From Anaerotruncus sp. (GTDB lineage Bacteria > Bacillota > Clostridia > Oscillospirales > Ruminococcaceae), in the NCBI GenBank assembly GCA_021770005.1, contig JAETRV010000011.1, positions 1-61,884 of the forward strand: 61,884 bases of DNA, given 5' to 3'. Position 1 is the first letter of the stretch. Every line of letters starts with the position of its first letter. Shown here in pieces: positions 1 to 61,884 of the stretch. The notes under the pieces were generated by a model. The model searched no databases. It was not told the origin of the DNA and saw only the letters and a program-made list of their open reading frames with translations. The position numbers were made by a program, and so were the translations under genes.

Positions 1-228
1 GCGAGCCGCAGCGAGCGTTTCGGAGCGCAACCGCCGCAGGCGGCTCTTAGCGCGGAGATCGGCGTGCAGAGGCCAACCGACGCGAAGCGTCGGCTCTTAG
101 GCCGGAGCGACGCTTCACAGGATAAAGCTTTCCGCCGCGTGCGCGCGGCGGCGGGGGCTCTGCCCCTCGACCCTGCAATTTTTCGAGAAAAATTGAGTAA
201 AGCTTTCGATTTTAAACAGCCCCTAAGG
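1..228 (+). repeat. R1 intergenic repeat, truncated by window start
   Basis: Non-coding copy of the largest repeat family here (R1). It holds a small hairpin CCGACGC-GAA-GCGTCGG (77-93), the phrase 'ggataaagctttccgccgcg', a GC-rich block ending 'gggggctctgcccctcgacc', and the AT module 'tttttcgagaaaaattgagt', closing in 'gattttaaacagcccctaag'. The other copies lie near 5.9, 8.2, 14.3, 19.6, 35.4, 41.6-42.3, 50.0, 58.7 and 61.7 kb. I see no credible gene in it. Confidence 0.8.
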
Positions 229-256
229 TTCTGCTCGATTTTTTTCGATTTTCCGC

Positions 257-285
257 TTTACAAATCTGTCGAAACCATGTATAAT
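257..285 (+). promoter_or_regulatory. Sigma-A type promoter of thiT
   Basis: TTTACA (257-262), 17 nt, TATAAT (280-285). It lies about 20 nt before the riboswitch, so the aptamer would be close to the 5' end of the transcript. Confidence 0.75.
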
Positions 286-303
286 ACAGAAAATAAAAAA
301 AGC

Positions 304-402
304 CACATGCAGGGGTGCTGGAGGAATCCGGCTGTGATTGATCGTAGTCCCGATCAGATCCCTTGGAACCTGATCTGGGTAATGCCAGCGTAGGAAGCAG
401 TT
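304..402 (+). promoter_or_regulatory. TPP riboswitch (thi box)
   Basis: The conserved blocks of the thiamine pyrophosphate aptamer appear in order: 'caggggtgct' (310-319), a CTGAGA-like block 'ggctgtgatt' (330-339), 'cccttggaacctgatctggg' (360-379) and 'aatgccagcgtaggaagca' (381-399). The block normally read as CTGAGA is CTGTGA here. The aptamer is followed at once by an intrinsic terminator and then a thiamine transporter gene, so transcription attenuation by TPP is expected. The identification is firm; the effect of the A-to-T change is unknown. Confidence 0.93.
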
Positions 403-416
403 GCGAAACTCCGTTT

Positions 417-446
417 ACGCCGCAGGGATTGCCTGTGGCGTTTTTT
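417..446 (+). terminator. Riboswitch-controlled intrinsic terminator
   Basis: ACGCCGCAGG pairs with CCTGTGGCGT (one G-T pair) around a 5-nt loop and runs into six T's. It sits between the TPP aptamer and the thiT start, where the expression platform of a TPP riboswitch belongs. Confidence 0.88.
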
Positions 447-473
447 GTTGCATCAACAAAAAGGAGTGGTTTT

Positions 474-1034
474 ATGACTACAAAAACCCGCAAGCTCACC
501 CACTGCGCGCTGATGATTGCGCTCGCCCTCGTCCTCTCGATGATCAAGATGATCCACCTCCCAAACGGTGGATCGGTCACCCCGGCGAGCATGGCGCCGA
601 TCATCCTGATCTCCTTGCTGTACGACCCGAAATGGGCGTTCTTCACCTCGTTCGCCTACTCATTGGTGCAGATGGTAGAAGGGTTTTATCCGCCTCCGGT
701 GCAGACGTTCGGCAATTTTGTGCTGGTAATCCTGCTCGACTATGTGCTCGCATTCGGCGCGCTCGGGATCGCCGGGACAGTCGCCCGCCGGTTTGGGGAA
801 AGGAAGGTTCTGGGCGCATCGGTCGGGACAATCGTCGCAATCTTTGCGCGTCTGTTTTGCAGTTTCCTCTCGGGCATCCTCATCTGGGGTGTCTATGCGC
901 CGGAGGGGACCCCGGTCTGGATCTATTCATTGGGTGTCAACGGCACAGTCATGGTCGGTGAAATGATTACCACCACCATCGCCATCGCAATCCTCGTCAA
1001 ACTGCTGCCGCTCGATAAGATCAAGGCGCAATAA
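474..1034 (+). CDS. thiT: Thiamine transporter S component, ThiT
   Basis: A 186-residue integral membrane protein with about six hydrophobic segments, the usual size of ThiT. ThiT is the thiamine-binding S component of an ECF-type importer and works with a shared EcfA/A'/T energising module, which is not in this window. An N-terminal stretch MTTKTRKLTHCALMIALALV, then aromatic-rich loops (VQMVEGFYPPP, near residue 65) and the 'GVNGTVMVGEMITT' end, fit the family. The start ATG follows 'aaaaaggagtgg'. A longer in-frame start at 363 is rejected because it would run through the riboswitch. The TPP riboswitch upstream supports thiamine as substrate. Confidence 0.92.
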   Translation: MTTKTRKLTHCALMIALALVLSMIKMIHLPNGGSVTPASMAPIILISLLYDPKWAFFTSFAYSLVQMVEGFYPPPVQTFGNFVLVILLDYVLAFGALGIAGTVARRFGERKVLGASVGTIVAIFARLFCSFLSGILIWGVYAPEGTPVWIYSLGVNGTVMVGEMITTTIAIAILVKLLPLDKIKAQ

Positions 1035-1046
1035 CGCTCCACATTC

Positions 1047-1080
1047 AAAAAGCCCACCTAAGGTTCCGGGTGGGCTTTTT
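1047..1080 (+). terminator. Bidirectional terminator between thiT and ygiQ
   Basis: AAAAAGCCCACC and GGTGGGCTTTTT pair around a 10-nt loop. The A-run on one side and T-run on the other let it act on both converging genes. Confidence 0.9.
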
Positions 1081-1087
1081 CTCTACG

Positions 1088-2983
1088 CTATCTGCCTCTG
1101 CCGCGCCGTCCGCGCGGTGAGGACTGGTTGTTCCTGGGCTGCTTCCTCTCCCGGCGTTTCCCTCCGGATTCCGCCGCCTGTACAGCGGGGCGGGCAGTAC
1201 GATTCCGATCAGGCGGGATTAAGCAGTTTGGGCCATTGCCGATCAGGTCTTCCCGCCCGGCCTTTTTCAATGCGGTCAGAACTGCCCTCCGGTTTTCCGG
1301 TTTGAAATACTGCAAAAGCGAACGCTGGAGCCATTTATCCTCCTGAGAGGTTGGGACATAGACCTCTTTCAGGGTATACGGATTCAAGCCGGTATAGAAC
1401 ATACAAGTTGAGATCGTGCCAGGGGTGGGGTAAAAGTCCTGCACCTGCTCGGGACGCATCCGGTGCTTTTTCAGGAAAAGCGCCAGATTGATCGCATCCT
1501 TCAGGGTGGAGCCGGGATGGGAAGAGATCATATAGGGGACGAGATACTGCTCCTTGCCGACCTCTTTGGTGATCCGGTAGAACCGCTCGGCAAACTTTTC
1601 ATAAACGCCGATATGCGGTTTGCCCATGCAGTCGAGCACACCGGGGCTGCAATGCTCGGGCGCAACCTTGAGCTGCCCGCTGACATGATGCGTCAGGAGC
1701 TCCCGCATAAACCGGTCATCTTTTTCCAGCATCATGTAGTCATACCGCAGGCCCGACCGCACAAACACCCGCCGCACCCCCTTGATCTGCCGCAGACGGC
1801 GAAGTAGGTCAAGGTACTCGCTGTGGTCAACCTGCAAGGCCGGACATGGCGTGGGGGCAAGGCACTTTTTGTCGGGACACATCCCCTTGGTGAGCTGTTT
1901 TTTGCAGGACGGGTGCCGGAAGTTGGCGGAGGGACCGCCCACATCGCTGATAATCCCCTTGAACCGGGGATTCTGCACAAAACTTTCTGCCTCACGGATG
2001 ACCGATTCGGCGCTCCGGCAGGTGACGGTACCGCCTTGATGGAACGCGATCGAGCAGAAATTGCAGCTCCCAAAACAGCCGCGGTTGTGCATGATCGAAA
2101 ACTCGACCTCCTGAATCGCGGCGACCCCGCCCTCTGCTTCATAGCTGGGGTGGTACATCCGCTCGAACGGCAGCGCAAATACCGCATCCAATTCTTCGGT
2201 GGTGAGCGGGAGCGCCGGTTCGGTCTGAACGAGGTAGAGGTCCTCCCCATGCTTCTGGATGATTTTACGTCCGCGCACCGCGTCCTGCTCGGTGATCTCG
2301 GTGTAGGTGGCTTTGGCGTAGGAGAGCTTGTTCTCCCGGACCTTCGCATAGGACGCCACCGAAACGGCATCTGTGGGAAGCCCGAGCTGGTTGGTCAGAT
2401 AGCAGACCCCTCTGCACCGGATGCTGCCCGCCGGAACGCCCCGCGCCAGTTCCCGCGCAATATGAGCGGTCTGGTGTTCCCCCATCCCAAAGATGAGCAG
2501 GTCCGCCTTGCTGTCCAGCAGGATCGACGGCAGGACCGTGTCCGACCAGTAGTCATAGTGCGCAAAACGGCGCATCGAAGCCTCAAGACCGCCAATCACA
2601 ATCTGTGCATCCGGAAACAGGGTGCGGATACGGTTGCAATAGACGACCGTGGCGCGGTCGGGACGTCTGCCCGCCTTCCCGCCGGGGGTGTAGGCATCGT
2701 CACTGCGTTTGCGTTTGGCCGCGGTGTAGTGGGCGACCATCGAATCGATATTCCCCCCGGTGACCCACCAGCCATATCTGGGCGTGCCAAACCGGAGGAA
2801 GTCCGCGTCTTTGACCGGTTGAGCGATCATTGCGACCTTGAAACCGAGCGATTCCAGCAGCCGGGAGACAATCGCAATCCCGAAACTTGGATGGTCGACA
2901 TACGCGTCGCCGGTGACGCAGATAAAATCCGCCTGTTCCCAGCCGCGCGCGCGGAACTCCTCAACTGTCAGGGGTAAAAACAT
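1088..2983 (-). CDS. ygiQ: YgiQ-family radical SAM protein
   Basis: About 631 residues. The N-terminal part (to about residue 270) has the phrases typical of the YgiQ/UPF0313 family (FICVTGDAYVDHPSFG, RYGWWVTGGNIDSM, VIGGLEASMRRFAHYDYW). A radical SAM cluster motif C-FGS-C-NF-C lies near residue 300. The tail is basic (RRERKQPRNNQSSPRGRRGR). The family binds a 4Fe-4S cluster and SAM, but its reaction is not established. The chosen ATG has 'ggaatgagg' six nt before it; an ATG four codons earlier is possible but its spacing is poor. It follows spoIIIE by about 43 nt on the same strand and may be co-transcribed. Confidence 0.92.
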   Translation of the reverse strand: MFLPLTVEEFRARGWEQADFICVTGDAYVDHPSFGIAIVSRLLESLGFKVAMIAQPVKDADFLRFGTPRYGWWVTGGNIDSMVAHYTAAKRKRSDDAYTPGGKAGRRPDRATVVYCNRIRTLFPDAQIVIGGLEASMRRFAHYDYWSDTVLPSILLDSKADLLIFGMGEHQTAHIARELARGVPAGSIRCRGVCYLTNQLGLPTDAVSVASYAKVRENKLSYAKATYTEITEQDAVRGRKIIQKHGEDLYLVQTEPALPLTTEELDAVFALPFERMYHPSYEAEGGVAAIQEVEFSIMHNRGCFGSCNFCSIAFHQGGTVTCRSAESVIREAESFVQNPRFKGIISDVGGPSANFRHPSCKKQLTKGMCPDKKCLAPTPCPALQVDHSEYLDLLRRLRQIKGVRRVFVRSGLRYDYMMLEKDDRFMRELLTHHVSGQLKVAPEHCSPGVLDCMGKPHIGVYEKFAERFYRITKEVGKEQYLVPYMISSHPGSTLKDAINLALFLKKHRMRPEQVQDFYPTPGTISTCMFYTGLNPYTLKEVYVPTSQEDKWLQRSLLQYFKPENRRAVLTALKKAGREDLIGNGPNCLIPPDRNRTARPAVQAAESGGKRRERKQPRNNQSSPRGRRGRGR

Positions 2984-3026
2984 AATGAACCTCATTCCTG
3001 CTTTTTCTCAAAAAAGGGAGCTTCCT

Positions 3027-5825
3027 TTAGGTATCCTGCGAGAGCTTCATCTCGGCCCAGCGTTCGGGGGTAATCAACACCTGACGCGGCTTGCTTCCCT
3101 CAAACGGCCCGACGATCCCGCGGGTCTCCATCTCATCAACGATCCGCGCGGCGCGCGCATAGCCGAGCTTGAGCCGCCGCTGAAGCAGCGAAGTGGATGC
3201 CATTCCCGCTTCGACCACACATTCGATCGCGGGCATCAGCATCTCGTCCTCCCCGCCTTCCTCAGAACCGCTGGTATCGGCAGACGCACTGCTGCCGCCC
3301 TTCCCGCCTTTCCCTGCTATCACATGGCTGTCGATCTGGTGGACGATCTCGTCGTCATACAGTGCACAGGCGTCGTTCTTGATAAAGCCGATGACCGCTT
3401 CGATCTCCTCGTCGGTGACAAAGCAGCCCTGCACCCGCAGCGGTTTGGAGGAACCAACCGGGTTGAACAGCATGTCCCCGCGCCCAAGCAGCTTTTCCGC
3501 GCCGCCCATATCGAGGATGGTGCGGGAGTCGATCTGCGAGGAAACCGCAAACGCAATCCGCGAGGGGATGTTCGCCTTGATGACACCGGTGATGACATCC
3601 ACTGAGGGCCGCTGGGTCGCAATGACCAGATGCATCCCCGCCGCGCGCGCCATCTGCGCCAGGCGGCAGATACTGTCCTCGATCTCGTTGGGCGCCGCCA
3701 TCATCAGGTCGGCCAGCTCGTCGATGATAATCACGATCTGTGGGAGCGTTTCCATCCCCTCGGTTTTGGCCGCGAGGTTGTTGAACGATTTGAGGTCGCG
3801 CACCGAGTTGTCAGCGAACAGTTTATAACGCTTGAGCATCTCGCTGACCGCCCAGGAAAGCGCTCCGGCCGCCTTCTTGGGGTCGGTGACGACCGGGACG
3901 AGCAGCTGTGGAATGCCGTTATAGATGCCAAGTTCGACCACCTTGGGGTCGATCATCAGGAACCGCACCTCTTCAGGGGTGGATTTAAAGAGCAAAGAGA
4001 TGATGATCGAATTGATGCAGACCGATTTTCCCGAACCGGTCGAACCGGCGATCAACAGATGGGGCATCTTCCCGATGTCGGCAATCGCGATATTGCCGGC
4101 GATGTCCCGGCCGAGCGCGGCGGACAGATGGCTTTCCGAATCACGGAAGGCATCCGAGTCGATGATCTCCCGGATGGTGACCGCCGAGATCACCTTGTTC
4201 GGGACCTCGATGCCGACCGCCGCTTTGTTGGGGATTGGGGCTTCGATCCGCACCCCTGCCGCGGCGAGATTGAGCGCGATGTCGTCGGCCAGGCCGGTGA
4301 TCTTGCTGATCTTGACCCCGGCGGACGGCTGAAGCTCATACCGGGTGACCGCCGGGCCGCGCGAGATATCGACAATCCGGGTCTGCACCCCGAAGCTGGC
4401 GAGGGTGTCCACCAGGCGCTGGGCGTTGGCTTTCATCTCGTCGGTGATATCGTTATCCGACTGCTGGCGCGGCGCACGCAGCAGGTGCAGCGGCGGAATC
4501 CGGTAGACCGGTGGATCGGGCATCTCCTCCGGCTCCGGCGGGACCGGCTCCTCCTCGATTTCGAGATCGTGCGGGTCCTCCCGCACAGGCGGCGTACCGC
4601 CCGCCTGGTTGATCGTATAATCCAATTCCGGACCTTCCGAAACCGGCTCTTCCGGTAGCGGATCGGGGTCGTCGGGCAGGATCAGCCCCTCGTAGGGGGA
4701 CGGCTCCTCCGCAGTGGCCGGGGAAAGCTCCTCCTCTGAAGAATCGAACGGTGAACGGATGGCGGGGGCATGTCCCATCGAGAGTGCAGGCTCGTCCAGA
4801 TCGTCAGACAGGATCGGGATCCCCTCAAAGTCCGCCTTGAAGGTGAACCGTCCTGAGTCGGTCGTCGCCTTGCTGACCAGCTCGTCCAGAGTCGGCTCAG
4901 GCGGGGAGACAAACTGCATCGGCTCGTCCGAGAGGTCGGGCGAAAAACTGTGATGCCCCTCCGGTACAAAATCGTCGTCGATCGGGATATCGATCTCAAA
5001 CCGGGGCTTTTGCGGCTGATCCGCTGGAATCCCCTGTGGGTGCTGTGCGGCTGGCTCCGCCGCCTGTGCCGGGGCTGCTTCCTCCGGTTTTGGTTCGGGC
5101 GGGCGGGACTCCCCGTCAAGCGGGATGTCGATCCGCTTACTGCGGGCAGGCTGGGCTTTGGGCGGCGCATTTGCCGCGCGTTTGGCCCGGCGCTGCTCCT
5201 GTATCTCCATCTGGCTGGCATAAGTTTCCTCTATCTTGCGCACCGGCTTGGAGGCGCTGTGTGCAAGCCCAACCAGTGTTCCGCCGGTGACCAACATCAA
5301 AAAGACAAAGATCAGCAGGACAATCGAGATGCCTGCGCCGATCTTCCCAAAGCAGAGCAACAGCGGCAGGCCAATGATCGCGCCGAGCAACCCGCCCGAT
5401 TTGACCGCCATCCCCTGAATGATGCACTCCACCAGCATTTCGAGCAGATTATCCTTGACCGATTCCGGAACGCCCATCAGGAAAATTTGGAGCGCGCCGC
5501 AGAAAAACGCGACCAGCAGGGCGCAAAAGACCGCCTGCATCTGGAACGGCTTGTCCGAGGTGAGCAGAATCGCTATGTAAATCAATGCGGCGGCAACGCA
5601 GACCGCGCCCGCGCCAAACAGCCCAAACAGGGCATTATGCAGCCAGTTCCAGACGCTGGCCCCCTTAATCAGGGTAAGCGCGGCGATGAAGATGCCCGAC
5701 GCAAAGAGGACGACCGCCTGCATCTGGCGCCGCGCGCGCTGCTGGGCGGAGGAACGCTTGCGGGTAGACGGTTTTCTGCCCCGCGAGCCGGAAGAACGTG
5801 AAGTAGATTTGCGGTTGGTTGCCAT
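3027..5825 (-). CDS. spoIIIE: FtsK/SpoIIIE-type DNA translocase
   Basis: A 932-residue septal DNA pump that moves the chromosome through a closing septum. A basic N-terminus ([18 protein letters not shown]) is followed by about four membrane segments (residues 36-190), a long Pro/Glu-rich linker (about 200-440), the alpha/beta motor with Walker A GSTGSGKS (near 592) and Walker [14 protein letters not shown] (near 695), and a C-terminal winged-helix gamma domain (last 65 residues, ending near [14 protein letters not shown]) that reads KOPS/SRS-type sites. Start ATG follows GGGAGGG. tepA and ylzJ lie upstream as in Bacillus, which favours the SpoIIIE name over a purely divisional FtsK. Confidence 0.95.
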
Positions 5826-5857
5826 AGTGACCCTCCCAAAAAGGATTTCGAGCCGGT

Positions 5858-6075
5858 TTCAGAACCTGTTTCGCATCTTTCGCAGGGGACTTTTTCTCTT
5901 GTAAAAAGTCCCCTCTTGCCGCCCGAAGGACGGCAATTCACCCCAAAAATACGCTTCTCAGGATAAAGGGTTCCGCCCGCTGCGGCGTGCAGAGGCCAAC
6001 CGATGCAAAGCATCGGCTCTTGGGCCGGAGCAGAAAAATTGAGTAAAGCTTTCGATGCGAAACAACCTCTCTTTA
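5858..6075 (+). repeat. R1 intergenic repeat
   Basis: Copy of the R1 family. It begins with a terminator-like hairpin GGGGACTTTTT...AAAAAGTCCCC (5885-5913), then 'cggcaattcaccccaaaaat', then a hairpin CCGATGC-AAA-GCATCGG (6000-6016), and ends 'aaaaattgagtaaagctttc'. Compared with other copies, both hairpins differ by paired changes that keep the stem. Confidence 0.85.
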
Positions 6076-6098
6076 AAGTCTCTGCCAAGCGCACCGGC

Positions 6099-6974
6099 CT
6101 ACCCGCCGGCCAGCAGGTTCTGGATCATGTGACCGGTGAAATTGTCGACCGTACCGACCACCAGCACAACGATACCGAGCACAAGTGTGTAATAGCCAAA
6201 ATATTTCCATTTGCTGTCCCGGACAATCCACTGCACCAGCTTGATCGAGAGGACGCCAAAGACAGCCGAACTAATCAAGCCAGTAAGCAAGACAGGCAGC
6301 GGAAGGGTCAGCCCCTCCTGAACCGCATCCCCTACCTCAAGGACGATCGCACCGAGCACCGCCGGGATACCGAGGATAAACGAATAGGTGACCGCAAAAC
6401 TGCGCTCCAATCCCCAGACCATCCCGACCGAGATGGTCGAGCCGGACCGGGAGATTCCGGGCATGGTGGCCGCAACCTGCACCAGCCCGACCGCGAGCGC
6501 ATCCTTGGCATTCATATTCCTGCCATTTTTGCGCCCATGGCTGTGTCTGGACGAGAGAAGCAGCAGGCAACCGGTAACCAGAAAACAGAACCCTTCCACC
6601 GTGATGTCATTGTCGGTGGAAAACCCGGCAATCCGGTCTTTGAGCAGCACCATCCCGAAGAGCGGAAGCAGCGAGAGGAACAGGAACAGGAGCATCCTGC
6701 GGGAGGGCGACATCCTGCGGGCGTCAAACCGCAGGGTAACGAGATCAACCAGGAGGGAGAGCCCCTCACAGAACAGCTCCCAAATCGTCCGCCAAAAGAC
6801 GATGCAGACCGCAATCAACGTGCCCGCGTGCAGGATGATCGAAAATAGAAACCCGGTTTCACTGCTGTTTCCAGTGAAATACTGAAAAAGCGAAAGGTGT
6901 CCAGAGCTGGAAACCGGCAAAAATTCGGTGAACCCCTGAATCAGCCCTTGCAGGAATGCCTCAAAGATGGTCAT
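6099..6974 (-). CDS. uppP: Undecaprenyl-diphosphatase UppP (BacA family)
   Basis: A 291-residue, eight-helix membrane protein that dephosphorylates undecaprenyl diphosphate to recycle the lipid carrier of peptidoglycan and wall polymers; overproduction gives bacitracin resistance. The two family motifs are clear: QGFTEFLPVSSSGHL (residues 13-27) and PGISRSGSTISVGMVWG (about 170-186), which hold the catalytic Glu, Ser, His and Arg. Start ATG has 'aaggag' upstream. It sits between ylzJ and spoIIIE, a place held by no gene in Bacillus, so it is probably a local insertion into a conserved order. Confidence 0.96.
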   Translation of the reverse strand: MTIFEAFLQGLIQGFTEFLPVSSSGHLSLFQYFTGNSSETGFLFSIILHAGTLIAVCIVFWRTIWELFCEGLSLLVDLVTLRFDARRMSPSRRMLLFLFLSLLPLFGMVLLKDRIAGFSTDNDITVEGFCFLVTGCLLLLSSRHSHGRKNGRNMNAKDALAVGLVQVAATMPGISRSGSTISVGMVWGLERSFAVTYSFILGIPAVLGAIVLEVGDAVQEGLTLPLPVLLTGLISSAVFGVLSIKLVQWIVRDSKWKYFGYYTLVLGIVVLVVGTVDNFTGHMIQNLLAGG

Positions 6975-6992
6975 GGAAAAAGCTCCTTACTG

Positions 6993-7199
6993 TCAGTTCT
7001 CCGGCGGTATCTGCGCCCCCGGCGCATAGCGCGGATCGAGATAAAGCCGCGGATCGGTCGAAATCAGCCGAAAAACCGTGAATTTTCCGGCAGATTTTAC
7101 TCTTTGTATATAACTGTTATGCGCTTTTTGATAGCTGTATTCCAACTCGCCGTCATCCGGGAAGATCTGCTCGGGCGGGATAATCGAATGCAGGATCAT
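6993..7199 (-). CDS. ylzJ: YlzJ-like small protein
   Basis: A 68-residue soluble protein starting [20 protein letters not shown], which resembles YlzJ, a small conserved Firmicute protein of unknown function encoded between tepA and spoIIIE. Its ATG overlaps the tepA stop by four bases (ATGA), so the two are translationally coupled. The name rests on the N-terminus and on gene order. Confidence 0.78.
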
Positions 7200-7936
7200 T
7201 CCACTCCCTCCTCGATCATCCCATAGAGGGCGGCAATTACATCCGCGACCCCGCCAAGCGCGTCAATCAGGCCCTCATCCACAGCCGCCTGCCCATCCAG
7301 CACAGTGCCGACATCCATCACCAGCTCATCTTTATTCATCATCAGCTGGCGAAACCGCTCGGGCGTGATATTGGAATTATCGGTGACAAACTTGACAATC
7401 CGCTCCTGCATCCGGTCGAAATAGGATAAGGTCTGCGGCACGCCGAGAACCAGCCCGTTCATCCGCACCGGATGGACCGTCATGGTTGCCGACGGCACAA
7501 TAAAGCTTTTGCGGGCGCTCACTGCAAGCGGTACGCCGATCGAATGGCCCCCGCCCAGCACGAGCGAGACGGTAGGTTTGCGCATCCCGGAGAGCAGTTC
7601 CGCGATTGCAAGACCGGCTTCCACATCGCCGCCCACTGTGTTCAGGATAATTACCAGGCCCTCGATCTCGGGGTCCTGCTCGACCGCCAACAGCTGCGGG
7701 ATCACATGCTCATACTTGGTGGTCTTGTTCTGGGCAGGCAGGATATAATGCCCCTCAATCTGCCCGATGATCGTCAGGCAGTGGATCGTATGCTTGCCCT
7801 TTTTGGCGGTGACCCCGCCGATCTGTAAAATCTGATCCGCCTGCTCGGAAAGCTCGCCTTCCTCGTCCTGCCCCTGTGGGGTACCGGGCGCCGGCTGTTC
7901 GTCCGGATCGGGTGTGTTTTGTTTGAATGGATTCAA
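7196..7936 (-). CDS. tepA: ClpP-like serine protease TepA (TTG start)
   Basis: A ClpP-fold protease of about 246 residues, matching Bacillus TepA (YmfB). TepA was first linked to protein translocation and later to degradation of small acid-soluble spore proteins. Visible motifs: [19 protein letters not shown], the catalytic Ser in [11 protein letters not shown] (near residue 132) and the His in MTVHPVR (near 155). The start is taken as TTG at 7936, because AAAGGAGG stands eight nt before it; an ATG 20 codons earlier has no comparable site. A Pro/Glu-rich N-terminus precedes the protease fold. It is first in the operon and has a good promoter at 8017-8044. Confidence 0.9.
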
Positions 7937-8016
7937 AATCGTTGCCTCCTTTAAGGAAAATAACGATTTTAGCATCTCCAAAACTCCACCAGCCATACGG
8001 CAGAATATACAATCTT

Positions 8017-8044
8017 ATTATAGCATTGCCATGCAAAATGTCAA
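8017..8044 (-). promoter_or_regulatory. Promoter of tepA operon
   Basis: Read on the minus strand: TTGACA, 16 nt, TATAAT. It ends about 80 nt before the tepA start codon. Its sigma-A character suggests vegetative expression. Confidence 0.75.
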
Positions 8045-8114
8045 ACCAAGATGTGCAAAAAAGAGAAGAGGATCCGCCGGCTATCCAAAGTTTTACCCGG
8101 CTTTTCGCTCCCAC

Positions 8115-8465
8115 CTAATAGCCTATTCAAAATCTAAAGTTTTACTCGATTTTTTTGCTCCGGCCCAAGAGCCGATGCTGCGCATCGGTTGGCCTATGCA
8201 CGCCGATCTACGCGCTAAGAGCCGCCTTCGGCGGTTGCGCTTCGAAACGCTCGCTGCGGCTCGCAGTGCGGCGACAGTCAAAAAATCGCGGGGTTGGGAC
8301 AGCTGAAAGTTTAGCCCCAGACCAAACTTCCGGGCGCTCGCGCCCTGGGTCCCCGCCGCCGCGCGCACTGCAAGCCGCAGCGGCAGCAGTCGGATGAATT
8401 GCCGCCCAAAGGGCGGCAAAAGGGTGCTTTTTGCAAGTGAAAAAGCACCCTCTTAAAGAGTCCGG
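8115..8465 (-). repeat. R1 intergenic repeat, reverse orientation
   Basis: An inverted R1 copy that fills most of the gap between tepA and comEB. It opens 'gcctattcaaaatctaaagt' and contains CCGATGC-TGC-GCATCGG (8172-8188), a second small hairpin GAGCCGCC...GGCGGTT (8219-8236), and the hairpin GGGTGCTTTTT...AAAAAGCACCC (8422-8450). No gene is seen here. Confidence 0.82.
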
Positions 8466-8490
8466 GTCAACATAAAAAGCGTTTGCTGTT

Positions 8491-8552
8491 TTAGGGCTTG
8501 TTTGAAAATAGAGAAAAAGACGGCTGTTTCGATTGTTCAAACAGCCCCTAGG
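8491..8552 (-). repeat. R3 palindromic repeat, full copy
   Basis: A 62-bp element whose ends are inverted copies: 'ttagggcttgtttgaa' and 'ttcaaacagcccctagg'. Another full copy lies at 61538-61598 in the opposite orientation, and fragments at 9080, 35673 and 46743. Whole copies fold into one long hairpin with an inner 'aaaaagacggctgtttcgat' block. Confidence 0.8.
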
Positions 8553-8557
8553 CAATC

Positions 8558-9049
8558 TCAATAGTTAGACAGGCCGTTGAGTGACTCATCCTGTTCCACC
8601 CATGCCTCATTGACATCATAGACCCGGTAAGTGTCCCGCGTATCCCGCACCACCACCGTGGAGATTCCCGCATTGATAATCAGGCGGGCGCACATCGAGC
8701 AGGGGCTGGCATTTTGTACATAGCCGCCGTCGCTGACCTCCCTGCCGACCAGATAGAGGGTAGCGCCAAGCATATCCACACGGGACGCGTGGATAATCGC
8801 GTTCATCTCGGCATGTACCGACCTGCAAAGCTCGTACCTTTGCCCTCGCGGAATATTGAGTTTTTCCCGGGTACAGTAGCCAAGATCGGAGCAGTTTTGG
8901 CGGCCACGGGGCGCGCCGACATAGCCGGTCGAAACAATCTGGTCATTTTTTACAATGATTGCTCCAAAATTACGGCGCAGGCAGGTGCCGCGCTCGGCAA
9001 CCGTTTCGGCAATATCCAGATAATAGTTTGCTTTATCACGTCTTGTCAT
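8558..9049 (-). CDS. comEB: dCMP deaminase, ComEB type
   Basis: A 163-residue zinc deaminase that converts dCMP to dUMP for thymidylate synthesis. The zinc/catalytic motifs are VHAEMNAI (His and Glu, near residue 80) and PCSMC (near 115). Further cysteines early on (RRNFGAIIVKN, RQNCSDLGYC) agree with the dCMP deaminase subgroup, which binds a second structural zinc, and not with cytidine deaminase. Start ATG follows 'aggaagaggtttcata'. Confidence 0.9.
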   Translation of the reverse strand: MTRRDKANYYLDIAETVAERGTCLRRNFGAIIVKNDQIVSTGYVGAPRGRQNCSDLGYCTREKLNIPRGQRYELCRSVHAEMNAIIHASRVDMLGATLYLVGREVSDGGYVQNASPCSMCARLIINAGISTVVVRDTRDTYRVYDVNEAWVEQDESLNGLSNY

Positions 9050-9079
9050 TATGAAACCTCTTCCTTCCTATTCGGATTC

Positions 9080-9105
9080 GGGGCTGTTTGAAAAATCGAA
9101 ATCAT
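9080..9105 (+). repeat. R3 repeat fragment
   Basis: 'ggggctgtttgaaaaatcga' followed by 'aatcat' matches the left end of the R3 element and lacks the other end. It stands just upstream of the rsmA promoter. Confidence 0.6.
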
Positions 9106-9153
9106 CAGCGCCCGGTGTCAAACACTTTCCCGACCCCAGTACCCGGACAAGGC

Positions 9154-9182
9154 TTGCGGCTTTGTCCCAGATGCATTATAAT
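9154..9182 (+). promoter_or_regulatory. Promoter of rsmA
   Basis: TTGCGG (9154-9159), 17 nt, TATAAT (9177-9182), about 65 nt before the start codon. Confidence 0.65.
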
Positions 9183-9246
9183 AGAACCAGCCAATATTGG
9201 TGAATTTTACAAAAAGCCGCGGCTGATGCCGCAGTAGAGGAGTTTT

Positions 9247-10119
9247 ATGGAGCATCTTTCCAACATCGGCGTGATCCGGGACGTGCTTTCCCGACACGGC
9301 TTCACCTTTTCCAAAGCCCTGGGGCAGAACTTCCTGGTCAACCCAGCAGTCTGCCCGCGGATGGCCGAGCAGGGCGGGGCAGGTCCCGGGGTCGGGATGC
9401 TCGAGATTGGCGCGGGGATCGGGGTGCTGACCGCCGAACTCGCCCAGCGTGCCGACAAGGTGGTCTGCATTGAGATTGATGACCGGTTGCTGCCGGTGCT
9501 GGACGAGACCCTCGCCGGTTACGACAACATCGAAATTGTCCACGCCGACGTGATGCAGGTCGATCTCCCTGCCCTGATTGCCGAAAAATTTATGGGGATG
9601 GAGGTGGCGGTCTGCGCCAATCTCCCCTACTACATCACTTCCCCGGTTATTATGCGCCTGCTTGAACAGCGGCTCCCGATCCGATCGATCACCGTCATGG
9701 TGCAGAAGGAGGCTGCCCAGCGGCTTTGCGCCCGGCCTGGTACCCGGGAGGTCGGTGCAGTCAGCATCGCGGTGCGCTACTACAGCGAACCGAAGCTGCT
9801 GTTTCAGGTATCCCGTGGTTCGTTCCTGCCGGCCCCCGATGTGGATTCGGCGGTGATCCGGCTGGATGTGCTGCCTAAACCGGCGGTGGACGCGCCTCCC
9901 GAAGCGTTCTTCCGGGTGGTCAGGGCCGCGTTCTCGATGCGCAGAAAGACCCTGCTCAACTGCCTTTCCGGGGGCCTCGGCATCCCCAAAGCCGAGGCAG
10001 AACATCTGCTCAAAGAGGCGGGTGTCCCTTCCAATGTGCGGGCAGAACAGCTCCAAATAGAACAGTTTGCGTCAATCGCGTGCCGTCTGTCCCACGCGGG
10101 GCTTCCAGAGCGGACATAA
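9247..10119 (+). CDS. rsmA: 16S rRNA dimethyladenosine transferase RsmA/KsgA
   Basis: A 290-residue Rossmann methyltransferase that makes N6,N6-dimethyladenosine at the two adjacent adenines near the 3' end of 16S rRNA, a late small-subunit assembly step. It shows KALGQNFLVN (substrate loop, near residue 23), the SAM motif LEIGAGIGVLTAELA (near 57-71), IEIDDRLLPVL and the catalytic NLPYYITSPV (near 122). The C-terminal helical domain includes FSMRRKTLLNCL. Start ATG follows GAGGAG. It converges with rex; the 27-nt gap holds only a weak hairpin. Confidence 0.96.
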   Translation: MEHLSNIGVIRDVLSRHGFTFSKALGQNFLVNPAVCPRMAEQGGAGPGVGMLEIGAGIGVLTAELAQRADKVVCIEIDDRLLPVLDETLAGYDNIEIVHADVMQVDLPALIAEKFMGMEVAVCANLPYYITSPVIMRLLEQRLPIRSITVMVQKEAAQRLCARPGTREVGAVSIAVRYYSEPKLLFQVSRGSFLPAPDVDSAVIRLDVLPKPAVDAPPEAFFRVVRAAFSMRRKTLLNCLSGGLGIPKAEAEHLLKEAGVPSNVRAEQLQIEQFASIACRLSHAGLPERT

Positions 10120-10146
10120 GCCGCCGCCCTGGCTTGCAAAAGGCGG

Positions 10147-10821
10147 TCAGTTTGCTTTTTCAGGCTGCCCTCCCTCTTCTTCATCCGCATAGTACGCGTT
10201 GATCTGGTAGCAGAGGGTCATCAGGCTATCCCCCAGATGGACATTTTCCACCACTGCCCCCTCAAAATTGAGGGTTAGATCGTAGTGGGAGAAGTTCCAG
10301 AAACAGTTGACCCCCAGCGCCATCAGTTCCTTTGCGCTATCATAGGCGACCTCCTTCGGAATACACAGGATCGCGGCGCGCGGGTGGTGGGCTTCGCAAA
10401 AAGTGGAAAGCCCGGCTGCGTCCTGGATCACCAGCCCGTTGAGCGTCTGGCCAATGATCTGGGGGTTGACATCAAAAATTCCATCAAGCCGGAATCCGTT
10501 GGATTCAAAATGCATATGTTTTGCAATCGTGCGCCCAAGGTTCCCCGCACCAAGCAGGATTGTGCCGTTGAGCTTATTCAGCCCCATGATGTTTGCAATC
10601 TCCTTGTGAAGCGCCGCTACATTATACCCATATCCCTGCTGCCCAAATCCGCCGAAGCAGTTCAGATCCTGCCGGATCTGCGACGCGGTGAGCTGCATGA
10701 GCTGTGCAAGCTCGCGGGAAGAGATCCGGGTTACGCCTTTTTTCAGAAGCTCGCCCAGAAACCGGTAGTATCTGGGGAGTCGTCTTACCACCGAGCGGGA
10801 AACCCCTGCATTTTTTGGCAT
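10147..10821 (-). CDS. rex: Redox-sensing transcriptional repressor Rex
   Basis: A 224-residue dimeric repressor that leaves DNA when the NADH/NAD+ ratio rises, opening fermentation genes in anaerobes. The winged-helix domain (1-80) includes SRSVVRRLPRYYRFLGEL and SSRELAQLMQLTASQIRQDL. The Rossmann domain has GAGNLGRTIAKH (91-102) and FDVNPQIIGQTLNG. A C-terminal swapped helix and an acidic tail follow. The start is ATG at 10821; in-frame sequence further upstream is non-coding, low-complexity and crosses the promoter. I find no obvious TTGTTAA-type Rex box at its own promoter. Confidence 0.95.
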   Translation of the reverse strand: MPKNAGVSRSVVRRLPRYYRFLGELLKKGVTRISSRELAQLMQLTASQIRQDLNCFGGFGQQGYGYNVAALHKEIANIMGLNKLNGTILLGAGNLGRTIAKHMHFESNGFRLDGIFDVNPQIIGQTLNGLVIQDAAGLSTFCEAHHPRAAILCIPKEVAYDSAKELMALGVNCFWNFSHYDLTLNFEGAVVENVHLGDSLMTLCYQINAYYADEEEGGQPEKAN

Positions 10822-10893
10822 AAGACCACAACCTTTACTAAAAAAATCAAATAGCAGGTCAAAGCCTGTAAAAATTCTGTACAATATGATAAT

Positions 10894-10920
10894 ATTATAA
10901 CAGGAGAGGGAAATTGTCAA
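10894..10920 (-). promoter_or_regulatory. Probable rex promoter
   Basis: Read on the minus strand: TTGACA, 15 nt, TATAAT. The spacing is two short of ideal. It lies about 75 nt before the rex ATG, in the AT-rich gap shared with the divergent FapA-like gene. Confidence 0.6.
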
Positions 10921-11058
10921 ATAAAAAGCAACGCCGCATTTGGGGAAAAATGAGAAAAAATAGCCGGGAGCGATCCCGCTAAAATTTATGCATGATATGG
11001 TAATTTGGATTGAAATATAGTAAAATAGGGATATACGAGGATAGGAGGTGCAGCGAGA

Positions 11059-12987
11059 ATGGATCTGGAGCAAGAGACGCAGGTATTGGACGCATTGGAA
11101 CCGGAACTGGAAGGACAGGAAGAGCCGGAGAAAGAAAACCGCAAACAAGCCAGCGCCAACGACGGAGATAAAACCCAGACCCTGCTCTACCGTCTTTGGC
11201 TGAAGAGCCAAAAACGCAAGCCCAAGAACGGACGGGACAGAGCAAAGGATTCCGGTGAAGAAGGGCCGGACGAGGAGGACACCCCCGAACCCACATTTGC
11301 GCAGCAGGCCTCGGTCATCAGCGATGCGAAACAGACCGCATGGCTGGAAAACAGCACAGGGGATGCGATTCTGGACCTCTGGCAGCAGTGGGTGCTCGCA
11401 TATAAAGTAAAAGGTCAGAAATATGACCCGTTCTCCGAGATCGAGCCGCAGGAGCAACCCCAGGACCCGGAGGCCCCCGAAGCATCCGAGTCCTCGGAGG
11501 AGGCCGAAAAAGCAGAGGAGCTTCCGAAAAAGGAGGGGGAGGATGAACGGGACCAGATGATGGCGGAGCTTCAGCAGGCAGCGCAGGTGCGCCGGGCGCA
11601 TAAGCAGCTGGACGAAGGGGAGTCTAATAAAAACGCGCTGTTGTATTTCTGGCTGTCCAAGGATGTCATGACCGTCTGGATGTTCGCGTTCCCCCCGCTC
11701 AGCGGCGGGATGGAGATGACGGTGGACGCGATTGACGCGCGGTTGGAAGGCATGGGGATCAATTTCGGGATCAACCGCGACCTGATCCTCCAAGCGGTGT
11801 CCAAGCGGATGTACTTTAAGCTGCTGCCAATCGCCAAGGGCCAGCCCCCGGTTGACGGGATCGACGGCAGGCTTGAGAACTGTCGGGAGATGACTGTCAA
11901 ACTCGAGGAGGAAGCCGACGAAGAGCAGAATGTCTACCACAGCATCAACCAGATCACCCGCGTGGTAAAGGGGACGCCGCTTTTCCGGGCAATCCCCCCG
12001 GTGGAAATGCAGATGGGGATCAATGTACAGGGCGGGCCGGTGCGCGGCAAAACCGCCAAACCGGTCATGATGCCTAAGATTCCAAATACGCAGGTCTCTC
12101 CTGACGGCTCGATGCTCGTCTCGGCAATCGACGGCTATCTCACCTTTGAGAACAACCATTTCCTGGTCAAAACCCTGCTGGTCATCAATGGAGATGTCGA
12201 TTACTCGATGGGCAACCTCGAACATTCGGGGGATATCCTGATCTATGGGGACATCTGCGAAGGGCTGGTCATCCGTTCAACCGGCTCGGTCGAGGTGCGC
12301 GGGATGGTCGAAAGCGCGCAGATTTATGCCAAGAAAAACATTACGCTGGGAAAAGGGATCAACGGGAACCTGACCGGCCGGCTGGAAGCACAAGGAGAAA
12401 TCCGCAGCAACTTTATCGAAAACTGCGAGGTTGTTGCGGCCGGGGATATCTACGCCAATTCGATCCTCTGGTCGAATATCTCATGCGGCGGGAGCCTGCA
12501 TGTTACCACCGGGCGCGGTACCATTATCGGCGGCCAGCTCGCGGTAATCCGCAATGTGGATGCGAAGCTGATCGGCAACGGTTCCAACCGGTATACCAAA
12601 TTTGTAATCGGGAGCACCCCGCAGATTGTCGAAAAGCAGCGGGACCTGGAGCAGCAGGTTGCAGATATCCAAAAACGGCTGCGGGAGGTACTCAAGGACC
12701 TTGAATTCCTCAAACGGCAGAAATCCCTGGATGAGGACCATACCAGGATCATGGGGAAGCTCCGCTTGGAAAAGCCACTGCTGCAAATGAAAGAGCGGCA
12801 GAAGCTCAGCGAGCTGGGGGAGGTCTGCGAGATCATCCATAATTCAAACAAAGGGCGTATCCGCTGTGATGTGCTCCACTCGGGGACCAGTATCTCGATC
12901 GGCTCGGCGAGCATCGTTGTGACCTCCACCTACTACAAATGCAACATCTACTATTGGGAGGACGAAGTGGTAATCGGGACCTGCTGA
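11059..12987 (+). CDS. FapA/DUF342-family protein
   Basis: A 642-residue protein without signal peptide or membrane segment. An acidic, Gln-rich N-terminus (1-170) is followed by two DUF342 regions. The C-terminal one is a right-handed beta-helix of short repeats (DVDYSMGNLEHSGDILIYGD, GLVIRSTGSVEVRGMVES, IYAKKNITLGKGINGN), then a coiled coil (about 540-600, EKQRDLEQQVADIQKRLREV) and a final beta block. DUF342 proteins include FapA, tied to flagellar assembly, and many with no known role. No flagellar genes are nearby, so I do not transfer that function. RBS is AGGAGGTG. A strong terminator follows at 13035. Confidence 0.85.
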   Translation: MDLEQETQVLDALEPELEGQEEPEKENRKQASANDGDKTQTLLYRLWLKSQKRKPKNGRDRAKDSGEEGPDEEDTPEPTFAQQASVISDAKQTAWLENSTGDAILDLWQQWVLAYKVKGQKYDPFSEIEPQEQPQDPEAPEASESSEEAEKAEELPKKEGEDERDQMMAELQQAAQVRRAHKQLDEGESNKNALLYFWLSKDVMTVWMFAFPPLSGGMEMTVDAIDARLEGMGINFGINRDLILQAVSKRMYFKLLPIAKGQPPVDGIDGRLENCREMTVKLEEEADEEQNVYHSINQITRVVKGTPLFRAIPPVEMQMGINVQGGPVRGKTAKPVMMPKIPNTQVSPDGSMLVSAIDGYLTFENNHFLVKTLLVINGDVDYSMGNLEHSGDILIYGDICEGLVIRSTGSVEVRGMVESAQIYAKKNITLGKGINGNLTGRLEAQGEIRSNFIENCEVVAAGDIYANSILWSNISCGGSLHVTTGRGTIIGGQLAVIRNVDAKLIGNGSNRYTKFVIGSTPQIVEKQRDLEQQVADIQKRLREVLKDLEFLKRQKSLDEDHTRIMGKLRLEKPLLQMKERQKLSELGEVCEIIHNSNKGRIRCDVLHSGTSISIGSASIVVTSTYYKCNIYYWEDEVVIGTC

Positions 12988-13034
12988 TCTGGGCAAAACG
13001 GCTGAAAACAGCGGGATTCCCCCAAAACCGGCGA

Positions 13035-13078
13035 AATCAGGCGGTTATTGCGCGTTAACCGCCTGATTGTTGGTTTTT
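13035..13078 (+). terminator. Terminator of FapA-like gene
   Basis: AATCAGGCGGTTA pairs with TAACCGCCTGATT (13035-13068), followed by a T-rich tract. It isolates the corA leader from upstream transcription. Confidence 0.85.
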
Positions 13079-13091
13079 GAGCAAAATTCGT

Positions 13092-13119
13092 TTGCAATCG
13101 AGGATTTCTGTGGTATAAT
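13092..13119 (+). promoter_or_regulatory. corA promoter
   Basis: TTGCAA (13092-13097), 16 nt, TATAAT (13114-13119). The -10 box lies inside the left arm of a large inverted repeat, so a DNA-binding repressor could block it. The predicted start of transcription is near 13126, giving a leader of about 180 nt before corA. Confidence 0.72.
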
Positions 13120-13160
13120 AAGCACAATCAGCAAAGCCAATTGTGCTTATTACACCACAG
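13108..13160. promoter_or_regulatory. 21-bp inverted repeat over the corA promoter
   Basis: The left arm (13108-13128, containing GTGGTATAATAAGCAC) and right arm (13140-13160, containing GTGCTTATTACACCAC) are complementary at 20 of 21 positions, around an 11-nt spacer. Because the left arm includes the -10 box, only the right arm would be in the transcript from this promoter. An operator is therefore likelier than an RNA hairpin. The protein that would bind it is unknown. Confidence 0.75.
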
Positions 13161-13193
13161 CGAAGAAATTGTAATAATAGGAGGTGCGCAGTT

Positions 13194-13289
13194 TTGAACC
13201 CTGACCCAGGAAACGGCCACAGTAGCAGGCTGAAAAAGGAACAGAACCGAATGTCAAGGGGAACTGCCGCCCAGGGAGATGCCCCTTGA
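13194..13289 (+). CDS. Putative 31-residue leader peptide of corA (MNPDP...)
   Basis: TTG-AAC-CCT-GAC-CCA opens a 31-codon frame with a strong AGGAGGTG nine nt upstream, ending at TGA 15 nt before the corA ATG. The peptide begins MNPDPGNGHSSRLKKEQ and ends GDAP. The early Pro-Asp-Pro recalls E-P-D-P at the start of Salmonella MgtL, where nascent acidic/proline residues destabilise the ribosome in low Mg2+. The 3' end of the frame lies within a hairpin whose alternative partner is the corA ribosome binding site. Seen: frame, RBS, spacing. Inferred: Mg2+ sensing. I could not match the region confidently to the M-box riboswitch, although 'ctgccgcccag' resembles a piece of it. Confidence 0.55.
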   Translation: MNPDPGNGHSSRLKKEQNRMSRGTAAQGDAP

Positions 13290-13298
13290 AGAAAGGGG
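13254..13298 (+). promoter_or_regulatory. Mutually exclusive hairpins at the corA start
   Basis: CCCCTT (13282-13287) can pair in two ways. In hairpin A, TCAAGGGG (13254-13261) pairs with CCCCTTGA (13282-13289), 8 bp. In hairpin B, CCCCTT pairs with AAGGGG (13293-13298) across a 5-nt loop, 6 bp, and AAGGGG is the corA Shine-Dalgarno. Hairpin A frees the site and hairpin B hides it. The 5' arm of A lies within the leader frame, so ribosome movement there could set the choice. Confidence 0.6.
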
Positions 13299-13304
13299 TT
13301 TGCG

Positions 13305-14240
13305 ATGCTGAATTTTTACAAAACAATAGACAACCGCGTTCTGCGGATCGATGCGCCCGAAACGGGTTGTTGGATTTCCGCAGTCAGCCCGACCGAGGGG
13401 GAAATCGCGTTCCTGACCGGCGACCTTGGGGTCGAGCCGGATTTTGTACGCGCCGCGCTCGACGAAGAGGAAAGCTCCCGTATTGAGAGTGAGGAGGGGC
13501 AGACCCTTGTGATCGTCGACTATCCCTCAGCAGAGGAACAGGCGGACGAAAACAAGACGATCCTCTATACCACCCTCCCGATGGGGATTATCATTACACA
13601 GGAATATGTGATTACCGTCTGCCTGCATGAGAACATGACCATCCTCGACCTTGCAGCCGGACGGGTGAAGGGGCTGCAAACCTCGCTGAAAACACGGTTC
13701 CTGCTTCTGACCCTGCTGCGGATTTCCCAGCGGTTTCTGATCTACCTCAAACAGATCGACAAAATCTCCTCCACCACCGAACAGCGGCTCCACCAGTCGA
13801 TGAAAAACAAGGAGTTGATCCAGCTTTTGGGGCTGGAAAAGTCTCTGGTTTATTTTTCCACTTCGCTGAAAGCGGATGAGATCACCCTCGAGAAGATTCT
13901 GCGCGGACGGATCATCAAGCTGTATGAAGAGGACGAGGATCTGCTCGAGGATGTTCTGATCGAGATCAAACAGGCGATCGAGATGGGCAATATCTATTCC
14001 AACATCCTGTCCGGGACCATGGATGCGTTTGCCTCGGTCATCTCAAATAACCTGAATATCGTGATGAAGGTGCTCACCTGTATCACGATCGTTATGGCGA
14101 TCCCGAACATCGTGTTTAGCTTTTACGGCATGAATGTGACCGGCCTCCCGCTTGCTGTCTGGTGGTTCCCGATCGTGATTGCACTTATCGCCAGCGCGAT
14201 TGTAACGCTTGTATTGATGAAAAAGGACATGTTCCATTAG
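13305..14240 (+). CDS. corA: CorA-family divalent cation channel
   Basis: A 311-residue CorA protein, which forms a pentameric channel for Mg2+ (in some homologues Co2+ or Ni2+). A cytoplasmic N-terminal domain and long helices (to about residue 245) lead to two C-terminal membrane segments, the first ending in the signature YGMN (near 271). The tail is basic (MKKDMFH). The ATG follows AAAGGGG. Expression is probably controlled by the leader described above. Start, length and GMN motif make the family certain; the metal specificity is inferred. Confidence 0.95.
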   Translation: MLNFYKTIDNRVLRIDAPETGCWISAVSPTEGEIAFLTGDLGVEPDFVRAALDEEESSRIESEEGQTLVIVDYPSAEEQADENKTILYTTLPMGIIITQEYVITVCLHENMTILDLAAGRVKGLQTSLKTRFLLLTLLRISQRFLIYLKQIDKISSTTEQRLHQSMKNKELIQLLGLEKSLVYFSTSLKADEITLEKILRGRIIKLYEEDEDLLEDVLIEIKQAIEMGNIYSNILSGTMDAFASVISNNLNIVMKVLTCITIVMAIPNIVFSFYGMNVTGLPLAVWWFPIVIALIASAIVTLVLMKKDMFH

Positions 14241-14267
14241 GGGCTATTCCCCGCTCAGGAATCTCTG

Positions 14268-14515
14268 AGAGCCTATTTAAAATTGCGGAGGCAGGACAGC
14301 GGGCGTTTGGTACCGAAGCAAGCGCCTTCCCTGGGGGGGCTCTGGCCTGCGGCCCGAAGCGTGGCAGACATCGCGACGCCCCTGCGAGCCGTCCTTACAG
14401 GATAGGGGTCGCCGCCCCCTCCCCGGCAAAGCTTTGGTGCTCCGATACGCTTCTTCTGGCTCGCCGGGGGAGTTCTCACAAGAGAGGGCGCTGCTTGCCG
14501 CAGCAACAGGCTTGA
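14268..14515 (-). repeat. Diverged R1-like repeat
   Basis: The gap between corA and spoIVA (14241-14585) has no gene. It starts 'gagcctatttaaaattgcgg', an R1 end, but its middle is different: GC-rich segments 'cctgcggcccgaagcgtggc' and 'gccgccccctccccggcaaa', similar in style to the 41.7-41.9 kb region. It closes with 'ggcttgaaag'. Confidence 0.55.
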
Positions 14516-14536
14516 AAGAACTGAAATGTAAAAAAC

Positions 14537-14571
14537 AGAAGCTGACCGGAGGCGGGCAGCTTCTATTTTTT
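14537..14571 (+). terminator. Bidirectional terminator corA/spoIVA
   Basis: AGAAGCTG and CAGCTTCT pair around a 12-nt loop, with A5 before and ATTTTTT after, so it can serve both converging genes. Confidence 0.8.
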
Positions 14572-14585
14572 GTTGTTTATGGGGG

Positions 14586-16064
14586 TCAGAGGATGATACA
14601 GATCAGGCCGGTGCATCCGTCGTTGATGATCCGTTCGATCGTTTCCTGGAGCTTCATCCGCGCATCCCCCGGCATCCGGTAGAGCTTGTTGTGCAGCCCC
14701 TGGTTAACCAGCTCATGCAGGCTGGTCCCGAAGATATTGGATTCCCAGATCTTTTGCGGACTTTCCTCAAATTCATGCAGCAGGTAATGCACCAGTTCCT
14801 CGCTCTGTTTCTCCGATCCTACAATCGGGCTGACTTCGGTGTTGATATTCGCCGCCATCATATGGATGCTGGGCGCGCTTGCTTTCAGCCGCACCCCATA
14901 CCGGCCCCCCTGCTTGACGATCTCCGGCTCCTCGAGCGTCAGCTCCTCGAGCGATGGCATCACAATCCCATAACCGGTTGCGGCTACCTCGTCGAGCGCG
15001 GACTTGACCTTGTCATACTCCCGTTTCACAGCGGCCAGCTCGACGATACAAGGCATCAGTGCCGATTCATCCGCGATTTCCAGCCCGGTTGCCTCTCCAA
15101 GAATCCGGTAGAACAGCCCGTTTTCCATCTCGAGCGTGATCTGTGCGCAGCCGCTTCCGAGGTCGATATTTTCCATCCGTACCCGGTTGATGTGCTCGCA
15201 CTCCCCAAGGGTGAGCAGCCGGTCTTTGAGTTGTCCAATATGCTCCACCCCGTTCGCCGCCTCGCGGATACTGTCATAAAGCGACGTTTTCAGCCAGTGG
15301 CCCGGCTCGAGGGAGGTGATCCATCCCGGCAGCGAAACCGCGACCTCCTGCACCGGGAACTGGAAGAGCACATCGGTCAGAATGGTGCGGATATCGGCTT
15401 CCTCCAAGTCGAGGCAGTTCACCGCCACGACCGGCACCTCATACCGCGTTTCCAGTTCTGCCCGCAGGGTGGCCGTCTGCGGTGCGCGCGGGTCGGTGCA
15501 GTTGAGCAAAACGACAAACGGCTTATTGATCTGCCGCAGTTCGGAGATCACCCGCAGCTCGGCCTCCTCGTACTCCTGCCGTGGGATTTCGCTGATGCTT
15601 CCGTCGGTGGTGACCACCAGCCCGATGGTCGAATGCTCGTTGATGACCCTCTGGGTGCCGATTTCGGCGGCAAGGTTGAAGGGAATCTCCTTTTCAAACC
15701 AAGGGGTCACGACCATGCGCGGCTGGTCATTTTCGATATAGCCGAGCGAACTGGGTACGATATAACCCACACAGTCGATCATCCGGACGTTGAGGGTCGC
15801 GCTGTCCGCCAGCGAAATCTTTACCGCTTCCTCCGGGATGAATTTAGGCTCGGTGGTCATGATGGTGCGCCCCGCTGCTGACTGAGGCAGTTCGTCGGTC
15901 GCCCGCTCTCTTGCAAACTCGCTGCCGATATTCGGGATGACGAGCGTTTCCATGAACCGTTTGATGAAGGTAGATTTCCCGGTACGCACCGGGCCGACCA
16001 CCCCTATGTAAATATCACCGCCGCAGCGCTGGGCAATATCCTTATAAATGCTGTGAGTTTCCAT
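14586..16064 (-). CDS. spoIVA: Spore coat basement-layer ATPase SpoIVA
   Basis: A 492-residue protein, the same length as in Bacillus. SpoIVA hydrolyses ATP to polymerise into the shell on which the spore coat is built, at the outer forespore membrane. The N-terminal TRAFAC-like domain has Walker A GPVRTGKST (near residue 26), a long stretch characteristic of SpoIVA (RATDELPQSAAGRTIMTTEP) and DCVGYIVPSSLG. The C-terminus (GLHNKLYRMPGDARMKLQET) is conserved too. The ATG at 16064 follows GGGAGG; an earlier in-frame ATG lacks one. It lies 22 nt after sipL, whose product binds SpoIVA. Confidence 0.97.
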   Translation of the reverse strand: METHSIYKDIAQRCGGDIYIGVVGPVRTGKSTFIKRFMETLVIPNIGSEFARERATDELPQSAAGRTIMTTEPKFIPEEAVKISLADSATLNVRMIDCVGYIVPSSLGYIENDQPRMVVTPWFEKEIPFNLAAEIGTQRVINEHSTIGLVVTTDGSISEIPRQEYEEAELRVISELRQINKPFVVLLNCTDPRAPQTATLRAELETRYEVPVVAVNCLDLEEADIRTILTDVLFQFPVQEVAVSLPGWITSLEPGHWLKTSLYDSIREAANGVEHIGQLKDRLLTLGECEHINRVRMENIDLGSGCAQITLEMENGLFYRILGEATGLEIADESALMPCIVELAAVKREYDKVKSALDEVAATGYGIVMPSLEELTLEEPEIVKQGGRYGVRLKASAPSIHMMAANINTEVSPIVGSEKQSEELVHYLLHEFEESPQKIWESNIFGTSLHELVNQGLHNKLYRMPGDARMKLQETIERIINDGCTGLICIIL

Positions 16065-16086
16065 GTTGTCCTCCCTTTCCGGCATT

Positions 16087-17622
16087 TTATTTCATTGGGA
16101 TCAGCAGCATCGTCTTTTCGCCAATGACGCCGCTTTCGAGCTGGTTGCCCTCCCGGATCGCTTCGACCGAGGTGTTGTACCGTTTGGCAATCTCCCAGAT
16201 CTGCTCCTGTTCCCCCGCATAATAGAGATAAAGCAGATTTTCCTGGCGCGCTTTCGGACGGCTCTCGTCTACCGCCACATCGCAGAGCACATTTTTCCGA
16301 TATTGGCTGTAAAGGCTGCCGCATATTTTGATCCCACAGCGTACCTCAATCTTCTCATGCCCGGACAGGGTGAACGCCGCAGCATCCGCCCGCACTGTGG
16401 GGGTGAATATCACCGCCTCGGCCGACCCGTTGACCGCGATCTTGTGGGTGAACTCCCGGACCTGTTCATGATAGGCCGCCGAGCCTTCCTCATCGCAGGC
16501 GAACATGCAGATGGTGAGTTTTCCGGAGACAACCGCGCAGTCCGGCTCGATGCGGACGGCTGCCGCGCCCGCGACACACCATAGGTCGATGATGCTCCGG
16601 ACACCGCCTGGCAGGTCGATCGACTCTTTATACATGCAGGTTTCGGAAACCACGTCGAGCAGCTTGAGGAATGGGAGCTGCTTCTGGGTCTGCCTGCACT
16701 CATAGAGAGTGGAATAACAGTCGCAGCAGGTGTCCAGCTCGATCCGCCGGTGGGCGCAGACCGACGCATTCACCGCAGCCTCGAGTGCGAATACCCGGTT
16801 TTCCCCGTCGCTGTTGCGTTTGGGGGCGACATCCAGCCCGCAGACATCATACCAGAGGCTGCAGATGCACTCCTCGTCCACCCCTTCGACATCCACCACC
16901 TGGCTGACCGGGATGGTATATTCCATCAGTTCGAGCTGTTTGGGATCCTCCTCGCACTGGTAGATGATCCGGACCGAAAGCTCCCCTTTGGTGACCACCT
17001 TGCCGCTGATGACCTTGTAGTCACTCACCTCTGCGAAAGCGGTATACCGGATAATGTTTCCGATCGCGGGCTTGCCATAGCCGAGCTCCAGCTCCTCCCG
17101 CACCGAAAGCTGTCGGGACGCTTGGGGAAGAAGTACTGTATTTTCAGCTCGGTCGCTGCAAAACTGCATCCCCGCCCCATCCGCGCCGCAGACGATCTGT
17201 TCCTCACAGAGGCTGCTCACCCGCGCCTGAATGCTGACCGCGCCGCGCATATCCAAACGGCGGGGGCTGACCGCCCGGCAGTTGAAATAGTCAATGCTTT
17301 GGGTGACATTGACCGATGGGCTGGACGGCGCGCTGCGCAGTTCGATTGTTTTGGTATAGGGGATTTTATATTCTGCGTGCCGCAGGCAGCCGTCCTCACT
17401 CAAATAGTAAAGGTGGACAACCGCCATTCCGTCCACCGTCAGTTTTTCCCCGCTGACAGGCGCCGAAAGCAGGGAGGGCGAAACCTCACACCGCAGGATT
17501 TTCTGGATATCCGGGCAGTAGTCGGGCAGCAGGACATCACATTCGAGCGGCTGTTCGACAGCGCCGCTATAGACCGCTTCGTTGACAACCACCGTTTGCC
17601 TTTGCAGATTCAGCTCCATCAT
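16087..17622 (-). CDS. sipL: SipL-like protein: SPOCS/DUF3794 domains plus LysM
   Basis: 511 residues with three successive DUF3794 (SPOCS) beta domains (about 25-145, 165-290 and 310-440) and a C-terminal LysM domain (about 460-511: YAGEQEQIWEIAKRYNTSVE ... LLIPMK). In Clostridioides difficile a protein of this build, SipL, binds SpoIVA through its LysM domain and is needed for coat assembly. Here the gene stands directly upstream of spoIVA on the same strand, which supports the same partnership. RBS GGAGAGGG. A possible sigma-E promoter lies upstream. Confidence 0.9.
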   Translation of the reverse strand: MMELNLQRQTVVVNEAVYSGAVEQPLECDVLLPDYCPDIQKILRCEVSPSLLSAPVSGEKLTVDGMAVVHLYYLSEDGCLRHAEYKIPYTKTIELRSAPSSPSVNVTQSIDYFNCRAVSPRRLDMRGAVSIQARVSSLCEEQIVCGADGAGMQFCSDRAENTVLLPQASRQLSVREELELGYGKPAIGNIIRYTAFAEVSDYKVISGKVVTKGELSVRIIYQCEEDPKQLELMEYTIPVSQVVDVEGVDEECICSLWYDVCGLDVAPKRNSDGENRVFALEAAVNASVCAHRRIELDTCCDCYSTLYECRQTQKQLPFLKLLDVVSETCMYKESIDLPGGVRSIIDLWCVAGAAAVRIEPDCAVVSGKLTICMFACDEEGSAAYHEQVREFTHKIAVNGSAEAVIFTPTVRADAAAFTLSGHEKIEVRCGIKICGSLYSQYRKNVLCDVAVDESRPKARQENLLYLYYAGEQEQIWEIAKRYNTSVEAIREGNQLESGVIGEKTMLLIPMK

Positions 17623-17652
17623 ATTGACCCTCTCCTTCTATTTGCTACCACC

Positions 17653-17680
17653 ACTATATGCCCACCTGTCCGCGATTATG
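17653..17680 (-). promoter_or_regulatory. Candidate sigma-E promoter of sipL-spoIVA
   Basis: On the minus strand: CATAATC (rc of 17674-17680), 13 nt, CATATAGT (rc of 17653-17660). This resembles the mother-cell sigma-E pattern (ATA-type -35, CATAnnnT -10), and spoIVA is a sigma-E gene in Bacillus. The match is short, so the call is tentative. Confidence 0.45.
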
Positions 17681-17819
17681 CGGGAAGAGATGTTCCATCA
17701 TCCGAAACCCGCTGTTTTGCGCCGCATCCAACATTGACAAAAAAGGCAATAGGCCTTCATCTGATTCTTGTTATATGCACAAATTTTGTTTATTGGACTG
17801 GATTTCAACTCGGAAAACA

Positions 17820-17847
17820 TTGACAAAAAGTTAGGCTGTAGTATACT
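17820..17847 (+). promoter_or_regulatory. Promoter of the 26-residue-repeat protein gene
   Basis: TTGACA (17820-17825), 16 nt, TATACT (17842-17847). Perfect -35 box, near-consensus -10. Confidence 0.8.
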
Positions 17848-17860
17848 AAAGCTATCTAAA

Positions 17861-17883
17861 TATGCACAAATTTTATGTGCATA
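17861..17883. promoter_or_regulatory. Palindrome in the 5' untranslated region
   Basis: TATGCACA-N7-TGTGCATA, perfect 8-bp arms, just after the predicted transcription start. A half-site in the same sequence context, 'tatgcacaaatttt', also occurs near 17774, about 87 nt upstream. This is consistent with an operator bound at two places. Confidence 0.6.
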
Positions 17884-17905
17884 ATATGAGAGGAGTAGAT
17901 TTTTG

Positions 17906-18571
17906 ATGCATCTGACAACAAAACTGACCGCAACCGCATTTGCCGCCGCTATGGCGCTGTCCTTGGGCCTGCCGGCGGTCGCAGCCGACTTTGACGTTTA
18001 CGCAAAGCGGATCAACACCAACAAAGAGACTGTCGAGGAAAAAGCCCCATTTGAGGGCGATCTGAACTTTGATGTTTATGCGAAACGGATCAACACCAAC
18101 GAGGTCGTTGTTGTGGAGAAAGAGCCGTTCACCGGCGAGCTGAACTTCGACGTCTACGCCAAGCGGATCAATACCAATGAGGAGCCGGTCGTTGAGAAAG
18201 AGCCGTTCCAGGGCGAGCTGAACTTCGATGTTTACGCAAAACGCATTAACACCAACGAGGAGCCGGTCGTTGAGAAAGAGCCGTTCCAGGGCGAGCTGAA
18301 CTTCGATGTCTATGCAAAGCGGATCAATACCAATAAGGAGCCGGTCGTTGAGAAAGAGCCGTTCCAGGGCGAGCTGAACTTTGACGTCTACGCAAAACGC
18401 ATCAACACCAATGAAGAGCCGGTTGTCGAGAAAGAGCCGTTCCAGGGCGAGCTGAACTTTGACGTCTATGCAAAACGCATCAACACCAACGAGATCGTTG
18501 TCGTTGAGAAAGAACCGTTTACCGGTGAGCTCAACTTCAATGTCTATGAGAAAAAGATCAACATTGCCTAA
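17906..18571 (+). CDS. Secreted protein of seven tandem 26-residue repeats
   Basis: 221 residues. A signal peptide (about 1-27, hydrophobic core AFAAAMALSLGLPAVAA) is followed by seven nearly identical 26-residue units and a partial eighth. The unit is FDVYAKRINTNEEPVVEKEP followed by FQGELN. The middle units are almost identical, the first and last more diverged (KETVEEKAPFEGDLN; EIVVVEKEPFTGELN). The mature part has no cysteine and no anchor motif and is rich in Glu and Lys. I recognise no domain. The TTG just before the ATG is unlikely to be the start; AGAGGAGT lies nine nt before the ATG. Alternating beta-strand-like and charged segments suggest a regular fibrous or solenoid fold, which is inference. 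Confidence 0.85.
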   Translation: MHLTTKLTATAFAAAMALSLGLPAVAADFDVYAKRINTNKETVEEKAPFEGDLNFDVYAKRINTNEVVVVEKEPFTGELNFDVYAKRINTNEEPVVEKEPFQGELNFDVYAKRINTNEEPVVEKEPFQGELNFDVYAKRINTNKEPVVEKEPFQGELNFDVYAKRINTNEEPVVEKEPFQGELNFDVYAKRINTNEIVVVEKEPFTGELNFNVYEKKINIA

Positions 18572-18606
18572 TTGCCTGTACATAACCGGTTGATTGGACA
18601 TAAAAC

Positions 18607-18636
18607 GAGGGGGCTTTATGGGGAAAAGGCCCCCTC
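18607..18636 (+). terminator. Terminator-like hairpin
   Basis: GAGGGGGC pairs with GCCCCCTC. Only a weak T tract (ATATTCTT) follows, so termination may be partial. Confidence 0.6.
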
Positions 18637-18671
18637 ATATTCTTCGGATTTGGTCGGAAAAAATTCTCTGT

Positions 18672-18699
18672 TGACAAATTGACTTTGCAGAGTATAATA
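18672..18699 (+). promoter_or_regulatory. Promoter of the small lipoprotein gene
   Basis: TTGACA (18672-18677), 16 nt, TATAAT (18694-18699): both boxes match consensus. Confidence 0.85.
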
Positions 18700-18748
18700 G
18701 GGGTGCTTTTCCAATCCGGTAAGCCAAGATGAAAGGAGAAATGATGAA

Positions 18749-19279
18749 ATGCAGATGAAACAAAAATGCGCCGCAGTTCTGGCTGCGGCTGCGCTGGTTC
18801 TCTCGATGGCGGCTTGTAGCGATTCCAAGCCTGCGGCCGAGTCTAGCTCCAATGCGCCTGCTTCCGCCTCCGAGCCCGCTTCCAGCGCGCCCGAAAAAAC
18901 CGAGGCGCCCAAGCTGGAGGACTATCAGGAAGACCTGAACGCGGTGATGGAGAAACTTGTCCCGGAGATGAACGAATTCATGGCGCTCGACCAGAACTCG
19001 GACGATTATCTAGATCAGGTCGTGGGGATTCTTGGGAAGATCGACCAGGCGTTTGTTGACATCGCCGCGCTGACCCCGCCTGCCGAAATCGAGGAGAAGG
19101 CCAAGATTGCCAAGGACGCGAGCAAAAAGATGAGCGAAGCGGTTTCGGCATATTCCGAGGCAGCGAAGAGCGATGATTTGGGATCTGATGAAACCGTTCA
19201 GGCGATGACCGACGCGATGAACCTCTATATGGAGGCAGTCACCGACATGCAGGGCTTCGCCATGGACATTATGTCATAA
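18749..19279 (+). CDS. Small lipoprotein, predicted helical
   Basis: 176 residues. The lipobox LSMAAC (Cys near residue 23) marks a lipoprotein held to the outer face of the membrane. A Ser/Ala/Pro-rich linker (24-50) is followed by a mostly helical domain (DLNAVMEKLVPEMNEFMALD, PAEIEEKAKIAKDASKKMSE, YSEAAKSDDLGSDETVQAMT). I cannot assign a family or function. Of the three closely spaced ATGs, the one used is about ten nt after AAAGGAG. It is probably well expressed, given its consensus promoter. Confidence 0.85.
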   Translation: MQMKQKCAAVLAAAALVLSMAACSDSKPAAESSSNAPASASEPASSAPEKTEAPKLEDYQEDLNAVMEKLVPEMNEFMALDQNSDDYLDQVVGILGKIDQAFVDIAALTPPAEIEEKAKIAKDASKKMSEAVSAYSEAAKSDDLGSDETVQAMTDAMNLYMEAVTDMQGFAMDIMS

Positions 19280-19282
19280 ACC

Positions 19283-19342
19283 AACCAAAAGTTTCGTCCA
19301 CCTTTGAAAAGGTGGTGGGGTCGAGGGGCAGAGCCCCCGCAG
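19283..19342 (+). repeat. R1-related short module ('aaagtttcgtccacc')
   Basis: 'aagtttcgtccacc' and a hairpin with AAAAGGTGG are followed by 'tcgaggggcagagcccccgc'. The same module recurs at 42242-42298 and 61607-61662, in each case next to larger R1 copies, and a related hairpin is at 58967-59000. Confidence 0.7.
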
Positions 19343-19343
19343 C

Positions 19344-19373
19344 AAAAACCGGAGCGGCGCCGCTCCGGTTTTT
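19344..19373 (+). terminator. Strong palindromic terminator
   Basis: AAAACCGGAGCGGC is followed directly by its complement GCCGCTCCGGTTTT, then TTG. It ends the lipoprotein transcript and may work in both directions. Confidence 0.8.
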
Positions 19374-19554
19374 GTTATGTAGCTGGGTTTAGACCGGCTC
19401 TTCCTTTTTGATCTTGAAGAAGAACCGCAGGATTGGGGAAAGGAATTTCGGGCTTTTGATGACAACAATCTTCACAAAACAAACCGCCTTTCTGTCAAGA
19501 CATTTGAAATGCTCTGCCGGATGGCTGGGGCGTGCAGGGCGGGCCTGCGCTGTA

Positions 19555-19800
19555 TCCCTCCGCTTTCTTTTCGAAGGGGCTTTTTTTCTTATAAAAAGCC
19601 CCCTCTTGCCGTCCTTTGGGCGGCAATTCACCCCAAAAATACGCCTCACAGGATAAAGCTTTCCGCCGCATCTCCGCGCTAAGAGCCGCCTACGGCGGTT
19701 ACGCTCCGAAACGCTGCGCTGCGGCTTGCAGTGCGCGCGGCGGGGGCGCTGCCCCTCGGCCCCGCAATTTTTCGGGAAAAATTGAGTAAAGCTTTCGATA
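19555..19800 (+). repeat. R1 intergenic repeat
   Basis: A nearly full copy: hairpin GGGGCTTTTTTTC...AAAAAGCCCC (19579-19607), 'cggcaattcaccccaaaaat' (19620), GAGCCGCC-TAC-GGCGGTT (19683-19700), the GC-rich block and 'ttcgggaaaaattgagtaaa'. The rest of the 19374-19554 gap shows no gene. Confidence 0.85.
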
Positions 19801-19809
19801 GGAGGGCGC

Positions 19810-19968
19810 TCAAAGCAGCAGGATCCGTACCCCCAGCGTGATGAGCAGGATTCCGGCAAGGATTAGGACCAGCTTGAGCGAGGCGAATACCGCCAGCACG
19901 ATCCCCAACCCGAATCCGGCACAGCACCACGCCCAATGGTTACAGTCGCAAAACTCCTTGCGCTTCAT
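19810..19968 (-). CDS. Small membrane protein, 52 residues
   Basis: An ATG frame with GGGGGTGAG five nt upstream encodes MKRKEFCDCNHWAWCCAGFG, then two hydrophobic stretches (LGIVLAVFASLKLVLILAGI and LLITLGVRILLL). The N-terminus carries four cysteines (C7, C9, C15, C16) and a His. Two short membrane helices in a hairpin are likely. It stands between repeats and the gcdA end. Composition, frame and RBS favour a real gene. No function can be given. Confidence 0.6.
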   Translation of the reverse strand: MKRKEFCDCNHWAWCCAGFGLGIVLAVFASLKLVLILAGILLITLGVRILLL

Positions 19969-20111
19969 CCGCTCACCCCCGTTTTGTCTTTCTAGTTCAG
20001 TATACGCGGATGCAGATTTTCTGTTACAAGCGAAAAGCCCCGCCTTTCCATCCGGAAAAACGAGGCTTTTGCAATCGTAAGGCTGGCGTTCAGCTATCCG
20101 CCAGACAGGGA

Positions 20112-21872
20112 TTATTTGTTCAGGTTGTCGTAGTCGCGGATGACGCGCGGCAGGATCATCTGGTGGAACGGGCAGATCGACTTCGGATTCTGGTAGGCCG
20201 CTCCGGCGAATGCCGCGATATATTTGCGCAGTTCAGGCATCTTGATGATCTCATCCACAAAGCCCTTCTGTGCGCAGAAGTCCGGACGGGATTTGACATG
20301 GTACTCCTGAATCAGCTTGTTCATCTTGTCGATGGTCGGCTGGAGGTCTTTGCCTGCGGCTTCGTCCTTCGCAAGACGTCTCGAGTACATCGCAGTCGCG
20401 GCGGTCTCGCCATTCATCACGTAAATTTCCGTACCCGCGGTGCCCAGCGAGAACGCGTTGGTGTCGTTGCCCTGCGGGCCGCCCATGACATAGTGTGCAG
20501 CCGCGGTTCCTTTGCGCAGGGTGATTTCAAGCTGCGGCAGGCCGGAATTCTGAATCGAGTAGATCAGCGACTGACCGAGGCCGAGCAGCTCCGCACGCTC
20601 TGCATCGTTGCCCACATCGATACCGGTGGTGTCCTGAATCCAGACGATCGGCAGACGGTCACGCGCGCAGAAGGTGACAAATTCATTCATCTTGATGAGG
20701 CCCTGACGGTAGAGCTTGCCGCCGATGCCGACCGCGCCCTGTTTGTACTCCGGATAGTTCATCAGCAGGCCCTGAGTATTTGCGACCACACCGACCAGCA
20801 GGCCGTTGACCTTTGCGATACCGGTGAGGATCTCGGGGCCGTAGCCCTTCTTGTACTCCATGAACTGGCTACCATCGAAGATACGGCCAACCACGTCATA
20901 GATGTTGTAGGGGCGTTTCTGGTTGAGCGGGATCAAGCTGTAAAGATCGTCCGGATTGAGCTGCGGGAGCTGCGGCTCGTCAACCATAAAGAATTCGGGG
21001 TTATAGGAGGGCAGGTCGTCCATGTATTTTTTGATCGCCTCGATGACGCCCTCTTCCTCCCTGTACGCCTCGCGGAAGAAGCCGGTCTCGCTGTAGTGGA
21101 CCTCGATGGTTCCCGGGGAATCCTGCTTCGCGGTTTTTGCCGCCTCTGCGATCTGCTTGGCGCCTTCCAGGTCGATATAGCCCTTCGGGTTCATGCCGCC
21201 CACGATGCCGGAGCCGCCGACCGCCATGTTGGCCTTCTCATGCGCAATCAGGATGGTCGGGCTGATGCTGTGGTACCCGCCGCCCGCCGGGTTGGTGCCG
21301 TAGATGCCGACGATGACCGGTACGCCAAGCTGGTTCAGCTCCGCATTGCGGTAGAACGGGGTGCCGCCCAGACGGCGGTTCGGGTAAACCTTCTCCTGCT
21401 CATCAAGCTTGACGCCCGAGCAGTTGAGCAGATAAACCAGCGGGATATGCAGACATTTCGCGGTATCGGAAGCGCGCAGCAGGTTTTCCGCCTGGCCCGC
21501 AACCCATGCGCCGGCCAGCTTTTTGTTGTCCGAAGCGACAACGACCGCCCATTTGCCGTTGATCTGGCCGAGGCCCTTGATGATCGCGGTGGATTTGTTG
21601 TCGTTCTCCTCGGGATCGAACAGGCTGTTCAGCGGGCACCAGGAACCCTCATCCACCAGCGCCTGTACACGCTGCATCGCGGTCATCTGGCCGGAAGCGT
21701 TCAGGGATTCGTCCGAACGGCCCGAGGACTCTACCTCTGCAATCAGGTTGGCAATGTGCTCCTCGATCTTTTTGAGCTCCGCCTCGTTTTCCGCGTTGAC
21801 CGCTCTCAGCGGTGCGCCTACGACAGGCATGTTCTGGAAATAACAGGGCATTGAATAGCCGTGATCACTCAT
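20112..21872 (-). CDS. gcdA: Glutaconyl-CoA decarboxylase alpha subunit (carboxyltransferase)
   Basis: 586 residues, the length of GcdA from Acidaminococcus. It transfers CO2 from glutaconyl-CoA to the biotin of the gamma subunit, giving crotonyl-CoA. The two crotonase-like carboxyltransferase halves are clear (GQMTAMQRVQALVDEGSWCP; GTNPAGGGYHSISPTILIAH; GKLYRQGLIKMNEFVTFCAR; TGIDVGNDAERAELLGLG). The N-terminus MSDHGYSMPCYFQNMPVVGA is typical of GcdA and not of propionyl- or methylmalonyl-CoA enzymes. The start has GGAG nine nt upstream. It is last in the operon and separated from gcdB by 339 nt. Confidence 0.95.
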   Translation of the reverse strand: MSDHGYSMPCYFQNMPVVGAPLRAVNAENEAELKKIEEHIANLIAEVESSGRSDESLNASGQMTAMQRVQALVDEGSWCPLNSLFDPEENDNKSTAIIKGLGQINGKWAVVVASDNKKLAGAWVAGQAENLLRASDTAKCLHIPLVYLLNCSGVKLDEQEKVYPNRRLGGTPFYRNAELNQLGVPVIVGIYGTNPAGGGYHSISPTILIAHEKANMAVGGSGIVGGMNPKGYIDLEGAKQIAEAAKTAKQDSPGTIEVHYSETGFFREAYREEEGVIEAIKKYMDDLPSYNPEFFMVDEPQLPQLNPDDLYSLIPLNQKRPYNIYDVVGRIFDGSQFMEYKKGYGPEILTGIAKVNGLLVGVVANTQGLLMNYPEYKQGAVGIGGKLYRQGLIKMNEFVTFCARDRLPIVWIQDTTGIDVGNDAERAELLGLGQSLIYSIQNSGLPQLEITLRKGTAAAHYVMGGPQGNDTNAFSLGTAGTEIYVMNGETAATAMYSRRLAKDEAAGKDLQPTIDKMNKLIQEYHVKSRPDFCAQKGFVDEIIKMPELRKYIAAFAGAAYQNPKSICPFHQMILPRVIRDYDNLNK

Positions 21873-22030
21873 TTTGATTCGCTCCTTTTTCAGTATTCTA
21901 AAGCTATCATCGAAACGCTTCATCTGAAGTCTACGGCTGCACAGCCGCAGAGAGCCGTGAAAAATGGCTCTGTTTCGCATTCCATAGCCAACGGCGCATT
22001 TTTCACATGCGCTGGCGGGTCCAAGCCCGC

Positions 22031-22057
22031 GCGCTTGAAAGCCCTACTTTCAAGCGC
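22031..22057. other. Intercistronic hairpin between gcdB and gcdA
   Basis: GCGCTTGAAAG and CTTTCAAGCGC, 11 perfect pairs around a 5-nt loop, in the middle of the 339-nt gap (21873-22211). The gap also has inverted 'gtgaaaaatg/catttttcac' segments (21958-22009). There is no long T tract, so an mRNA processing or stability element is likelier than a terminator. No gene is seen in the gap. Confidence 0.6.
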
Positions 22058-22211
22058 TTTGACTATATCGTAACGTGCTGCCGGTGCAGAGTCCTCCGGC
22101 AGATCGGATCAAGATACGCCCGGGCCGCCTGCCCTCTCTATTCCACACAATTCTCTGTCCGCGTCTGTCACGCAGCAGGCGGTGCGCCGGGGAAAAGCAG
22201 GGATAATCCTA

Positions 22212-23369
22212 TTACCGCGCGCCGAACATCATGAGCATGAAGCCCGCCGCAACCGCCGAGCCGATAACGCCCGCAACGTTGGGGCCCATCGCATGCATCA
22301 GCAGGAAGTTGGTGGGGTTCGCCTTGCGGCCTTCGACCTGCGCAACGCGCGCAGCCATCGGGACCGCCGAAACGCCCGCCGAACCGATCAGCGGATTGAT
22401 CTTGCCGCCGGTCAGATAGTAGAGCAGTTTGCCGAGCAGGACGCCGCCTGCGGTCGAGAAGCAGAATGCGGTCAAACCGAGTGCGACGATTGCGAGGGTC
22501 TGCACCCGCAGGAAGATCATGCCGTCCGCGGTCGCGCCGACCGTGGTGCCCAGCATGATGGTGACGATGTTGCACAGGGCGTTCTGGGCGGTATCACTCA
22601 GGCGCTCCACCACGCCCGACTCACGGAACAGGTTGCCGAGCATCAGCATACCGATCAACGGGGCAACCGACGGGAGCAGCAACACGCAGAACACGGTGAC
22701 GATGATCGGGAAGACAATCTTCTCGGTCTTGCTCACCTTGCGCAGCTGGCTCATCTTGGTGGTGCGCTCCTTTTCGGTGGTGAGCAGGCGCATGATCGGC
22801 GGCTGAATCAGCGGGATCAGCGCCATATACGAGTAGGCCGCCACCGCGATTGGAGCGACCAGCTCAGGGGCGAGCTGGTTTGCAAGATAGATTGCGGTCG
22901 GGCCGTCCGCGCCGCCGATAATGCCGATCGAGGCGGCCTGCTGCGGGGTGAAAAGCCCGGTTGCCATCGCAATGATAAACGCTATGTAGATGCCCAGCTG
23001 AGCCGCCGCACCGAGCAGCAGGCTGATCGGGTTGGCCATCAGCGGGCCGAAGTCGGTCATTGCGCCGACCCCCATAAAGATCAGGCAGGGGAACAGGCTA
23101 CTTTTGACGCCCATATAGATGATCCGCAGGACGCCCGATTCATACCACGCACCGCCTGCGGCAGTGGCATCATACATCAGATTTGCAAGCGGCAGGTTCG
23201 CGAGCAGCATACCAAACGCGATCGGGAGCAGCAGAAGCGGCTCAAACTGCTTGACAATTGCGCAATAGAGCAGGGCGAACGAGATCAGGATCATGACGCC
23301 CTGCTGCCAGGTCATCGCCGCGAATCCCGACTGCCGCAAGGTTTCGGCAATAATCTCAAAAAAATTCAT
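22212..23369 (-). CDS. gcdB: Na+-translocating decarboxylase beta subunit
   Basis: A 385-residue, highly hydrophobic protein of the OadB/GcdB/MmdB family. It decarboxylates carboxybiotin and couples this to Na+ export, building a sodium motive force. The family motifs [20 protein letters not shown] (about 150-170, with the essential Asp) and [20 protein letters not shown] (near 355-375) are present. RBS AAGGAGG; it follows gcdC by 11 nt. Its place beside the biotin and alpha subunits gives the substrate. Confidence 0.95.
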
Positions 23370-23380
23370 GGGGATCCTCC

Positions 23381-23857
23381 TTAGCCAATCACCACCAGGA
23401 CCGCATCGGTATCGACCGCGCTTCCTTTGCTGACCGGAAGCTGTTTAATCGTACCGGCCACCGGAGCGACGATCTCGTTTTCCATCTTCATTGCTTCGAG
23501 CATAATCAGGACCTGTCCTGCGTTGACCGAATCGCCCACCGCGCATTTTACGTCGAGAACGGTGCCGGGCATCGGGCTGGTAACACTGGTCTCACCGGCA
23601 GCAGGTGCAGCGGCCGGTGCGGGTGCAGGCGCGGGGGCCGGAGCCGGGGCAGGTGCGGGCGCCGGAGCGGGTGCGGGCGCAGGGGTCGGAGCAGGTGCAG
23701 GAGCCGCGGCAACAGGGGCCGGAGCAGGAGCAGGTGCGGCGGCCGGGGCCGGAGCGGGAGACGCAGGAGCACCATAACGAGGCAGGGGCACGTAGCTTTT
23801 GACCTTCTCCACTTCAACCTCATATTTTTTGCCGTTCAGGGTTGCGATGTACTTCAT
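23381..23857 (-). CDS. gcdC: Biotin carboxyl carrier (gamma) subunit
   Basis: 158 residues. A short N-terminal segment ([20 protein letters not shown]) is followed by an Ala-Pro repeat linker of about 60 residues (30-90) and a biotinyl domain with the acceptor Lys in EAMKMEN (near 125). The flexible linker lets biotin swing between the alpha and beta active sites. The simple-sequence DNA of the linker would be prone to length change. RBS AGGAGG. Confidence 0.95.
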
Positions 23858-23870
23858 GACTCAATTCCTC

Positions 23871-24167
23871 CTACTGAATTTCTTTGATCTCTTTGAAACA
23901 GAGCTGTTCTGGCGGCACTTTCATGTCCTCACAGATGACCGACATCAACACCGCAAACGTTTCTTCTTCCTGCGTGTTATCCACCACCGCGGGGGCAGCG
24001 GGCGCGGCCGGCTGCACTGCTTTTTCCTGCCCTGTCAGGCGGTTCACCACCTTGGCAAGGACAATGATCATCAGCGCAAGCAGTACCAGCTCAAGCATTA
24101 CCACGCACATGCCGATCAACGACACCAAAAGCGTATCGCCCATTGTAAGGGCCTGACCTGCTAACAT
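23871..24167 (-). CDS. gcdD: Decarboxylase delta subunit (OadG-like)
   Basis: 98 residues with one membrane helix (about 12-42: LLVSLIGMCVVMLELVLLAL), a Pro/Ala linker and a soluble C-terminal domain. OadG/GcdD-type subunits hold the carboxyltransferase to the membrane subunit. First gene of the operon, 13 nt before gcdC, with AGGAGG. Small and variable in sequence, so the call leans on build and position. Confidence 0.85.
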   Translation of the reverse strand: MLAGQALTMGDTLLVSLIGMCVVMLELVLLALMIIVLAKVVNRLTGQEKAVQPAAPAAPAVVDNTQEEETFAVLMSVICEDMKVPPEQLCFKEIKEIQ

Positions 24168-24186
24168 CTTGCTCCTCCTTTCATTC

Positions 24187-24220
24187 TATATTGTGGAATC
24201 TGTTTTATATTTTGGAATCT
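24187..24220. promoter_or_regulatory. Direct repeat upstream of gcd operon, likely regulator site
   Basis: TATATTGTGGAATCT (24187-24201) and TATATTTTGGAATCT (24206-24220) differ at one position and are spaced 19 bp apart. An inverted match, ATTCCAAAGATAT, lies at 25151-25163 on the far side of iclR. All three flank the IclR-type gene, which suggests its binding sites. Confidence 0.55.
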
Positions 24221-24288
24221 ATACCCATAATAACACTGTTGCGGGGGAGTGTCAACCGTTTATTCATTGTTTTTTCACATATTTCGTG

Positions 24289-25077
24289 TTATTTCGCAAA
24301 ACTTGCCGGCACCCCGGGGCGCATCGAAAAATTCACATATCCCATCCGATAACAAAGCTCATCCGCGCAGTCTTTCACCGTCTGTTTGAGCGTTTCCAAA
24401 CCGATCTTCTCGACCCGCGCATTGGGCGAGATCACCCCGATCGAAGCGATGATCTCCCCATCGGAACCGAATACCGGGGCACCCACCCCGATTGCGTCCT
24501 CGATGTAGTCCCCGTAGGAAACCGCCAGCCCCTCTTCACGGATCTTCGCGAGATCGAGCAGCAGTTCAGCGGCATCAACGATCGTATGATTGGCCAGCCG
24601 CTTGAGCCCGTGTTCAATGTAGTCCTTGAGGTAAGCCTGTGACTGATAGGCCAACAGGGTTTTCCGAAGGGCGCCGCAGTGCAGGTCCACCTCGTAGCCA
24701 AACTTTTCGATCACCTTCAGGTTGTTCGGCCCTTCCACCTTTTCAAGCACCAGCCCTTTGAACCCCGCGGGGATCACCAAAAACGCATCCTCCCCGGTCG
24801 AATGCGAGAGCTTTTGCAGGACCGGCAGCGCCGCACTTTGCAGCTTGACATTGTTGGCCGCCGCCATCCCCAGCGAGATCAAAGCCGGGCCAAGCCGGTA
24901 AAGATGGGTTTTGTCATCCCGTACGACATACATCTTTTCGCAGAAGGTTTGCAGGATGCGGTGGACTGTGCTCGGCGGAAGCTGCACCTGTTCCGCGAGT
25001 TCCGCAAGCGAAAACCATCGTTCCGGCACCTTGAGCGCTTCCAACAGCTCGATTGCCCGCAACAGACTTTGTACCAT
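24289..25077 (-). CDS. IclR-family transcriptional regulator
   Basis: 262 residues. An N-terminal winged helix (SLAELAEQVQLPPSTVHRIL, about 23-42) is followed by the IclR effector domain (85-255) with GEDAFLVIPAGFKGLVLEKV and GLAVSYGDYIEDAIGVGAPV. IclR proteins respond to small organic acids or CoA-related metabolites. It stands just upstream of, and in line with, gcdDCBA; the 121-nt gap carries repeated TTGGAAT-type motifs. Control of glutaconyl-CoA metabolism is therefore likely but inferred. RBS GGGGAG. Confidence 0.9.
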   Translation of the reverse strand: MVQSLLRAIELLEALKVPERWFSLAELAEQVQLPPSTVHRILQTFCEKMYVVRDDKTHLYRLGPALISLGMAAANNVKLQSAALPVLQKLSHSTGEDAFLVIPAGFKGLVLEKVEGPNNLKVIEKFGYEVDLHCGALRKTLLAYQSQAYLKDYIEHGLKRLANHTIVDAAELLLDLAKIREEGLAVSYGDYIEDAIGVGAPVFGSDGEIIASIGVISPNARVEKIGLETLKQTVKDCADELCYRMGYVNFSMRPGVPASFAK

Positions 25078-25220
25078 AGTTTCTCCCCTTTCTCTGTATC
25101 TGTTTTCTTATATTATATAGTATAGCGCATCATTCCGTATTATGCAATGTATTCCAAAGATATTTTTCAGGCGGTGCAGCGGCTAATAAAAAATCATTGC
25201 GGATGTTCCAAATTTTGATC

Positions 25221-25275
25221 TTGACAAATAGTACAGCTATGGACTATAATCTAATTAGTACATAACTGTACTAAT
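25221..25275 (+). promoter_or_regulatory. marR promoter with overlapping palindromes
   Basis: TTGACA (25221-25226), 18 nt, TATAAT (25245-25250). Directly after it stands the perfect palindrome ATTAGTAC-N6-GTACTAAT (25254-25275). A looser copy, ATAGTAC...GGACTAT, lies between the -35 and -10 boxes. This is the usual layout of MarR autorepression. Confidence 0.8.
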
Positions 25276-25294
25276 ATGTGCAGGGAGGTCCACT

Positions 25295-25762
25295 ATGAGA
25301 AACCACACCATTTTCATGGAACAATTAAACAAATACTATGCTGTATGGCAGGAGTATAACTATGTCTATGAGGAATGGGCAAAAGCACACGGCCTGTCAG
25401 TCAACAGCCTGCTGGTATTATGTGCCATCCACGATGGCGGGGACGATTGCACCCAGAAAAAAATCAGCCAAAGGTGGCTGATCCCCAAGCAGACCATCAA
25501 CATGGTCTTTAAAGATTTGGAGCGCAGAGGCTTTGTAGAACTGTTCCCTATGCCGGAGGATAAACGGAACAAGGTGATCCGGTTTACAAGGGCAGGAAAG
25601 GAATACGCCGATACCATTATTTCCGAGCTGCGGAAGGTGGAACTGTTTGTAATAGAGGAAATCGGTGTAGAGCGTATGCAGCAGCTAAACGAAACAATGG
25701 CTTTATTTGTAGCGCTTTTCAGCGAGGCAGGAGGTAAAAAAAGCAATGAACCAAACCAGTGA
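25295..25762 (+). CDS. MarR-family transcriptional regulator
   Basis: 155 residues with a winged helix (CTQKKISQRWLIPKQTINMV, about 50-70; wing ELFPMPEDKRNKVIRFT near 87-105) and dimerising helices at both ends. It is probably an autorepressor acting on the palindromes upstream and relieved by a drug or metabolite, controlling the efflux gene that overlaps its end by 17 nt. RBS GGGAGG. Composition is clearly less GC-rich than the genes around, a sign of transfer. Confidence 0.92.
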   Translation: MRNHTIFMEQLNKYYAVWQEYNYVYEEWAKAHGLSVNSLLVLCAIHDGGDDCTQKKISQRWLIPKQTINMVFKDLERRGFVELFPMPEDKRNKVIRFTRAGKEYADTIISELRKVELFVIEEIGVERMQQLNETMALFVALFSEAGGKKSNEPNQ

Positions 25763-27083
25763 TGTGAGAACCTTCTTTCAATATGTGATCCCGTCCGTAC
25801 TGTCTTTCGCCTTATCCGGAGTTTACACGATTGTAGACGGCTTTTTTGTAGGAAACAGCATAGGGGATCTGGGGCTTTCCGCTGTGAATATCGCTTATCC
25901 GATTGTCGCAGTGATCCAAGCGCTCGGTACGGGCATTGGAATGGGCGGCGCCATTTACTATTCGATTTACAGGGCGGAGAAAAAAGAAGAACAAGCAAAA
26001 GAATTTACAGCGGGCGCTTTGTGGGTGCTCCTAATTTCAAGCGTCCTTTTGACTGTTTCTGTTTTCTTTTCGAACAGCATGCTATTAAGATTGTTGGGCG
26101 CAAGCGGCGAACTGCTTACATTGGGGGAAGCATATATCGCAGTGATTGCTTTAGGGGCGGCCTTGCAAGTGATTGGCACAGGATTGGTGCCTTTTATTCG
26201 CAACCATGGCGGTTCCTTCTATGCGATGGTTTCCATGATAGCGGGCTTTGTTGCCAACATCGTCCTCGACTATCTGTTTGTATGGGTATTGGGGCAGGGC
26301 GTTGCAGGCGCGGCATGGGCTACCGTGGTTGGGCAGGGTGTTACCATGCTGATTGCACTCGTCTATTTCATACGCAACAAGCAGTTTACGCTGAACATTC
26401 CCTTTTCAAAAATGGGAAACGTGTCCGCGTCCATTATTAAAATTGGGATTGCGCCCTTTGGACTCGCCATGTCCCCTAATATATCCCTGATTCTTATAAA
26501 CCGTTTTTCTGTCTCTTACGGGGGAGAACCCGCAATCGCTACCTATGCTTGTATCGCCTATGTGATTTGCATTATCTATCTGATCCTGCAAGGAGTGGGC
26601 GACGGAAGTCAGCCGTTACTCAGCCGGTATTATGGTGAAAAGAATTTTGACCGGTTGAAAAGCACAAGGAATTTAGCGTATGGATTTGCAATCTTCCTGT
26701 CTTTTGTCGCTTGTGTCATCCTGTATTTGACAAAGGGGAGCTTGGGCATGTTGTTCGGCGCATCGAGCGCCGTGAATACGGAAATTGCAAAAATAATGCC
26801 GATCTTTTTGGTTTCTGTGCCCTTTGTCGCAATCCTCCGTATTACAACCGCGAGCTTTTATGCGACAGAAAAAAGTGCCTTTTCCTATGTTTTAACATTC
26901 ATCGAGCCTTTGTTTATGTTAGTCCTCATGCTCATTCTGCCGCCTTTGTTCGGCGGACAGGTAATGATTTGGTGGGGCACCGTTCTAGCAAGGGTTTTGT
27001 CGGCGTTGTTAGCGCTTATCCTAAAAAATCATGTCGATCAAAAAGAACTGAATTTCACTCCCCCTGCCGCAGGCACATTTTAA
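25746..27083 (+). CDS. MATE-family efflux transporter
   Basis: 445 residues and about twelve membrane helices, two MATE halves (starts VIPSVLSFALSGVYTIVDGF; second half from about residue 230, IKIGIAPFGLAMSPNISLIL). MATE proteins export cationic drugs or metabolites in exchange for Na+ or H+. GGAGG precedes the ATG, which lies inside marR. Low GC like marR. Its last residues (FTPPAAGTF) lie in DNA that also encodes a small frame on the other strand. Confidence 0.93.
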   Translation: MNQTSDVRTFFQYVIPSVLSFALSGVYTIVDGFFVGNSIGDLGLSAVNIAYPIVAVIQALGTGIGMGGAIYYSIYRAEKKEEQAKEFTAGALWVLLISSVLLTVSVFFSNSMLLRLLGASGELLTLGEAYIAVIALGAALQVIGTGLVPFIRNHGGSFYAMVSMIAGFVANIVLDYLFVWVLGQGVAGAAWATVVGQGVTMLIALVYFIRNKQFTLNIPFSKMGNVSASIIKIGIAPFGLAMSPNISLILINRFSVSYGGEPAIATYACIAYVICIIYLILQGVGDGSQPLLSRYYGEKNFDRLKSTRNLAYGFAIFLSFVACVILYLTKGSLGMLFGASSAVNTEIAKIMPIFLVSVPFVAILRITTASFYATEKSAFSYVLTFIEPLFMLVLMLILPPLFGGQVMIWWGTVLARVLSALLALILKNHVDQKELNFTPPAAGTF

Positions 27084-27156
27084 ACTCGCCGATCGTTTTA
27101 AAGCGTCTGTCTTCCGGCGTACTTGTATCATAAATAATCGTAGACGTTTTTTGCAC
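27055..27156 (-). CDS. Short frame overlapping the MATE 3' end; possible mobile-element remnant
   Basis: A 33-residue frame from GTG (27156) to TGA (27055) reads QKTSTIIYDTSTPEDRRFKT then IGEFKMCLRQGE, a normal-looking protein segment. 'aaggag' touches the GTG, which is too close, so the true start is unclear. It overlaps the MATE gene by 29 nt, tail to tail. I know no family for it. It may be what remains of a gene cut by arrival of the marR-MATE cassette. Confidence 0.35.
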   Translation of the reverse strand: MQKTSTIIYDTSTPEDRRFKTIGEFKMCLRQGE

Positions 27157-27255
27157 TCCTTAAAACACTTTGAAAAAATTATAACTTATTCTATTTATAG
27201 CAGGAAAAGTTGCAGATTCATTGCACATCGCACGCAACTTGAGAAAAGTCTTATA

Positions 27256-27290
27256 AAAAAGGCAGGCGCCCTTGGCGCCCGCCTCTTTTT
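27256..27290 (-). terminator. Terminator of tRNA-Leu
   Basis: On the minus strand, GGCGGGCGCC and GGCGCCTGCC pair around AAG, then T6. Located directly after the tRNA 3' end; A/T runs on both sides allow bidirectional action. Confidence 0.85.
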
Positions 27291-27291
27291 C

Positions 27292-27376
27292 TGGTGCGGG
27301 CGACAAGACTTGAACTTGCACGGTTTACACCACTAGAGCCTAAATCTAGCACGTCTGCCAATTCCGCCACGCCCGC
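27292..27376 (-). tRNA. tRNA-Leu (anticodon UAG)
   Basis: An 85-nt class II tRNA with encoded CCA. The acceptor stem GCGGGCG pairs with CGCCCGC, the D-arm starts TGGCGGAATTGGCAGACG, the anticodon stem CTAGA/TCTAG holds the loop TTTAGGC, there is a variable arm, and the T-arm contains GTTCAAGTC. UAG reads CUN leucine codons, chiefly CUA. Confidence 0.96.
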
Positions 27377-27492
27377 GAATCCATTTCCTATTATACTGCA
27401 TGTAGGAGACAAATGTCAACTATATATAGACCGCCTATCAGGGCAGCAGTCTTTAAGCCCAACAAAAGAAAAAGAAAAAAGATCCGGATTAA

Positions 27493-27552
27493 GCGCCTAT
27501 TCAGAATCTTGTGCAGGGAACTTTTCTCCTATAAAAGGAACGGCTCCTCTTC
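27493..27552 (+). repeat. R1 fragment
   Basis: 'cgcctattcagaatcttgtg' and a decayed hairpin GAACTTTTCTCCTATAAAAGG recall the left end of R1. It lies between the tRNA and the end of tadA. Confidence 0.5.
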
Positions 27553-28062
27553 CTACTGGATCAATGGCTTGCCCGCTAATCGAACCGGCGATTCCTTCTC
27601 ATCAGGGATTTTCGGGCGTTTTCGTAGCTCCTTGAAAAATGCGGATAAAGCGCCTGCACATTCATTTTGAAGCACTCCGGGAACAATCTCGGGCTTATGG
27701 TTGAAAGAGAAGGCGTTGAAGTCACAGGTTGATCCAAAACAGCCTGCTTTGGGGTCGGATGCGCCATAAACTACCCGTCGGATACGGGCGTTGATGATCG
27801 CGCCTGCACACATTGGGCAGGGTTCTAACGTGACATAAAGATCACATCGATGCAGCCGCCAGCCGCCCAGCTTTCGGCAGGCCATGTCGATTGCCTCCAG
27901 TTCGGCATGAGCGAGGGCGTTTTTATAGGATTCGCGGCGGTTATACCCCTCACCGACAATCTGATTATCACAGACGACGACAGCGCCCACCGGCACTTCC
28001 CCGATCTTGGCAGCAAACTGCGCAAGTTCAAGTGCGCGCCACATATAATCTTGATCTTTCAA
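27553..28062 (-). CDS. tadA: tRNA adenosine(34) deaminase TadA (TTG start)
   Basis: About 169 residues. TadA converts A34 of tRNA-Arg(ACG) to inosine and is normally essential. Zinc and catalytic motifs: AHAELEAI (near residue 53) and PCPMCAGAI (near 83). FGSTCDFNAF matches the usual tRNA-contact segment. The start is read as TTG at 28062, seven nt after AGGAGG. A C-terminal tail (KRPKIPDEKESPVRLAGKPL) is longer than usual. The CPBP gene ends 16 nt before it. Confidence 0.93.
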   Translation of the reverse strand: MKDQDYMWRALELAQFAAKIGEVPVGAVVVCDNQIVGEGYNRRESYKNALAHAELEAIDMACRKLGGWRLHRCDLYVTLEPCPMCAGAIINARIRRVVYGASDPKAGCFGSTCDFNAFSFNHKPEIVPGVLQNECAGALSAFFKELRKRPKIPDEKESPVRLAGKPLIQ

Positions 28063-28077
28063 AAGCAAACCTCCTAC

Positions 28078-29073
28078 TTATTGGTAAAAACTCAGCCAGA
28101 TCACCCAGGCAAATAGGAGCATCAGCATCACCATTGGCACATTGAAGAACAGGTTGATTAACAGCCGTCCTTCCCCTATCGGACAGTTGGAGCGATACAG
28201 CGATAAATCCACCCGACGTATCATCAGGAGATAGACAAGCCCTATCACAGCGGCGATGCCGTAAAAAAGCACACGGAAGCCCCCCAGAAATAGAAACTGC
28301 CAATCATTCATTGATAGGCTCCCGACCGCGAACAGCAGGACGAGCAGGTTGTTGATTAGATGGATGAAGATACCAGTCCAAATGGAATGGGTTTTTACAA
28401 CAAAAAAGCCCAGTACCAGACCCATCAGAAATGCGTGCGGGATCTGGGTCATATTGCGGTGGAGCAGGGCAAAGAGCGCAGACGAAACCAGCACCGCTAA
28501 CCGATCCCCAAATCTGCGGAGTGAGCCTAAGATAATTCCACGATTTACGAATTCTTCCAGGAAGGCGGGCAATATCACCGTATTGACCACAAAAAGGAAT
28601 ACGGCAAAGGAATCTGTGGGTAGATGGATCGGGATTGGAGGGGAAAACAATCCCAATAATGCCAAAATCCCTGTAACCACTGCGGTCAAGATCGAGCCAA
28701 CCAGAGACGCCCCCAAAGCGACCCCTGTGCAGGCGAGCAACACCGGTGGATAGGGGTGGGTATGAGGAATTTCCCGATAGGGGAACCCCACCATATGGGC
28801 ATAGATCAGGTAAGGCAGGAGAAAGGCAGCCAGATAGAGGAAAACGGTAAAAAGCTCATTGACCGCATCGGAAGAGAGCAGAACCGGTGGAAACCGGTGG
28901 AACCATCCCCGCAACAGCCAGACCCCTGCGGTCTGGAGGAGGTAGAGGATCAGGATGTTGATAATGACTGCGAGTGCCAGCATGCCACTTTGTATCCGCA
29001 GTTGCTCAATCAAGGCCGTTTGGATACGAAAGCGCCGGTAGGCGGAAAACTGGTTTTCTGTGGGAGCACACAT
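28078..29073 (-). CDS. CPBP-family intramembrane glutamic protease
   Basis: 331 residues and about eight membrane helices. The Abi/CAAX motif is present: EEFVNRGII (motif 1, EExxxR, near residue 175) and the later His in ALFALLHRN (motif 2, near 205). The family cleaves or processes membrane-bound substrates; bacterial members are often linked to bacteriocin immunity, but no such genes are near. The ATG at 29073 has AAAGGAGGGG upstream; a longer in-frame start is rejected for lack of an RBS. Confidence 0.9.
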   Translation of the reverse strand: MCAPTENQFSAYRRFRIQTALIEQLRIQSGMLALAVIINILILYLLQTAGVWLLRGWFHRFPPVLLSSDAVNELFTVFLYLAAFLLPYLIYAHMVGFPYREIPHTHPYPPVLLACTGVALGASLVGSILTAVVTGILALLGLFSPPIPIHLPTDSFAVFLFVVNTVILPAFLEEFVNRGIILGSLRRFGDRLAVLVSSALFALLHRNMTQIPHAFLMGLVLGFFVVKTHSIWTGIFIHLINNLLVLLFAVGSLSMNDWQFLFLGGFRVLFYGIAAVIGLVYLLMIRRVDLSLYRSNCPIGEGRLLINLFFNVPMVMLMLLFAWVIWLSFYQ

Positions 29074-29240
29074 GGGACCCCTCCTTTCCGAGCAGGGAAT
29101 CATATGATTGGAAGTTTTAGAAAGTAAAAAGGCCGTGATTTTAAGATACCAGGCGGGTCCAAAAAGGATCGTCATCCAAATGGGAGAGAACGACCGTCCG
29201 CGGAGCGTTCTGGCCAGAATCCCGGTATAATAGCTACTTA

Positions 29241-30059
29241 TTATACCACATCTTCTGTCTCTCCGGAAAGGATATGTAGGTTACGCAGCAAAATATTTTT
29301 GCCGCGCCAACCATATGCCTTGGTTTTGCAGAGGGAAGCTACATTCTGCGCATCCACTACCGGAATAGGGTTGCGGTAGAATCCGGCCACCCGGCTCTTT
29401 GCGGCATTCCGGTTGACCGGGCAAGCCTCTGTACACCGGTCACAGCCCCAGACAAACCCGCCTTTTCGGATCTGCTCCTGTTCCCAAAGGGTCAGTCCCC
29501 CTTTTTTCTGGGTAATCTCCGAGCGGCACCGTTCCCGGACAAATCGATCCTGTGCAAGCGCCCCGGTGGGACAGGCGGCGCGGCATGCACCGCATCGGGT
29601 GCAGAGATACAGCGGCTCCGGCGGCGGAATCTCCAGCGGCAGGGTGGTCACGATCTCTCCAATAAAGCAGTAGCTGCCATAAACTGGGTTCAGGAGCAAG
29701 CCATTCATCCCGACTTCGCCCAGCCCGGCATGAGCGGCCGCGGCGACCTCGTCGATTGGGGAGCTGTCGATAAAAGGAAGAAACCCTTCTTCCGGAAAAC
29801 GCCTTGCGCAGGATGCTGCAATCTCTGCAAGGAGCGGACGCAAAATGCTATGGTAGTCGTCCGGCACCGCGTACCGAGAGATGTTGCGGTTGGGAAATGC
29901 TTCGGTGTAATATCCGAACAGGAAGAGCAGGACCGATTTGGCGTTTGGAGGAATCCACGCTTTGGAGCGTACGTCCAAAAGCGGCGGCAGCTCGGAAAAC
30001 CGGCAGGCGCCCCATTGGTCGATCCCGAATGGCTGAATGCATTCATATAGGCGTTCCAT
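29241..30059 (-). CDS. QueG-like double 4Fe-4S protein, short form
   Basis: 272 residues. N-terminal DUF1730-like domain, then two clusters of cysteines: CTRCGACRAACPTGAL (near 180) and CDRCTEACPVN (near 230). This is the core of epoxyqueuosine reductase (QueG), which uses cobalamin and two 4Fe-4S clusters in the last step of queuosine synthesis. QueG is usually about 380 residues with C-terminal HEAT-like repeats; those are absent. It could be a compact QueG or a relative with another substrate. Start ATG at 30059 follows AGAGAG. Confidence 0.72.
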   Translation of the reverse strand: MERLYECIQPFGIDQWGACRFSELPPLLDVRSKAWIPPNAKSVLLFLFGYYTEAFPNRNISRYAVPDDYHSILRPLLAEIAASCARRFPEEGFLPFIDSSPIDEVAAAAHAGLGEVGMNGLLLNPVYGSYCFIGEIVTTLPLEIPPPEPLYLCTRCGACRAACPTGALAQDRFVRERCRSEITQKKGGLTLWEQEQIRKGGFVWGCDRCTEACPVNRNAAKSRVAGFYRNPIPVVDAQNVASLCKTKAYGWRGKNILLRNLHILSGETEDVV

Positions 30060-30102
30060 AATGACTCTCTTTCTGGTGAATCTTTCGATCTTGAACCGGT
30101 AT

Positions 30103-31440
30103 TCAGGAGACACAGAGGTGAACCCGCGCCACAAAGACATGGGACTGTGGGTCAATTTCGAGTTGGAGGAAGCCGCCGCCGCGTTCCACGATTTGGCGCA
30201 CCGATACCAAGCCGATCCCGTGTTGGACCCGGTCGTCCTTACGGCTGACCGGGTTCCCTTCCCCGTCCAACATAACCTCCCCGGCAAACGAGTTGCGCAG
30301 CTCGATCGTAGCCCATCCACCGTTGCCGCTGCTTGTGAGCGACAAAAACCGCTCCCCGCCCTCCGGGACTTCGGAGCAGGCCTCAAGCGCGTTGTCCACC
30401 AGGTTCCCAAAAATACGGCAGAGTTCCAGGTCGCTCAGCCCAACCCGTTCGGGCAGGCTGACGGTGGCGGAAAACGCGATGCTGTTGTCCGCGCATCTCC
30501 CGGCGCATTCCTGAAGGATTGCATCAACAACTACATGATTGGCATATCGGGTATAATGCAGGGAATTTTCCATTTCGCTGTTCATCTGCCCAAGCAGCTC
30601 GAGCGCAGTCTCCCGCTCCCCCGCCTCGACCATCCAGCGCACCGCATCGGTCATCCGCTGATAATCGTGCTTGAATGCCCGCAGTTCCTGGATATAACGG
30701 GTGAACTGCTGGTAATGGCTGACCTGCCGTTGAAGCTGCTTTTCCACCTGGCGGGTTTTCAGCTCGTATTCAATATAGGTGCTGATATCGATTGCGTACC
30801 AGAGCACCGTATAAAAGCAGGCCACCGCCACCACGCTGGTGAGCAGATGGAATGCGAGCGTCCAGATGTGCGGGAAGTCGTAGTAATAGACATAGCTTTC
30901 GAGCACGAGATAAGCGAACAGCAGGCAGAGGCTGGTGCAGGCGAGGCTTGCCTGTTCCTTACAATCGAGCAGAAGGCGCAGGTGTTCGTCCGAAAACATC
31001 CTCCGTTGGAGCCAGAGCAGAGGACAGCAGAGAAACAGCGAAACCGCGAGCGAAAAGCTATACCAGTAGGGGTCGGCAACCACGCTGTAGAGATTGCCCC
31101 CGACGGTGAGCGCAAAAAACGGGATCATGACCCCACGCACCCCCAGCAGGACAAACGGGAACAACACCCCGACAAAGAGGGTATGCAGCAGTTTGGCGTG
31201 GAAGAGCAGGGCATTCTCTGCCAGATAGAGCGCCGCCATCAGCAGATAGACGGTGAAGATATGCACTGGCGCCCAGGCGAGCACTGCAAATACCCCGGTA
31301 TTGACTATGCAGGCCAGAGGGAGCCATTGGCTTGGCCGGCGTCCAGGGGCGAGCAACCGCCGGGTATAAACGAGCGATTGCAGATGGAATGCAAACATAC
31401 CCAGAACCGCAAAAATCCCTGCCCCTAACGTCCGGCTCAT
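30103..31440 (-). CDS. AgrC-type sensor histidine kinase (GHKL)
   Basis: 445 residues. Six or seven membrane helices (1-215), a coiled linker (YELKTRQVEKQLQRQVSHYQ), the phospho-acceptor His in RAFKHDYQRM (near 255), an N box NLVDNALEA (near 350) and a G box HGIGLVSVRQIVERGGG (near 410). This form senses ligands through the membrane domain, in many cases peptides. The start ATGA overlaps the methyltransferase stop by four bases. No AgrD/AgrB-like genes are seen nearby. Confidence 0.92.
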   Translation of the reverse strand: MSRTLGAGIFAVLGMFAFHLQSLVYTRRLLAPGRRPSQWLPLACIVNTGVFAVLAWAPVHIFTVYLLMAALYLAENALLFHAKLLHTLFVGVLFPFVLLGVRGVMIPFFALTVGGNLYSVVADPYWYSFSLAVSLFLCCPLLWLQRRMFSDEHLRLLLDCKEQASLACTSLCLLFAYLVLESYVYYYDFPHIWTLAFHLLTSVVAVACFYTVLWYAIDISTYIEYELKTRQVEKQLQRQVSHYQQFTRYIQELRAFKHDYQRMTDAVRWMVEAGERETALELLGQMNSEMENSLHYTRYANHVVVDAILQECAGRCADNSIAFSATVSLPERVGLSDLELCRIFGNLVDNALEACSEVPEGGERFLSLTSSGNGGWATIELRNSFAGEVMLDGEGNPVSRKDDRVQHGIGLVSVRQIVERGGGFLQLEIDPQSHVFVARVHLCVS

Positions 31441-32201
31441 GCCTGCCCCCCGCCGTCTATCATCCGGTCCGCCCGGATGATGAGAAAGTTCGGCTTGTGC
31501 AGCTCCCGGCAGAGAGAGGGGTCTGCCGCAAGCGCGGCATCATCGGGCGCGGATTCCCGCAGGGCATTGATCCGGAACCCATTTTGTGCAAGGGAGGTCA
31601 CAATTTCCCCCAACGTTCGGTGCCAGACAACCACCCCATCGACAATCCAATGGGACTCCCGCCGCCCAGGGCGGTTGTAATCGGAAAGCAGAAATGCCTC
31701 CGGCTCCCCGTCCGCGTCCCGGAGCCAGCGGGGACGGTCGCTCCGCGGCGCAGTGACAATCGGGTGCTCCTGTGAAAAAAGCAGTGTGCCGCCCGGACAG
31801 ACAAGCCCTGCCAACGTCCGCGCGAGGTCCGGGAAATCCCGGACATAGTGGAACGCGAGCGAGCTGTAAACAAGGTCAAATGACTCCCCTAGTTCCCCAG
31901 CCCGGGCGAGGTCCATCCGCTGATAGGCGATGTTCGGCCCCGCATTTTCGCGCCGCGCAACCTCAAGCATCCGCTCCGAAAGGTCGATCCCAACCACCCG
32001 GCGAGCGCCACGCGCGGCTGCATCCGCACAGTTGCGCCCGTACCCGCAGCCCAAATCGAGCACAGTTTTCCCGTTGAGGTCGGGCAGCAGCGCGCGCATG
32101 GCCGGCTGCTCGAGCAGGTCGTTATGGTTGTTTTTCCGCGCCCGTATCTGGCGGTATCCTTCGAAAAATACCGGGTTATCGTAAATGGATTCGTATTCCA
32201 T
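31437..32201 (-). CDS. Class I SAM-dependent methyltransferase
   Basis: 254 residues with SAM motif I VLDLGCGYGRNCADAAARGA (near 45-65), motif II VVGIDLSERMLEVARRE, motif post-I DLVYSSLAFHYV and LVCPGGTLLFSQEHPIV. These are typical of UbiE/type-11 methyltransferases acting on small molecules. The substrate is unknown. It is enclosed between a response regulator (14 nt upstream) and a histidine kinase (4-nt overlap), so it is translated as part of a signalling operon. RBS GGGAG. Confidence 0.9.
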   Translation of the reverse strand: MEYESIYDNPVFFEGYRQIRARKNNHNDLLEQPAMRALLPDLNGKTVLDLGCGYGRNCADAAARGARRVVGIDLSERMLEVARRENAGPNIAYQRMDLARAGELGESFDLVYSSLAFHYVRDFPDLARTLAGLVCPGGTLLFSQEHPIVTAPRSDRPRWLRDADGEPEAFLLSDYNRPGRRESHWIVDGVVVWHRTLGEIVTSLAQNGFRINALRESAPDDAALAADPSLCRELHKPNFLIIRADRMIDGGGQA

Positions 32202-32215
32202 CGGACTCCCTGCTT

Positions 32216-32947
32216 TCAGACGGTCTGCCCGCCGCCCGAAAGGAACCGGGAAAGCACCTCCCTAACTTTTTTTGCGTGGGTCCGCCCGAGCGGGATTTCC
32301 GCCCCACTGGTGAGCAGGAGCGATTCCTGCCCCATCCGCCGGATCCGCGCCAGGCTCACCAGGAACGCCCTGTGGGTGCGGACAAACCCTTTTTTGAGCA
32401 GACGGGTTTCCAGCTCGTCCATACTGGAATAGAACGCGAAGCTCCCGCCGTCATAATGGACGGTGACAATCCGCTTGATGACCTCAAAATAGATGATCTC
32501 CCGCAGCGGGATGGTCCGGCGTTCCGCGCCCCGTTCGCAGTGGAACAGCTCGCCGGTGTTCTGCTGGGCCAGCCCGGCCGCTTTGAGGAATACCCGTTCA
32601 AATTTTTCGCCGGTAAATCCGCCTTTAATCAGGTATTGCAGCGGCGCGGCGTCAAAGCTCTCAAAAACCGCCTCCCGCATCTGGGTCAAAAAGATGATCT
32701 GCGCCCGGCAGCCGGCTTCCCGCAGCCGCCTTGCCGCATCAATGCCGGACATCCGCTCCATCTGGACATCCAGATAGAGGATGTCTGCGTCCCCGGGGGA
32801 ATCCTCCAGCGCAAACAGCAGCGCCTCCGCGCTCGGAAAGCAGGCGGTGCGGACTTCAATCTGATGCTTTTGGGCGAGCCGCGCAACCCGGGCGGCGTAC
32901 TGTGCGAGGATCTGCGGGTCGTCATCGCAGAACAGGACCTGTAGCAA
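32216..32947 (-). CDS. LytTR-family response regulator (TTG start)
   Basis: 243 residues. Receiver domain (1-120) with acidic pocket CDDD (8-11), phospho-acceptor Asp in ILYLDVQM (near 60) and the late Lys in YLIKGGF. The LytTR DNA-binding domain (140-235) includes IPLREIIYFEVIKRIVTVHY and GFVRTHRAFLVSLARI. AgrA-like partner of the kinase downstream. The start is TTG six nt after AAGGGGGGA. Confidence 0.92.
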   Translation of the reverse strand: MLQVLFCDDDPQILAQYAARVARLAQKHQIEVRTACFPSAEALLFALEDSPGDADILYLDVQMERMSGIDAARRLREAGCRAQIIFLTQMREAVFESFDAAPLQYLIKGGFTGEKFERVFLKAAGLAQQNTGELFHCERGAERRTIPLREIIYFEVIKRIVTVHYDGGSFAFYSSMDELETRLLKKGFVRTHRAFLVSLARIRRMGQESLLLTSGAEIPLGRTHAKKVREVLSRFLSGGGQTV

Positions 32948-33118
32948 CCGGAATCCCCCCTTTTTCCTCTCACCATCCTATCACAAAACAGGGGGTGAAC
33001 ACAATCGCCTTTTGAGAAAAGTTCAAAAAACCTGTTTTCTTTTCGCAATTTTTTTCAATCTGTGGTATACTATAGCGTAGTATCCTGGAATCAAACAGTT
33101 TGACTGGGGGTATGATTG

Positions 33119-34381
33119 ATGAATGATTCTGCGGAGATTCTCTGTATCGGCACCGAGATCCTGCTCGGAAATATTGTCAACACCAATTCGCAGGTGATCT
33201 CGCGTGGCCTTGCCGACGCGGGAATCAACCTTTACCATCATACGGTGGTCGGGGACAACCCCGAACGCCTGAAAGAGGCGCTCGAGCTGGCATTCTCCCG
33301 CAACAACATCGTGATTACGACCGGCGGGCTTGGACCCACCTATGACGACCTGACCAAGGAGACGATCGCGGGGTATTTCGGGAAAAAGCTGGAGATGCAC
33401 GAACCGTCCCGGCAGGCGCTGCTGCGTTTTTTCGAGAAGTTCCGCCGCCCGATGACCGAGAACAACCTCAAGCAGGCGATGATGCCCGAGGGGTGCATCG
33501 TGCTGGAAAACCGCAACGGGACCGCACCCGGCGCGATTATCGAAGGGGAGGACGGGAAGATCGCGGTGATGATGCCCGGCCCGCCGCGTGAGATGGCCCC
33601 GATGTTCCAGAACCAGGTGATGCCCTATCTGGTCAAACGGTCGGGGCATGTCCTGCGTTCCCATTGCCTCTATTTCTTCGGGATCGGCGAGAGCCAGCTC
33701 GAATCCGAGCTCCGCAAGGAGATGGAGGAGATGACCAACCCGACAATCGCCCCCTACGCCAAGGAGGGGGAGGTTATGCTCCGGGTGACCGCCTCGGGCG
33801 ACAGCGAAGCGGAGGCGGAACAGCGTATGGAACCGGTGATTGCGCAGCTAAAGGAGCGGTTTTCCGAATACGTCTATGGGGTGGATGTGGACAACCTGCA
33901 AACGGCTGCCGTCCATCTGCTGGCGGAAAAGGGCCTAAAAGCCGCAGTTGCGGAGAGCTGTACCGGCGGTTATGTGGCCAAACGGCTGACCGATGTGGCG
34001 GGCAGCTCCGCCGTGTTCGGCTGTGGGGTGGTTAGCTATTCCAACGAGGTCAAGGAGAAGCTGCTCGGGGTCTCGCACGAGACGCTCGAAACAGTAGGCG
34101 CAGTTTCGGCGGAAACCGCAAAGCAGATGGCGGACGGGGTGCGCCGGGTTTCCGGTGCGGACATCGGCATCTCGACGACCGGGATTGCCGGCCCGGACGG
34201 CGGCACCCAAGAAAAACCGGTCGGCCTGGTCTATGTCGGGGTGAGCAGCCCGTGGTATAACGATGTGCTGGAGCTGCGGCTCTCCCGCGGGTATGTGGAC
34301 GGCGCGCGGGAGTTCATCCGCTATCTCGCCTCGTCGCACGCGCTCTCCGCCCTGCTCAAAGCTGTGAAAGCGCATGGCTGA
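33119..34381 (+). CDS. cinA: CinA: competence/damage-inducible protein, NMN deamidase domain
   Basis: 420 residues. The N-terminal MoCF-like domain (1-170: ILCIGTEILLGNIVNTNSQV; VITTGGLGPTYDDLTKETIA) is an ADP-ribose pyrophosphatase in some homologues. The C-terminal domain (about 265-415: AVAESCTGGYVAKRLTDVAG; STTGIAGPDGGT) is the NMN deamidase (PncC) that recycles NMN. It has a -10 box TATACT at 33066-33071 with a weak -35. The ATG at 33119 follows GGGGG; a TTG just before it is less likely. It heads an operon with a glycosylase and luxS. Confidence 0.95.
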   Translation: MNDSAEILCIGTEILLGNIVNTNSQVISRGLADAGINLYHHTVVGDNPERLKEALELAFSRNNIVITTGGLGPTYDDLTKETIAGYFGKKLEMHEPSRQALLRFFEKFRRPMTENNLKQAMMPEGCIVLENRNGTAPGAIIEGEDGKIAVMMPGPPREMAPMFQNQVMPYLVKRSGHVLRSHCLYFFGIGESQLESELRKEMEEMTNPTIAPYAKEGEVMLRVTASGDSEAEAEQRMEPVIAQLKERFSEYVYGVDVDNLQTAAVHLLAEKGLKAAVAESCTGGYVAKRLTDVAGSSAVFGCGVVSYSNEVKEKLLGVSHETLETVGAVSAETAKQMADGVRRVSGADIGISTTGIAGPDGGTQEKPVGLVYVGVSSPWYNDVLELRLSRGYVDGAREFIRYLASSHALSALLKAVKAHG

Positions 34382-34877
34382 CCCATGCAGGGTGGTGCAT
34401 GAGATCCCGCCGGTTTACGACGCGCGCTCCCGGGTGCTGATCCTCGGGACCTTCCCCTCCCCCAAGTCGCGGGAATACGGCTTTTTCTACGGGCACCCGC
34501 AGAACCGGTTTTGGAAGGTACTGGCTGCACTCTTCCAAAGCCCAGTCCCGCAGACCAACGAACAGAAGCGGGCGTTCCTGCTCGAGCGGCGGGTTGCGCT
34601 CTGGGACGTGCTCGCGTCCTGTGAGATTGAGGGGGCGTCGGATGCGTCGATCAAAAACGCTGTGCCCAACGACCTCTCCCCCATCCTGCAAACCGCCCAG
34701 ATCCGGGCAATCTGCACCACCGGCGCCAAAGCCGCCGCGCTTTACAAAAGGCACATCCAGCCGGTGACAGGGATTCCCGCAGTGGCGCTGCCCTCTACCA
34801 GCCCGGCAAACTGCGCCCGTTCGCTGGAATCCCTCTGCACCAGCTATCGGATGATTTTAAACTTTCTGGAGGATTGA
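34374..34877 (+). CDS. DNA-deoxyinosine/uracil glycosylase, MUG-like
   Basis: 167 residues of the uracil-DNA glycosylase superfamily. Motifs: LILGTFPSPKSREYGFFYGH (active-site loop, near 23-42), QNRFWKVL, and LPSTSPAN (DNA-intercalation loop, near 141). This pattern is that of the G:T/U or deoxyinosine glycosylases, which remove deaminated bases at the start of base excision repair. It overlaps cinA by eight nt. Confidence 0.85.
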   Translation: MADPCRVVHEIPPVYDARSRVLILGTFPSPKSREYGFFYGHPQNRFWKVLAALFQSPVPQTNEQKRAFLLERRVALWDVLASCEIEGASDASIKNAVPNDLSPILQTAQIRAICTTGAKAAALYKRHIQPVTGIPAVALPSTSPANCARSLESLCTSYRMILNFLED

Positions 34878-34880
34878 ACC

Positions 34881-35342
34881 ATGAAAAAAATTGCAAGCTT
34901 CTGCGTTGACCACACCAAACTCAAAAAGGGCATCTATGTCTCCCGGGTGGACGGGGACGTCGTTACATATGATCTGCGGATGTGCACTCCGAATGCCGGT
35001 TCCTATCTTGAGAACGCGGCCCAGCATACGTTTGAGCATCTGTTTGCGACCTATGCCCGCAACAGCAAATACACCGACAGCGTGGTCTATGTCGGGCCGA
35101 TGGGCTGCCGAACCGGGTTCTATTTCCTTGTGCGGGATACCATGTCCCATGCCGAGGTGATTGGGCTGCTCAAGGATGTCTGCGCTTTTATAGCGGACTA
35201 CGAGGGTGAAATCCCTGGGAATTCGGAGGTGGAATGCGGCAACTACCTCGACCATGACCTACCCGGCGCGCGGAAGATGGGGGCGGCGTTTGGCGAGGTC
35301 ATCCAGAACTGGACCCCCGAAATGACCGCTTACGAAAACTAA
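34881..35342 (+). CDS. luxS: S-ribosylhomocysteine lyase LuxS
   Basis: 153 residues. LuxS splits S-ribosylhomocysteine into homocysteine and DPD, the precursor of autoinducer-2, in the activated-methyl cycle. The metal site is H-T-x-E-H (QHTFEHLFATYARN, near 48-61) plus Cys in EVECGNYLDHDL (near 118). GPMGCRTGFYF carries the catalytic Cys. RBS GGAGG, three nt after the glycosylase gene. R1 follows directly with a terminator-like hairpin. Confidence 0.97.
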   Translation: MKKIASFCVDHTKLKKGIYVSRVDGDVVTYDLRMCTPNAGSYLENAAQHTFEHLFATYARNSKYTDSVVYVGPMGCRTGFYFLVRDTMSHAEVIGLLKDVCAFIADYEGEIPGNSEVECGNYLDHDLPGARKMGAAFGEVIQNWTPEMTAYEN

Positions 35343-35487
35343 AGGTCTATTCAGAATCTTTTGTAGGGGGCTTTTTCACTTGCAAAAAGCCCCCTAGCAG
35401 GCGTTCCGCGCTTTGCGAAGCGCGGCCAAAGGCTCTGCCTTTGGAAACCGCAATTTTTCGAGAAAAATTGCGTAAAGCTTTTGGTTA
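35341..35487 (+). repeat. R1 intergenic repeat
   Basis: Hairpin GGGGGCTTTTT...AAAAAGCCCCC (35366-35394), then a shortened middle ('gcgctttgcgaagcgcggcc') and the AT module 'ttttcgagaaaaattgcgta'. It likely terminates luxS. An R2 element abuts its right end. Confidence 0.85.
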
Positions 35488-35652
35488 AGAACCTGTATTC
35501 ATAATCGGAGGATGTCGGATGGACGAGGCATTTTTTCGCCCTGCAAGGCGAAAAAATGCAGACAATACTTTGTGTATTGCAAGGTTTTTCAACGCAGCAG
35601 GTCGGAAAAAGGCCCGTTCAGACGGCGTCAAACGGTTGTGAATACGGGTTCT
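35488..35652 (+). repeat. R2 element, 165 bp with terminal inverted repeats
   Basis: MITE-like. The ends AGAACCTGTATTCATAATCG and (reverse complement of the right end) AGAACCCGTATTCACAACCG match at 17 of 20 positions, and all three differences leave G-U pairs in RNA. The inside has a 13-bp hairpin GCATTTTTTCGCC...GGCGAAAAAATGC, CAATAC-N5-GTATTG, and 'cagcaggtcggaaaaaggcc'. A near-identical inverted copy runs off the end of this window at 61773; a 66-bp deletion form is at 50136. It has no coding capacity. Confidence 0.82.
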
Positions 35653-35672
35653 CAGGGAAAAAAGGAGCTCCG

Positions 35673-35702
35673 CCTAGGGCTTGTTTGAAAATAGAGAAAT
35701 GG
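35673..35702 (+). repeat. R3 half element
   Basis: 'ctagggcttgtttgaaaata' followed by 'gagaaatgg' matches one end of R3. The following 'ccggatcgacctgcgatccgg' forms a small hairpin. The remainder of the 35703-35939 gap is AT-rich and probably holds the DUF896 promoter ('gatataatcataatc'). Confidence 0.55.
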
Positions 35703-35939
35703 AAAGAACCGGATCGACCTGCGATCCGGTTCTTTCTGTATGTGTGGAAGAGAGAAGTAAGCAGATTGTAAACAGGCATTTCCCGCCTGTTGGAAGAAAA
35801 ACCATGCACTGTTTTTCTTCTGCGGTTATTGTATCACGTCCACCCCATAAAATCAAGAGAAAATTTGCGATTTTTTTCACAAAGTTTACTTCCGATTTCA
35901 GATTTGATATAATCATAATCACGAAAGGGAGTGTAAAAG

Positions 35940-36182
35940 ATGGAAAAAAGCCAGCTGGAACGGATCAGTGAGCTGACCCGTATCTCACGAGAACGTGCTT
36001 TGACCGAGGAAGAGCAGGCGGAACGCGCGGAACTGCGCCGTCAGTATGCGGCGGAGATGTGCGGAAGCCTGAAAGCCACGCTCGACCACACCTGGGTCGT
36101 GGACGGGCAGGGCAACCGCAGAAAGCTGGAACAGAAAAAATATGGACAGCAGGAGGGGAATCCGGATGGGACAGCAGAATAA
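35940..36182 (+). CDS. DUF896 (YnzC-like) small protein
   Basis: 80 residues. Starts MEKSQLERISELTRISRERA and continues LTEEEQAERAELRRQY, the two-helix pattern of DUF896, as in Bacillus YnzC. The function is unknown. RBS AAAGGGAG. Its end overlaps the start of the sirtuin gene by 17 nt. Confidence 0.9.
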   Translation: MEKSQLERISELTRISRERALTEEEQAERAELRRQYAAEMCGSLKATLDHTWVVDGQGNRRKLEQKKYGQQEGNPDGTAE

Positions 36183-36882
36183 ATTGCAGGAACTGGTATC
36201 AGAAAGCAAACGGATCGTCTTTTTCGGCGGGGCAGGGGTATCCACCGAAAGCGGCATCCCGGATTTCCGGAGCGTGGACGGGCTTTACAGCCAGCAGTGG
36301 AAGTATCCGCCCGAGACCATCCTGAGCCACACGTTCTTTATGCGCCACACCGAGGAATTTTTTGAATTTTATCGGGCGAAGATGCTCTGCCTTGAGGCAA
36401 AGCCAAACGCGGCGCATCGGACCCTCGCCGCGCTTGAGCAGGCGGGGAAACTCACCGCAGTGGTGACCCAGAACATCGACGGGCTGCATCAGGCGGCGGG
36501 CAGCAAAACCGTTTATGAGCTGCATGGTTCGGTGCACCGGAACTACTGCATGGACTGCGGCAAAGCATATGACGCGGCCTATATGCTTGCGTCCAAGGGG
36601 ATTCCGCGCTGTACCTGCGGCGGGATCATCAAGCCGGATGTGGTGCTCTACGAGGAAAGCCTCGACGGGCGGACGCTCGAACGATCGATCGAGGCGATTT
36701 CCGGCTGTGACCTGCTCATCATCGGCGGGACTTCCCTGGCGGTCTATCCAGCGGCCGGGCTGGTCAACTACTGCCGCGGGAAGATCGCGGTGGTCAACCG
36801 CTCGTCCACCCCGCTCGACGCCAAAGCCGATCTGCTGCTCCAAGGGAGCATCGGCGAAACTTTCTCAACCCTGACCATCTGA
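36166..36882 (+). CDS. cobB: Sir2-family NAD-dependent protein deacylase
   Basis: 238 residues. It removes acyl groups from lysine using NAD+, giving O-acyl-ADP-ribose and nicotinamide. Motifs: FFGGAGVSTESGIPDFRS (NAD site, near 18-35), TQNIDGLH (near 101), the catalytic His in YELHGSVHRNYCMDC (near 117), a zinc site CMDC...CTCGG, KPDVVLYEE, and GGTSLAVYPAAGLV. The ATG follows GGAGGGG and lies within the DUF896 gene. Confidence 0.95.
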   Translation: MGQQNKLQELVSESKRIVFFGGAGVSTESGIPDFRSVDGLYSQQWKYPPETILSHTFFMRHTEEFFEFYRAKMLCLEAKPNAAHRTLAALEQAGKLTAVVTQNIDGLHQAAGSKTVYELHGSVHRNYCMDCGKAYDAAYMLASKGIPRCTCGGIIKPDVVLYEESLDGRTLERSIEAISGCDLLIIGGTSLAVYPAAGLVNYCRGKIAVVNRSSTPLDAKADLLLQGSIGETFSTLTI

Positions 36883-36957
36883 GCCCATGTGTCCCCTTTT
36901 TCCGTCCAAATAGGTTTATTGAAGTAGGGAGCGATGAAACAGGAAGGGGAAGCCGGG

Positions 36958-37644
36958 ATGGAACGTTTTCGGGCACTGCTCAAAGAGAAAACCGGCGCGG
37001 GCTTCCTTGCGCGGATGGGGGTGATGCTGCCGATCTTTCTGATCGTCTACTATCTTTCGGCGGGGCCGGTCGGTGGGCAGTACACGCTGCCCGCCACTAC
37101 GCCGGAACAGCTTGTTTCGGAGGAAAGCCGCGTCGGGATCGAGCGCAGGCTGGGAAGCAGCACCGCGCTGGTTGGGTTTAGCCTTTCTGGCGGCAGCTCG
37201 GACACACTGAGTCTGGTGCTGCTCCAGCGGGACCGAGTTTGGATCGCCAGCCTTCCGGGAGAGGGCAAACCGGCAAAGCTGGGCCGCCTCACTGCGCGGG
37301 CCGGCCCACAGGAATTCCGCTTCAGCCGCCCGCTTGATGAGGGGTTGGAGCTGGCGCAGCGGGTTTTGGAGGCGCGGGAACCGCTTTTTTCCGCGCTGGA
37401 TGCGCAGGGCTTTCCCCGTGACCGGCTTTTCTTACAGTTTCCGGCGAACGCAAATTTCCCGCCCGTCCCCCAGCCCTCGGACCGGCCGTTCCTGATGACG
37501 CTCGACCACAGCGGGTCGATTGTGGTCGGGCCTCTCACAGGCGATCCGTCCCCCGACTGGGGCGGTGTCTGTGAACTGGACCCCGATAATACCCCACCTT
37601 CGGAGTCGCCCGACCGGCTCATTGGCTACTTACAGATCTCTTGA
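36958..37644 (+). CDS. Membrane-anchored protein of unknown function
   Basis: About 228 residues. One N-terminal membrane helix (GFLARMGVMLPIFLIVYYLS) and an outer domain with IERRLGSSTALVGFSLSGGS, LVLLQRDRVWIASLPGEG and a final ESPDRLIGYLQIS. I recognise no domain. The start at 36958 has AAGGGG eight nt upstream; another ATG eight codons earlier has its site too close. It precedes the WG-repeat lipoprotein by 56 nt and may act with it at the cell surface. Confidence 0.72.
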   Translation: MERFRALLKEKTGAGFLARMGVMLPIFLIVYYLSAGPVGGQYTLPATTPEQLVSEESRVGIERRLGSSTALVGFSLSGGSSDTLSLVLLQRDRVWIASLPGEGKPAKLGRLTARAGPQEFRFSRPLDEGLELAQRVLEAREPLFSALDAQGFPRDRLFLQFPANANFPPVPQPSDRPFLMTLDHSGSIVVGPLTGDPSPDWGGVCELDPDNTPPSESPDRLIGYLQIS

Positions 37645-37700
37645 CAGCTTCTGAAAAAGGTTGTAAACCGAAAACCTGCTCTTGGAAGGAGTGATCTTTT

Positions 37701-39416
37701 ATGAAAACTGCGTGGATTCTGGCAGCGCTTCTGCTGTTTTCCGGGTGCACCCCCACCCTGTTGAAACCCTATCCGGCCTCTTCGGATTCGATTTCCGCTT
37801 CGGCGGAACCCGCTCCTCCCGCCTCCTCACCGGACGCATCCGACGTCCCGGAGGAACCGTCTGGTGAACCTTCGCCCAGCCCGGATGTACAACCTTCTGC
37901 TTCCACAACCTCCTCTGTGAAAAGGGAACCGGCGGTTGAGATGACACTCCCGGAGGGGATGCCGCCCGCCGCTTCCGACGCGGTCAAGCTGCCCGCGCAG
38001 TATGTGTGGTCAGAGGCAGGCTATGGGTTGGAGCTGCTCACCCCGGTGCAATATACGCCGGGCGATTGGGATACAGATTCCCATGAGGAACCGCGCGGGT
38101 TTCGGACGGGGGATTTTTTCCTCCTCAAACAGGGCGGGAAATCAGCGGTTGCCAACGCCAACGGCGCGATCCTGACCGGCTTTGATCTGGACTACAACGA
38201 CCCACGCTGGTGCTCAAAGGACGGGATGGCCGAGATTTTCCGGGATGGAAAGGCGGGGATCATTGACGTCCGGGACGGCAGTATGGTGATTCCATGCGCG
38301 TACCAGGCGGTCTTGCCCCGTGGGAACGGCCTGTTTGAAGCGGAGGTCAACCATGACCTGACCCTGCTGCTCGACCAGGATGAGAACACCATCTTTGAGA
38401 TGGAGCGTTCGGATTCCTGCTACCTCATCCCGGAGGACAACATCCTCGCGCTCCAACAAGACGGGATGCTCCGTCTTTACCGGATGGACGATTACACACC
38501 GGTCAACAACACTTCCTGTGAAAAGCTCTCCCTTCTGCGCGAAAGCCGTGAGGAGGAAAAAGCCCTGCTTGGCGTTTATACCACTGGCGCCTGGGGCATC
38601 TGCGACAGCGAGGGGAACGAGATCGTAGAACCCCTTTATGATGACATCGGACATTTTCAGGGGGACTATGCCGACTTCACCCTCAACGGAAAGATGGGGG
38701 TGCTCCGGTATGATGGCGAGGTGGTGGTCAAACCCGAGTGGGAGGACCTGATCGTCTACGAGGACTGCGCGAGCGTCTGCAAACAGGGCCGCTGGGGGAT
38801 GATTACCGATCTGGACAACAGTGAATTGGGCATTGAGCTGGCCTATGATTTTGTGGGTGCGTACGGTAAGGGGGATTACGCGGTATTTGAGCGGAACAAC
38901 AAGTTCGGGCTGCTCGACCGCGCGGGCAACGAGATCATCCCGCCGCGCTATGACGATATGATCTACCAGAGCGACCGGCTTGCGACCGGCTATTATCTGG
39001 TGCAGGGGAACCGGCCATCCTCCTATGGGATCGTCCACGATGGAAAGATTGTGCTGACCGATAACCACCAGCTGGTCCTCTCGCCGCTGAACGGCGCCGC
39101 CGCGGAAGGGGAACCCTATCTGCTCGCCTGCAACCCGCGTGAACAGTGGGGCTACCTCGACAAGACCGGAAAATTCGTAATCGACACCAAGTTTGACCGG
39201 GCGGATGAATTTATCGCGGGCCGGGATGTGGCGTTCGTCAGCCTGGATGGGGAAATCTGCCTGATCGATCGGGATGGGCGTCCGGTGCTCGAGACGGTGT
39301 TCACCGACCTGCTCTGTTACAACCCGGAAACGATGGTCGGGATGTTCGCTTATCCCGACCCGGCCGACCCGGAAGAGCAGAAGGTCTGCCTCGCACAGGT
39401 GACCTTCCCAGAGTGA
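37701..39416 (+). CDS. WG-repeat lipoprotein
   Basis: 571 residues. The lipobox LLFSGC (Cys near 16) anchors it outside the membrane. A Ser/Pro-rich linker (20-85) precedes at least six WG (KWG) beta repeats, e.g. GAWGICDSEGNEIVEPLYDD, GKMGVLRYDGEVVVKPEWED, NKFGLLDRAGNEIIPPRYDD and EQWGYLDKTGKFVIDTKFDR. WG repeats form beta-propeller-like surfaces, probably for binding. Target unknown. RBS AAGGAG. Confidence 0.92.
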   Translation: MKTAWILAALLLFSGCTPTLLKPYPASSDSISASAEPAPPASSPDASDVPEEPSGEPSPSPDVQPSASTTSSVKREPAVEMTLPEGMPPAASDAVKLPAQYVWSEAGYGLELLTPVQYTPGDWDTDSHEEPRGFRTGDFFLLKQGGKSAVANANGAILTGFDLDYNDPRWCSKDGMAEIFRDGKAGIIDVRDGSMVIPCAYQAVLPRGNGLFEAEVNHDLTLLLDQDENTIFEMERSDSCYLIPEDNILALQQDGMLRLYRMDDYTPVNNTSCEKLSLLRESREEEKALLGVYTTGAWGICDSEGNEIVEPLYDDIGHFQGDYADFTLNGKMGVLRYDGEVVVKPEWEDLIVYEDCASVCKQGRWGMITDLDNSELGIELAYDFVGAYGKGDYAVFERNNKFGLLDRAGNEIIPPRYDDMIYQSDRLATGYYLVQGNRPSSYGIVHDGKIVLTDNHQLVLSPLNGAAAEGEPYLLACNPREQWGYLDKTGKFVIDTKFDRADEFIAGRDVAFVSLDGEICLIDRDGRPVLETVFTDLLCYNPETMVGMFAYPDPADPEEQKVCLAQVTFPE

Positions 39417-39446
39417 GGCCATCAAACAGAAATGGAGAGAATGCGG

Positions 39447-39959
39447 ATGCCCAAATTGATTCTGCTCCGGGGAAATTCAGGGAGCGGGAAGACGACAGCG
39501 GCCAAGGCGCTGCAACAGCGGTTTGGCCGCAACACCATGCTGCTCTCACAGGACATGGTCCGGCGGGAGATGCTTTGGGCCGAGGATAGCGCGAGTACCA
39601 AAGCATTGCCGCTGCTGCGGGAACTGCTCCTTTACGGGAGCCGTCATTGCGAGGTCGTGGTGTTGGAGGGAATCCTGCGCGCAGACTGGTACCGTCCGCT
39701 GTTCGAGGACGCGGTGCAGCTCTTTGGGAACCAGGTTTTCGCTTACTACTACGACCTGCCGTTTGAGGAGACGGTCAGACGGCACCAGACCAAGCCCCAA
39801 CGGGAGGAATTCGGCGAACAGGAGATGCGGACCTGGTGGAACGGGCAGGACTGGATTGGGTTCCTGCCTGAAACCCGTCTGGACCAGACGCAGAGCCTGG
39901 ACGGGATCGTCGAGCAGATCTTCCGGGAGGTCACCGCGCCGGAAACCAGGGGTCTCTAA
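39447..39959 (+). CDS. P-loop kinase/ATPase, zeta-toxin-like fold
   Basis: 170 residues. Walker A RGNSGSGKTTAAKAL lies at the N-terminus, followed by LLSQDMVRREML, ELLLYGSRHCEVVVLEGILR (Walker B-like) and AYYYDLPFEETVRRHQTKPQ, a lid-like segment. It resembles small kinases of the AAA_33/zeta-toxin group, in which the phosphorylated substrate varies (nucleosides, aminoglycosides, UDP-sugars). No antitoxin gene is next to it. The start chosen has GGAGAG upstream; two earlier ATGs are possible. Confidence 0.8.
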   Translation: MPKLILLRGNSGSGKTTAAKALQQRFGRNTMLLSQDMVRREMLWAEDSASTKALPLLRELLLYGSRHCEVVVLEGILRADWYRPLFEDAVQLFGNQVFAYYYDLPFEETVRRHQTKPQREEFGEQEMRTWWNGQDWIGFLPETRLDQTQSLDGIVEQIFREVTAPETRGL

Positions 39960-40091
39960 AATCCTGTTCAAAATCGAACTCTTTATGGATTCAGCGATTT
40001 TGATTGTCGAATTTGATCGAATTATTTTATACAAATTGTCGTTTTATGGCTTAATTATACGAAACCCCTGATACATATTTAACAATTTAAA

Positions 40092-40181
40092 AAATCGAAA
40101 TTTGTCGATTTTTACAATTCTCCTCTTTTTACACAAAATTTTTGTTTTTTTTTGAAATTCTATGTAACTTGTTCATAAAAT
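40092..40181 (+). promoter_or_regulatory. gltS promoter and upstream palindrome
   Basis: TTGAAA (40152-40157), 18 nt, TAAAAT (40176-40181). Upstream, AAAATCGA-N6-TCGATTTT (near 40093-40115) is a perfect palindrome. The whole 39960-40223 gap is unusually AT-rich for this genome, has several TCGAA/TTCGA-type motifs and no gene, and may be a binding region for a global regulator. Confidence 0.6.
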
Positions 40182-40223
40182 AGAAACAGTTCCAAAAAAT
40201 CTAAGATGTGTGGAGGAGAACGT

Positions 40224-41426
40224 ATGGAATTATCGCTTGACATGTATCAAACCGTAGCATTGGCCGTCATTTTCTATTTCCTGGGATGCTACATAAGAAA
40301 GAATGTCTCTTTCTTCAGCAAATTCTGCATCCCTGCTCCGGTCATCGGCGGGCTGATCTTCGCGCTCATCAACCTCGGATTGAGGATGAGCGGGGTGCTC
40401 GTCCTCAACTTGACCGACACTTTGCAAAGTGTCTTCATGACCGTATTCTTCTGTAGCATCGGGTTTACCGCGAGTTTCCGTCTGCTGAAAAAGGGTGGCG
40501 TTCAGGTGTTCATCTTCCTGGCGGTCGCTATCGTGCTGGTCGTGCTCCAGAATGTGCTGGCAGTCCTGCTGGCGGGTGTGTTCAACCTCGATCCGCTGCT
40601 TGGCCTCTGCACCGGCTCGATCCCGATGGTTGGCGGCCACGGAACCGCTGGCTCGTTCGGGCCTCTGTTTGAAAACGATTTGGGGGTTTTGGGCGCAAAC
40701 ACGGTCGCAATCGCTTCCGCAACCTTCGGCCTGATCGGCGGCAGCTTGATCGGTGGCCCGATTGCAAACCGGCTGATCGTTAAACGCGGGCTGAAACCGG
40801 TTGCCAACCAGTATTCGGATCGGGAAGAAACCGTTCTGGAAGAGGTTCTCCCGGATGTCCATGAGGTGGATACCGACCGGTTTATGAACGCCATCGCAAT
40901 CCTGTTTATCGCAATGGGCGTTGGCTCGATCGTCTACAACTTCTTTAAGAGCGTCAACCTCACCTTCCCGACCTATATCGGTGCAATGTTGATCGGCGCG
41001 TTGATCCGCAATGTCTGCGACCTGAAAAAGATCGACCTTCCCGAGCGTGAGATCGAGGTTTGCGGCTCGGTCGGGCTGTCGGTATTCCTTGCAATGGCGT
41101 TAATGTCCCTGCGGCTCTGGGAGCTGGCGGCGCTGGCGCTTCCGCTTGTCGTGATGCTGCTCGCACAGACTGTCCTCATGGCAGTTTATGCAACCTTTGT
41201 TACCTTCAACGTGATGGGGCGCGATTATGAGGCTGCGGTCCTCGCCGCCGCAAACTGCGGGTTCGGTATGGGCGCAACCCCGAACGCAATGGCAAATATG
41301 CAGTCGGTCACCTCAAAGTTTGGCCCTGCACCCAAGGCGTTCTTTATCGTCCCGCTGGTCGGAAGCCTGTTTATCGACTTCTTCAACTCCGGCATCCTGA
41401 CCATCTTTATCAACGTCCTGCACTAA
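40224..41426 (+). CDS. gltS: Sodium/glutamate symporter GltS
   Basis: 400 residues and about ten to twelve membrane helices. GltS takes up glutamate with Na+. Family motifs: GSIPMVGGHGTAGSFGPLFE (first re-entrant loop, near 138-157) and ANCGFGMGATPNAMANMQSV (second loop, near 350). RBS GGAGGAG. Together with the gcd operon it suggests glutamate as an energy substrate. An intrinsic terminator follows. Confidence 0.96.
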   Translation: MELSLDMYQTVALAVIFYFLGCYIRKNVSFFSKFCIPAPVIGGLIFALINLGLRMSGVLVLNLTDTLQSVFMTVFFCSIGFTASFRLLKKGGVQVFIFLAVAIVLVVLQNVLAVLLAGVFNLDPLLGLCTGSIPMVGGHGTAGSFGPLFENDLGVLGANTVAIASATFGLIGGSLIGGPIANRLIVKRGLKPVANQYSDREETVLEEVLPDVHEVDTDRFMNAIAILFIAMGVGSIVYNFFKSVNLTFPTYIGAMLIGALIRNVCDLKKIDLPEREIEVCGSVGLSVFLAMALMSLRLWELAALALPLVVMLLAQTVLMAVYATFVTFNVMGRDYEAAVLAAANCGFGMGATPNAMANMQSVTSKFGPAPKAFFIVPLVGSLFIDFFNSGILTIFINVLH

Positions 41427-41442
41427 CCTTGTCCCCCCTTCC

Positions 41443-41478
41443 GGATCGGCTGTTCCTTTGTGGCAGCCGGTCCTTTTT
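41443..41478 (+). terminator. gltS terminator
   Basis: GGATCGGCTG and CAGCCGGTCC (one T-G pair) around an 11-nt loop, then TTTTTC. Confidence 0.85.
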
Positions 41479-41564
41479 CTTTTTTACCCATCCTTTTTTT
41501 GTTTTTTGCTTGCCCCCATGCCGCTCTTATATTATACTGGTTATACTGAAATCAAGCTGTTTTG

Positions 41565-42095
41565 TAAGAGCCTATTTAGAGCCTGCTTAAAATCAAAAGC
41601 TTTACTCAATTTTTCTCGAAAATTGCGGGGTTGGGACAGCTGGAAGTTTGGCCCCAGACCAAACTTCCGGGCGCAAAGCGCCCTCCTCAAAGGCGCATGT
41701 TGTTTTGGAATCCCGACCAAAACAACGCCCATCGCTTCCCGGCTGATGCCGGAGCGCGCTTCGCGCGACGCTCGGGCAGAATGCGCCTCACGGGAAGGGG
41801 GCGCTGCCCCCTTCCCGTGTGCCCTTCCCGGGCAAGATTTAGCGCTCTCATTCGTTTTCCCACCTAGCTTGCCGGGGGGAGTTCCTTTCTTTTCCCTTAA
41901 TCAAAAGTTTTACTCGATTTTTTTCAAAAAATCGCAGGGTCGAGGGGCAGCGCCCCCGCCGCGCTCCGCAGAGCGCGGAACACTTTATCCTGTGAAGCGC
42001 ATTTAAGGGGTGAATTGCCGCCTATGGGCGGCAAGAGGGGGCTTTTTGCAAGTGAAAAAGCCCCCCTCCAAAAGATTCTGAACAGGCTCTTAGGG
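41565..42095 (-). repeat. Extended R1 array, reverse orientation
   Basis: Two R1 copies in tandem reverse order with unrelated DNA between. It opens 'gcctgcttaaaatcaaaagc' (41580), carries the AT module twice (near 41600 and 41910), a GC-rich insert (41690-41880; 'cccgaccaaaacaacgccca', 'gaagggggcgctgccccctt'), the block 'cactttatcctgtgaagcgc', and the hairpin GGGGGCTTTTT...AAAAAGCCCCC (42036-42064), ending 'ctgaacaggctctta'. No gene is credible here. Confidence 0.78.
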
Positions 42096-42241
42096 GCAGT
42101 GAGGCAGCGGACGTTTGGTCTGGAACCCAAAACGCCGCGCACCCCTCCTCCCCGGCAGGATATGGTTTTTTATACGCCTGCTTTTTCGATCCGCTGGAGC
42201 ATTTTTTAAATTTATTTTGAATGAAAGAGACCTACTTTAAC

Positions 42242-42298
42242 GCAAAAGTTTCGTCCACCTTTTCAAAGGTGGCGGGGTCGAGGGGCGGAGCCCCCGTA
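42242..42298 (+). repeat. R1-related short module before the BMP fusion gene
   Basis: 'aaagtttcgtccaccttttc', AAAGGTGG, then 'tcgaggggcggagcccccgt'. It ends about 20 nt before the start codon of the next gene, so the repeat's hairpins lie in that gene's leader. Confidence 0.7.
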
Positions 42299-42319
42299 TG
42301 ATCTGAGGAGGGAATGCTT

Positions 42320-44278
42320 ATGGCATTGGAAGACTACAAAAAAGCCCTGCGTCTGGGACAAAAGGAATACCGGAGCTGTGTTTCGCGCGGGGTCTATCCT
42401 TACCCACAGGTTCTGGATGATATCCTTGTCAACGCACAGACACGAGGGGAGGTCAGCTTGGGACTGGTGGACCTGCCCACCGAGCGGATTTTCGGCACCA
42501 AAACCGCCGGACGCAAAACCGCTTTTGCACGCAACTTCATGCCCCTGCTCGAGGAGGACTCGGAGTTCGCCTCCAAATGGAGCACCCTCTGTGACGCCCA
42601 TCTGGAAGAGGGCATCCGTGACCCGATCAAGGCATACGAGTTTATGAACCGGTTTTACGTGCTCGAGGGGCATAAACGGGTAAGCGTGCTAAAATATTTC
42701 GACGCGGTGTCGATCCCCGCGGTTGTGACCCGTATCCTGCCCGCGCCCAACGATTCGGTCGAGAGCAAAATCTATTACGAGTTCCTGGAGTTCTACCACT
42801 ATACCGGCATCAATTACCTCTGGTTCAGCCGAGAGGGATGTTTCCAACAGCTGCTCGAGGCACTGGAACTGGATCCGGCGCATGTCTGGGATGAAACCGA
42901 AAAGCGGCAGTTCCGCTCGGCTTATATCAGCTTCTCCAAGGCGTACGAGGCGCATAATGGCAATCTGCTCCCCATCACCACTGGGGATGCGCTGCTCACC
43001 TATCTGGGAATTTATGGATATTCCGCCCTGCTGCAAAGCACACCGAACGAGCTGAAAGCCAACATTGCAAAGGTCTGGGATGAATTCCTCGTGCTGGAAA
43101 ACCAGGAGCCAGTTGATCTCTCGATGCAGCCCGCCGAGACGCCCCAAAAGAACCTGCTGCACAAACTGTTCCCCTCTACCGGGCAGACCCATCTCAAAAT
43201 TGCGTTTGTCCATGCCAAGAGCACCGACGATTCCGGCTGGACCTATAACCATGAAATGGGGCGGCTCCATCTGGAACATGCCTTCCCAGGACAGGTGGAG
43301 ACCTGCTGCTTTGACCGCGCAAACGACCTCGGCGCTGAAGAACGGATTGCCCAGGCGATCGACGCCGGAAGCCAGGTGATCTTTACCACCACGCCGCGCC
43401 TGATCGGCGCAACCTTAAAAGCGGCTGTCGAGCATCCGGAAATCCGGTTCCTCAACTGCTCGCTCACCTTTGCCCATCCTTCGATCCGCACCTACTATGG
43501 CCGGATGTACGAGGCAAAATTCCTCACCGGGGCAATCGCCGGCGCGCTCACCGAAAACGGGAAGATCGGTTATATTGCCGACTATCCAATCTACGGGATG
43601 GGGGCGAACATCAACGCGTTTGCGCTTGGCGCAAAGATGGTGAACCCGCGTGCCAAGGTCTATCTGGAATGGTCGACTGTCGAAGGGCGGGATGTTCAGC
43701 AGGCATTCCGGGAACAGGGGATTTCGATCATCTCCAATCAGGATATGATCCGTTCCCCGAACCCTTCCCGACAGTTTGGCCTATGCCATGTGGACGGCGA
43801 CAAGCTGACCAGCCTCGCGCTCCCGGTTTGGCAGTGGGGGGCCTTTTATGAGCGGATCGTCCGCAGCATACTCGATGGGTCGTGGAAGTCGGAGGCATCC
43901 CCAAACTCCACCCGCGCGATCAACTACTGGTGGGGGATGTCCGCCGGGGTAATCGACGTGTTCTACTCGCGCACCCTGCCGATCGGTACCTTGCGGCTGA
44001 TCGAGCTGCTCCGCCGGACGATCACTACCAGCGATTTCAACCCGTTTGCAGGGATACTCTATTCCCAGTCGGGCATGATACAAAAAGAGCCGAACAACTG
44101 TCTCGCCCCGGATGAGATCATCCGGATCGACTGGCTGGCCGACAACGTGGTCGGTTCGTTCCCCGATCTCGCATCGCTCACCCAATCGGCCCGCGATCTG
44201 GTCCAGATTCAGGGTGTGATCGGGAAGAATCCCCCAGCCGGTCAGAAAAACGGAAAGGAAGCGGGAGGGCAGCGATGA
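42320..44278 (+). CDS. ParB-like / BMP-family fusion, cytoplasmic
   Basis: 652 residues without a signal peptide. The N-terminal half (1-275) has a ParB/Srx-like piece (IKAYEFMNRFYVLEGHKRVS, near 110-130), which in ParB-type proteins handles nucleotides or DNA. The C-terminal half (about 288-610) is a BMP/Med periplasmic-binding fold (LKIAFVHAKSTDDSGWTYNH; RTYYGRMYEAKFLTGAIAGA; GKIGYIADYPIYGMGANINA; WWGMSAGVIDVFYS), which in secreted relatives binds nucleosides. Lacking an export signal, it is more likely a ligand sensor or enzyme in the cytosol. The ATG at 42320 follows GAGGAGGG. It overlaps the phosphoesterase gene by four bases. Confidence 0.8.
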   Translation: MALEDYKKALRLGQKEYRSCVSRGVYPYPQVLDDILVNAQTRGEVSLGLVDLPTERIFGTKTAGRKTAFARNFMPLLEEDSEFASKWSTLCDAHLEEGIRDPIKAYEFMNRFYVLEGHKRVSVLKYFDAVSIPAVVTRILPAPNDSVESKIYYEFLEFYHYTGINYLWFSREGCFQQLLEALELDPAHVWDETEKRQFRSAYISFSKAYEAHNGNLLPITTGDALLTYLGIYGYSALLQSTPNELKANIAKVWDEFLVLENQEPVDLSMQPAETPQKNLLHKLFPSTGQTHLKIAFVHAKSTDDSGWTYNHEMGRLHLEHAFPGQVETCCFDRANDLGAEERIAQAIDAGSQVIFTTTPRLIGATLKAAVEHPEIRFLNCSLTFAHPSIRTYYGRMYEAKFLTGAIAGALTENGKIGYIADYPIYGMGANINAFALGAKMVNPRAKVYLEWSTVEGRDVQQAFREQGISIISNQDMIRSPNPSRQFGLCHVDGDKLTSLALPVWQWGAFYERIVRSILDGSWKSEASPNSTRAINYWWGMSAGVIDVFYSRTLPIGTLRLIELLRRTITTSDFNPFAGILYSQSGMIQKEPNNCLAPDEIIRIDWLADNVVGSFPDLASLTQSARDLVQIQGVIGKNPPAGQKNGKEAGGQR

Positions 44279-44865
44279 ACATCCTCGCGATTGCCGACCA
44301 GGAAAGCCGGTCGCTCTGGGATTACTACGAGCCGGGCAAGCTCGAAGGGGTGGACCTGATCCTCTCCTGCGGCGATCTCAGCCCCAAATACCTGCTTTTT
44401 CTCGGGACGTTCTCCCCCGCGCCGATCCTCTATGTCCACGGCAACCACGACGATTGCTATGCTGCCGAACCGCCGGTCAACTGCATCTGCGTCGAGGACC
44501 GGCTCTATGTCCATAAGGGGGTGCGCATCCTCGGCTTGGGCGGGTCCATGCGGTATAAGCCGGGGACCCACCAATATACCCAGCGTCAGATGGATTGGCG
44601 GGTGCGCAAACTCTGGTTCCAGCTACAGCGGTACGGCGGGTTTGATATCCTTTTGACCCATTCCCCCGCCTATCAGCTCGGGGACGGGCAGGACCTGCCG
44701 CATACCGGGTTCCGGGCGTTCAACGCCCTGCTTGAGCGGTACAACCCCCGCTATTTCGTGCATGGCCACACCCATATGACCTATGGGCGCAGCTACCAGC
44801 GGCGTTCCTCCTACCGGGACACCCAGATTATCAACGCGTTTGAGCGGTACCGATTTGAATATTGA
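44275..44865 (+). CDS. Calcineurin-like metallophosphoesterase
   Basis: 196 residues. Metal-binding motifs: an Asp near the N-terminus (LAIADQES; D-x-H is altered to D-x-E), LSCGDLSPKYL (GD, near 32), YVHGNHDD (GNHD, near 58) and HGHTHMTYG (GHTH, near 162), with LLTHSPAYQLGDG between. The family hydrolyses phosphomono- or diesters. The ATG overlaps the end of the BMP fusion gene (ATGA), so the two products are probably made together and may share a nucleotide-type substrate. Confidence 0.88.
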   Translation: MNILAIADQESRSLWDYYEPGKLEGVDLILSCGDLSPKYLLFLGTFSPAPILYVHGNHDDCYAAEPPVNCICVEDRLYVHKGVRILGLGGSMRYKPGTHQYTQRQMDWRVRKLWFQLQRYGGFDILLTHSPAYQLGDGQDLPHTGFRAFNALLERYNPRYFVHGHTHMTYGRSYQRRSSYRDTQIINAFERYRFEY

Positions 44866-44899
44866 ACCATCCGCTGCGGCGAGGTGTGGTTCCAAATAA

Positions 44900-44935
44900 C
44901 ATCGCCCTGCCGGTTATCATACCGGCAGGGCGATG
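44900..44935. terminator. Convergent terminator hairpin
   Basis: CATCGCCCTGCCGGT and ACCGGCAGGGCGATG, 15 perfect pairs around TATCAT. The flanks are only moderately T-rich. Serves the phosphoesterase gene (plus) and ilvE (minus). Confidence 0.75.
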
Positions 44936-44960
44936 GTCTATCTCTTATTCGATTCCGGGG

Positions 44961-46025
44961 TCAGCAGCAGGGGGTGATCCATCCGAACGGATCCGGGACC
45001 CGGCCCCACTGGATATCGGTAAGGGTGTCGTAGAGCTTCTGGCTCAGCTCACCGATCTCGTTGTTATTGATAATGGTGATCGTATCCCCAACCTTCAGCT
45101 CACCGATCGGGCTGATGACCGCAGCCGTACCGGTGCCGAACGCCTCTTTGAGCGTGCCATTTTTCGCGGCGTTTTCCAGCTCCTCAACCGACAGTTTCCG
45201 CTCGGTCACATTCATGTTCCAGGATTTCAGCAGCTGGATGACCGACTTACGGGTGATGCCGGGCAGGATCGAGCCGTCCAGTTCGGGGGTGACGATCTCG
45301 TCGCCAATCTTGAAGAAGACGTTCATTGCGCCGACCTCTTCTACATATTTGCGCTCTACACCGTCAAGCCAGAGGACCTGGGAATAGCCCTGGCGCTCTG
45401 CCTCCTCCTGTGCAATCAGCGAAGCCGCATAGTTTCCGCCGGTCTTGCAGGCGCCCATGCCGCCCTTGGACGCGCGGACATATTGGGTTTCGACATAAAT
45501 TTTGACCGGGGCGAGGCCGCTTGCGTAGTAAGCGCCCGAGGGGGACAGGATGACGCAATAGAGGTAGTTCACCGACGGATGCACGCCGAGAACCTCCTGG
45601 TTCGCGATGACAAACGGACGGATATAGAGCGAGGCGGGCGAATCGGGCACCCAGTCCTTATCGATCTCCACCAGCTTTTTCAGCCCTTCGAGCAGAAGCG
45701 CTTCGTCGAGCTTCGGGATTACCAGCCGCTCGCACGAACTGTTCAGGCGTTTGAAGTTCTCCTCCGGGCGGAAGAACTGGATTTTCCCATCCGCGGTGCG
45801 GTATGCTTTCATCCCCTCAAAGATCTCCTGCGCGTAGTGGAAGCAGGAGCTGGAAGGATCCATCGGGATCGGGCCATAGGGGACAATCCGCGGGTTGTGC
45901 CAACCCTTTTCCGCCTCGTAGTTCATCAGGAACATGTGGTCGGTAAAGTTATGGCCAAACTTGAGTTTGTCCTGTGCGGGCTTTTGCTTGGGTGCGGTGG
46001 TCAAGGTCACTTGAATATCCATCAT
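44961..46025 (-). CDS. ilvE: Branched-chain amino acid aminotransferase IlvE
   Basis: 354 residues, class IV PLP aminotransferase. It exchanges amino groups between glutamate and the branched-chain 2-oxo acids, the last step of valine, leucine and isoleucine synthesis. Seen: HYAQEIFEGMKAYRTADGKI, the segment before the PLP Lys (RASKGGMGACKTGGNYAASL, near 190-210), LWLDGVERKYVEEVGAMNVF and GTGTAAVISPIGEL. These match the eukaryote-like/BcaT long form. The start is read at the ATG-ATG pair about ten nt after AGGA. Confidence 0.95.
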   Translation of the reverse strand: MMDIQVTLTTAPKQKPAQDKLKFGHNFTDHMFLMNYEAEKGWHNPRIVPYGPIPMDPSSSCFHYAQEIFEGMKAYRTADGKIQFFRPEENFKRLNSSCERLVIPKLDEALLLEGLKKLVEIDKDWVPDSPASLYIRPFVIANQEVLGVHPSVNYLYCVILSPSGAYYASGLAPVKIYVETQYVRASKGGMGACKTGGNYAASLIAQEEAERQGYSQVLWLDGVERKYVEEVGAMNVFFKIGDEIVTPELDGSILPGITRKSVIQLLKSWNMNVTERKLSVEELENAAKNGTLKEAFGTGTAAVISPIGELKVGDTITIINNNEIGELSQKLYDTLTDIQWGRVPDPFGWITPCC

Positions 46026-46248
46026 ATACAACACATCCTGTCTCAAAAGTTTTCCTGCATAATCATACAGCGATACTTTTTATATTCTAGCACGTTCCCA
46101 TGCGGTTCGCAAGGGGAATTCTCCGGCACCCCTATCCAAGATGTGTGTTGCCGGTTGAAACCCCGGCAATTCCGCGAAAATGAGTTGAGAGGAAGCCTGT
46201 ACCATGTTATAATCAGAGCGACAAATCGAGAGTTGTGGAGGCATATCA

Positions 46249-46758
46249 ATGAGAACTGCTTATGAAAGGTATCTGGCACTGCCCATAGACAAGGGACTTT
46301 TTTGCTTGGAGCATGGGGATATGACAGTCCCGTACTTTTGCTATCCAGCCAATGCGGAGCCGATCGGATTTGAAGGGTGCATTTTGTATTGCTTTTTACC
46401 TGAATATGGAGAAATGGTATTTGCCTGCAATCCAGAAAGCTGTGTGGAGCAGAATGTATATCCGTTGGCGGCAAATTTTGAGGATTTCATTCGTCTCATT
46501 TTAGCCTGTGGCACCGCCAATCCAGTGGAGCAAATCGTTTGGATGGATCAGCGCAAATTTGAAGAACACATGGCAGAGGAAGAAGCGGCTTTGACAGAGG
46601 AGCAGAAAGCAGCGGCACAACAGCTTCAGCGCGAATTGGGTTTGTTCCCAATGGAAAACCCATTTGAATATGTCAAGGCAATTCAAAAAGGCTTTGATGG
46701 CAGGAAAATACAGTATCGTGATGAATATTATGAGGCGACGGGTTTAGGGGCTGTTTGA
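46249..46758 (+). CDS. Hypothetical protein whose end lies in an R3 repeat
   Basis: 169 residues, acidic and soluble. Starts MRTAYERYLALPIDKGLFCL; later NFEDFIRLILACGTANPVEQ and a Glu/Gln-rich helix EEEAALTEEQKAAAQQLQRE. The layout resembles immunity-like SUKH or related small proteins, but I cannot confirm this. RBS GGAGG. The final codons (GLGAV-stop) are supplied by an R3 repeat at 46743, so the original C-terminus may have been replaced. Base composition is lower in GC than in its neighbours. Confidence 0.75.
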   Translation: MRTAYERYLALPIDKGLFCLEHGDMTVPYFCYPANAEPIGFEGCILYCFLPEYGEMVFACNPESCVEQNVYPLAANFEDFIRLILACGTANPVEQIVWMDQRKFEEHMAEEEAALTEEQKAAAQQLQRELGLFPMENPFEYVKAIQKGFDGRKIQYRDEYYEATGLGAV

Positions 46759-46785
46759 AAAATCGAAATCACCGTCTTTTTCTAC
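46743..46785 (+). repeat. R3 repeat fragment
   Basis: 'ttaggggctgtttgaaaaat' and 'cgaaatcaccgtctttttct' match about two thirds of R3, lacking the far inverted end. It provides the stop codon of the gene before it. Confidence 0.65.
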
Positions 46786-46931
46786 AAAAAGCGGCATTCG
46801 CTGCCGGCAATATAAATCCTGAGCAGGGGGCTTTCCAGCTTTTTCTGGCCCGACTTTGGTTTCCAAGATTTTCTGGACTTTTGCGTACCTTTAGGAGTAT
46901 AATGAAAAAAATAGAAAAAGGGGGACGTCAA

Positions 46932-47768
46932 ATGAAGCATATCTTTTTGAACCTGAAGCGGTTCGACCTGCCCAAGGCATACGGTGGGGTCAACAGCCTT
47001 GCACCCTTGCAGGAGTGGGGCGGGCAGATCGTCCGGGAAACGCAGGCACAGCTCCAAAAGTATGACCCCGCCCAGGTCGAGTTTGTGATGTACCTGCCGG
47101 AAGCACATCTGCTCAACGCGGCAGCGGCGCGGTGTGAAAACAGCCCGGTCAAGCTGGGGAGCCAGAGCGTCTACCGCGAGGATGCCGCTGTGGGCGGCAA
47201 CTTTGGCGCGTTTACCAGCAACCGCCCGGCCGGGATTGTGAAAGCGCTCGGCTGCGAAAGCACGATCATCGGCCACTGCGAGGAACGGCGCGACAAGGCA
47301 GGGGTACTGGCGGAGGCCGGGGTCACCGACCCGGCGGCGGTCAACCGCCTGCTCAACCGGGAGGTCAAAGCGGCTGCGGCACGCGGGTTGCAGGTCCTCT
47401 ATTGCATTGGGGAGACCAGTGAAGAGCAGCCGAGTTGGCAGGAGGTGCTCCGCAGCCAGATCGAGATCGGGCTGGACGGGGTCGACCGGAGCGGCGCCGT
47501 GATCGCATATGAGCCGGTCTGGGCGATTGGGCCGGGCAAGACACCGCCTGACCGCGCCTACATCGAGATGGTCGCGCGGTATATTAAAGAGGTATCCGGC
47601 GGGATGGATGTCGTTTACGGCGGTGGGCTGAAGGTGGATAATGCCGAGATGCTCGCTTCGATCCCGGAAGTGGACGGTGGACTGATTGCCTTAACCCGGT
47701 TTGCGGGAGAAATTGGCTTTTATCCGGACGAATATCTGGAAATTATCAAAACCTATCTCGGCTTTTGA
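46932..47768 (+). CDS. Divergent triosephosphate isomerase
   Basis: 278 residues with the TIM barrel landmarks: N-terminal Asn-x-Lys (LNLKRF, for the catalytic Lys), the catalytic His in IIGHCEERRD (near 117; the usual form is GHSERR), the catalytic Glu in AYEPVWAIGPGKTP (near 198) and the phosphate loop YGGGLKVDN (near 235). All three catalytic residues are present, but Ser next to the His is Cys and the N-terminus is unlike the common NWKMN. It is probably a second TIM-like enzyme. The ATG at 46932 follows GGGGGA. Confidence 0.85.
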   Translation: MKHIFLNLKRFDLPKAYGGVNSLAPLQEWGGQIVRETQAQLQKYDPAQVEFVMYLPEAHLLNAAAARCENSPVKLGSQSVYREDAAVGGNFGAFTSNRPAGIVKALGCESTIIGHCEERRDKAGVLAEAGVTDPAAVNRLLNREVKAAAARGLQVLYCIGETSEEQPSWQEVLRSQIEIGLDGVDRSGAVIAYEPVWAIGPGKTPPDRAYIEMVARYIKEVSGGMDVVYGGGLKVDNAEMLASIPEVDGGLIALTRFAGEIGFYPDEYLEIIKTYLGF

Positions 47769-47831
47769 GCATTTTATGCTTTTAAAAAAAGGCTGCGCCA
47801 GCTTCTATATTGATATAGGTATCCGAAAAGG

Positions 47832-47865
47832 CTGCCGGACATGCTGTCCGGCAGTTTCTTTTTTT
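47832..47865 (+). terminator. Terminator of the TIM-like gene
   Basis: CTGCCGGACA and TGTCCGGCAG around TGC, then TTTCTTTTTTT. The stretch after it (47866-48093) has no gene and turns very AT-rich towards the next promoter. Confidence 0.9.
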
Positions 47866-48093
47866 CCAGAGGGGGGGTAGGGGTATCTGAACTGGGAAAA
47901 AACAGGCCGGCATCCAGAAAACAGGAGGAATCTCCGCCCTTTTGCTATCGGCTGGAAGCATCGCTCCAAGCGTTTAGGAAACAATGCTGTATATCTTTAG
48001 AAATGATTCATTTTATCTAGTTTTCGATTTATTAAAATAAATTAAATTATGAATTTATCACAATAAAAATGACAATCTGGTAACAAAATCCTC

Positions 48094-48138
48094 TTGAAAA
48101 ATGCTTGGAACGCTAGTATACTAAGACACGTTCCAAGC
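48094..48138 (+). promoter_or_regulatory. Promoter and operator-like palindrome of surface protein gene
   Basis: TTGAAA (48094-48099), 17 nt, TATACT (48117-48122). GCTTGGAACG (48103-48112) and CGTTCCAAGC (48129-48138) are perfect inverted arms on both sides of the -10 box. A repressor bound here would cover the start of transcription. Confidence 0.75.
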
Positions 48139-48195
48139 GGCCCGGACAACGGGCGCTGCGGATCGAAACTTTTTCTTTCAGGAGGACCTTAAACC

Positions 48196-49455
48196 ATGAA
48201 AAAAGCGATTGCTATGCTGCTTGCAGTTTCTGCGACAATGTCTCTCGGCGTGACCGCCCTTGCGGAGGATGTGAACCTTCAGGATGTTGATAACTCCAGC
48301 TCCTCGGATGTTTCTTCTTCGGATGTCTCTTCGGACACCTCTTCCGACAACAGCTCTTCGGACGTCTCTTCGGAGGACACTTCTTCCGACAACAGCTCTT
48401 CGGATGTTTCTTCGGAGGATACCTCTTCGGACGATTCTTCCAGCTCTGAGGACGAGACCCCGGTGGGTGACCCCTCTGCCCTGATCCTGCATTCGGCTGA
48501 GGACGGCACTGTTCTGGGCGAAGACCTGCTCGAGCCCGGCAAGGAGTACCGCTTCCCGGCATATGTCGAGATCGGCGGCAAAAAAGTTGTGGTCAACGAT
48601 GACCTGCTCAAGGACTACAAGTTCAACTACACCCGTGTGACCGCTTCGGGCGTCAAGACCTTCAAGATCGAGGAGATCAAAGGGGTTTACTACCTGATCG
48701 TTGAGACCAAGGACACCACCCCGACCAAGCCGATCGACGTGAAATACAACGTCAAGCTGGTCCGCAAATCCAACAACATCTCGGTGTTCAGCCAGGAGGT
48801 CAAATTCTCCTATGGTTATGACGAGAGCAACGACGACTATATCAACGATCTGGACAAGGGCGACATCGTCGAGATCGACAACAACCGCCCGGTAATCACC
48901 AAGGAGCAGTTCAACAAAATTGCAAAACTCAACGATTATAAGAACGTCACCCTGGCGGGCGCCGGCTGGCAGTTCACCGTCAACGTGACCGACGAGACCA
49001 CCAAGAACATGGTCTTCACCAACGCTGGTGTCAAAGAGATCATGGCAAAATATCCGGATCAGGACTTCAAGTTCTTCCGGTTCGGCGGCAAGCCGTCCTT
49101 CAACTCGACCGGTAAGGTCGCGCTGGATGTCTCGGACATCGTGGACGACTATGAGAACCTCAACCTCTACCGCTATGCGAACGGCCGCGTCTACCAGCTG
49201 AACGCGTCCTACAATGCAGCGGATGAGACCCTGGAGTTCCGCACCAACAAGCTCGACACCTTCTTTGTCACCGACAAGGCGATCAAGGATGGCACTGTGA
49301 TCGACGAGAACATTGTCTCGGACGGCAACAGCGTCAACACCGACAAGAACAACCCGGGCACCGGTGCTGGTGACATGATCAACGCGGCTGTCATGGCGGG
49401 GATCGCTTCCCTCGCGGCTGCCGGCGCGATTGCGGCAAACAAAAAATCCAAATAA
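48196..49455 (+). CDS. Secreted Ser/Asp-rich surface protein with NPGTG-type end
   Basis: 419 residues. Signal peptide (1-23, MKKAIAMLLAVSATMSLGVT), then a Ser/Asp/Glu repeat segment (about 30-85; SSSDVSSEDTSSDNSSSDVS), a middle region of beta-type modules (SALILHSAEDGTVLGEDLLE; LDTFFVTDKAIKDG) and a C-terminus with NPGTG, a hydrophobic helix (INAAVMAGIASLAAAGAIAA) and NKKSK. That end looks like a variant sortase signal; NPxTG forms occur in related gut Clostridia. The Ser/Asp tract recalls staphylococcal Sdr stalks. RBS AGGAGG. Confidence 0.85.
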   Translation: MKKAIAMLLAVSATMSLGVTALAEDVNLQDVDNSSSSDVSSSDVSSDTSSDNSSSDVSSEDTSSDNSSSDVSSEDTSSDDSSSSEDETPVGDPSALILHSAEDGTVLGEDLLEPGKEYRFPAYVEIGGKKVVVNDDLLKDYKFNYTRVTASGVKTFKIEEIKGVYYLIVETKDTTPTKPIDVKYNVKLVRKSNNISVFSQEVKFSYGYDESNDDYINDLDKGDIVEIDNNRPVITKEQFNKIAKLNDYKNVTLAGAGWQFTVNVTDETTKNMVFTNAGVKEIMAKYPDQDFKFFRFGGKPSFNSTGKVALDVSDIVDDYENLNLYRYANGRVYQLNASYNAADETLEFRTNKLDTFFVTDKAIKDGTVIDENIVSDGNSVNTDKNNPGTGAGDMINAAVMAGIASLAAAGAIAANKKSK

Positions 49456-49478
49456 GCACCACTCTGTAGAAAAGAATT

Positions 49479-49508
49479 TGCCGCCCCAATCGGGGCGGCA
49501 TTTTTTTT
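49479..49508 (+). terminator. Terminator of the surface protein gene
   Basis: TGCCGCCCC and GGGGCGGCA pair around a 4-nt loop, then T8. Confidence 0.92.
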
Positions 49509-49540
49509 CTGTGACCTGCTCAATATTTTTTCTAGATGAA

Positions 49541-49587
49541 GTGAAACCCACAGACGGTCAAATATCTGTGGGTTTCACCGTTGTTTT
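49541..49587. terminator. Second terminator hairpin
   Basis: GTGAAACCCACAGA and TCTGTGGGTTTCAC, 14 perfect pairs with a 10-nt loop, then 'cgttgttttt'. It stands between converging genes. Confidence 0.75.
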
Positions 49588-49615
49588 TATTGTGCTTGCT
49601 GCGTCTGCCTGGAGT

Positions 49616-49909
49616 TCAGTCTCTCAGATCTTCCTCCCGCAACGTATAATTCGGAAATCTCGTATCTTGGTTTCTCAACATGGTTTGAGCAAAATCATGT
49701 ACCGCTTTGGGCGGGAGAGAAAGCCATTGGAGAAAATGTCCCTCATTCACTTTTATGTAAAGCTCCTGATCATACCGTTCGTTGTAGTCTTGGAGGATCT
49801 TTTCACACTCTCTTTTATTATGGAGCGCAAGCAGAAGGGCACCGGAATAAGCAAGAAACGCTGCCATGAGACAGGCAAGCAGAACTTTTAGAAATCTTTT
49901 TGTTTTCAT
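49616..49909 (-). CDS. Small membrane-anchored protein, 97 residues
   Basis: A basic start and one hydrophobic helix (KVLLACLMAAFLAYSGALLL, about 8-28) are followed by a charged outer domain (ECEKILQDYNERYDQELYIK; GHFLQWLSLPPKAVHDFAQT). No known domain. AGGAG lies about 13 nt before the ATG, farther than usual. Less GC-rich than neighbours. Confidence 0.65.
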   Translation of the reverse strand: MKTKRFLKVLLACLMAAFLAYSGALLLALHNKRECEKILQDYNERYDQELYIKVNEGHFLQWLSLPPKAVHDFAQTMLRNQDTRFPNYTLREEDLRD

Positions 49910-49944
49910 TTCGTTAAAAAATCTCCTGTTTTTATCGTATCGCT

Positions 49945-50135
49945 GAGAGCCTGTTCAAAATCTTTTGTAAGGGGCTTTTTCACTTGCAAAAAGCCCCCTC
50001 TTGCCGCTCTGCGGCAATTCACCCCCAAAAAGCGCTTCTCGGGATAAAGTGTTCCGCCGCGTGCGCGCGGCGGCGGGGGCTCCGCCCCTCGACCCCGCAA
50101 TTTTTCGAGAAAAATTGAGTAAAGCTTTCGATTTT
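49945..50135 (+). repeat. R1 intergenic repeat, most complete copy
   Basis: About 190 bp. 'gagcctgttcaaaatctttt', hairpin GGGGCTTTTT...AAAAAGCCCC (49973-49999), GCCGCTCTGCGGC, 'aattcacccccaaaaagcgc', GCCGCGTGCGCGCGGC, 'gggggctccgcccctcgacc', the hairpin AATTTTTCGAGAAAAATT and the end 'agtaaagctttcgatttt'. A useful reference for the family. A short R2 element abuts it. Confidence 0.88.
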
Positions 50136-50201
50136 AGAACCTGTATTCATAATCGGGAATGCCGGATGGTCAAGGTGCCAAACGGTTATGAATAGAGCTC
50201 T
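50136..50201 (+). repeat. R2 element, internally deleted 66-bp copy
   Basis: Begins AGAACCTGTATTCATAATCG and ends CGGTTATGAATAGAGCTCT; most of the interior found at 35488-35652 is missing. As in the other two copies, it joins R1 directly. Confidence 0.75.
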
Positions 50202-50225
50202 TAAACAGGGCCCTGAGAATAACGT

Positions 50226-50720
50226 TCAAATTGTGCGGATGGCTTCCGAGCCTTTTTGCAGCGCGACCATCCCTGTCCGGGCAACCTCGGCGATCCCGTA
50301 AGGGGTGAGCATCTCGAGGAGCAGGTCGACCTTCTCCGGGCGGTCGCAAAGCTCGACGGTCAGCGTCGCATGCGAAAGGTCGACGATCTTTGCGTTCAGG
50401 ATCGAAGCGATGTCGATGATCCCGCCGCGGTTCTGCTGGTCGGCATTCACCTTGACAAGGACCAGTTCCCGGCGGGTCGCGGTCTCCGCCGGGAGCATCC
50501 GCACCTTGATGACGTCGATCTGCTTGTTGAGCTGTTTTTCCACCTGCTCTAGGGTGCGTTCGTCCCCCTTGGCCACAATCGTCATCCGCGAGACGCTCCG
50601 GTCCTCGGTTTCTCCGACCGCGAGGCTCTCGATATTAAACCCCCGGCGCGCAAACAGTCCCGCTGTCCGGGAGAGCACCCCCGCCTTATTTTCCACCAGT
50701 ACCGAGATAATCCGTTTCAT
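50226..50720 (-). CDS. ilvN: Acetolactate synthase small subunit IlvN
   Basis: 164 residues. The N-terminal ACT domain (RIISVLVENKAGVLSRTAGL; RRGFNIESLAVGETEDRSVS) binds valine for feedback control; a second ACT-like domain follows (LVLVKVNADQQNRGGIIDIA; TPYGIAEVARTGMVALQKGS). It activates and regulates IlvB. The ATG overlaps the ilvB stop by four bases, which rules out a longer in-frame start. Confidence 0.96.
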   Translation of the reverse strand: MKRIISVLVENKAGVLSRTAGLFARRGFNIESLAVGETEDRSVSRMTIVAKGDERTLEQVEKQLNKQIDVIKVRMLPAETATRRELVLVKVNADQQNRGGIIDIASILNAKIVDLSHATLTVELCDRPEKVDLLLEMLTPYGIAEVARTGMVALQKGSEAIRTI

Positions 50721-52333
50721 TCGGTCGCCTCCTTTGGGTCCACCAGACATTCGAGCAGGGCGGGGCCCTTTGTCCGGAGCAGCTGTTCGACCGCCTGCCC
50801 CAGGCTGCCGTTGTCCGACGCCTGCCACGCCGGGATGCCATACGCCGCCGCAATCCCGCAGGCCGACGGGCTTCCCGAAAGATCAACCGCAGTCTCCCGC
50901 CCGCCGTACCGGTTCTGCTGGATCTCCCGCACCAACCCCAGCCGGTTGTTGCGGACCACCACCAGCTTGACGTCTACCCCATGCTGTACCGCCGTACCCA
51001 GCTCCATCATCGACATCTGGAACGAGCCGTCCCCGCAGACCGCGACCACCTGCCGTTCCGGGGCCGCGAGTTTCGCCCCGACCGCCGCCGGAAGCGCATA
51101 GCCCATCGTTCCCATGCCGCCCGAGGTCAAAAAACGCCCGCCGCGCGCGCGATAATACCGCGCGGACCAGAGCTGGTTCTGCCCCACATCCGCAACATAG
51201 ACCGCATCCGGCTCCATCTTCTCCGACAGGGTCTCCACCAGGCGCCGCGGGTCTACTACCCCCGGTTTTTCGGTGTACGGGCGCGGCTCCTGCTCCCGCA
51301 GTTCCCGCAGATGGGAGAGCCATCCCTCCCACGCCCCGGAAGGCTTCTGGTCACAGAGCTGCTCGACGACTGCGCCCGCGTCCCCCACCAGAGGAATCGT
51401 CGCGCCGAGGTTTTTGCCGATCTCGGCGGAGTCAATGTCGATGTGCACCACTTCGGTGGCCTGTTCGAGCGCGGACGGGGCTTTCACCGCCCGGTCCCCC
51501 ACCCGCGCGCCGATGATGACCAGCAGGTCGCTCTCCTCCACCGCGCGGTTGGCCGAGCGAAACCCGCTCTGTCCGAGCATCCCGAAATAGAGCGGATGCT
51601 CGGACGGGAAAACACCGATCCCCATCAAGGTCGAGACCGCCGGCAAGCCGCACTGTTCGCAGAACCGGCGCACCCGTTCCGCCGCGTCCGCCGCATGCAC
51701 CCCGCCGCCTACGCAGAGGAGCGGTTTTTTTGCTGCGCAGATTGCCTGCGCCACCCGTTTGACCTGCACCGGATGCCCCTTGAACCGGGGTTTGTAGCCG
51801 CGGATATCGACCGAAGCAGGGTATGCAAATTGAAGGGATTGCTGCTGGACATCGACCGGCATGTCGATCAAAACCGGGCCTTTGCGTCCGGTCGAGGCGA
51901 TGTGGAACGCCTCTTTGAATACACGGGGAATCTCCTGCACCTCCCGGACCAGATAGCTGTACTTGGTGAACGGTTCCGCCGCACCGGTTGTATCGACCTC
52001 CTGGAAGACATCCCGGCCGAGCAGGCGGGTTTCGACCTGCCCGGTAATCACAACCAGCGGGATCGAATCCATATAAGCGGTCGCGATTGCGGTGAACAGG
52101 TTGGTTGCACCCGGCCCCGAGGTCGCGATGCAAACCCCCGGCCGGCCGGTGATCCGCGCATAGCCGGATGCGGCGTGCCCCGCGTTCTGCTCCGACCGCA
52201 CGAGGATATGCCCAATTCCGGAACTGCGGAGGGCATCATAAAATGGGCAGATTGCTGCCCCTGGATAGCCGAATACGGTAGAGACGCCCTCCTGTATCAG
52301 CGACTCCACCATCGCCTGTGCACCTGTAATCAT
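50717..52333 (-). CDS. ilvB: Acetolactate synthase large subunit IlvB
   Basis: 538 residues, ThDP-dependent. It condenses pyruvate with pyruvate or 2-oxobutyrate, the committed step of branched-chain amino acid synthesis. Seen: GYPGAAICPFYDAL (glycine loop), the catalytic Glu in VRSEQNAGHAASGYARITG (near 48), GRDVFQEVDTTG (FAD region), and the ThDP/Mg motif GDGSFQMSMMELGTAVQHGV...NNRLG (near 433-465). RBS GGGGGA. No attenuator leader is evident upstream. Confidence 0.96.
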   Translation of the reverse strand: MITGAQAMVESLIQEGVSTVFGYPGAAICPFYDALRSSGIGHILVRSEQNAGHAASGYARITGRPGVCIATSGPGATNLFTAIATAYMDSIPLVVITGQVETRLLGRDVFQEVDTTGAAEPFTKYSYLVREVQEIPRVFKEAFHIASTGRKGPVLIDMPVDVQQQSLQFAYPASVDIRGYKPRFKGHPVQVKRVAQAICAAKKPLLCVGGGVHAADAAERVRRFCEQCGLPAVSTLMGIGVFPSEHPLYFGMLGQSGFRSANRAVEESDLLVIIGARVGDRAVKAPSALEQATEVVHIDIDSAEIGKNLGATIPLVGDAGAVVEQLCDQKPSGAWEGWLSHLRELREQEPRPYTEKPGVVDPRRLVETLSEKMEPDAVYVADVGQNQLWSARYYRARGGRFLTSGGMGTMGYALPAAVGAKLAAPERQVVAVCGDGSFQMSMMELGTAVQHGVDVKLVVVRNNRLGLVREIQQNRYGGRETAVDLSGSPSACGIAAAYGIPAWQASDNGSLGQAVEQLLRTKGPALLECLVDPKEATE

Positions 52334-52344
52334 CCATTTTCCCC

Positions 52345-53277
52345 CTATTCTTCCGGATATGCGGATTCAAACATGCGGGTCAACTCGTCGAGCATCCGCC
52401 CGCTCTGCCGCTCGAATGCGGTCATGTCTACCGGGTAGAGCCGCCCGTTCTGGAATGCGCCGGTGGTGCTGTATACCGGCGTTGACTGGAAATACGAAGG
52501 ATCGATCGACTGGTCATAAAAGATCAGGTCGGGATAGAGGTCTACCGCTTTGTCCGATGGATAGACCCAGCCGGTAAATTCTGCTGCATCGTTTTCAACG
52601 CCGATCGATTCGAGCAGTTCCCCTTCGAAGGTATCTCCGGTCGCCATCAGGAGCGGCGGTTCCCGCAGGAGAATCCCTCCCAACGGCTCAGAAATGCCGG
52701 ACGCGCGCGCCTTCAGCGCATCGTAACCCGCAAGCAAGCCGTCAAATACCGTCCGGCCGTTTTCCGCGCCGTCCTCCATCCCGTCGAGGACGGTCGCCGC
52801 GGTTTCGTAAACCTCCGCCAGTGTGTCCAGGCTGTCCGCCCTGCCAAGTATCACCACCTCCGCGCCCATCTGTTGCAGCCGGACGGTATCCGCCTGGGCG
52901 AGCGGCGCGGAGGTGAACACAACGTCGGGCGAGAGGCCGGAGATCGCCTCGAAGTTGGGAAGCGGAGCGGAACCGCACCGTTCCAACCCTTCGACCGCTG
53001 GGGGATAGTCGCAGAAATCGCTGACTCCGGCAAGACGGTCCTCTGCCCCCAGCTCACAGAGGATTTCGGTCAGCGCGGGGGAGAGCGAAACGATCCGTTC
53101 CGGCCGTTCGGGGATACGAATTTCCCCGATCGAAACCGGGAAATTGAGATCGACCGGTTCGGGCGCAGCGGAAGAAGCCGGCTCCGATGGCTCCTGTTCT
53201 TTCCCCTTGTCTTTGCATCCTGCCGCTGTCACCGCGACTGCCGCCGCCAGCAGCAGCGTCAACCAGCGTACCCGCAT
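52345..53277 (-). CDS. BtuF-like ABC transporter substrate-binding lipoprotein
   Basis: 310 residues. The lipobox VTAAGC (Cys near 21) is followed by a Ser/Pro/Glu linker and the two-lobed TroA/BtuF fold: RPERIVSLSPALTEILCELG, GVSDFCDYPPAVEGLERCGS, LSPDVVFTSAPL and PDLIFYDQSIDPSYF. These proteins deliver cobalamin, haem or iron chelates. Permease and ATPase genes are not next to it, so its partners are elsewhere. The ilvB gene starts 11 nt after its stop codon. Confidence 0.85.
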   Translation of the reverse strand: MRVRWLTLLLAAAVAVTAAGCKDKGKEQEPSEPASSAAPEPVDLNFPVSIGEIRIPERPERIVSLSPALTEILCELGAEDRLAGVSDFCDYPPAVEGLERCGSAPLPNFEAISGLSPDVVFTSAPLAQADTVRLQQMGAEVVILGRADSLDTLAEVYETAATVLDGMEDGAENGRTVFDGLLAGYDALKARASGISEPLGGILLREPPLLMATGDTFEGELLESIGVENDAAEFTGWVYPSDKAVDLYPDLIFYDQSIDPSYFQSTPVYSTTGAFQNGRLYPVDMTAFERQSGRMLDELTRMFESAYPEE

Positions 53278-53281
53278 CCGC

Positions 53282-54157
53282 TTACCCCCTTTGTTTCTGC
53301 CGGGATTTCCCGGTAATATCCAGATAGGGCAGGATAATACTGCTAAGAATCAGCAGTAATCCCACAAATCCCAAGCTGCCAAGCTTTTCATCAAGCACCA
53401 CGACCCCCAACAAAGCTGCGATCGCGGGGCTGATTGCGCAGAGCACGCCAGCCCGTCCGGCGGTCACATGGCTTTGTGCAACCGGTTGCAGGGTGAAGCC
53501 AAATCCGGTGCAGACCACGATTAGGATTGCCAGCATCCCCCACTGCGCGCCGGTTTGGGGCAGCTGGGGCTGTTCTAAAAGCAGGGTCATCAGCAGGGAT
53601 AGGGCCCCCATGACGCCAACCTGTATGATGCCGATGCATAAGGTTGAGCCGCTTTCGTGGGACAGCCGGTCTGTTACCGGAATCGACGCCGCATAGGAGA
53701 GACCGGCCAGAAGGCCAAATACGAACCCTCCTTCCAGTTCGCCCTGCTGCATGGCCAGCAGGACGACCCCTAGCATCGCGACCGCAATGCTGACAGCAGT
53801 GATACGGTTCGGGAACTTCCTGAAAAGCATGATTTCCAGGATGGGCACAAAGATGATCGCACAGTTTTCCAACAAAGAAACCAGGGAAGAATCCGCCTGC
53901 TTGAGGGCCAGCATCTCAAAGGACATGGTGAAGAAAAACAGCAGGCCGATTGCCGCGCCTGCGGCGAGGCTTCTCCGGGTGGCCTTTGCCATCTCCTTTC
54001 GGAACAGCGCTGCCAGCAAACAAAAGGCGAGCAGGAACCTTGCAGCCAAAAGATTGAACGGGCCGAGGTCCTCCAGAATCATCTTACTGAAGATAAAAGA
54101 CGTAGCCCTAGCTGCGATCACAGCCGCCAGCAGTAGCTCATATTTTCTGGCATGCAA
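53282..54157 (-). CDS. EamA/DMT-family transporter
   Basis: 291 residues, ten membrane helices in two EamA repeats (1-140 and 155-285). Seen: LLAARFLLAFCLLAALFRKE, QADSSLVSLLENCAIIFVPI, and the mirrored LCAISPAIAALLGVVVLDEK near the C-terminus. DMT exporters carry amino acids or other metabolites. The start is read as TTG at 54157, eleven nt after AAGGAG. It may be co-transcribed with the BtuF-like gene, four nt downstream. Confidence 0.88.
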   Translation of the reverse strand: MHARKYELLLAAVIAARATSFIFSKMILEDLGPFNLLAARFLLAFCLLAALFRKEMAKATRRSLAAGAAIGLLFFFTMSFEMLALKQADSSLVSLLENCAIIFVPILEIMLFRKFPNRITAVSIAVAMLGVVLLAMQQGELEGGFVFGLLAGLSYAASIPVTDRLSHESGSTLCIGIIQVGVMGALSLLMTLLLEQPQLPQTGAQWGMLAILIVVCTGFGFTLQPVAQSHVTAGRAGVLCAISPAIAALLGVVVLDEKLGSLGFVGLLLILSSIILPYLDITGKSRQKQRG

Positions 54158-54271
54158 TCTACATCAGACTCCTTGTTGTAAAATCCGGTTGATCGCTCTG
54201 ATTTTATCACAAATGTCCACCGGGTTCAATGCATGTTGGGAAAAATGTTCTGGTGGGAAGGACAAACCAAA

Positions 54272-54298
54272 CGGTCCGGATGCTTTCCATCCGGACCG
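54272..54298 (-). terminator. Terminator of the arg operon
   Basis: CGGTCCGGATG and CATCCGGACCG pair around CTTTC; on the minus strand it runs into 'tttggtttgtcc'. It lies 28 nt after the argF stop. Confidence 0.8.
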
Positions 54299-54325
54299 CT
54301 TCAGAGCGCAGCAGAACCGCGCGGT

Positions 54326-55261
54326 TTATTGTGCCGGGGTCTCCTCCCGGGATTCCTTTGCCATGGTCTTGACCAGTACCGCCTTTTGGGCGTGCAGGCG
54401 GTTTTCCGCCTCGTCGAAAATCTCGTTGGCATGTGCCTCGAACACCTCGGCGGTGATCTCCTCGCCCCGATGAGCGGGCAGGCAGTGCTGCACCATCACA
54501 TCCGGCGCGCACTCTCTGAGCAGCGCATCGTTGACCTGATACCCCTCGAACGCCTTTTTGCGCAGTTCGGCTTCGCCCTCCTGCCCCATCGATGCCCAAA
54601 CGTCGGTGAACACCACATCCGCCCCCGCAGCGGCCTCCTTCGGGCTGGTCACCAGCTTGAACCGCCCGGGGTAATCCTTTGCAAAAGCGAGCACCTGTGC
54701 GTCAGGCTGGTAATCCTCCGGGGTTGCTATCGAGACGTTCATCCCCATCTTCAGCCCGCCGACGATCAACGAGTTGGCCATGTTGTTTCCGTCGCCGATA
54801 TAGCAGAGGTTCAGCCCTTCCAGGGAGCCCTTGTACTCCCGGACGGTCAGCAGGTCAGCGAGGACCTGGCAGGGATGGCAGAAGTCGGTCAGCCCGTTGA
54901 TGATCGGGATACTGCCGTATTTGGCGAGGTCCTCGACCTCCTTCTGCGCAAAGGTGCGGATCATAATGCCGTCGAGGTAACGGGAGAGCACCCGCGCGGT
55001 ATCCTCCACCGCTTCGCCGCGCCCGATTTGCAGGTCCCGCGAGGAGAGGAACAGAGCGCTCCCGCCGAGCTGGCCCATCCCCACCTGGAACGAGACTCGG
55101 GTACGGGTGGAGGATTTCTGGAAGATCATACCGAGCGTCTGATTCTTCAGATAAGGGCGGATGATCCCATGTTTCAGTTCATATTTGAGCTGGTCGGCAA
55201 GATTGAGAATCTCGACGATCTCCTGTCCGCTCAGGTCCAACAGTTTCAACAGATGTTTCAT
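54326..55261 (-). CDS. argF: Ornithine carbamoyltransferase ArgF
   Basis: 311 residues. It makes citrulline from ornithine and carbamoyl phosphate. The carbamoyl phosphate site is SSTRTRVSFQ (near 50), with FLSSRDLQIGRGEAVEDTAR, and the ornithine site has DVWASMGQE (near 220) and HCLPAHRGEEI (near 263). The order argJBDF suggests the biosynthetic enzyme, not the catabolic one. The ATG overlaps the argD stop by four bases. Confidence 0.96.
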   Translation of the reverse strand: MKHLLKLLDLSGQEIVEILNLADQLKYELKHGIIRPYLKNQTLGMIFQKSSTRTRVSFQVGMGQLGGSALFLSSRDLQIGRGEAVEDTARVLSRYLDGIMIRTFAQKEVEDLAKYGSIPIINGLTDFCHPCQVLADLLTVREYKGSLEGLNLCYIGDGNNMANSLIVGGLKMGMNVSIATPEDYQPDAQVLAFAKDYPGRFKLVTSPKEAAAGADVVFTDVWASMGQEGEAELRKKAFEGYQVNDALLRECAPDVMVQHCLPAHRGEEITAEVFEAHANEIFDEAENRLHAQKAVLVKTMAKESREETPAQ

Positions 55262-56421
55262 TGTCCCAACACCTCATTCAAAATTTCCAGCCCCCGGTCG
55301 ATCTCCTCATACGAGATGGTCAGCGGCGGGAGCATCCGCAGTTTGGCCTTGGCGGTCAGGATAATCAACCCACGCCGCAGGCATTCCGCAGCGGTTGGCC
55401 TGCTCTCCAGACCGTCGAGGGTGATCCCCAGCATCATCCCTTTGCCCTCGACGCTCACCACATGCGGCATCTCAAGCACCCTTCTGGTGAGGTATGCCCC
55501 TTTTTCAGCAACCTCGTTGAGCAGCGTTCCATCCAACCGGCGCAGTACCTCGTTCGCGCCTGCACAGACCACCGGATTGCCGCCGAAGGTGGTCCCATGG
55601 TCACCGTATCCGAACACCGATTCGCACTTTTCCCCGAGCAGGACCGCACCGATCGGCAACCCGCCGCCCAATCCCTTGGCAAGGGAGGCGAGGTCGGGGG
55701 TAATCCCGTAGTGTTCGGAGCAGAGCAGTTTCCCAGTGCGGCCAACGCCGGTCTGCACCTCGTCGATCATCAGCAGGATGTCCTGTTCCGCACAAAGCGC
55801 TGCCGCCGCGCTGACAAACTCCTGTGACAGCGGCACCACCCCGCCTTCACCCTGTACCAGCTCGAGCAGGATGCCGCAGACCGTACCATCCGCAGCGGCC
55901 CGGAGCGCTTCCATATCGCCCGCCTGCACGAACCGGAACCCCTCGGTGAACGGGTTGTAATATTGATGGAAAACGTCCTGTCCGGTCGCCGAGAGGGTGG
56001 TCACCGTACGCCCGTGGAACCCGTTTTCCAGCGCGATGATCGTATGGCGGCCCTTACCGTATTTGTCATAGCTGTATTTGCGCGCGGCCTTGATAATCCC
56101 TTCATTCGCCTCCGCACCCGAATTTGCGAAAAAGACCTTTTTCGCAAAGGTGCGCGCACAGAGGGTCTCGGCGAGCTTTGCCATCGGTTCGGAGTAGTAG
56201 AGGTTGGAGATATGCTGCAATTTCCCGGCCTGCTCGCAAACTGCCTTCACCCAGCCTTCATCGCAAAACCCGAGCGAATCCACGCCGATCCCGGTCGAAA
56301 AATCGATATAGGTTTTGCCTTCCACGTCGGTGCAGACCGCCCCCTTGCCGCTGACCGCTTCCAGGTCAAACCGCGCGTAGCTGTGCGCAATATACGTTTG
56401 GTCCAGCTCCTTGAATCCCAT
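55258..56421 (-). CDS. argD: Acetylornithine aminotransferase ArgD
   Basis: 387 residues, class III PLP aminotransferase. Converts N-acetylglutamate semialdehyde to N-acetylornithine. Seen: YIDFSTGIGVDSLG, FFANSGAEANEGIIKAARKY, LENGFHGRTVTTLSATG, LMIDEVQTGVGRTGKL, and the PLP Lys in LASLAKGLGGGLPIGA (near 240). The start ATG follows GGGGA; an in-frame codon 11 codons earlier has no site. Confidence 0.96.
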   Translation of the reverse strand: MGFKELDQTYIAHSYARFDLEAVSGKGAVCTDVEGKTYIDFSTGIGVDSLGFCDEGWVKAVCEQAGKLQHISNLYYSEPMAKLAETLCARTFAKKVFFANSGAEANEGIIKAARKYSYDKYGKGRHTIIALENGFHGRTVTTLSATGQDVFHQYYNPFTEGFRFVQAGDMEALRAAADGTVCGILLELVQGEGGVVPLSQEFVSAAAALCAEQDILLMIDEVQTGVGRTGKLLCSEHYGITPDLASLAKGLGGGLPIGAVLLGEKCESVFGYGDHGTTFGGNPVVCAGANEVLRRLDGTLLNEVAEKGAYLTRRVLEMPHVVSVEGKGMMLGITLDGLESRPTAAECLRRGLIILTAKAKLRMLPPLTISYEEIDRGLEILNEVLGQ

Positions 56422-56530
56422 TTTTGTTTCCCCGCTTTCTATGTCCGTTTGCACCGGCTGTACTTCTCTTTTGCAAAGCTGTGCGCTTCCTCGATTCCGA
56501 AGGAGACTTTTCCCTTGCCCCTGCGAACCC

Positions 56531-57391
56531 CTAGCCGAGGAACATGGTGCCGATCCCCTCGTTGGTCATCATCTCGATCAGGATCGAATGGGGGATTCTG
56601 CCGTCGATGATGAATGAGTGGTTGACCCCCCGGCGCACCGCCTCGACACAGCATTCCACCTTGGGGATCATGCCGCCCGAGATGATCCCCTGCCGGACCA
56701 ACGCGGGCACATCGCTGCACCGCACCTCTGAAATCAGGGTGGTGTCGTCGTCCCGGTCTCGCAGCAGCCCCCGGATATCGGTGAGCGAAATCAGGTTTTC
56801 GGCGTGCAGCTCAGCGGCGATCCGGGCGGCGGCAGCATCGGCATTGATGTTATAGACCGTCCCATCGGCCCCCACCCCCAGCGTCGCAATGACCGGGATG
56901 TAACCTGCCTCAAGCGCGTCCAGAATCGGGGCAGGGTTCACCTCTGAAATCTCCCCGACCAGCCCTAGGTCCTCGCCCGACTGTACCTTCTCCGCATGGA
57001 TCATCTGCCCGTCGATCCCGCAAAGTCCGACCGCCCGGCCGCCCTTACACTGAAGCAGCCGCACCAGCTCCTTGTTGACCCTGCCGCAAAGGACCATCTG
57101 CACCACGTCGAGGGTTTCCTGGTCGGTATACCGCAGCCCGTTGACAAACCGGCTCTCCTTGCCGAGCGCTTTGAGGGTGGCGGAGATTTCCGGCCCGCCG
57201 CCGTGTACCAGCACGATCTTGATCCCGACAAGCGAGAGCAGCACAATGTCACTCATCACCGCCTCTTTGAGCGCGTCGTTGATCATCGCATTGCCGCCAT
57301 ATTTCACCACGACAACCTTGTTGTCATATTTTTGCAGGTAGGGCAGCGCCTCCGCGAGCACCGCCGCCTTGTCCGCATTGCTGATGTTCAT
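56531..57391 (-). CDS. argB: Acetylglutamate kinase ArgB
   Basis: 286 residues, amino acid kinase fold. Phosphorylates N-acetylglutamate. Seen: VVVKYGGNAMIND (near 28), LVHGGGPEISATLKALG (near 61-77), RFVNGLRYTDQETLDVVQMV, NINADAAAARIAAEL and SGGMIPKVECCVEAV. The arginine-inhibited form normally has an extra N-terminal helix; the short helix here (NISNADKAAVLAEALPYLQK) fits it. ATG six nt after GGGGGA. Confidence 0.95.
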   Translation of the reverse strand: MNISNADKAAVLAEALPYLQKYDNKVVVVKYGGNAMINDALKEAVMSDIVLLSLVGIKIVLVHGGGPEISATLKALGKESRFVNGLRYTDQETLDVVQMVLCGRVNKELVRLLQCKGGRAVGLCGIDGQMIHAEKVQSGEDLGLVGEISEVNPAPILDALEAGYIPVIATLGVGADGTVYNINADAAAARIAAELHAENLISLTDIRGLLRDRDDDTTLISEVRCSDVPALVRQGIISGGMIPKVECCVEAVRRGVNHSFIIDGRIPHSILIEMMTNEGIGTMFLG

Positions 57392-57414
57392 ATCCAATCC
57401 CCCAAACGTGCAGA

Positions 57415-58635
57415 TTAAGTCCGATAATCCCCGTTGATCTTCACATAGTCATAGGTCAGGTCGCAGCCCCATGCAGTCGCTTGCCCAACCCCCTGGTCCA
57501 TATCAATTTCAATATGGATTTCCGATTCCGAGAGCACCTGTTTGGCGGTCTCCTCGCTGAACGCAATCCCCGCGCCCCCCTCGCAGACCTGTACCGTCCC
57601 GGCCTTGGAGGAGAACTCGACCGCAATCCGGCTGATATCAAATTCCGCATCGGTGTAGCCGATTGCGCAGAGCACCCGGCCCCAGTTGGCGTCCGCGCCG
57701 AACATCGCCGCTTTCAGCAGGTTGGAACAGACCACCGATTTTGCCACCTTTTTGGCGGTCTCCTTGTCGGGCGCGCCCGATACGGTGCATTCAAGCAGTT
57801 TGGTGGCGCCCTCGCCGTCTGCGGCAATCAGCTTTGCAAGCTGGCGGCAGACCATGGTCAGCGCCTGCACGAACTTGAAATATCCGGCGTTCTCAGCCTG
57901 AATCTGGTCGTTCCCCGCCAAACCGTTTGCCATGACCGACATCATGTCGTTGGTGGAGGTATCGCCGTCCACCGAGATCATGTTGAACGTCTCGTCTGCG
58001 ACCACCTTGCACGCCTTGCGGAGCATCTCAGGGCTGATTGCGGTGTCGCTTGTGACAAAACAGAGCATCGTTGCCATATTGGGATGGATCATCCCGCTGC
58101 CCTTGGCAATCCCGCCGACTGTGCAGACGGTCCCGTCGAGATCAAAGCTGACCGCCACCTCTTTGCGCAGGGTGTCGGTGGTCATGATCGCTTCGGCGGC
58201 TTCGGTACCGCCGTCCGCGCGCAGCGCCGAAACAAGCGAGGGCATCGCTTTGGTGATCGGGTCGAGCGGGAGCGGGCGCCCGATCACGCCGGTCGAGGCG
58301 ATAATCAGGTCGTCCTCTGAAAGCTTCAACGCGTTGGCGGCGCTCTCACACATCGCATGTGCGATAAACTCGCCGTCCGCGTTGCAGGTGTTCGCATTGC
58401 CCGAGTTGCAGAGGACCGCCTGTGCAATCCCATTTTGCAGGTGCTCCTGGGTGACCAGGATCGGCGCGCCTTTGACCTTGTTTTGGGTATAGATGGCAGC
58501 GGCGGCACAGGGCGCCTCACTGACGATCAATGCGAGGTCGCGCTTGGTGCGGTTGGCGCGGATCCCACACCAGATGCCGCTGGCCTTGAACCCTTTGGCG
58601 GCACAGACGCCGCCCTCAACAAATTTAAATGACAT
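57415..58635 (-). CDS. argJ: Bifunctional ornithine acetyltransferase ArgJ
   Basis: 406 residues. Transfers the acetyl group from N-acetylornithine to glutamate, closing the arginine cycle. The self-cleavage site lies in GMIHPNMATMLCFVTSD, before the Thr of ATML (near 195). Other landmarks: AVLCNSGNANTCNADG, ASTGVIGRPLPLDPI and SVDGDTSTNDMMSVMANG. Presence of ArgJ explains why no argE is needed. RBS AAGGAG. The leader upstream contains an R1-type repeat block. Confidence 0.96.
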   Translation of the reverse strand: MSFKFVEGGVCAAKGFKASGIWCGIRANRTKRDLALIVSEAPCAAAAIYTQNKVKGAPILVTQEHLQNGIAQAVLCNSGNANTCNADGEFIAHAMCESAANALKLSEDDLIIASTGVIGRPLPLDPITKAMPSLVSALRADGGTEAAEAIMTTDTLRKEVAVSFDLDGTVCTVGGIAKGSGMIHPNMATMLCFVTSDTAISPEMLRKACKVVADETFNMISVDGDTSTNDMMSVMANGLAGNDQIQAENAGYFKFVQALTMVCRQLAKLIAADGEGATKLLECTVSGAPDKETAKKVAKSVVCSNLLKAAMFGADANWGRVLCAIGYTDAEFDISRIAVEFSSKAGTVQVCEGGAGIAFSEETAKQVLSESEIHIEIDMDQGVGQATAWGCDLTYDYVKINGDYRT

Positions 58636-58654
58636 CGCTGTTTCACTCCTTTAC

Positions 58655-59055
58655 ATTGGAAACCGTTCAGTATCTTCTGCACAGGGGACAGGGGGCTTTT
58701 TCTCTTGCAAAAAGCCCCCTCTTCAGCTTGCCGATTCAATCGGCAAGCTGCTGGACAGGGAACCACGAATCTCTTCGCCTCACGTATTCGGCTCGCTTTC
58801 GTGTTTCCCCGCCAGTACCACCCTTCCTCTTGCCAAACCGCTTATAAGCGGTTTGGCGCTTCAAGGTATTTTTGTCCGGCACATGTCCGGACAAAAATAG
58901 GAATCCATTTCACAGGGCAAAGTATTCCGCTTGTTGTGGCAAGCGGCGGGGGCGCTGCCCCTCGACCCTGCCGCCTTTGAAAAGGCGGGCGAAACTTTTT
59001 AATCCCTCGGCTCCGCAATTTTTCGAGAAAAATTGCGTAAGGCTTTTGATTTTAG
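58655..59055 (+). repeat. R1 repeat block with inserted hairpins, inside the arg cluster
   Basis: The 58636-59067 gap has no gene. It contains the R1 terminator hairpin GGGGGCTTTTT...AAAAAGCCCCC (58691-58719), then AGCTTGCCGATT/AATCGGCAAGCT, the perfect palindrome GCCAAACCGC..GCGGTTTGGC (near 58834-58859), TATTTTTGTCCGG...CCGGACAAAAATA (near 58867-58900), a GGCGG/CCGCC hairpin (58970-58990) and the R1 AT module (59010-59050). It splits argC from argJ and is bound to affect read-through. Confidence 0.75.
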
Positions 59056-59067
59056 ACTACCACTTTA

Positions 59068-60108
59068 TTAAAAGGCGGGCGGGACCATCCGCAGGCCGGC
59101 GGTTTCTTCCAGCCCAAGCGCGAGGTTCATATTCTGGATTGCCTGCCCGGCAGCCCCCTTGACCATATTGTCGAGAGTGGAAACCACGATCAGACGGTTG
59201 GTGCGCAGGTCGGTGTGCAGGGAGATGTGGCAGTAGTTGGAATACTTCACATTTTTGAGGTTGGCAACCGCGCCCTGCGGGAGCAGCTTGACAAACGGTT
59301 CCCCCCGGTAGAAATCGTCGAACAGTTTCCGGACCTCCGGTTCCCCGAACCCGTTGGAAAGCTTCATATACATCGTTGAAACGATCCCCCGGTTGACCGC
59401 CAGCAGATGCGGCACAAAGGTGACCTGCACCGGCCGGCCGGCAAGTTCGCCGAGCACCTGCTCGATTTCGGGGGTATGGCGGTGGGAAGCGACCTTGTAG
59501 GGTGCAAACGCCTCGTTGCATTCGGTGTAGTGGGTGTTGAGGGCAAGGCCGCGGCCCGCGCCGGTCGCGCCGGATTTGGAGTCGATCACCAGCGTATCCG
59601 GATCGACCACATCCGCCCGGAAGAGCGGCGCAAGCCCGAGGCAGACCGAGGTGACATAACAGCCCGGATTGCCGATCAGCCGGGCATTTTTTAGACGGTC
59701 ACGGTGCAGTTCAGGGATCGAGTAGACCGCCGCTTGATGCAGGGCTTTGTCTGTGTATGCTTTGCCATACCACTGCTGGTAGTCCTCCTCGTTTTTCAAC
59801 CGGAAGTCCGCGCCCATGTCGATAAACAGGGTACCCTTGTCATACGCTGCGCGCGCGATGGGCTCCGAAAGCCCCGCAGGCATCGAGCCAAACACCACGT
59901 CACAGGTCTCCACAACCACGCGGTCATTGGTCAGAACCCGGTCAAAAATCCCGGTGAGCTGGGGATAAATCTCGCTGATCGGCTGTCCCTCAAAGCTGAC
60001 CGACGATACCGCCGCAACCTCCACCTCCGGATGCGCGAGCAGCAGCCGCACCAGTTCCAGTCCAGCATAGCCGGTTGCGCCGATCACGCCAACCTGAATC
60101 TTTCCCAT
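59068..60108 (-). CDS. argC: N-acetyl-gamma-glutamyl-phosphate reductase ArgC
   Basis: 346 residues. NADPH-dependent reduction of acetylglutamyl phosphate. Seen: VGVIGATGYAGLELVRLLLA (Rossmann, near 6-25), VVFGSMPAGLS, the catalytic Cys in LIGNPGCYVTSVCLGLAPL (near 149), SKSGATGAGRG and HRHTPEIEQVL (catalytic His near 209). RBS AGGAGGGG, 18 nt after argH. Confidence 0.97.
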   Translation of the reverse strand: MGKIQVGVIGATGYAGLELVRLLLAHPEVEVAAVSSVSFEGQPISEIYPQLTGIFDRVLTNDRVVVETCDVVFGSMPAGLSEPIARAAYDKGTLFIDMGADFRLKNEEDYQQWYGKAYTDKALHQAAVYSIPELHRDRLKNARLIGNPGCYVTSVCLGLAPLFRADVVDPDTLVIDSKSGATGAGRGLALNTHYTECNEAFAPYKVASHRHTPEIEQVLGELAGRPVQVTFVPHLLAVNRGIVSTMYMKLSNGFGEPEVRKLFDDFYRGEPFVKLLPQGAVANLKNVKYSNYCHISLHTDLRTNRLIVVSTLDNMVKGAAGQAIQNMNLALGLEETAGLRMVPPAF

Positions 60109-60126
60109 CTGTGACCCCTCCTAATC

Positions 60127-61515
60127 CTATTTTTCCTGGGATGCCCCGTCGAGGAATGCCCGGACCTGGTCGATCTGTCTTTGTACCGCTTTGGGGGACG
60201 GTCCCCCTTCGCTCGTACGCCCGTTGACACAGGCTTCCAGGCTGATTGCCTGATAGACGTCCTCCTCGAAGAGCGGGTTGGCATTCTGGTAGGCTTCGAG
60301 CGGGAGGGTCTCGAGCGTCAACCCCTTGGCGATGCATGCGGCAACCAGCCCGCCAGTGCATTTATACGCATCCCGGAACGGGACCCCTTTTTTGGTCAGG
60401 TAATCGGCGCAGTCGGTCGCATTGATGAACCCGCGCGCCGCCGCGTTGCGCATGTTCTCCTTAAGGACGGTCATAGTATGCAGCATCGGCGTGAAGGTCG
60501 AAAGGCAGAGCTTGACGGTATCCACCGCGTCAAAAATTGCCTCTTTATCCTCCTGCATATCCTTGTTGTAGGCGAGCGGCAGCCCTTTCATGACGGTGAG
60601 CAGCGCCATCAGGTCGCCGTAAACCCGCCCGGTCTTGCCGCGCACCAGCTCGGCAACGTCGGGGTTTTTCTTCTGCGGCATGATGCTCGAACCGGTGGCG
60701 AACGCGTCGTCCAGCTCGACAAACTTGAACTCCCACGAGCACCACGCGACGATCTCCTCCGAGAACCGGGAGAGGTGCATCATCACCGTGGCCAGCGCGC
60801 TGCAAAGCTCGATGCAGAAATCCCGGTCGGAAACCCCGTCGAGCGAATTGGCGGTCACACCCGAAAAGCCGAGTTTCCGCGCGGTCATCTGCCGGTCGAT
60901 CGGGTAGGTGGTCCCTGCCAGCGCGCCGCTGCCGAGCGGCAGGAAGTTCATCCGGGCGGAGGCATCCCGGATGCGCGAAAGGTCGCGCATAAACATATTC
61001 GCATAGGCCATCAGGTGGTGTGCAAACGTGACCGGCTGGGCGCGTTGCAGATGGGTGTACCCGGGCATGACCGTCTCGAGGTGCTCCCCGGCTTTGTCCG
61101 CCAGCTCAGCGACCAGACCGAGCAGCAGCGAGGAGACTGCCTTCATCTCGTCGCGCAGATAGAGCCGGATGTCGAGCGCGACCTGGTCGTTGCGGGAGCG
61201 CGCGGTATGCAGCCGTTTGCCGGTGTCCCCGATCCGCTCGGTCAGCACCTGTTCCACAAACATATGGATGTCTTCCGCATTCGGGTCAAAGACGAGCGCG
61301 CCCGATTTCAGGTCATCGAGGATGCCCGCCAGCCCGTCACAAATCTGGTCCGCGTCAGCTTTGGAGATAATCCCCTGTGCGCCAAGCATCTGCGCATGTG
61401 CCATTGAGCCGGTGATATCCTGTTCAAACATCCGCGCGTCAAACCGGATGGAGGAATTGAAGTCGTTTACCCGGTCGTCCACCTCTTTGGAAAACCGTCC
61501 TGCCCACATTTTCAT
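60127..61515 (-). CDS. argH: Argininosuccinate lyase ArgH
   Basis: 462 residues, fumarase/aspartase superfamily. Splits argininosuccinate into arginine and fumarate. Seen: WAGRFSKEVDDRVNDFNSSI, TARSRNDQVALDIRLY (near 108), PGYTHLQRAQPVTFAHHLMA (near 155), and the signature GSSIMPQKKNPD (near 275). No argG is in the window. First gene of this minus-strand cluster; RBS AAAGGGA. Confidence 0.97.
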   Translation of the reverse strand: MKMWAGRFSKEVDDRVNDFNSSIRFDARMFEQDITGSMAHAQMLGAQGIISKADADQICDGLAGILDDLKSGALVFDPNAEDIHMFVEQVLTERIGDTGKRLHTARSRNDQVALDIRLYLRDEMKAVSSLLLGLVAELADKAGEHLETVMPGYTHLQRAQPVTFAHHLMAYANMFMRDLSRIRDASARMNFLPLGSGALAGTTYPIDRQMTARKLGFSGVTANSLDGVSDRDFCIELCSALATVMMHLSRFSEEIVAWCSWEFKFVELDDAFATGSSIMPQKKNPDVAELVRGKTGRVYGDLMALLTVMKGLPLAYNKDMQEDKEAIFDAVDTVKLCLSTFTPMLHTMTVLKENMRNAAARGFINATDCADYLTKKGVPFRDAYKCTGGLVAACIAKGLTLETLPLEAYQNANPLFEEDVYQAISLEACVNGRTSEGGPSPKAVQRQIDQVRAFLDGASQEK

Positions 61516-61537
61516 TCGTAAATCCCTTTCTTAAAAC

Positions 61538-61598
61538 CTAGGGGCTGCTTGAAAAATCGAAGCTGCCGCCTTTTTCTCTGTTTTCAAACAAGCCCTTA
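61538..61598 (+). repeat. R3 palindromic repeat, full copy
   Basis: Opens 'ctaggggctgcttgaaaaat' and closes 'ttttcaaacaagccctta'. It is the inverted counterpart of the copy at 8491-8552, with several substitutions, and lies just upstream of argH. Confidence 0.8.
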
Positions 61599-61599
61599 C

Positions 61600-61771
61600 C
61601 CAAAATTAAAAGTTTCGTCCACCTTTTCAAAGGTGGCGGGGTCGAGGGGCAGAGCCCCCGACGCGCTCCACAGAGCGCGGAACGCTTTATCCTGAGAAGC
61701 GCATTTTTGGGGTGAATTACCGCGAAGCGGCAAGAGGGGGCTTTTTGCAAGTGAAAAAGCCCCCTGCATAT
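61600..61771 (-). repeat. R1 repeat, reverse orientation
   Basis: 'aaagtttcgtccaccttttc', 'tcgaggggcagagcccccga', 'gctttatcctgagaagcgca', a short GCGAAGCGGC-type segment and the hairpin GGGGGCTTTTT...AAAAAGCCCCC (61737-61764). R2 begins two bases later. Confidence 0.82.
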
Positions 61772-61772
61772 A

Positions 61773-61884
61773 AGAACCCGTATTCACAACCGTTTGACGC
61801 CGTCTGAACGGGCCTTTTTCCGACCTGCTGCGTTGAAAAACCTTGCAATACACAAAGTATTGTCTGCGTTTTTTCGCCTTGCAG
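61773..61884 (-). repeat. R2 element, cut by window end
   Basis: Starts AGAACCCGTATTCACAACCG and proceeds through 'cggcctttttccgacctgct'-like and 'caatacacaaagtattgtct' blocks as the exact reverse of 35488-35652, with very few differences. The missing part should end near AGAACCTGTATTCATAATCG beyond this window. Confidence 0.78.

Follow-up and report, generated by a model that had tools for sequence, protein, structure and literature searches.

Upstream of corA, a Mg2+ channel gene, in a 61,884-nt stretch of Anaerotruncus sp. DNA (contig JAETRV010000011.1; hereafter the window), we found a 31-codon frame beginning M-N-P-D-P, together with three short arms that can pair in two alternative ways. 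We consider it probable that this frame is a cis-acting leader peptide whose own translation signals Mg2+ to corA, by way of ribosome drop-off at low Mg2+ and a switch among the arms, termed A, B, and C. Comparable leaders, recognized by their x-D-P start, are associated near-exclusively with two unrelated families of Mg2+ channel, CorA and MgtE, and in one bacterial class they stand in tandem with the M-box riboswitch. The anatomy of the leader, the conservation of its coded x-D-P start, and the enrichment of A:B pairing were obtained by computation and comparison across loci.

The proposed mechanism runs as follows. At low Mg2+, ribosomes fresh from joining M-x-P-D-P would turn unstable and leave within the first codons. 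Arm A, which lies about 15 codons further on, would then be free to form A:B, and this would keep C, the corA Shine-Dalgarno sequence, open so that the importer is made. With ample Mg2+, the ribosome would continue over A, B:C would form, and corA translation would be switched off. In some relatives, B:C probably terminates transcription too. A preliminary description of this region had read the leader and its switch in the same way, and the comparisons below support that reading; the identity of the signal as Mg2+, the loss of ribosomes at x-D-P, and the direction of the switch are our inferences.

Anatomy of the corA leader

The corA gene of the window (13305..14240, plus strand, as are all features of the leader) encodes a CorA-type Mg2+ channel of 311 amino acids (Pfam CorA PF01544, E = 1.6e-51). 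A consensus scan predicted a promoter at 13091..13119, composed of TTTGCA, a 17-nt spacer, and TATAAT preceded by TG (10/12), and several upstream regions of corA in the same genus contained similar TTGCAA...TATAAT stretches when inspected by eye. The leader Shine-Dalgarno sequence, AGGAGGTG, occupies 13179..13186, and GGAGGTG is common at this site in relatives. The leader frame itself, identified from sequence and conservation, extends from a TTG start to a TGA stop (13194..13289), encodes a peptide that opens with MNPDP (MNPDPGNGHSSRLKKEQNRMSRGTAAQGDAP), and stops 15 nt short of the corA ATG (13305), which recovers the frame originally reported. Its M-N-P-D-P core (13194..13208) is the stretch proposed to destabilize the ribosome, given the conserved D-P and a likeness to the EPDP of the enteric leader MgtL.

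Arm A, TCAAGGGG (13254..13261), lies in the second half of the leader frame, and arm B, CCCCTTGA (13282..13289), overlaps the leader stop codon. Arm C (13292..13299) contains the corA Shine-Dalgarno sequence, AAGGGG, at 13293-13298. Both of the pairings first described for CCCCTT at 13282-13287 are present: with A over 8 bp (CCCCTTGA:TCAAGGGG), or with C over 6 bp, or 7 bp with G-U, around a 5-nt loop. The computed energies of the two hairpins were -17.7 kcal/mol for A:B and -10.7 kcal/mol for B:C. In computed folding, the probability that the corA Shine-Dalgarno sequence is unpaired was 0.42 with A free, 0.01 with A masked, and 0.35 with A and B both masked. Because the leader stop codon of the window lies inside B, a ribosome parked there would cover B, which would reopen the corA site. 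Only 0.5% of 200 dinucleotide shuffles matched the A:B helix (p = 0.005), while the B:C hairpin taken alone was ordinary, with 39.5% of dinucleotide shuffles reaching it (p = 0.395).

A known metal riboswitch covering the same bases had been named at the outset as an observation that would count against the leader. An Rfam scan of the window gave no family at cut-off over the leader, M-box (RF00380) included. Between 12990 and 13340, at E ≤ 5, there were six matches, all of them on the opposite strand and far under their respective cut-offs. The 31 leader codons also contained no run of codons for a single amino acid of the kind found in trp- or his-type attenuators.

Three other features of the window are recorded here. 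A self-match revealed a long inverted repeat at 13108-13160 (CTGTGGTATAATAAGCACAAT / ATTGTGCTTATTACACCACAG) that spans the predicted -10 element, and the transcript would begin in a hairpin. A TPP riboswitch (RF00059, 67.2 bits) is located at 301-413. A 222-aa frame at 17903-18571 is built mostly from a repeating unit of about 28 residues that contains the motif NFDVYAKRINTN.

Conservation of the leader upstream of corA

We defined a leader as a short frame with a purine-rich site ahead of it and a peptide that begins with M, zero to three residues, and D-P, with M-D-P starts also admitted. Counting weak matches, corA was present in 41 of 61 related genomes and in 120 of 197 genomes of the family. 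We retrieved the region upstream of 121 corA loci in the family and order; weak matches, together with the partial or N-terminally short matches in G076, G080, G091, and G113, were not fetched. A leader was found by rule upstream of 80 of these 121 corA genes, as compared with 0/121 for the reverse strand and, on average, 1.85/121 for mononucleotide shuffles. When each genus was represented by one locus, 48 of 74 genera had a leader. All ten other species searched within the window's genus carried corA, and in nine of them it was preceded by a leader starting MNPDPG. The tenth (L011) belongs to the 41 of 121 corA genes without a leader by rule. Among the loci that failed the strict motif, several had look-alikes by eye, including MSPYPDG, MADDVG, MSEDGG, and MEGEP. 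In the rest of the class, a leader (mostly D-x-D-P) was present at 11 of 26 further corA loci and absent at 15. This class sample comprised 44 corA-bearing genomes, from which 26 new loci were examined and 14 were not fetched; L310 was misread, its upstream flank being cut.

The D-P pair is invariant in the 80 corA leaders because the search rule demanded it. Its codons nevertheless vary: Asp is encoded by GAC in 72 leaders and GAT in 8, and the Pro of D-P by CCT in 35, CCG in 26, CCC in 12, and CCA in 7. This synonymous variation implies that the peptide is under conservation rather than the DNA. The residue directly ahead of Asp was most often P (42), followed by G (14) and A (10), and two residues ahead of Asp we found N (31), S (20), or D (11), such that N or S occupied this position in 51 of 80 leaders. 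In 37 of 80 leaders, D-P is retained while Gly, Ala, Ser, or Thr stands in place of the first Pro. Hence, of the acidic/proline P-D-P motif initially proposed, the D-P core stands, while the first Pro and the residue preceding it are variable and the motif in the window has a single acidic residue.

Could the frame be a small, meaningless product of chance? The ordinary B:C hairpin of the window would be in keeping with this explanation. The conservation counts refute it: the reverse strand, which yielded nothing at the corA loci, was equally empty at 68 mgtE loci from across the phylum (0/68), and the codons change synonymously. We assign this explanation practically no weight.

Alternative pairing across loci

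To compare arms among loci, we first identified at each one the best B:C helix, between the corA ribosome site and upstream sequence. We next identified the best A:B helix, between that same B and the leader, and set both against dinucleotide shuffles. The controls were 118 open frames of at least 180 codons with a Shine-Dalgarno sequence, drawn from the window and 20 named loci, which are open frames rather than curated genes. A:B reached p ≤ 0.05 at 43 of 79 corA loci with a leader, at 4 of 41 corA loci without one, and at 10 of 118 other open frames. This enrichment was significant by Fisher's test relative to both the open frames (1e-12) and leaderless corA (1e-6). With one locus per genus the proportion was 26/48, and among mgtE rows with a leader it was 12/29. 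The alternative pairing, which the preliminary description had offered for comparison in relatives along with the frame, appears to be kept in many of them.

B:C reached p ≤ 0.05 at 30 of 79 corA loci and in 3 of 29 mgtE rows, and alone it was rarely beyond chance. A joint test of both arms at 0.02 was also passed by 19 of 118 ordinary frames. As the joint p is uncalibrated, we placed reliance on A:B and on the comparison between groups.

At the 49 loci where at least 5 nt of B were common to A and C, the median center of A was 22 nt before the leader stop and that of B was 7 nt after it. With this spacing, a ribosome moving along the leader would sit on A while B stayed accessible. The arms vary by locus, with A resembling C in each case, as in AAGGGG/CCCCTT/AAGGGG, GGCGGA/TCCGCC/GGCGGA, and AGCAT/GTGCT/AGCAT (A/B/C). 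Since arms were chosen by pairing, the likeness of A and C only illustrates the point, which is tested by the comparison with shuffles. Two-sided changes that preserve pairing were seen at all 4 B:C consensus pairs in 21 loci, which were given from 34 short-hairpin loci that had themselves been picked from the 79 for having a short hairpin. A MAFFT alignment of ten leaders from the window's genus put the arms out of register, and no pairs were counted on it.

Under equilibrium folding, the open-to-shut change in the window was 0.78, versus 0.13 in shuffles. Among relatives, the shuffle mean was exceeded in only 19 of 36 loci (41 of 80 were covered, of which 5 lacked a recognized Shine-Dalgarno sequence). 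The switch could hinge on the order of folding during transcription, or it may not be general.

It is conceivable that the frame is signal-free and serves only to couple corA translation or to boost it, in which case the arms would be ordinary anti-Shine-Dalgarno structure. The leader stop of some relatives lies 11-20 nt from corA, the frame runs into corA in 4 of 80 cases, and the ordinary frames that pass the joint arm test point the same way. However, coupling explains neither the conserved x-D-P start and its rarity before other genes nor the enrichment of A:B over other frames, and we regard it as very improbable.

Another alternative retains Mg2+ as the sensed signal and has the leader mainly end transcription, with B:C as an intrinsic terminator (or the untranslated leader as a Rho site) and A:B as an antiterminator. 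This would resemble enteric mgtL and corL, which work via Rho according to two reports (PMC11552253, PMC11282234). At 8 of 79 loci, B:C has a T run behind it (five or more T within 8 nt), and transcription may end there instead. L005 and L006, from Anaerotruncus colihominis and a relative in the window's genus, are among these eight. At the other 71 of 79 loci, the window among them, there is no T run by that rule, and arm C of the window is the ribosome site itself. On balance, we consider termination unlikely as the main mode. Control of translation, as originally suggested, fits the window, although the eight loci with a T run suggest that it may not extend to every relative.

In L005 and L006, the sequence just before the corA ATG reads GGCCCCT-loop-AGGGGCT followed by TTTTTT, which is intrinsic terminator-like. 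The leader of L005 is that of Anaerotruncus colihominis DSM 17241 (L200).

CGA codons following D-P

Within the first 12 codons of the 80 corA leaders, CGA accounted for 32 of 69 Arg codons. The corresponding number in the corA sequences of 30 loci was 13 of 328, and the leaders belonging to these 30 loci gave 7 of 20. CGA clusters at the position four codons past Asp, where it represented 17 of 21 Arg codons in the leaders of L001-L123. Overall, 30 of 80 corA leaders had CGA no more than nine codons after Asp, and 13 of 31 mgtE rows had it in the first 13 codons. The window's own leader has no CGA. This codon is read slowly in many bacteria. We speculate that CGA might act as a timer, holding the ribosome while the D-P chain sits near the peptidyl-transferase center.

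The excess of CGA after D-P could also be expected of an attenuator that responds to some other signal, e.g., charged tRNA-Pro or a general slowing of translation. A precedent is Salmonella mgtP, which responds to charged tRNA-Pro (PMC8092293). We rank a proline-codon attenuator low because the first Pro is so often replaced while D-P is kept. Moreover, the same start is shared by CorA and MgtE loci and occurs beside the M-box, and their common theme is Mg2+. An attenuator for another signal thus seems distinctly improbable to us, and we continue with Mg2+ as the presumed signal.

Leaders before mgtE and their relation to the M-box

Leaders were especially frequent before mgtE in a distant class of Firmicutes (the class of G846), where 19 of 21 first-copy mgtE genes had one by rule. 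This count omits L143, with its upstream flank cut off, L162, which is partial, and second-copy or weak matches. D4-P5 was present in 16 of these 19 leaders (e.g., MDPDP, MDADP), and the other 3 start M-D-P (L151, L152, L163). Across the whole phylum, a leader was found at 12 of 68 mgtE loci and was lacking by rule at 56. Seven of the 12 have D4-P5, four start M-D-P (L265, L270, L276, L278), and one (L231, MSQNDP) is chance-like. The 68 loci came from 91 mgtE-bearing genomes, two of which gave two loci each. L278 is L163 again, meaning that one locus is doubled in the sets of mgtE rows (29 for the arm test and 31 for CGA).

Rfam placed an M-box (RF00380) just 5' in 12 of 18 mgtE loci scanned, 16 of the 18 being from the class of G846. 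Both an M-box and an M-x-x-D-P or M-D-P leader precede mgtE at L136, L142, L144, L151-L153, L155, L156, and L158-L161. These loci likely have two Mg2+ sensors in series on one mRNA, an arrangement that, if true, would make it possible to examine how labor is divided between RNA-based and ribosome-based sensing of the same ion. The idea of a Mg2+ leader acting on CorA is backed by the same kind of leader before the unrelated mgtE, mostly behind an M-box in one class; it can no longer be confined to CorA or to the Oscillospiraceae, where it had first been placed. At L163 (G652), where the mgtE leader starts MDPLP, a cobalamin riboswitch lies downstream.

Twenty of the 68 mgtE loci from across the phylum were scanned with Rfam, and 6 had an M-box. 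None of those 6 had a leader, which implies that M-box and leader are not generally linked and that the tandem is no rule. In the group of corA and CNNM loci, no M-box was found by Rfam at any of 20 loci scanned (18 corA, 2 CNNM). At a further corA locus, L028 (G023), an M-box lies directly 5' of corA with an acidic frame, MADDVGRKR, between them, a possible bridge between the M-box and corA leader groups. Under stricter filters, 7 of 61 sampled genomes of the window's family, G023 among them, had an M-box, and 54, including the window's own genome, had none. If our reading of the leader is true, it would provide Mg2+ control of corA in such a family.

Comparison with known Mg2+ leaders

The published systems are compared here as described in the reports cited. 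In MgtL of enteric bacteria, E-P-D-P causes ribosome drop-off at low Mg2+ (PMC11282234), and efficient translation of the leader accompanies the OFF state (PMC11282234, PMC11552253). Judged from sequence, a Mg2+ importer gene of the window likewise carries in its 5' leader a short frame that looks coding and has an acidic/proline x-P-D-P start, although M-N-P-D-P contains one acidic residue versus two in MgtL. Strong destabilization is consequently not assured for N-P-D-P, and drop-off appears to be the least secured step of the mechanism. MgtL further differs in that it governs a P-type ATPase gene by Rho-dependent termination in enteric bacteria. The window element, in contrast, belongs to CorA (or, elsewhere, MgtE) in Firmicutes, its arms overlie the ribosome site, and P-D-P in such leaders is often preceded by N or S.

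The mgtQ leader in the mgtC-mgtB intergenic region of Salmonella is acidic, with Asp2 and Glu5, and when it is poorly translated the stem-loops shift and the mgtB ribosome site is released (PMC8092293). According to a section heading in that report, the Pro codon of mgtQ is not required. Like mgtQ, the window element would act on translation through alternative structures that free the ribosome site of a Mg2+ transporter, the site being sequestered in one of two exclusive structures in computed folding. Given that mgtQ is already translational, this mode is not by itself new. The two differ in several respects: mgtQ has 8 codons, lies between two genes of an operon and before mgtB, and uses four arms (1:2 plus 3:4 versus 2:3), whereas the window element has three. 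The acidic residues at positions 2 and 5 are also absent from the window's leader, which has N2, P3, D4, and P5. The window element may work like mgtQ even though it would not be classed as mgtQ.

A leader frame ahead of corA itself is known from Salmonella and E. coli, where corL is Rho-dependent and responds to intracellular Mg2+, and expression of the leader and of corA are inversely related. It differs from the window in having an N-terminus with a single proline and fewer acidic/proline residues (PMC11552253). The M-box (ykoK) shares cis control of Mg2+ transporter genes by Mg2+ with our leaders. It differs in that a folded RNA aptamer does the sensing, and no match at cut-off was found in the window or its own genome. 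Mycobacteria combine an M-box in tandem with a conserved small ORF, rv1805A. That ORF is described as mycobacteria-specific, its seventh residue is a conserved Pro, and no x-D-P leader is mentioned for the tandem in the text consulted (PMC12810186).

On paper, the window element follows the principle seen in MgtL and mgtQ, but with a CorA target, a Firmicutes host, three arms, and MgtE and M-box relatives. In our search of the open-access literature, with subscription papers and preprints mostly outside it, no Firmicutes corA or mgtE gene was reported to have an x-D-P leader, and no experiment on such leaders appeared. The natural variants NPDP, SPDP, DADP, DGDP, and KPDP, together with the look-alikes ADD and PYPD, offer a ready set for working out the rules of ribosome destabilization in Gram-positive bacteria.

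Pattern searches blind to corA

We also scanned genomes for the leader pattern irrespective of the gene that follows. In 394 genomes of the order, the search gave 12 hits, of which 8 preceded corA, 3 formed the very beginning of a CNNM/CorC-type protein, and 1 had no start codon; a reversed control pattern gave 1 hit in the same genomes. Among 398 genomes of the phylum there were 8 hits (2 corA, 4 mgtE, and 2 others) and 4 with the reversed control. A stricter pattern applied to all species, at one genome per species, resulted in 50 hits. Thirty-four combined a usable start codon with a frame no longer than 60 aa; of these, 23 preceded corA, 4 mgtE, and 7 other sequence. The remaining hits were split between 8 with CTG and 8 opening into frames longer than 60 aa. 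Of the corA cases, 20 were assigned by protein match, L183 and L212 by the first codons of a gene truncated by the end of the locus (six in L212), and L195 as the contig of L036.

The seven short-frame hits without an adjoining corA or mgtE (L188, L201, L204, L207, L208, L217, L219) were taken as chance. In one of these, L219 from Silanimonas, an MgtE match (E = 6e-56) occurs 868 nt on with a 241-aa frame intervening, and it was scored as other.

Two of the 4 all-species mgtE cases are from Aeromonas, outside Firmicutes. In Aeromonas piscicola and A. bestiarum (L175, L218), an 11-codon frame, MDPDPGACTGD, starts 142 nt before the mgtE start, and downstream of it are a small hairpin and then a T-rich stretch, suggesting the same idea in a Gram-negative.

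We lean somewhat toward viewing x-D-P leaders as widespread and recurrent ribosome-based Mg2+ sensors that are independent of transporter type (CorA or MgtE) and range from Firmicutes to Aeromonas. One class would be gated twice, by leader and M-box aptamer, and many leaders would use a slow CGA about four codons past Asp to hold the ribosome at its weak point. If true, the sensing of Mg2+ by a weak nascent peptide that shakes the ribosome loose would be a general bacterial solution and not an enteric specialty.

At three loci of one genus (L129, L130, L131), CNNM/CorC-type proteins themselves begin MDPDPNG. Starts of MDPDG, MEPDG, or similar were seen in CNNM/CorC-type proteins at 8 of 29 family loci examined (L322, L325, L328, L337, L338, L347, L349, L350). 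If such P-D starts are destabilizing at low Mg2+, synthesis of these proteins would drop directly, or the starts may simply reflect membrane topology.
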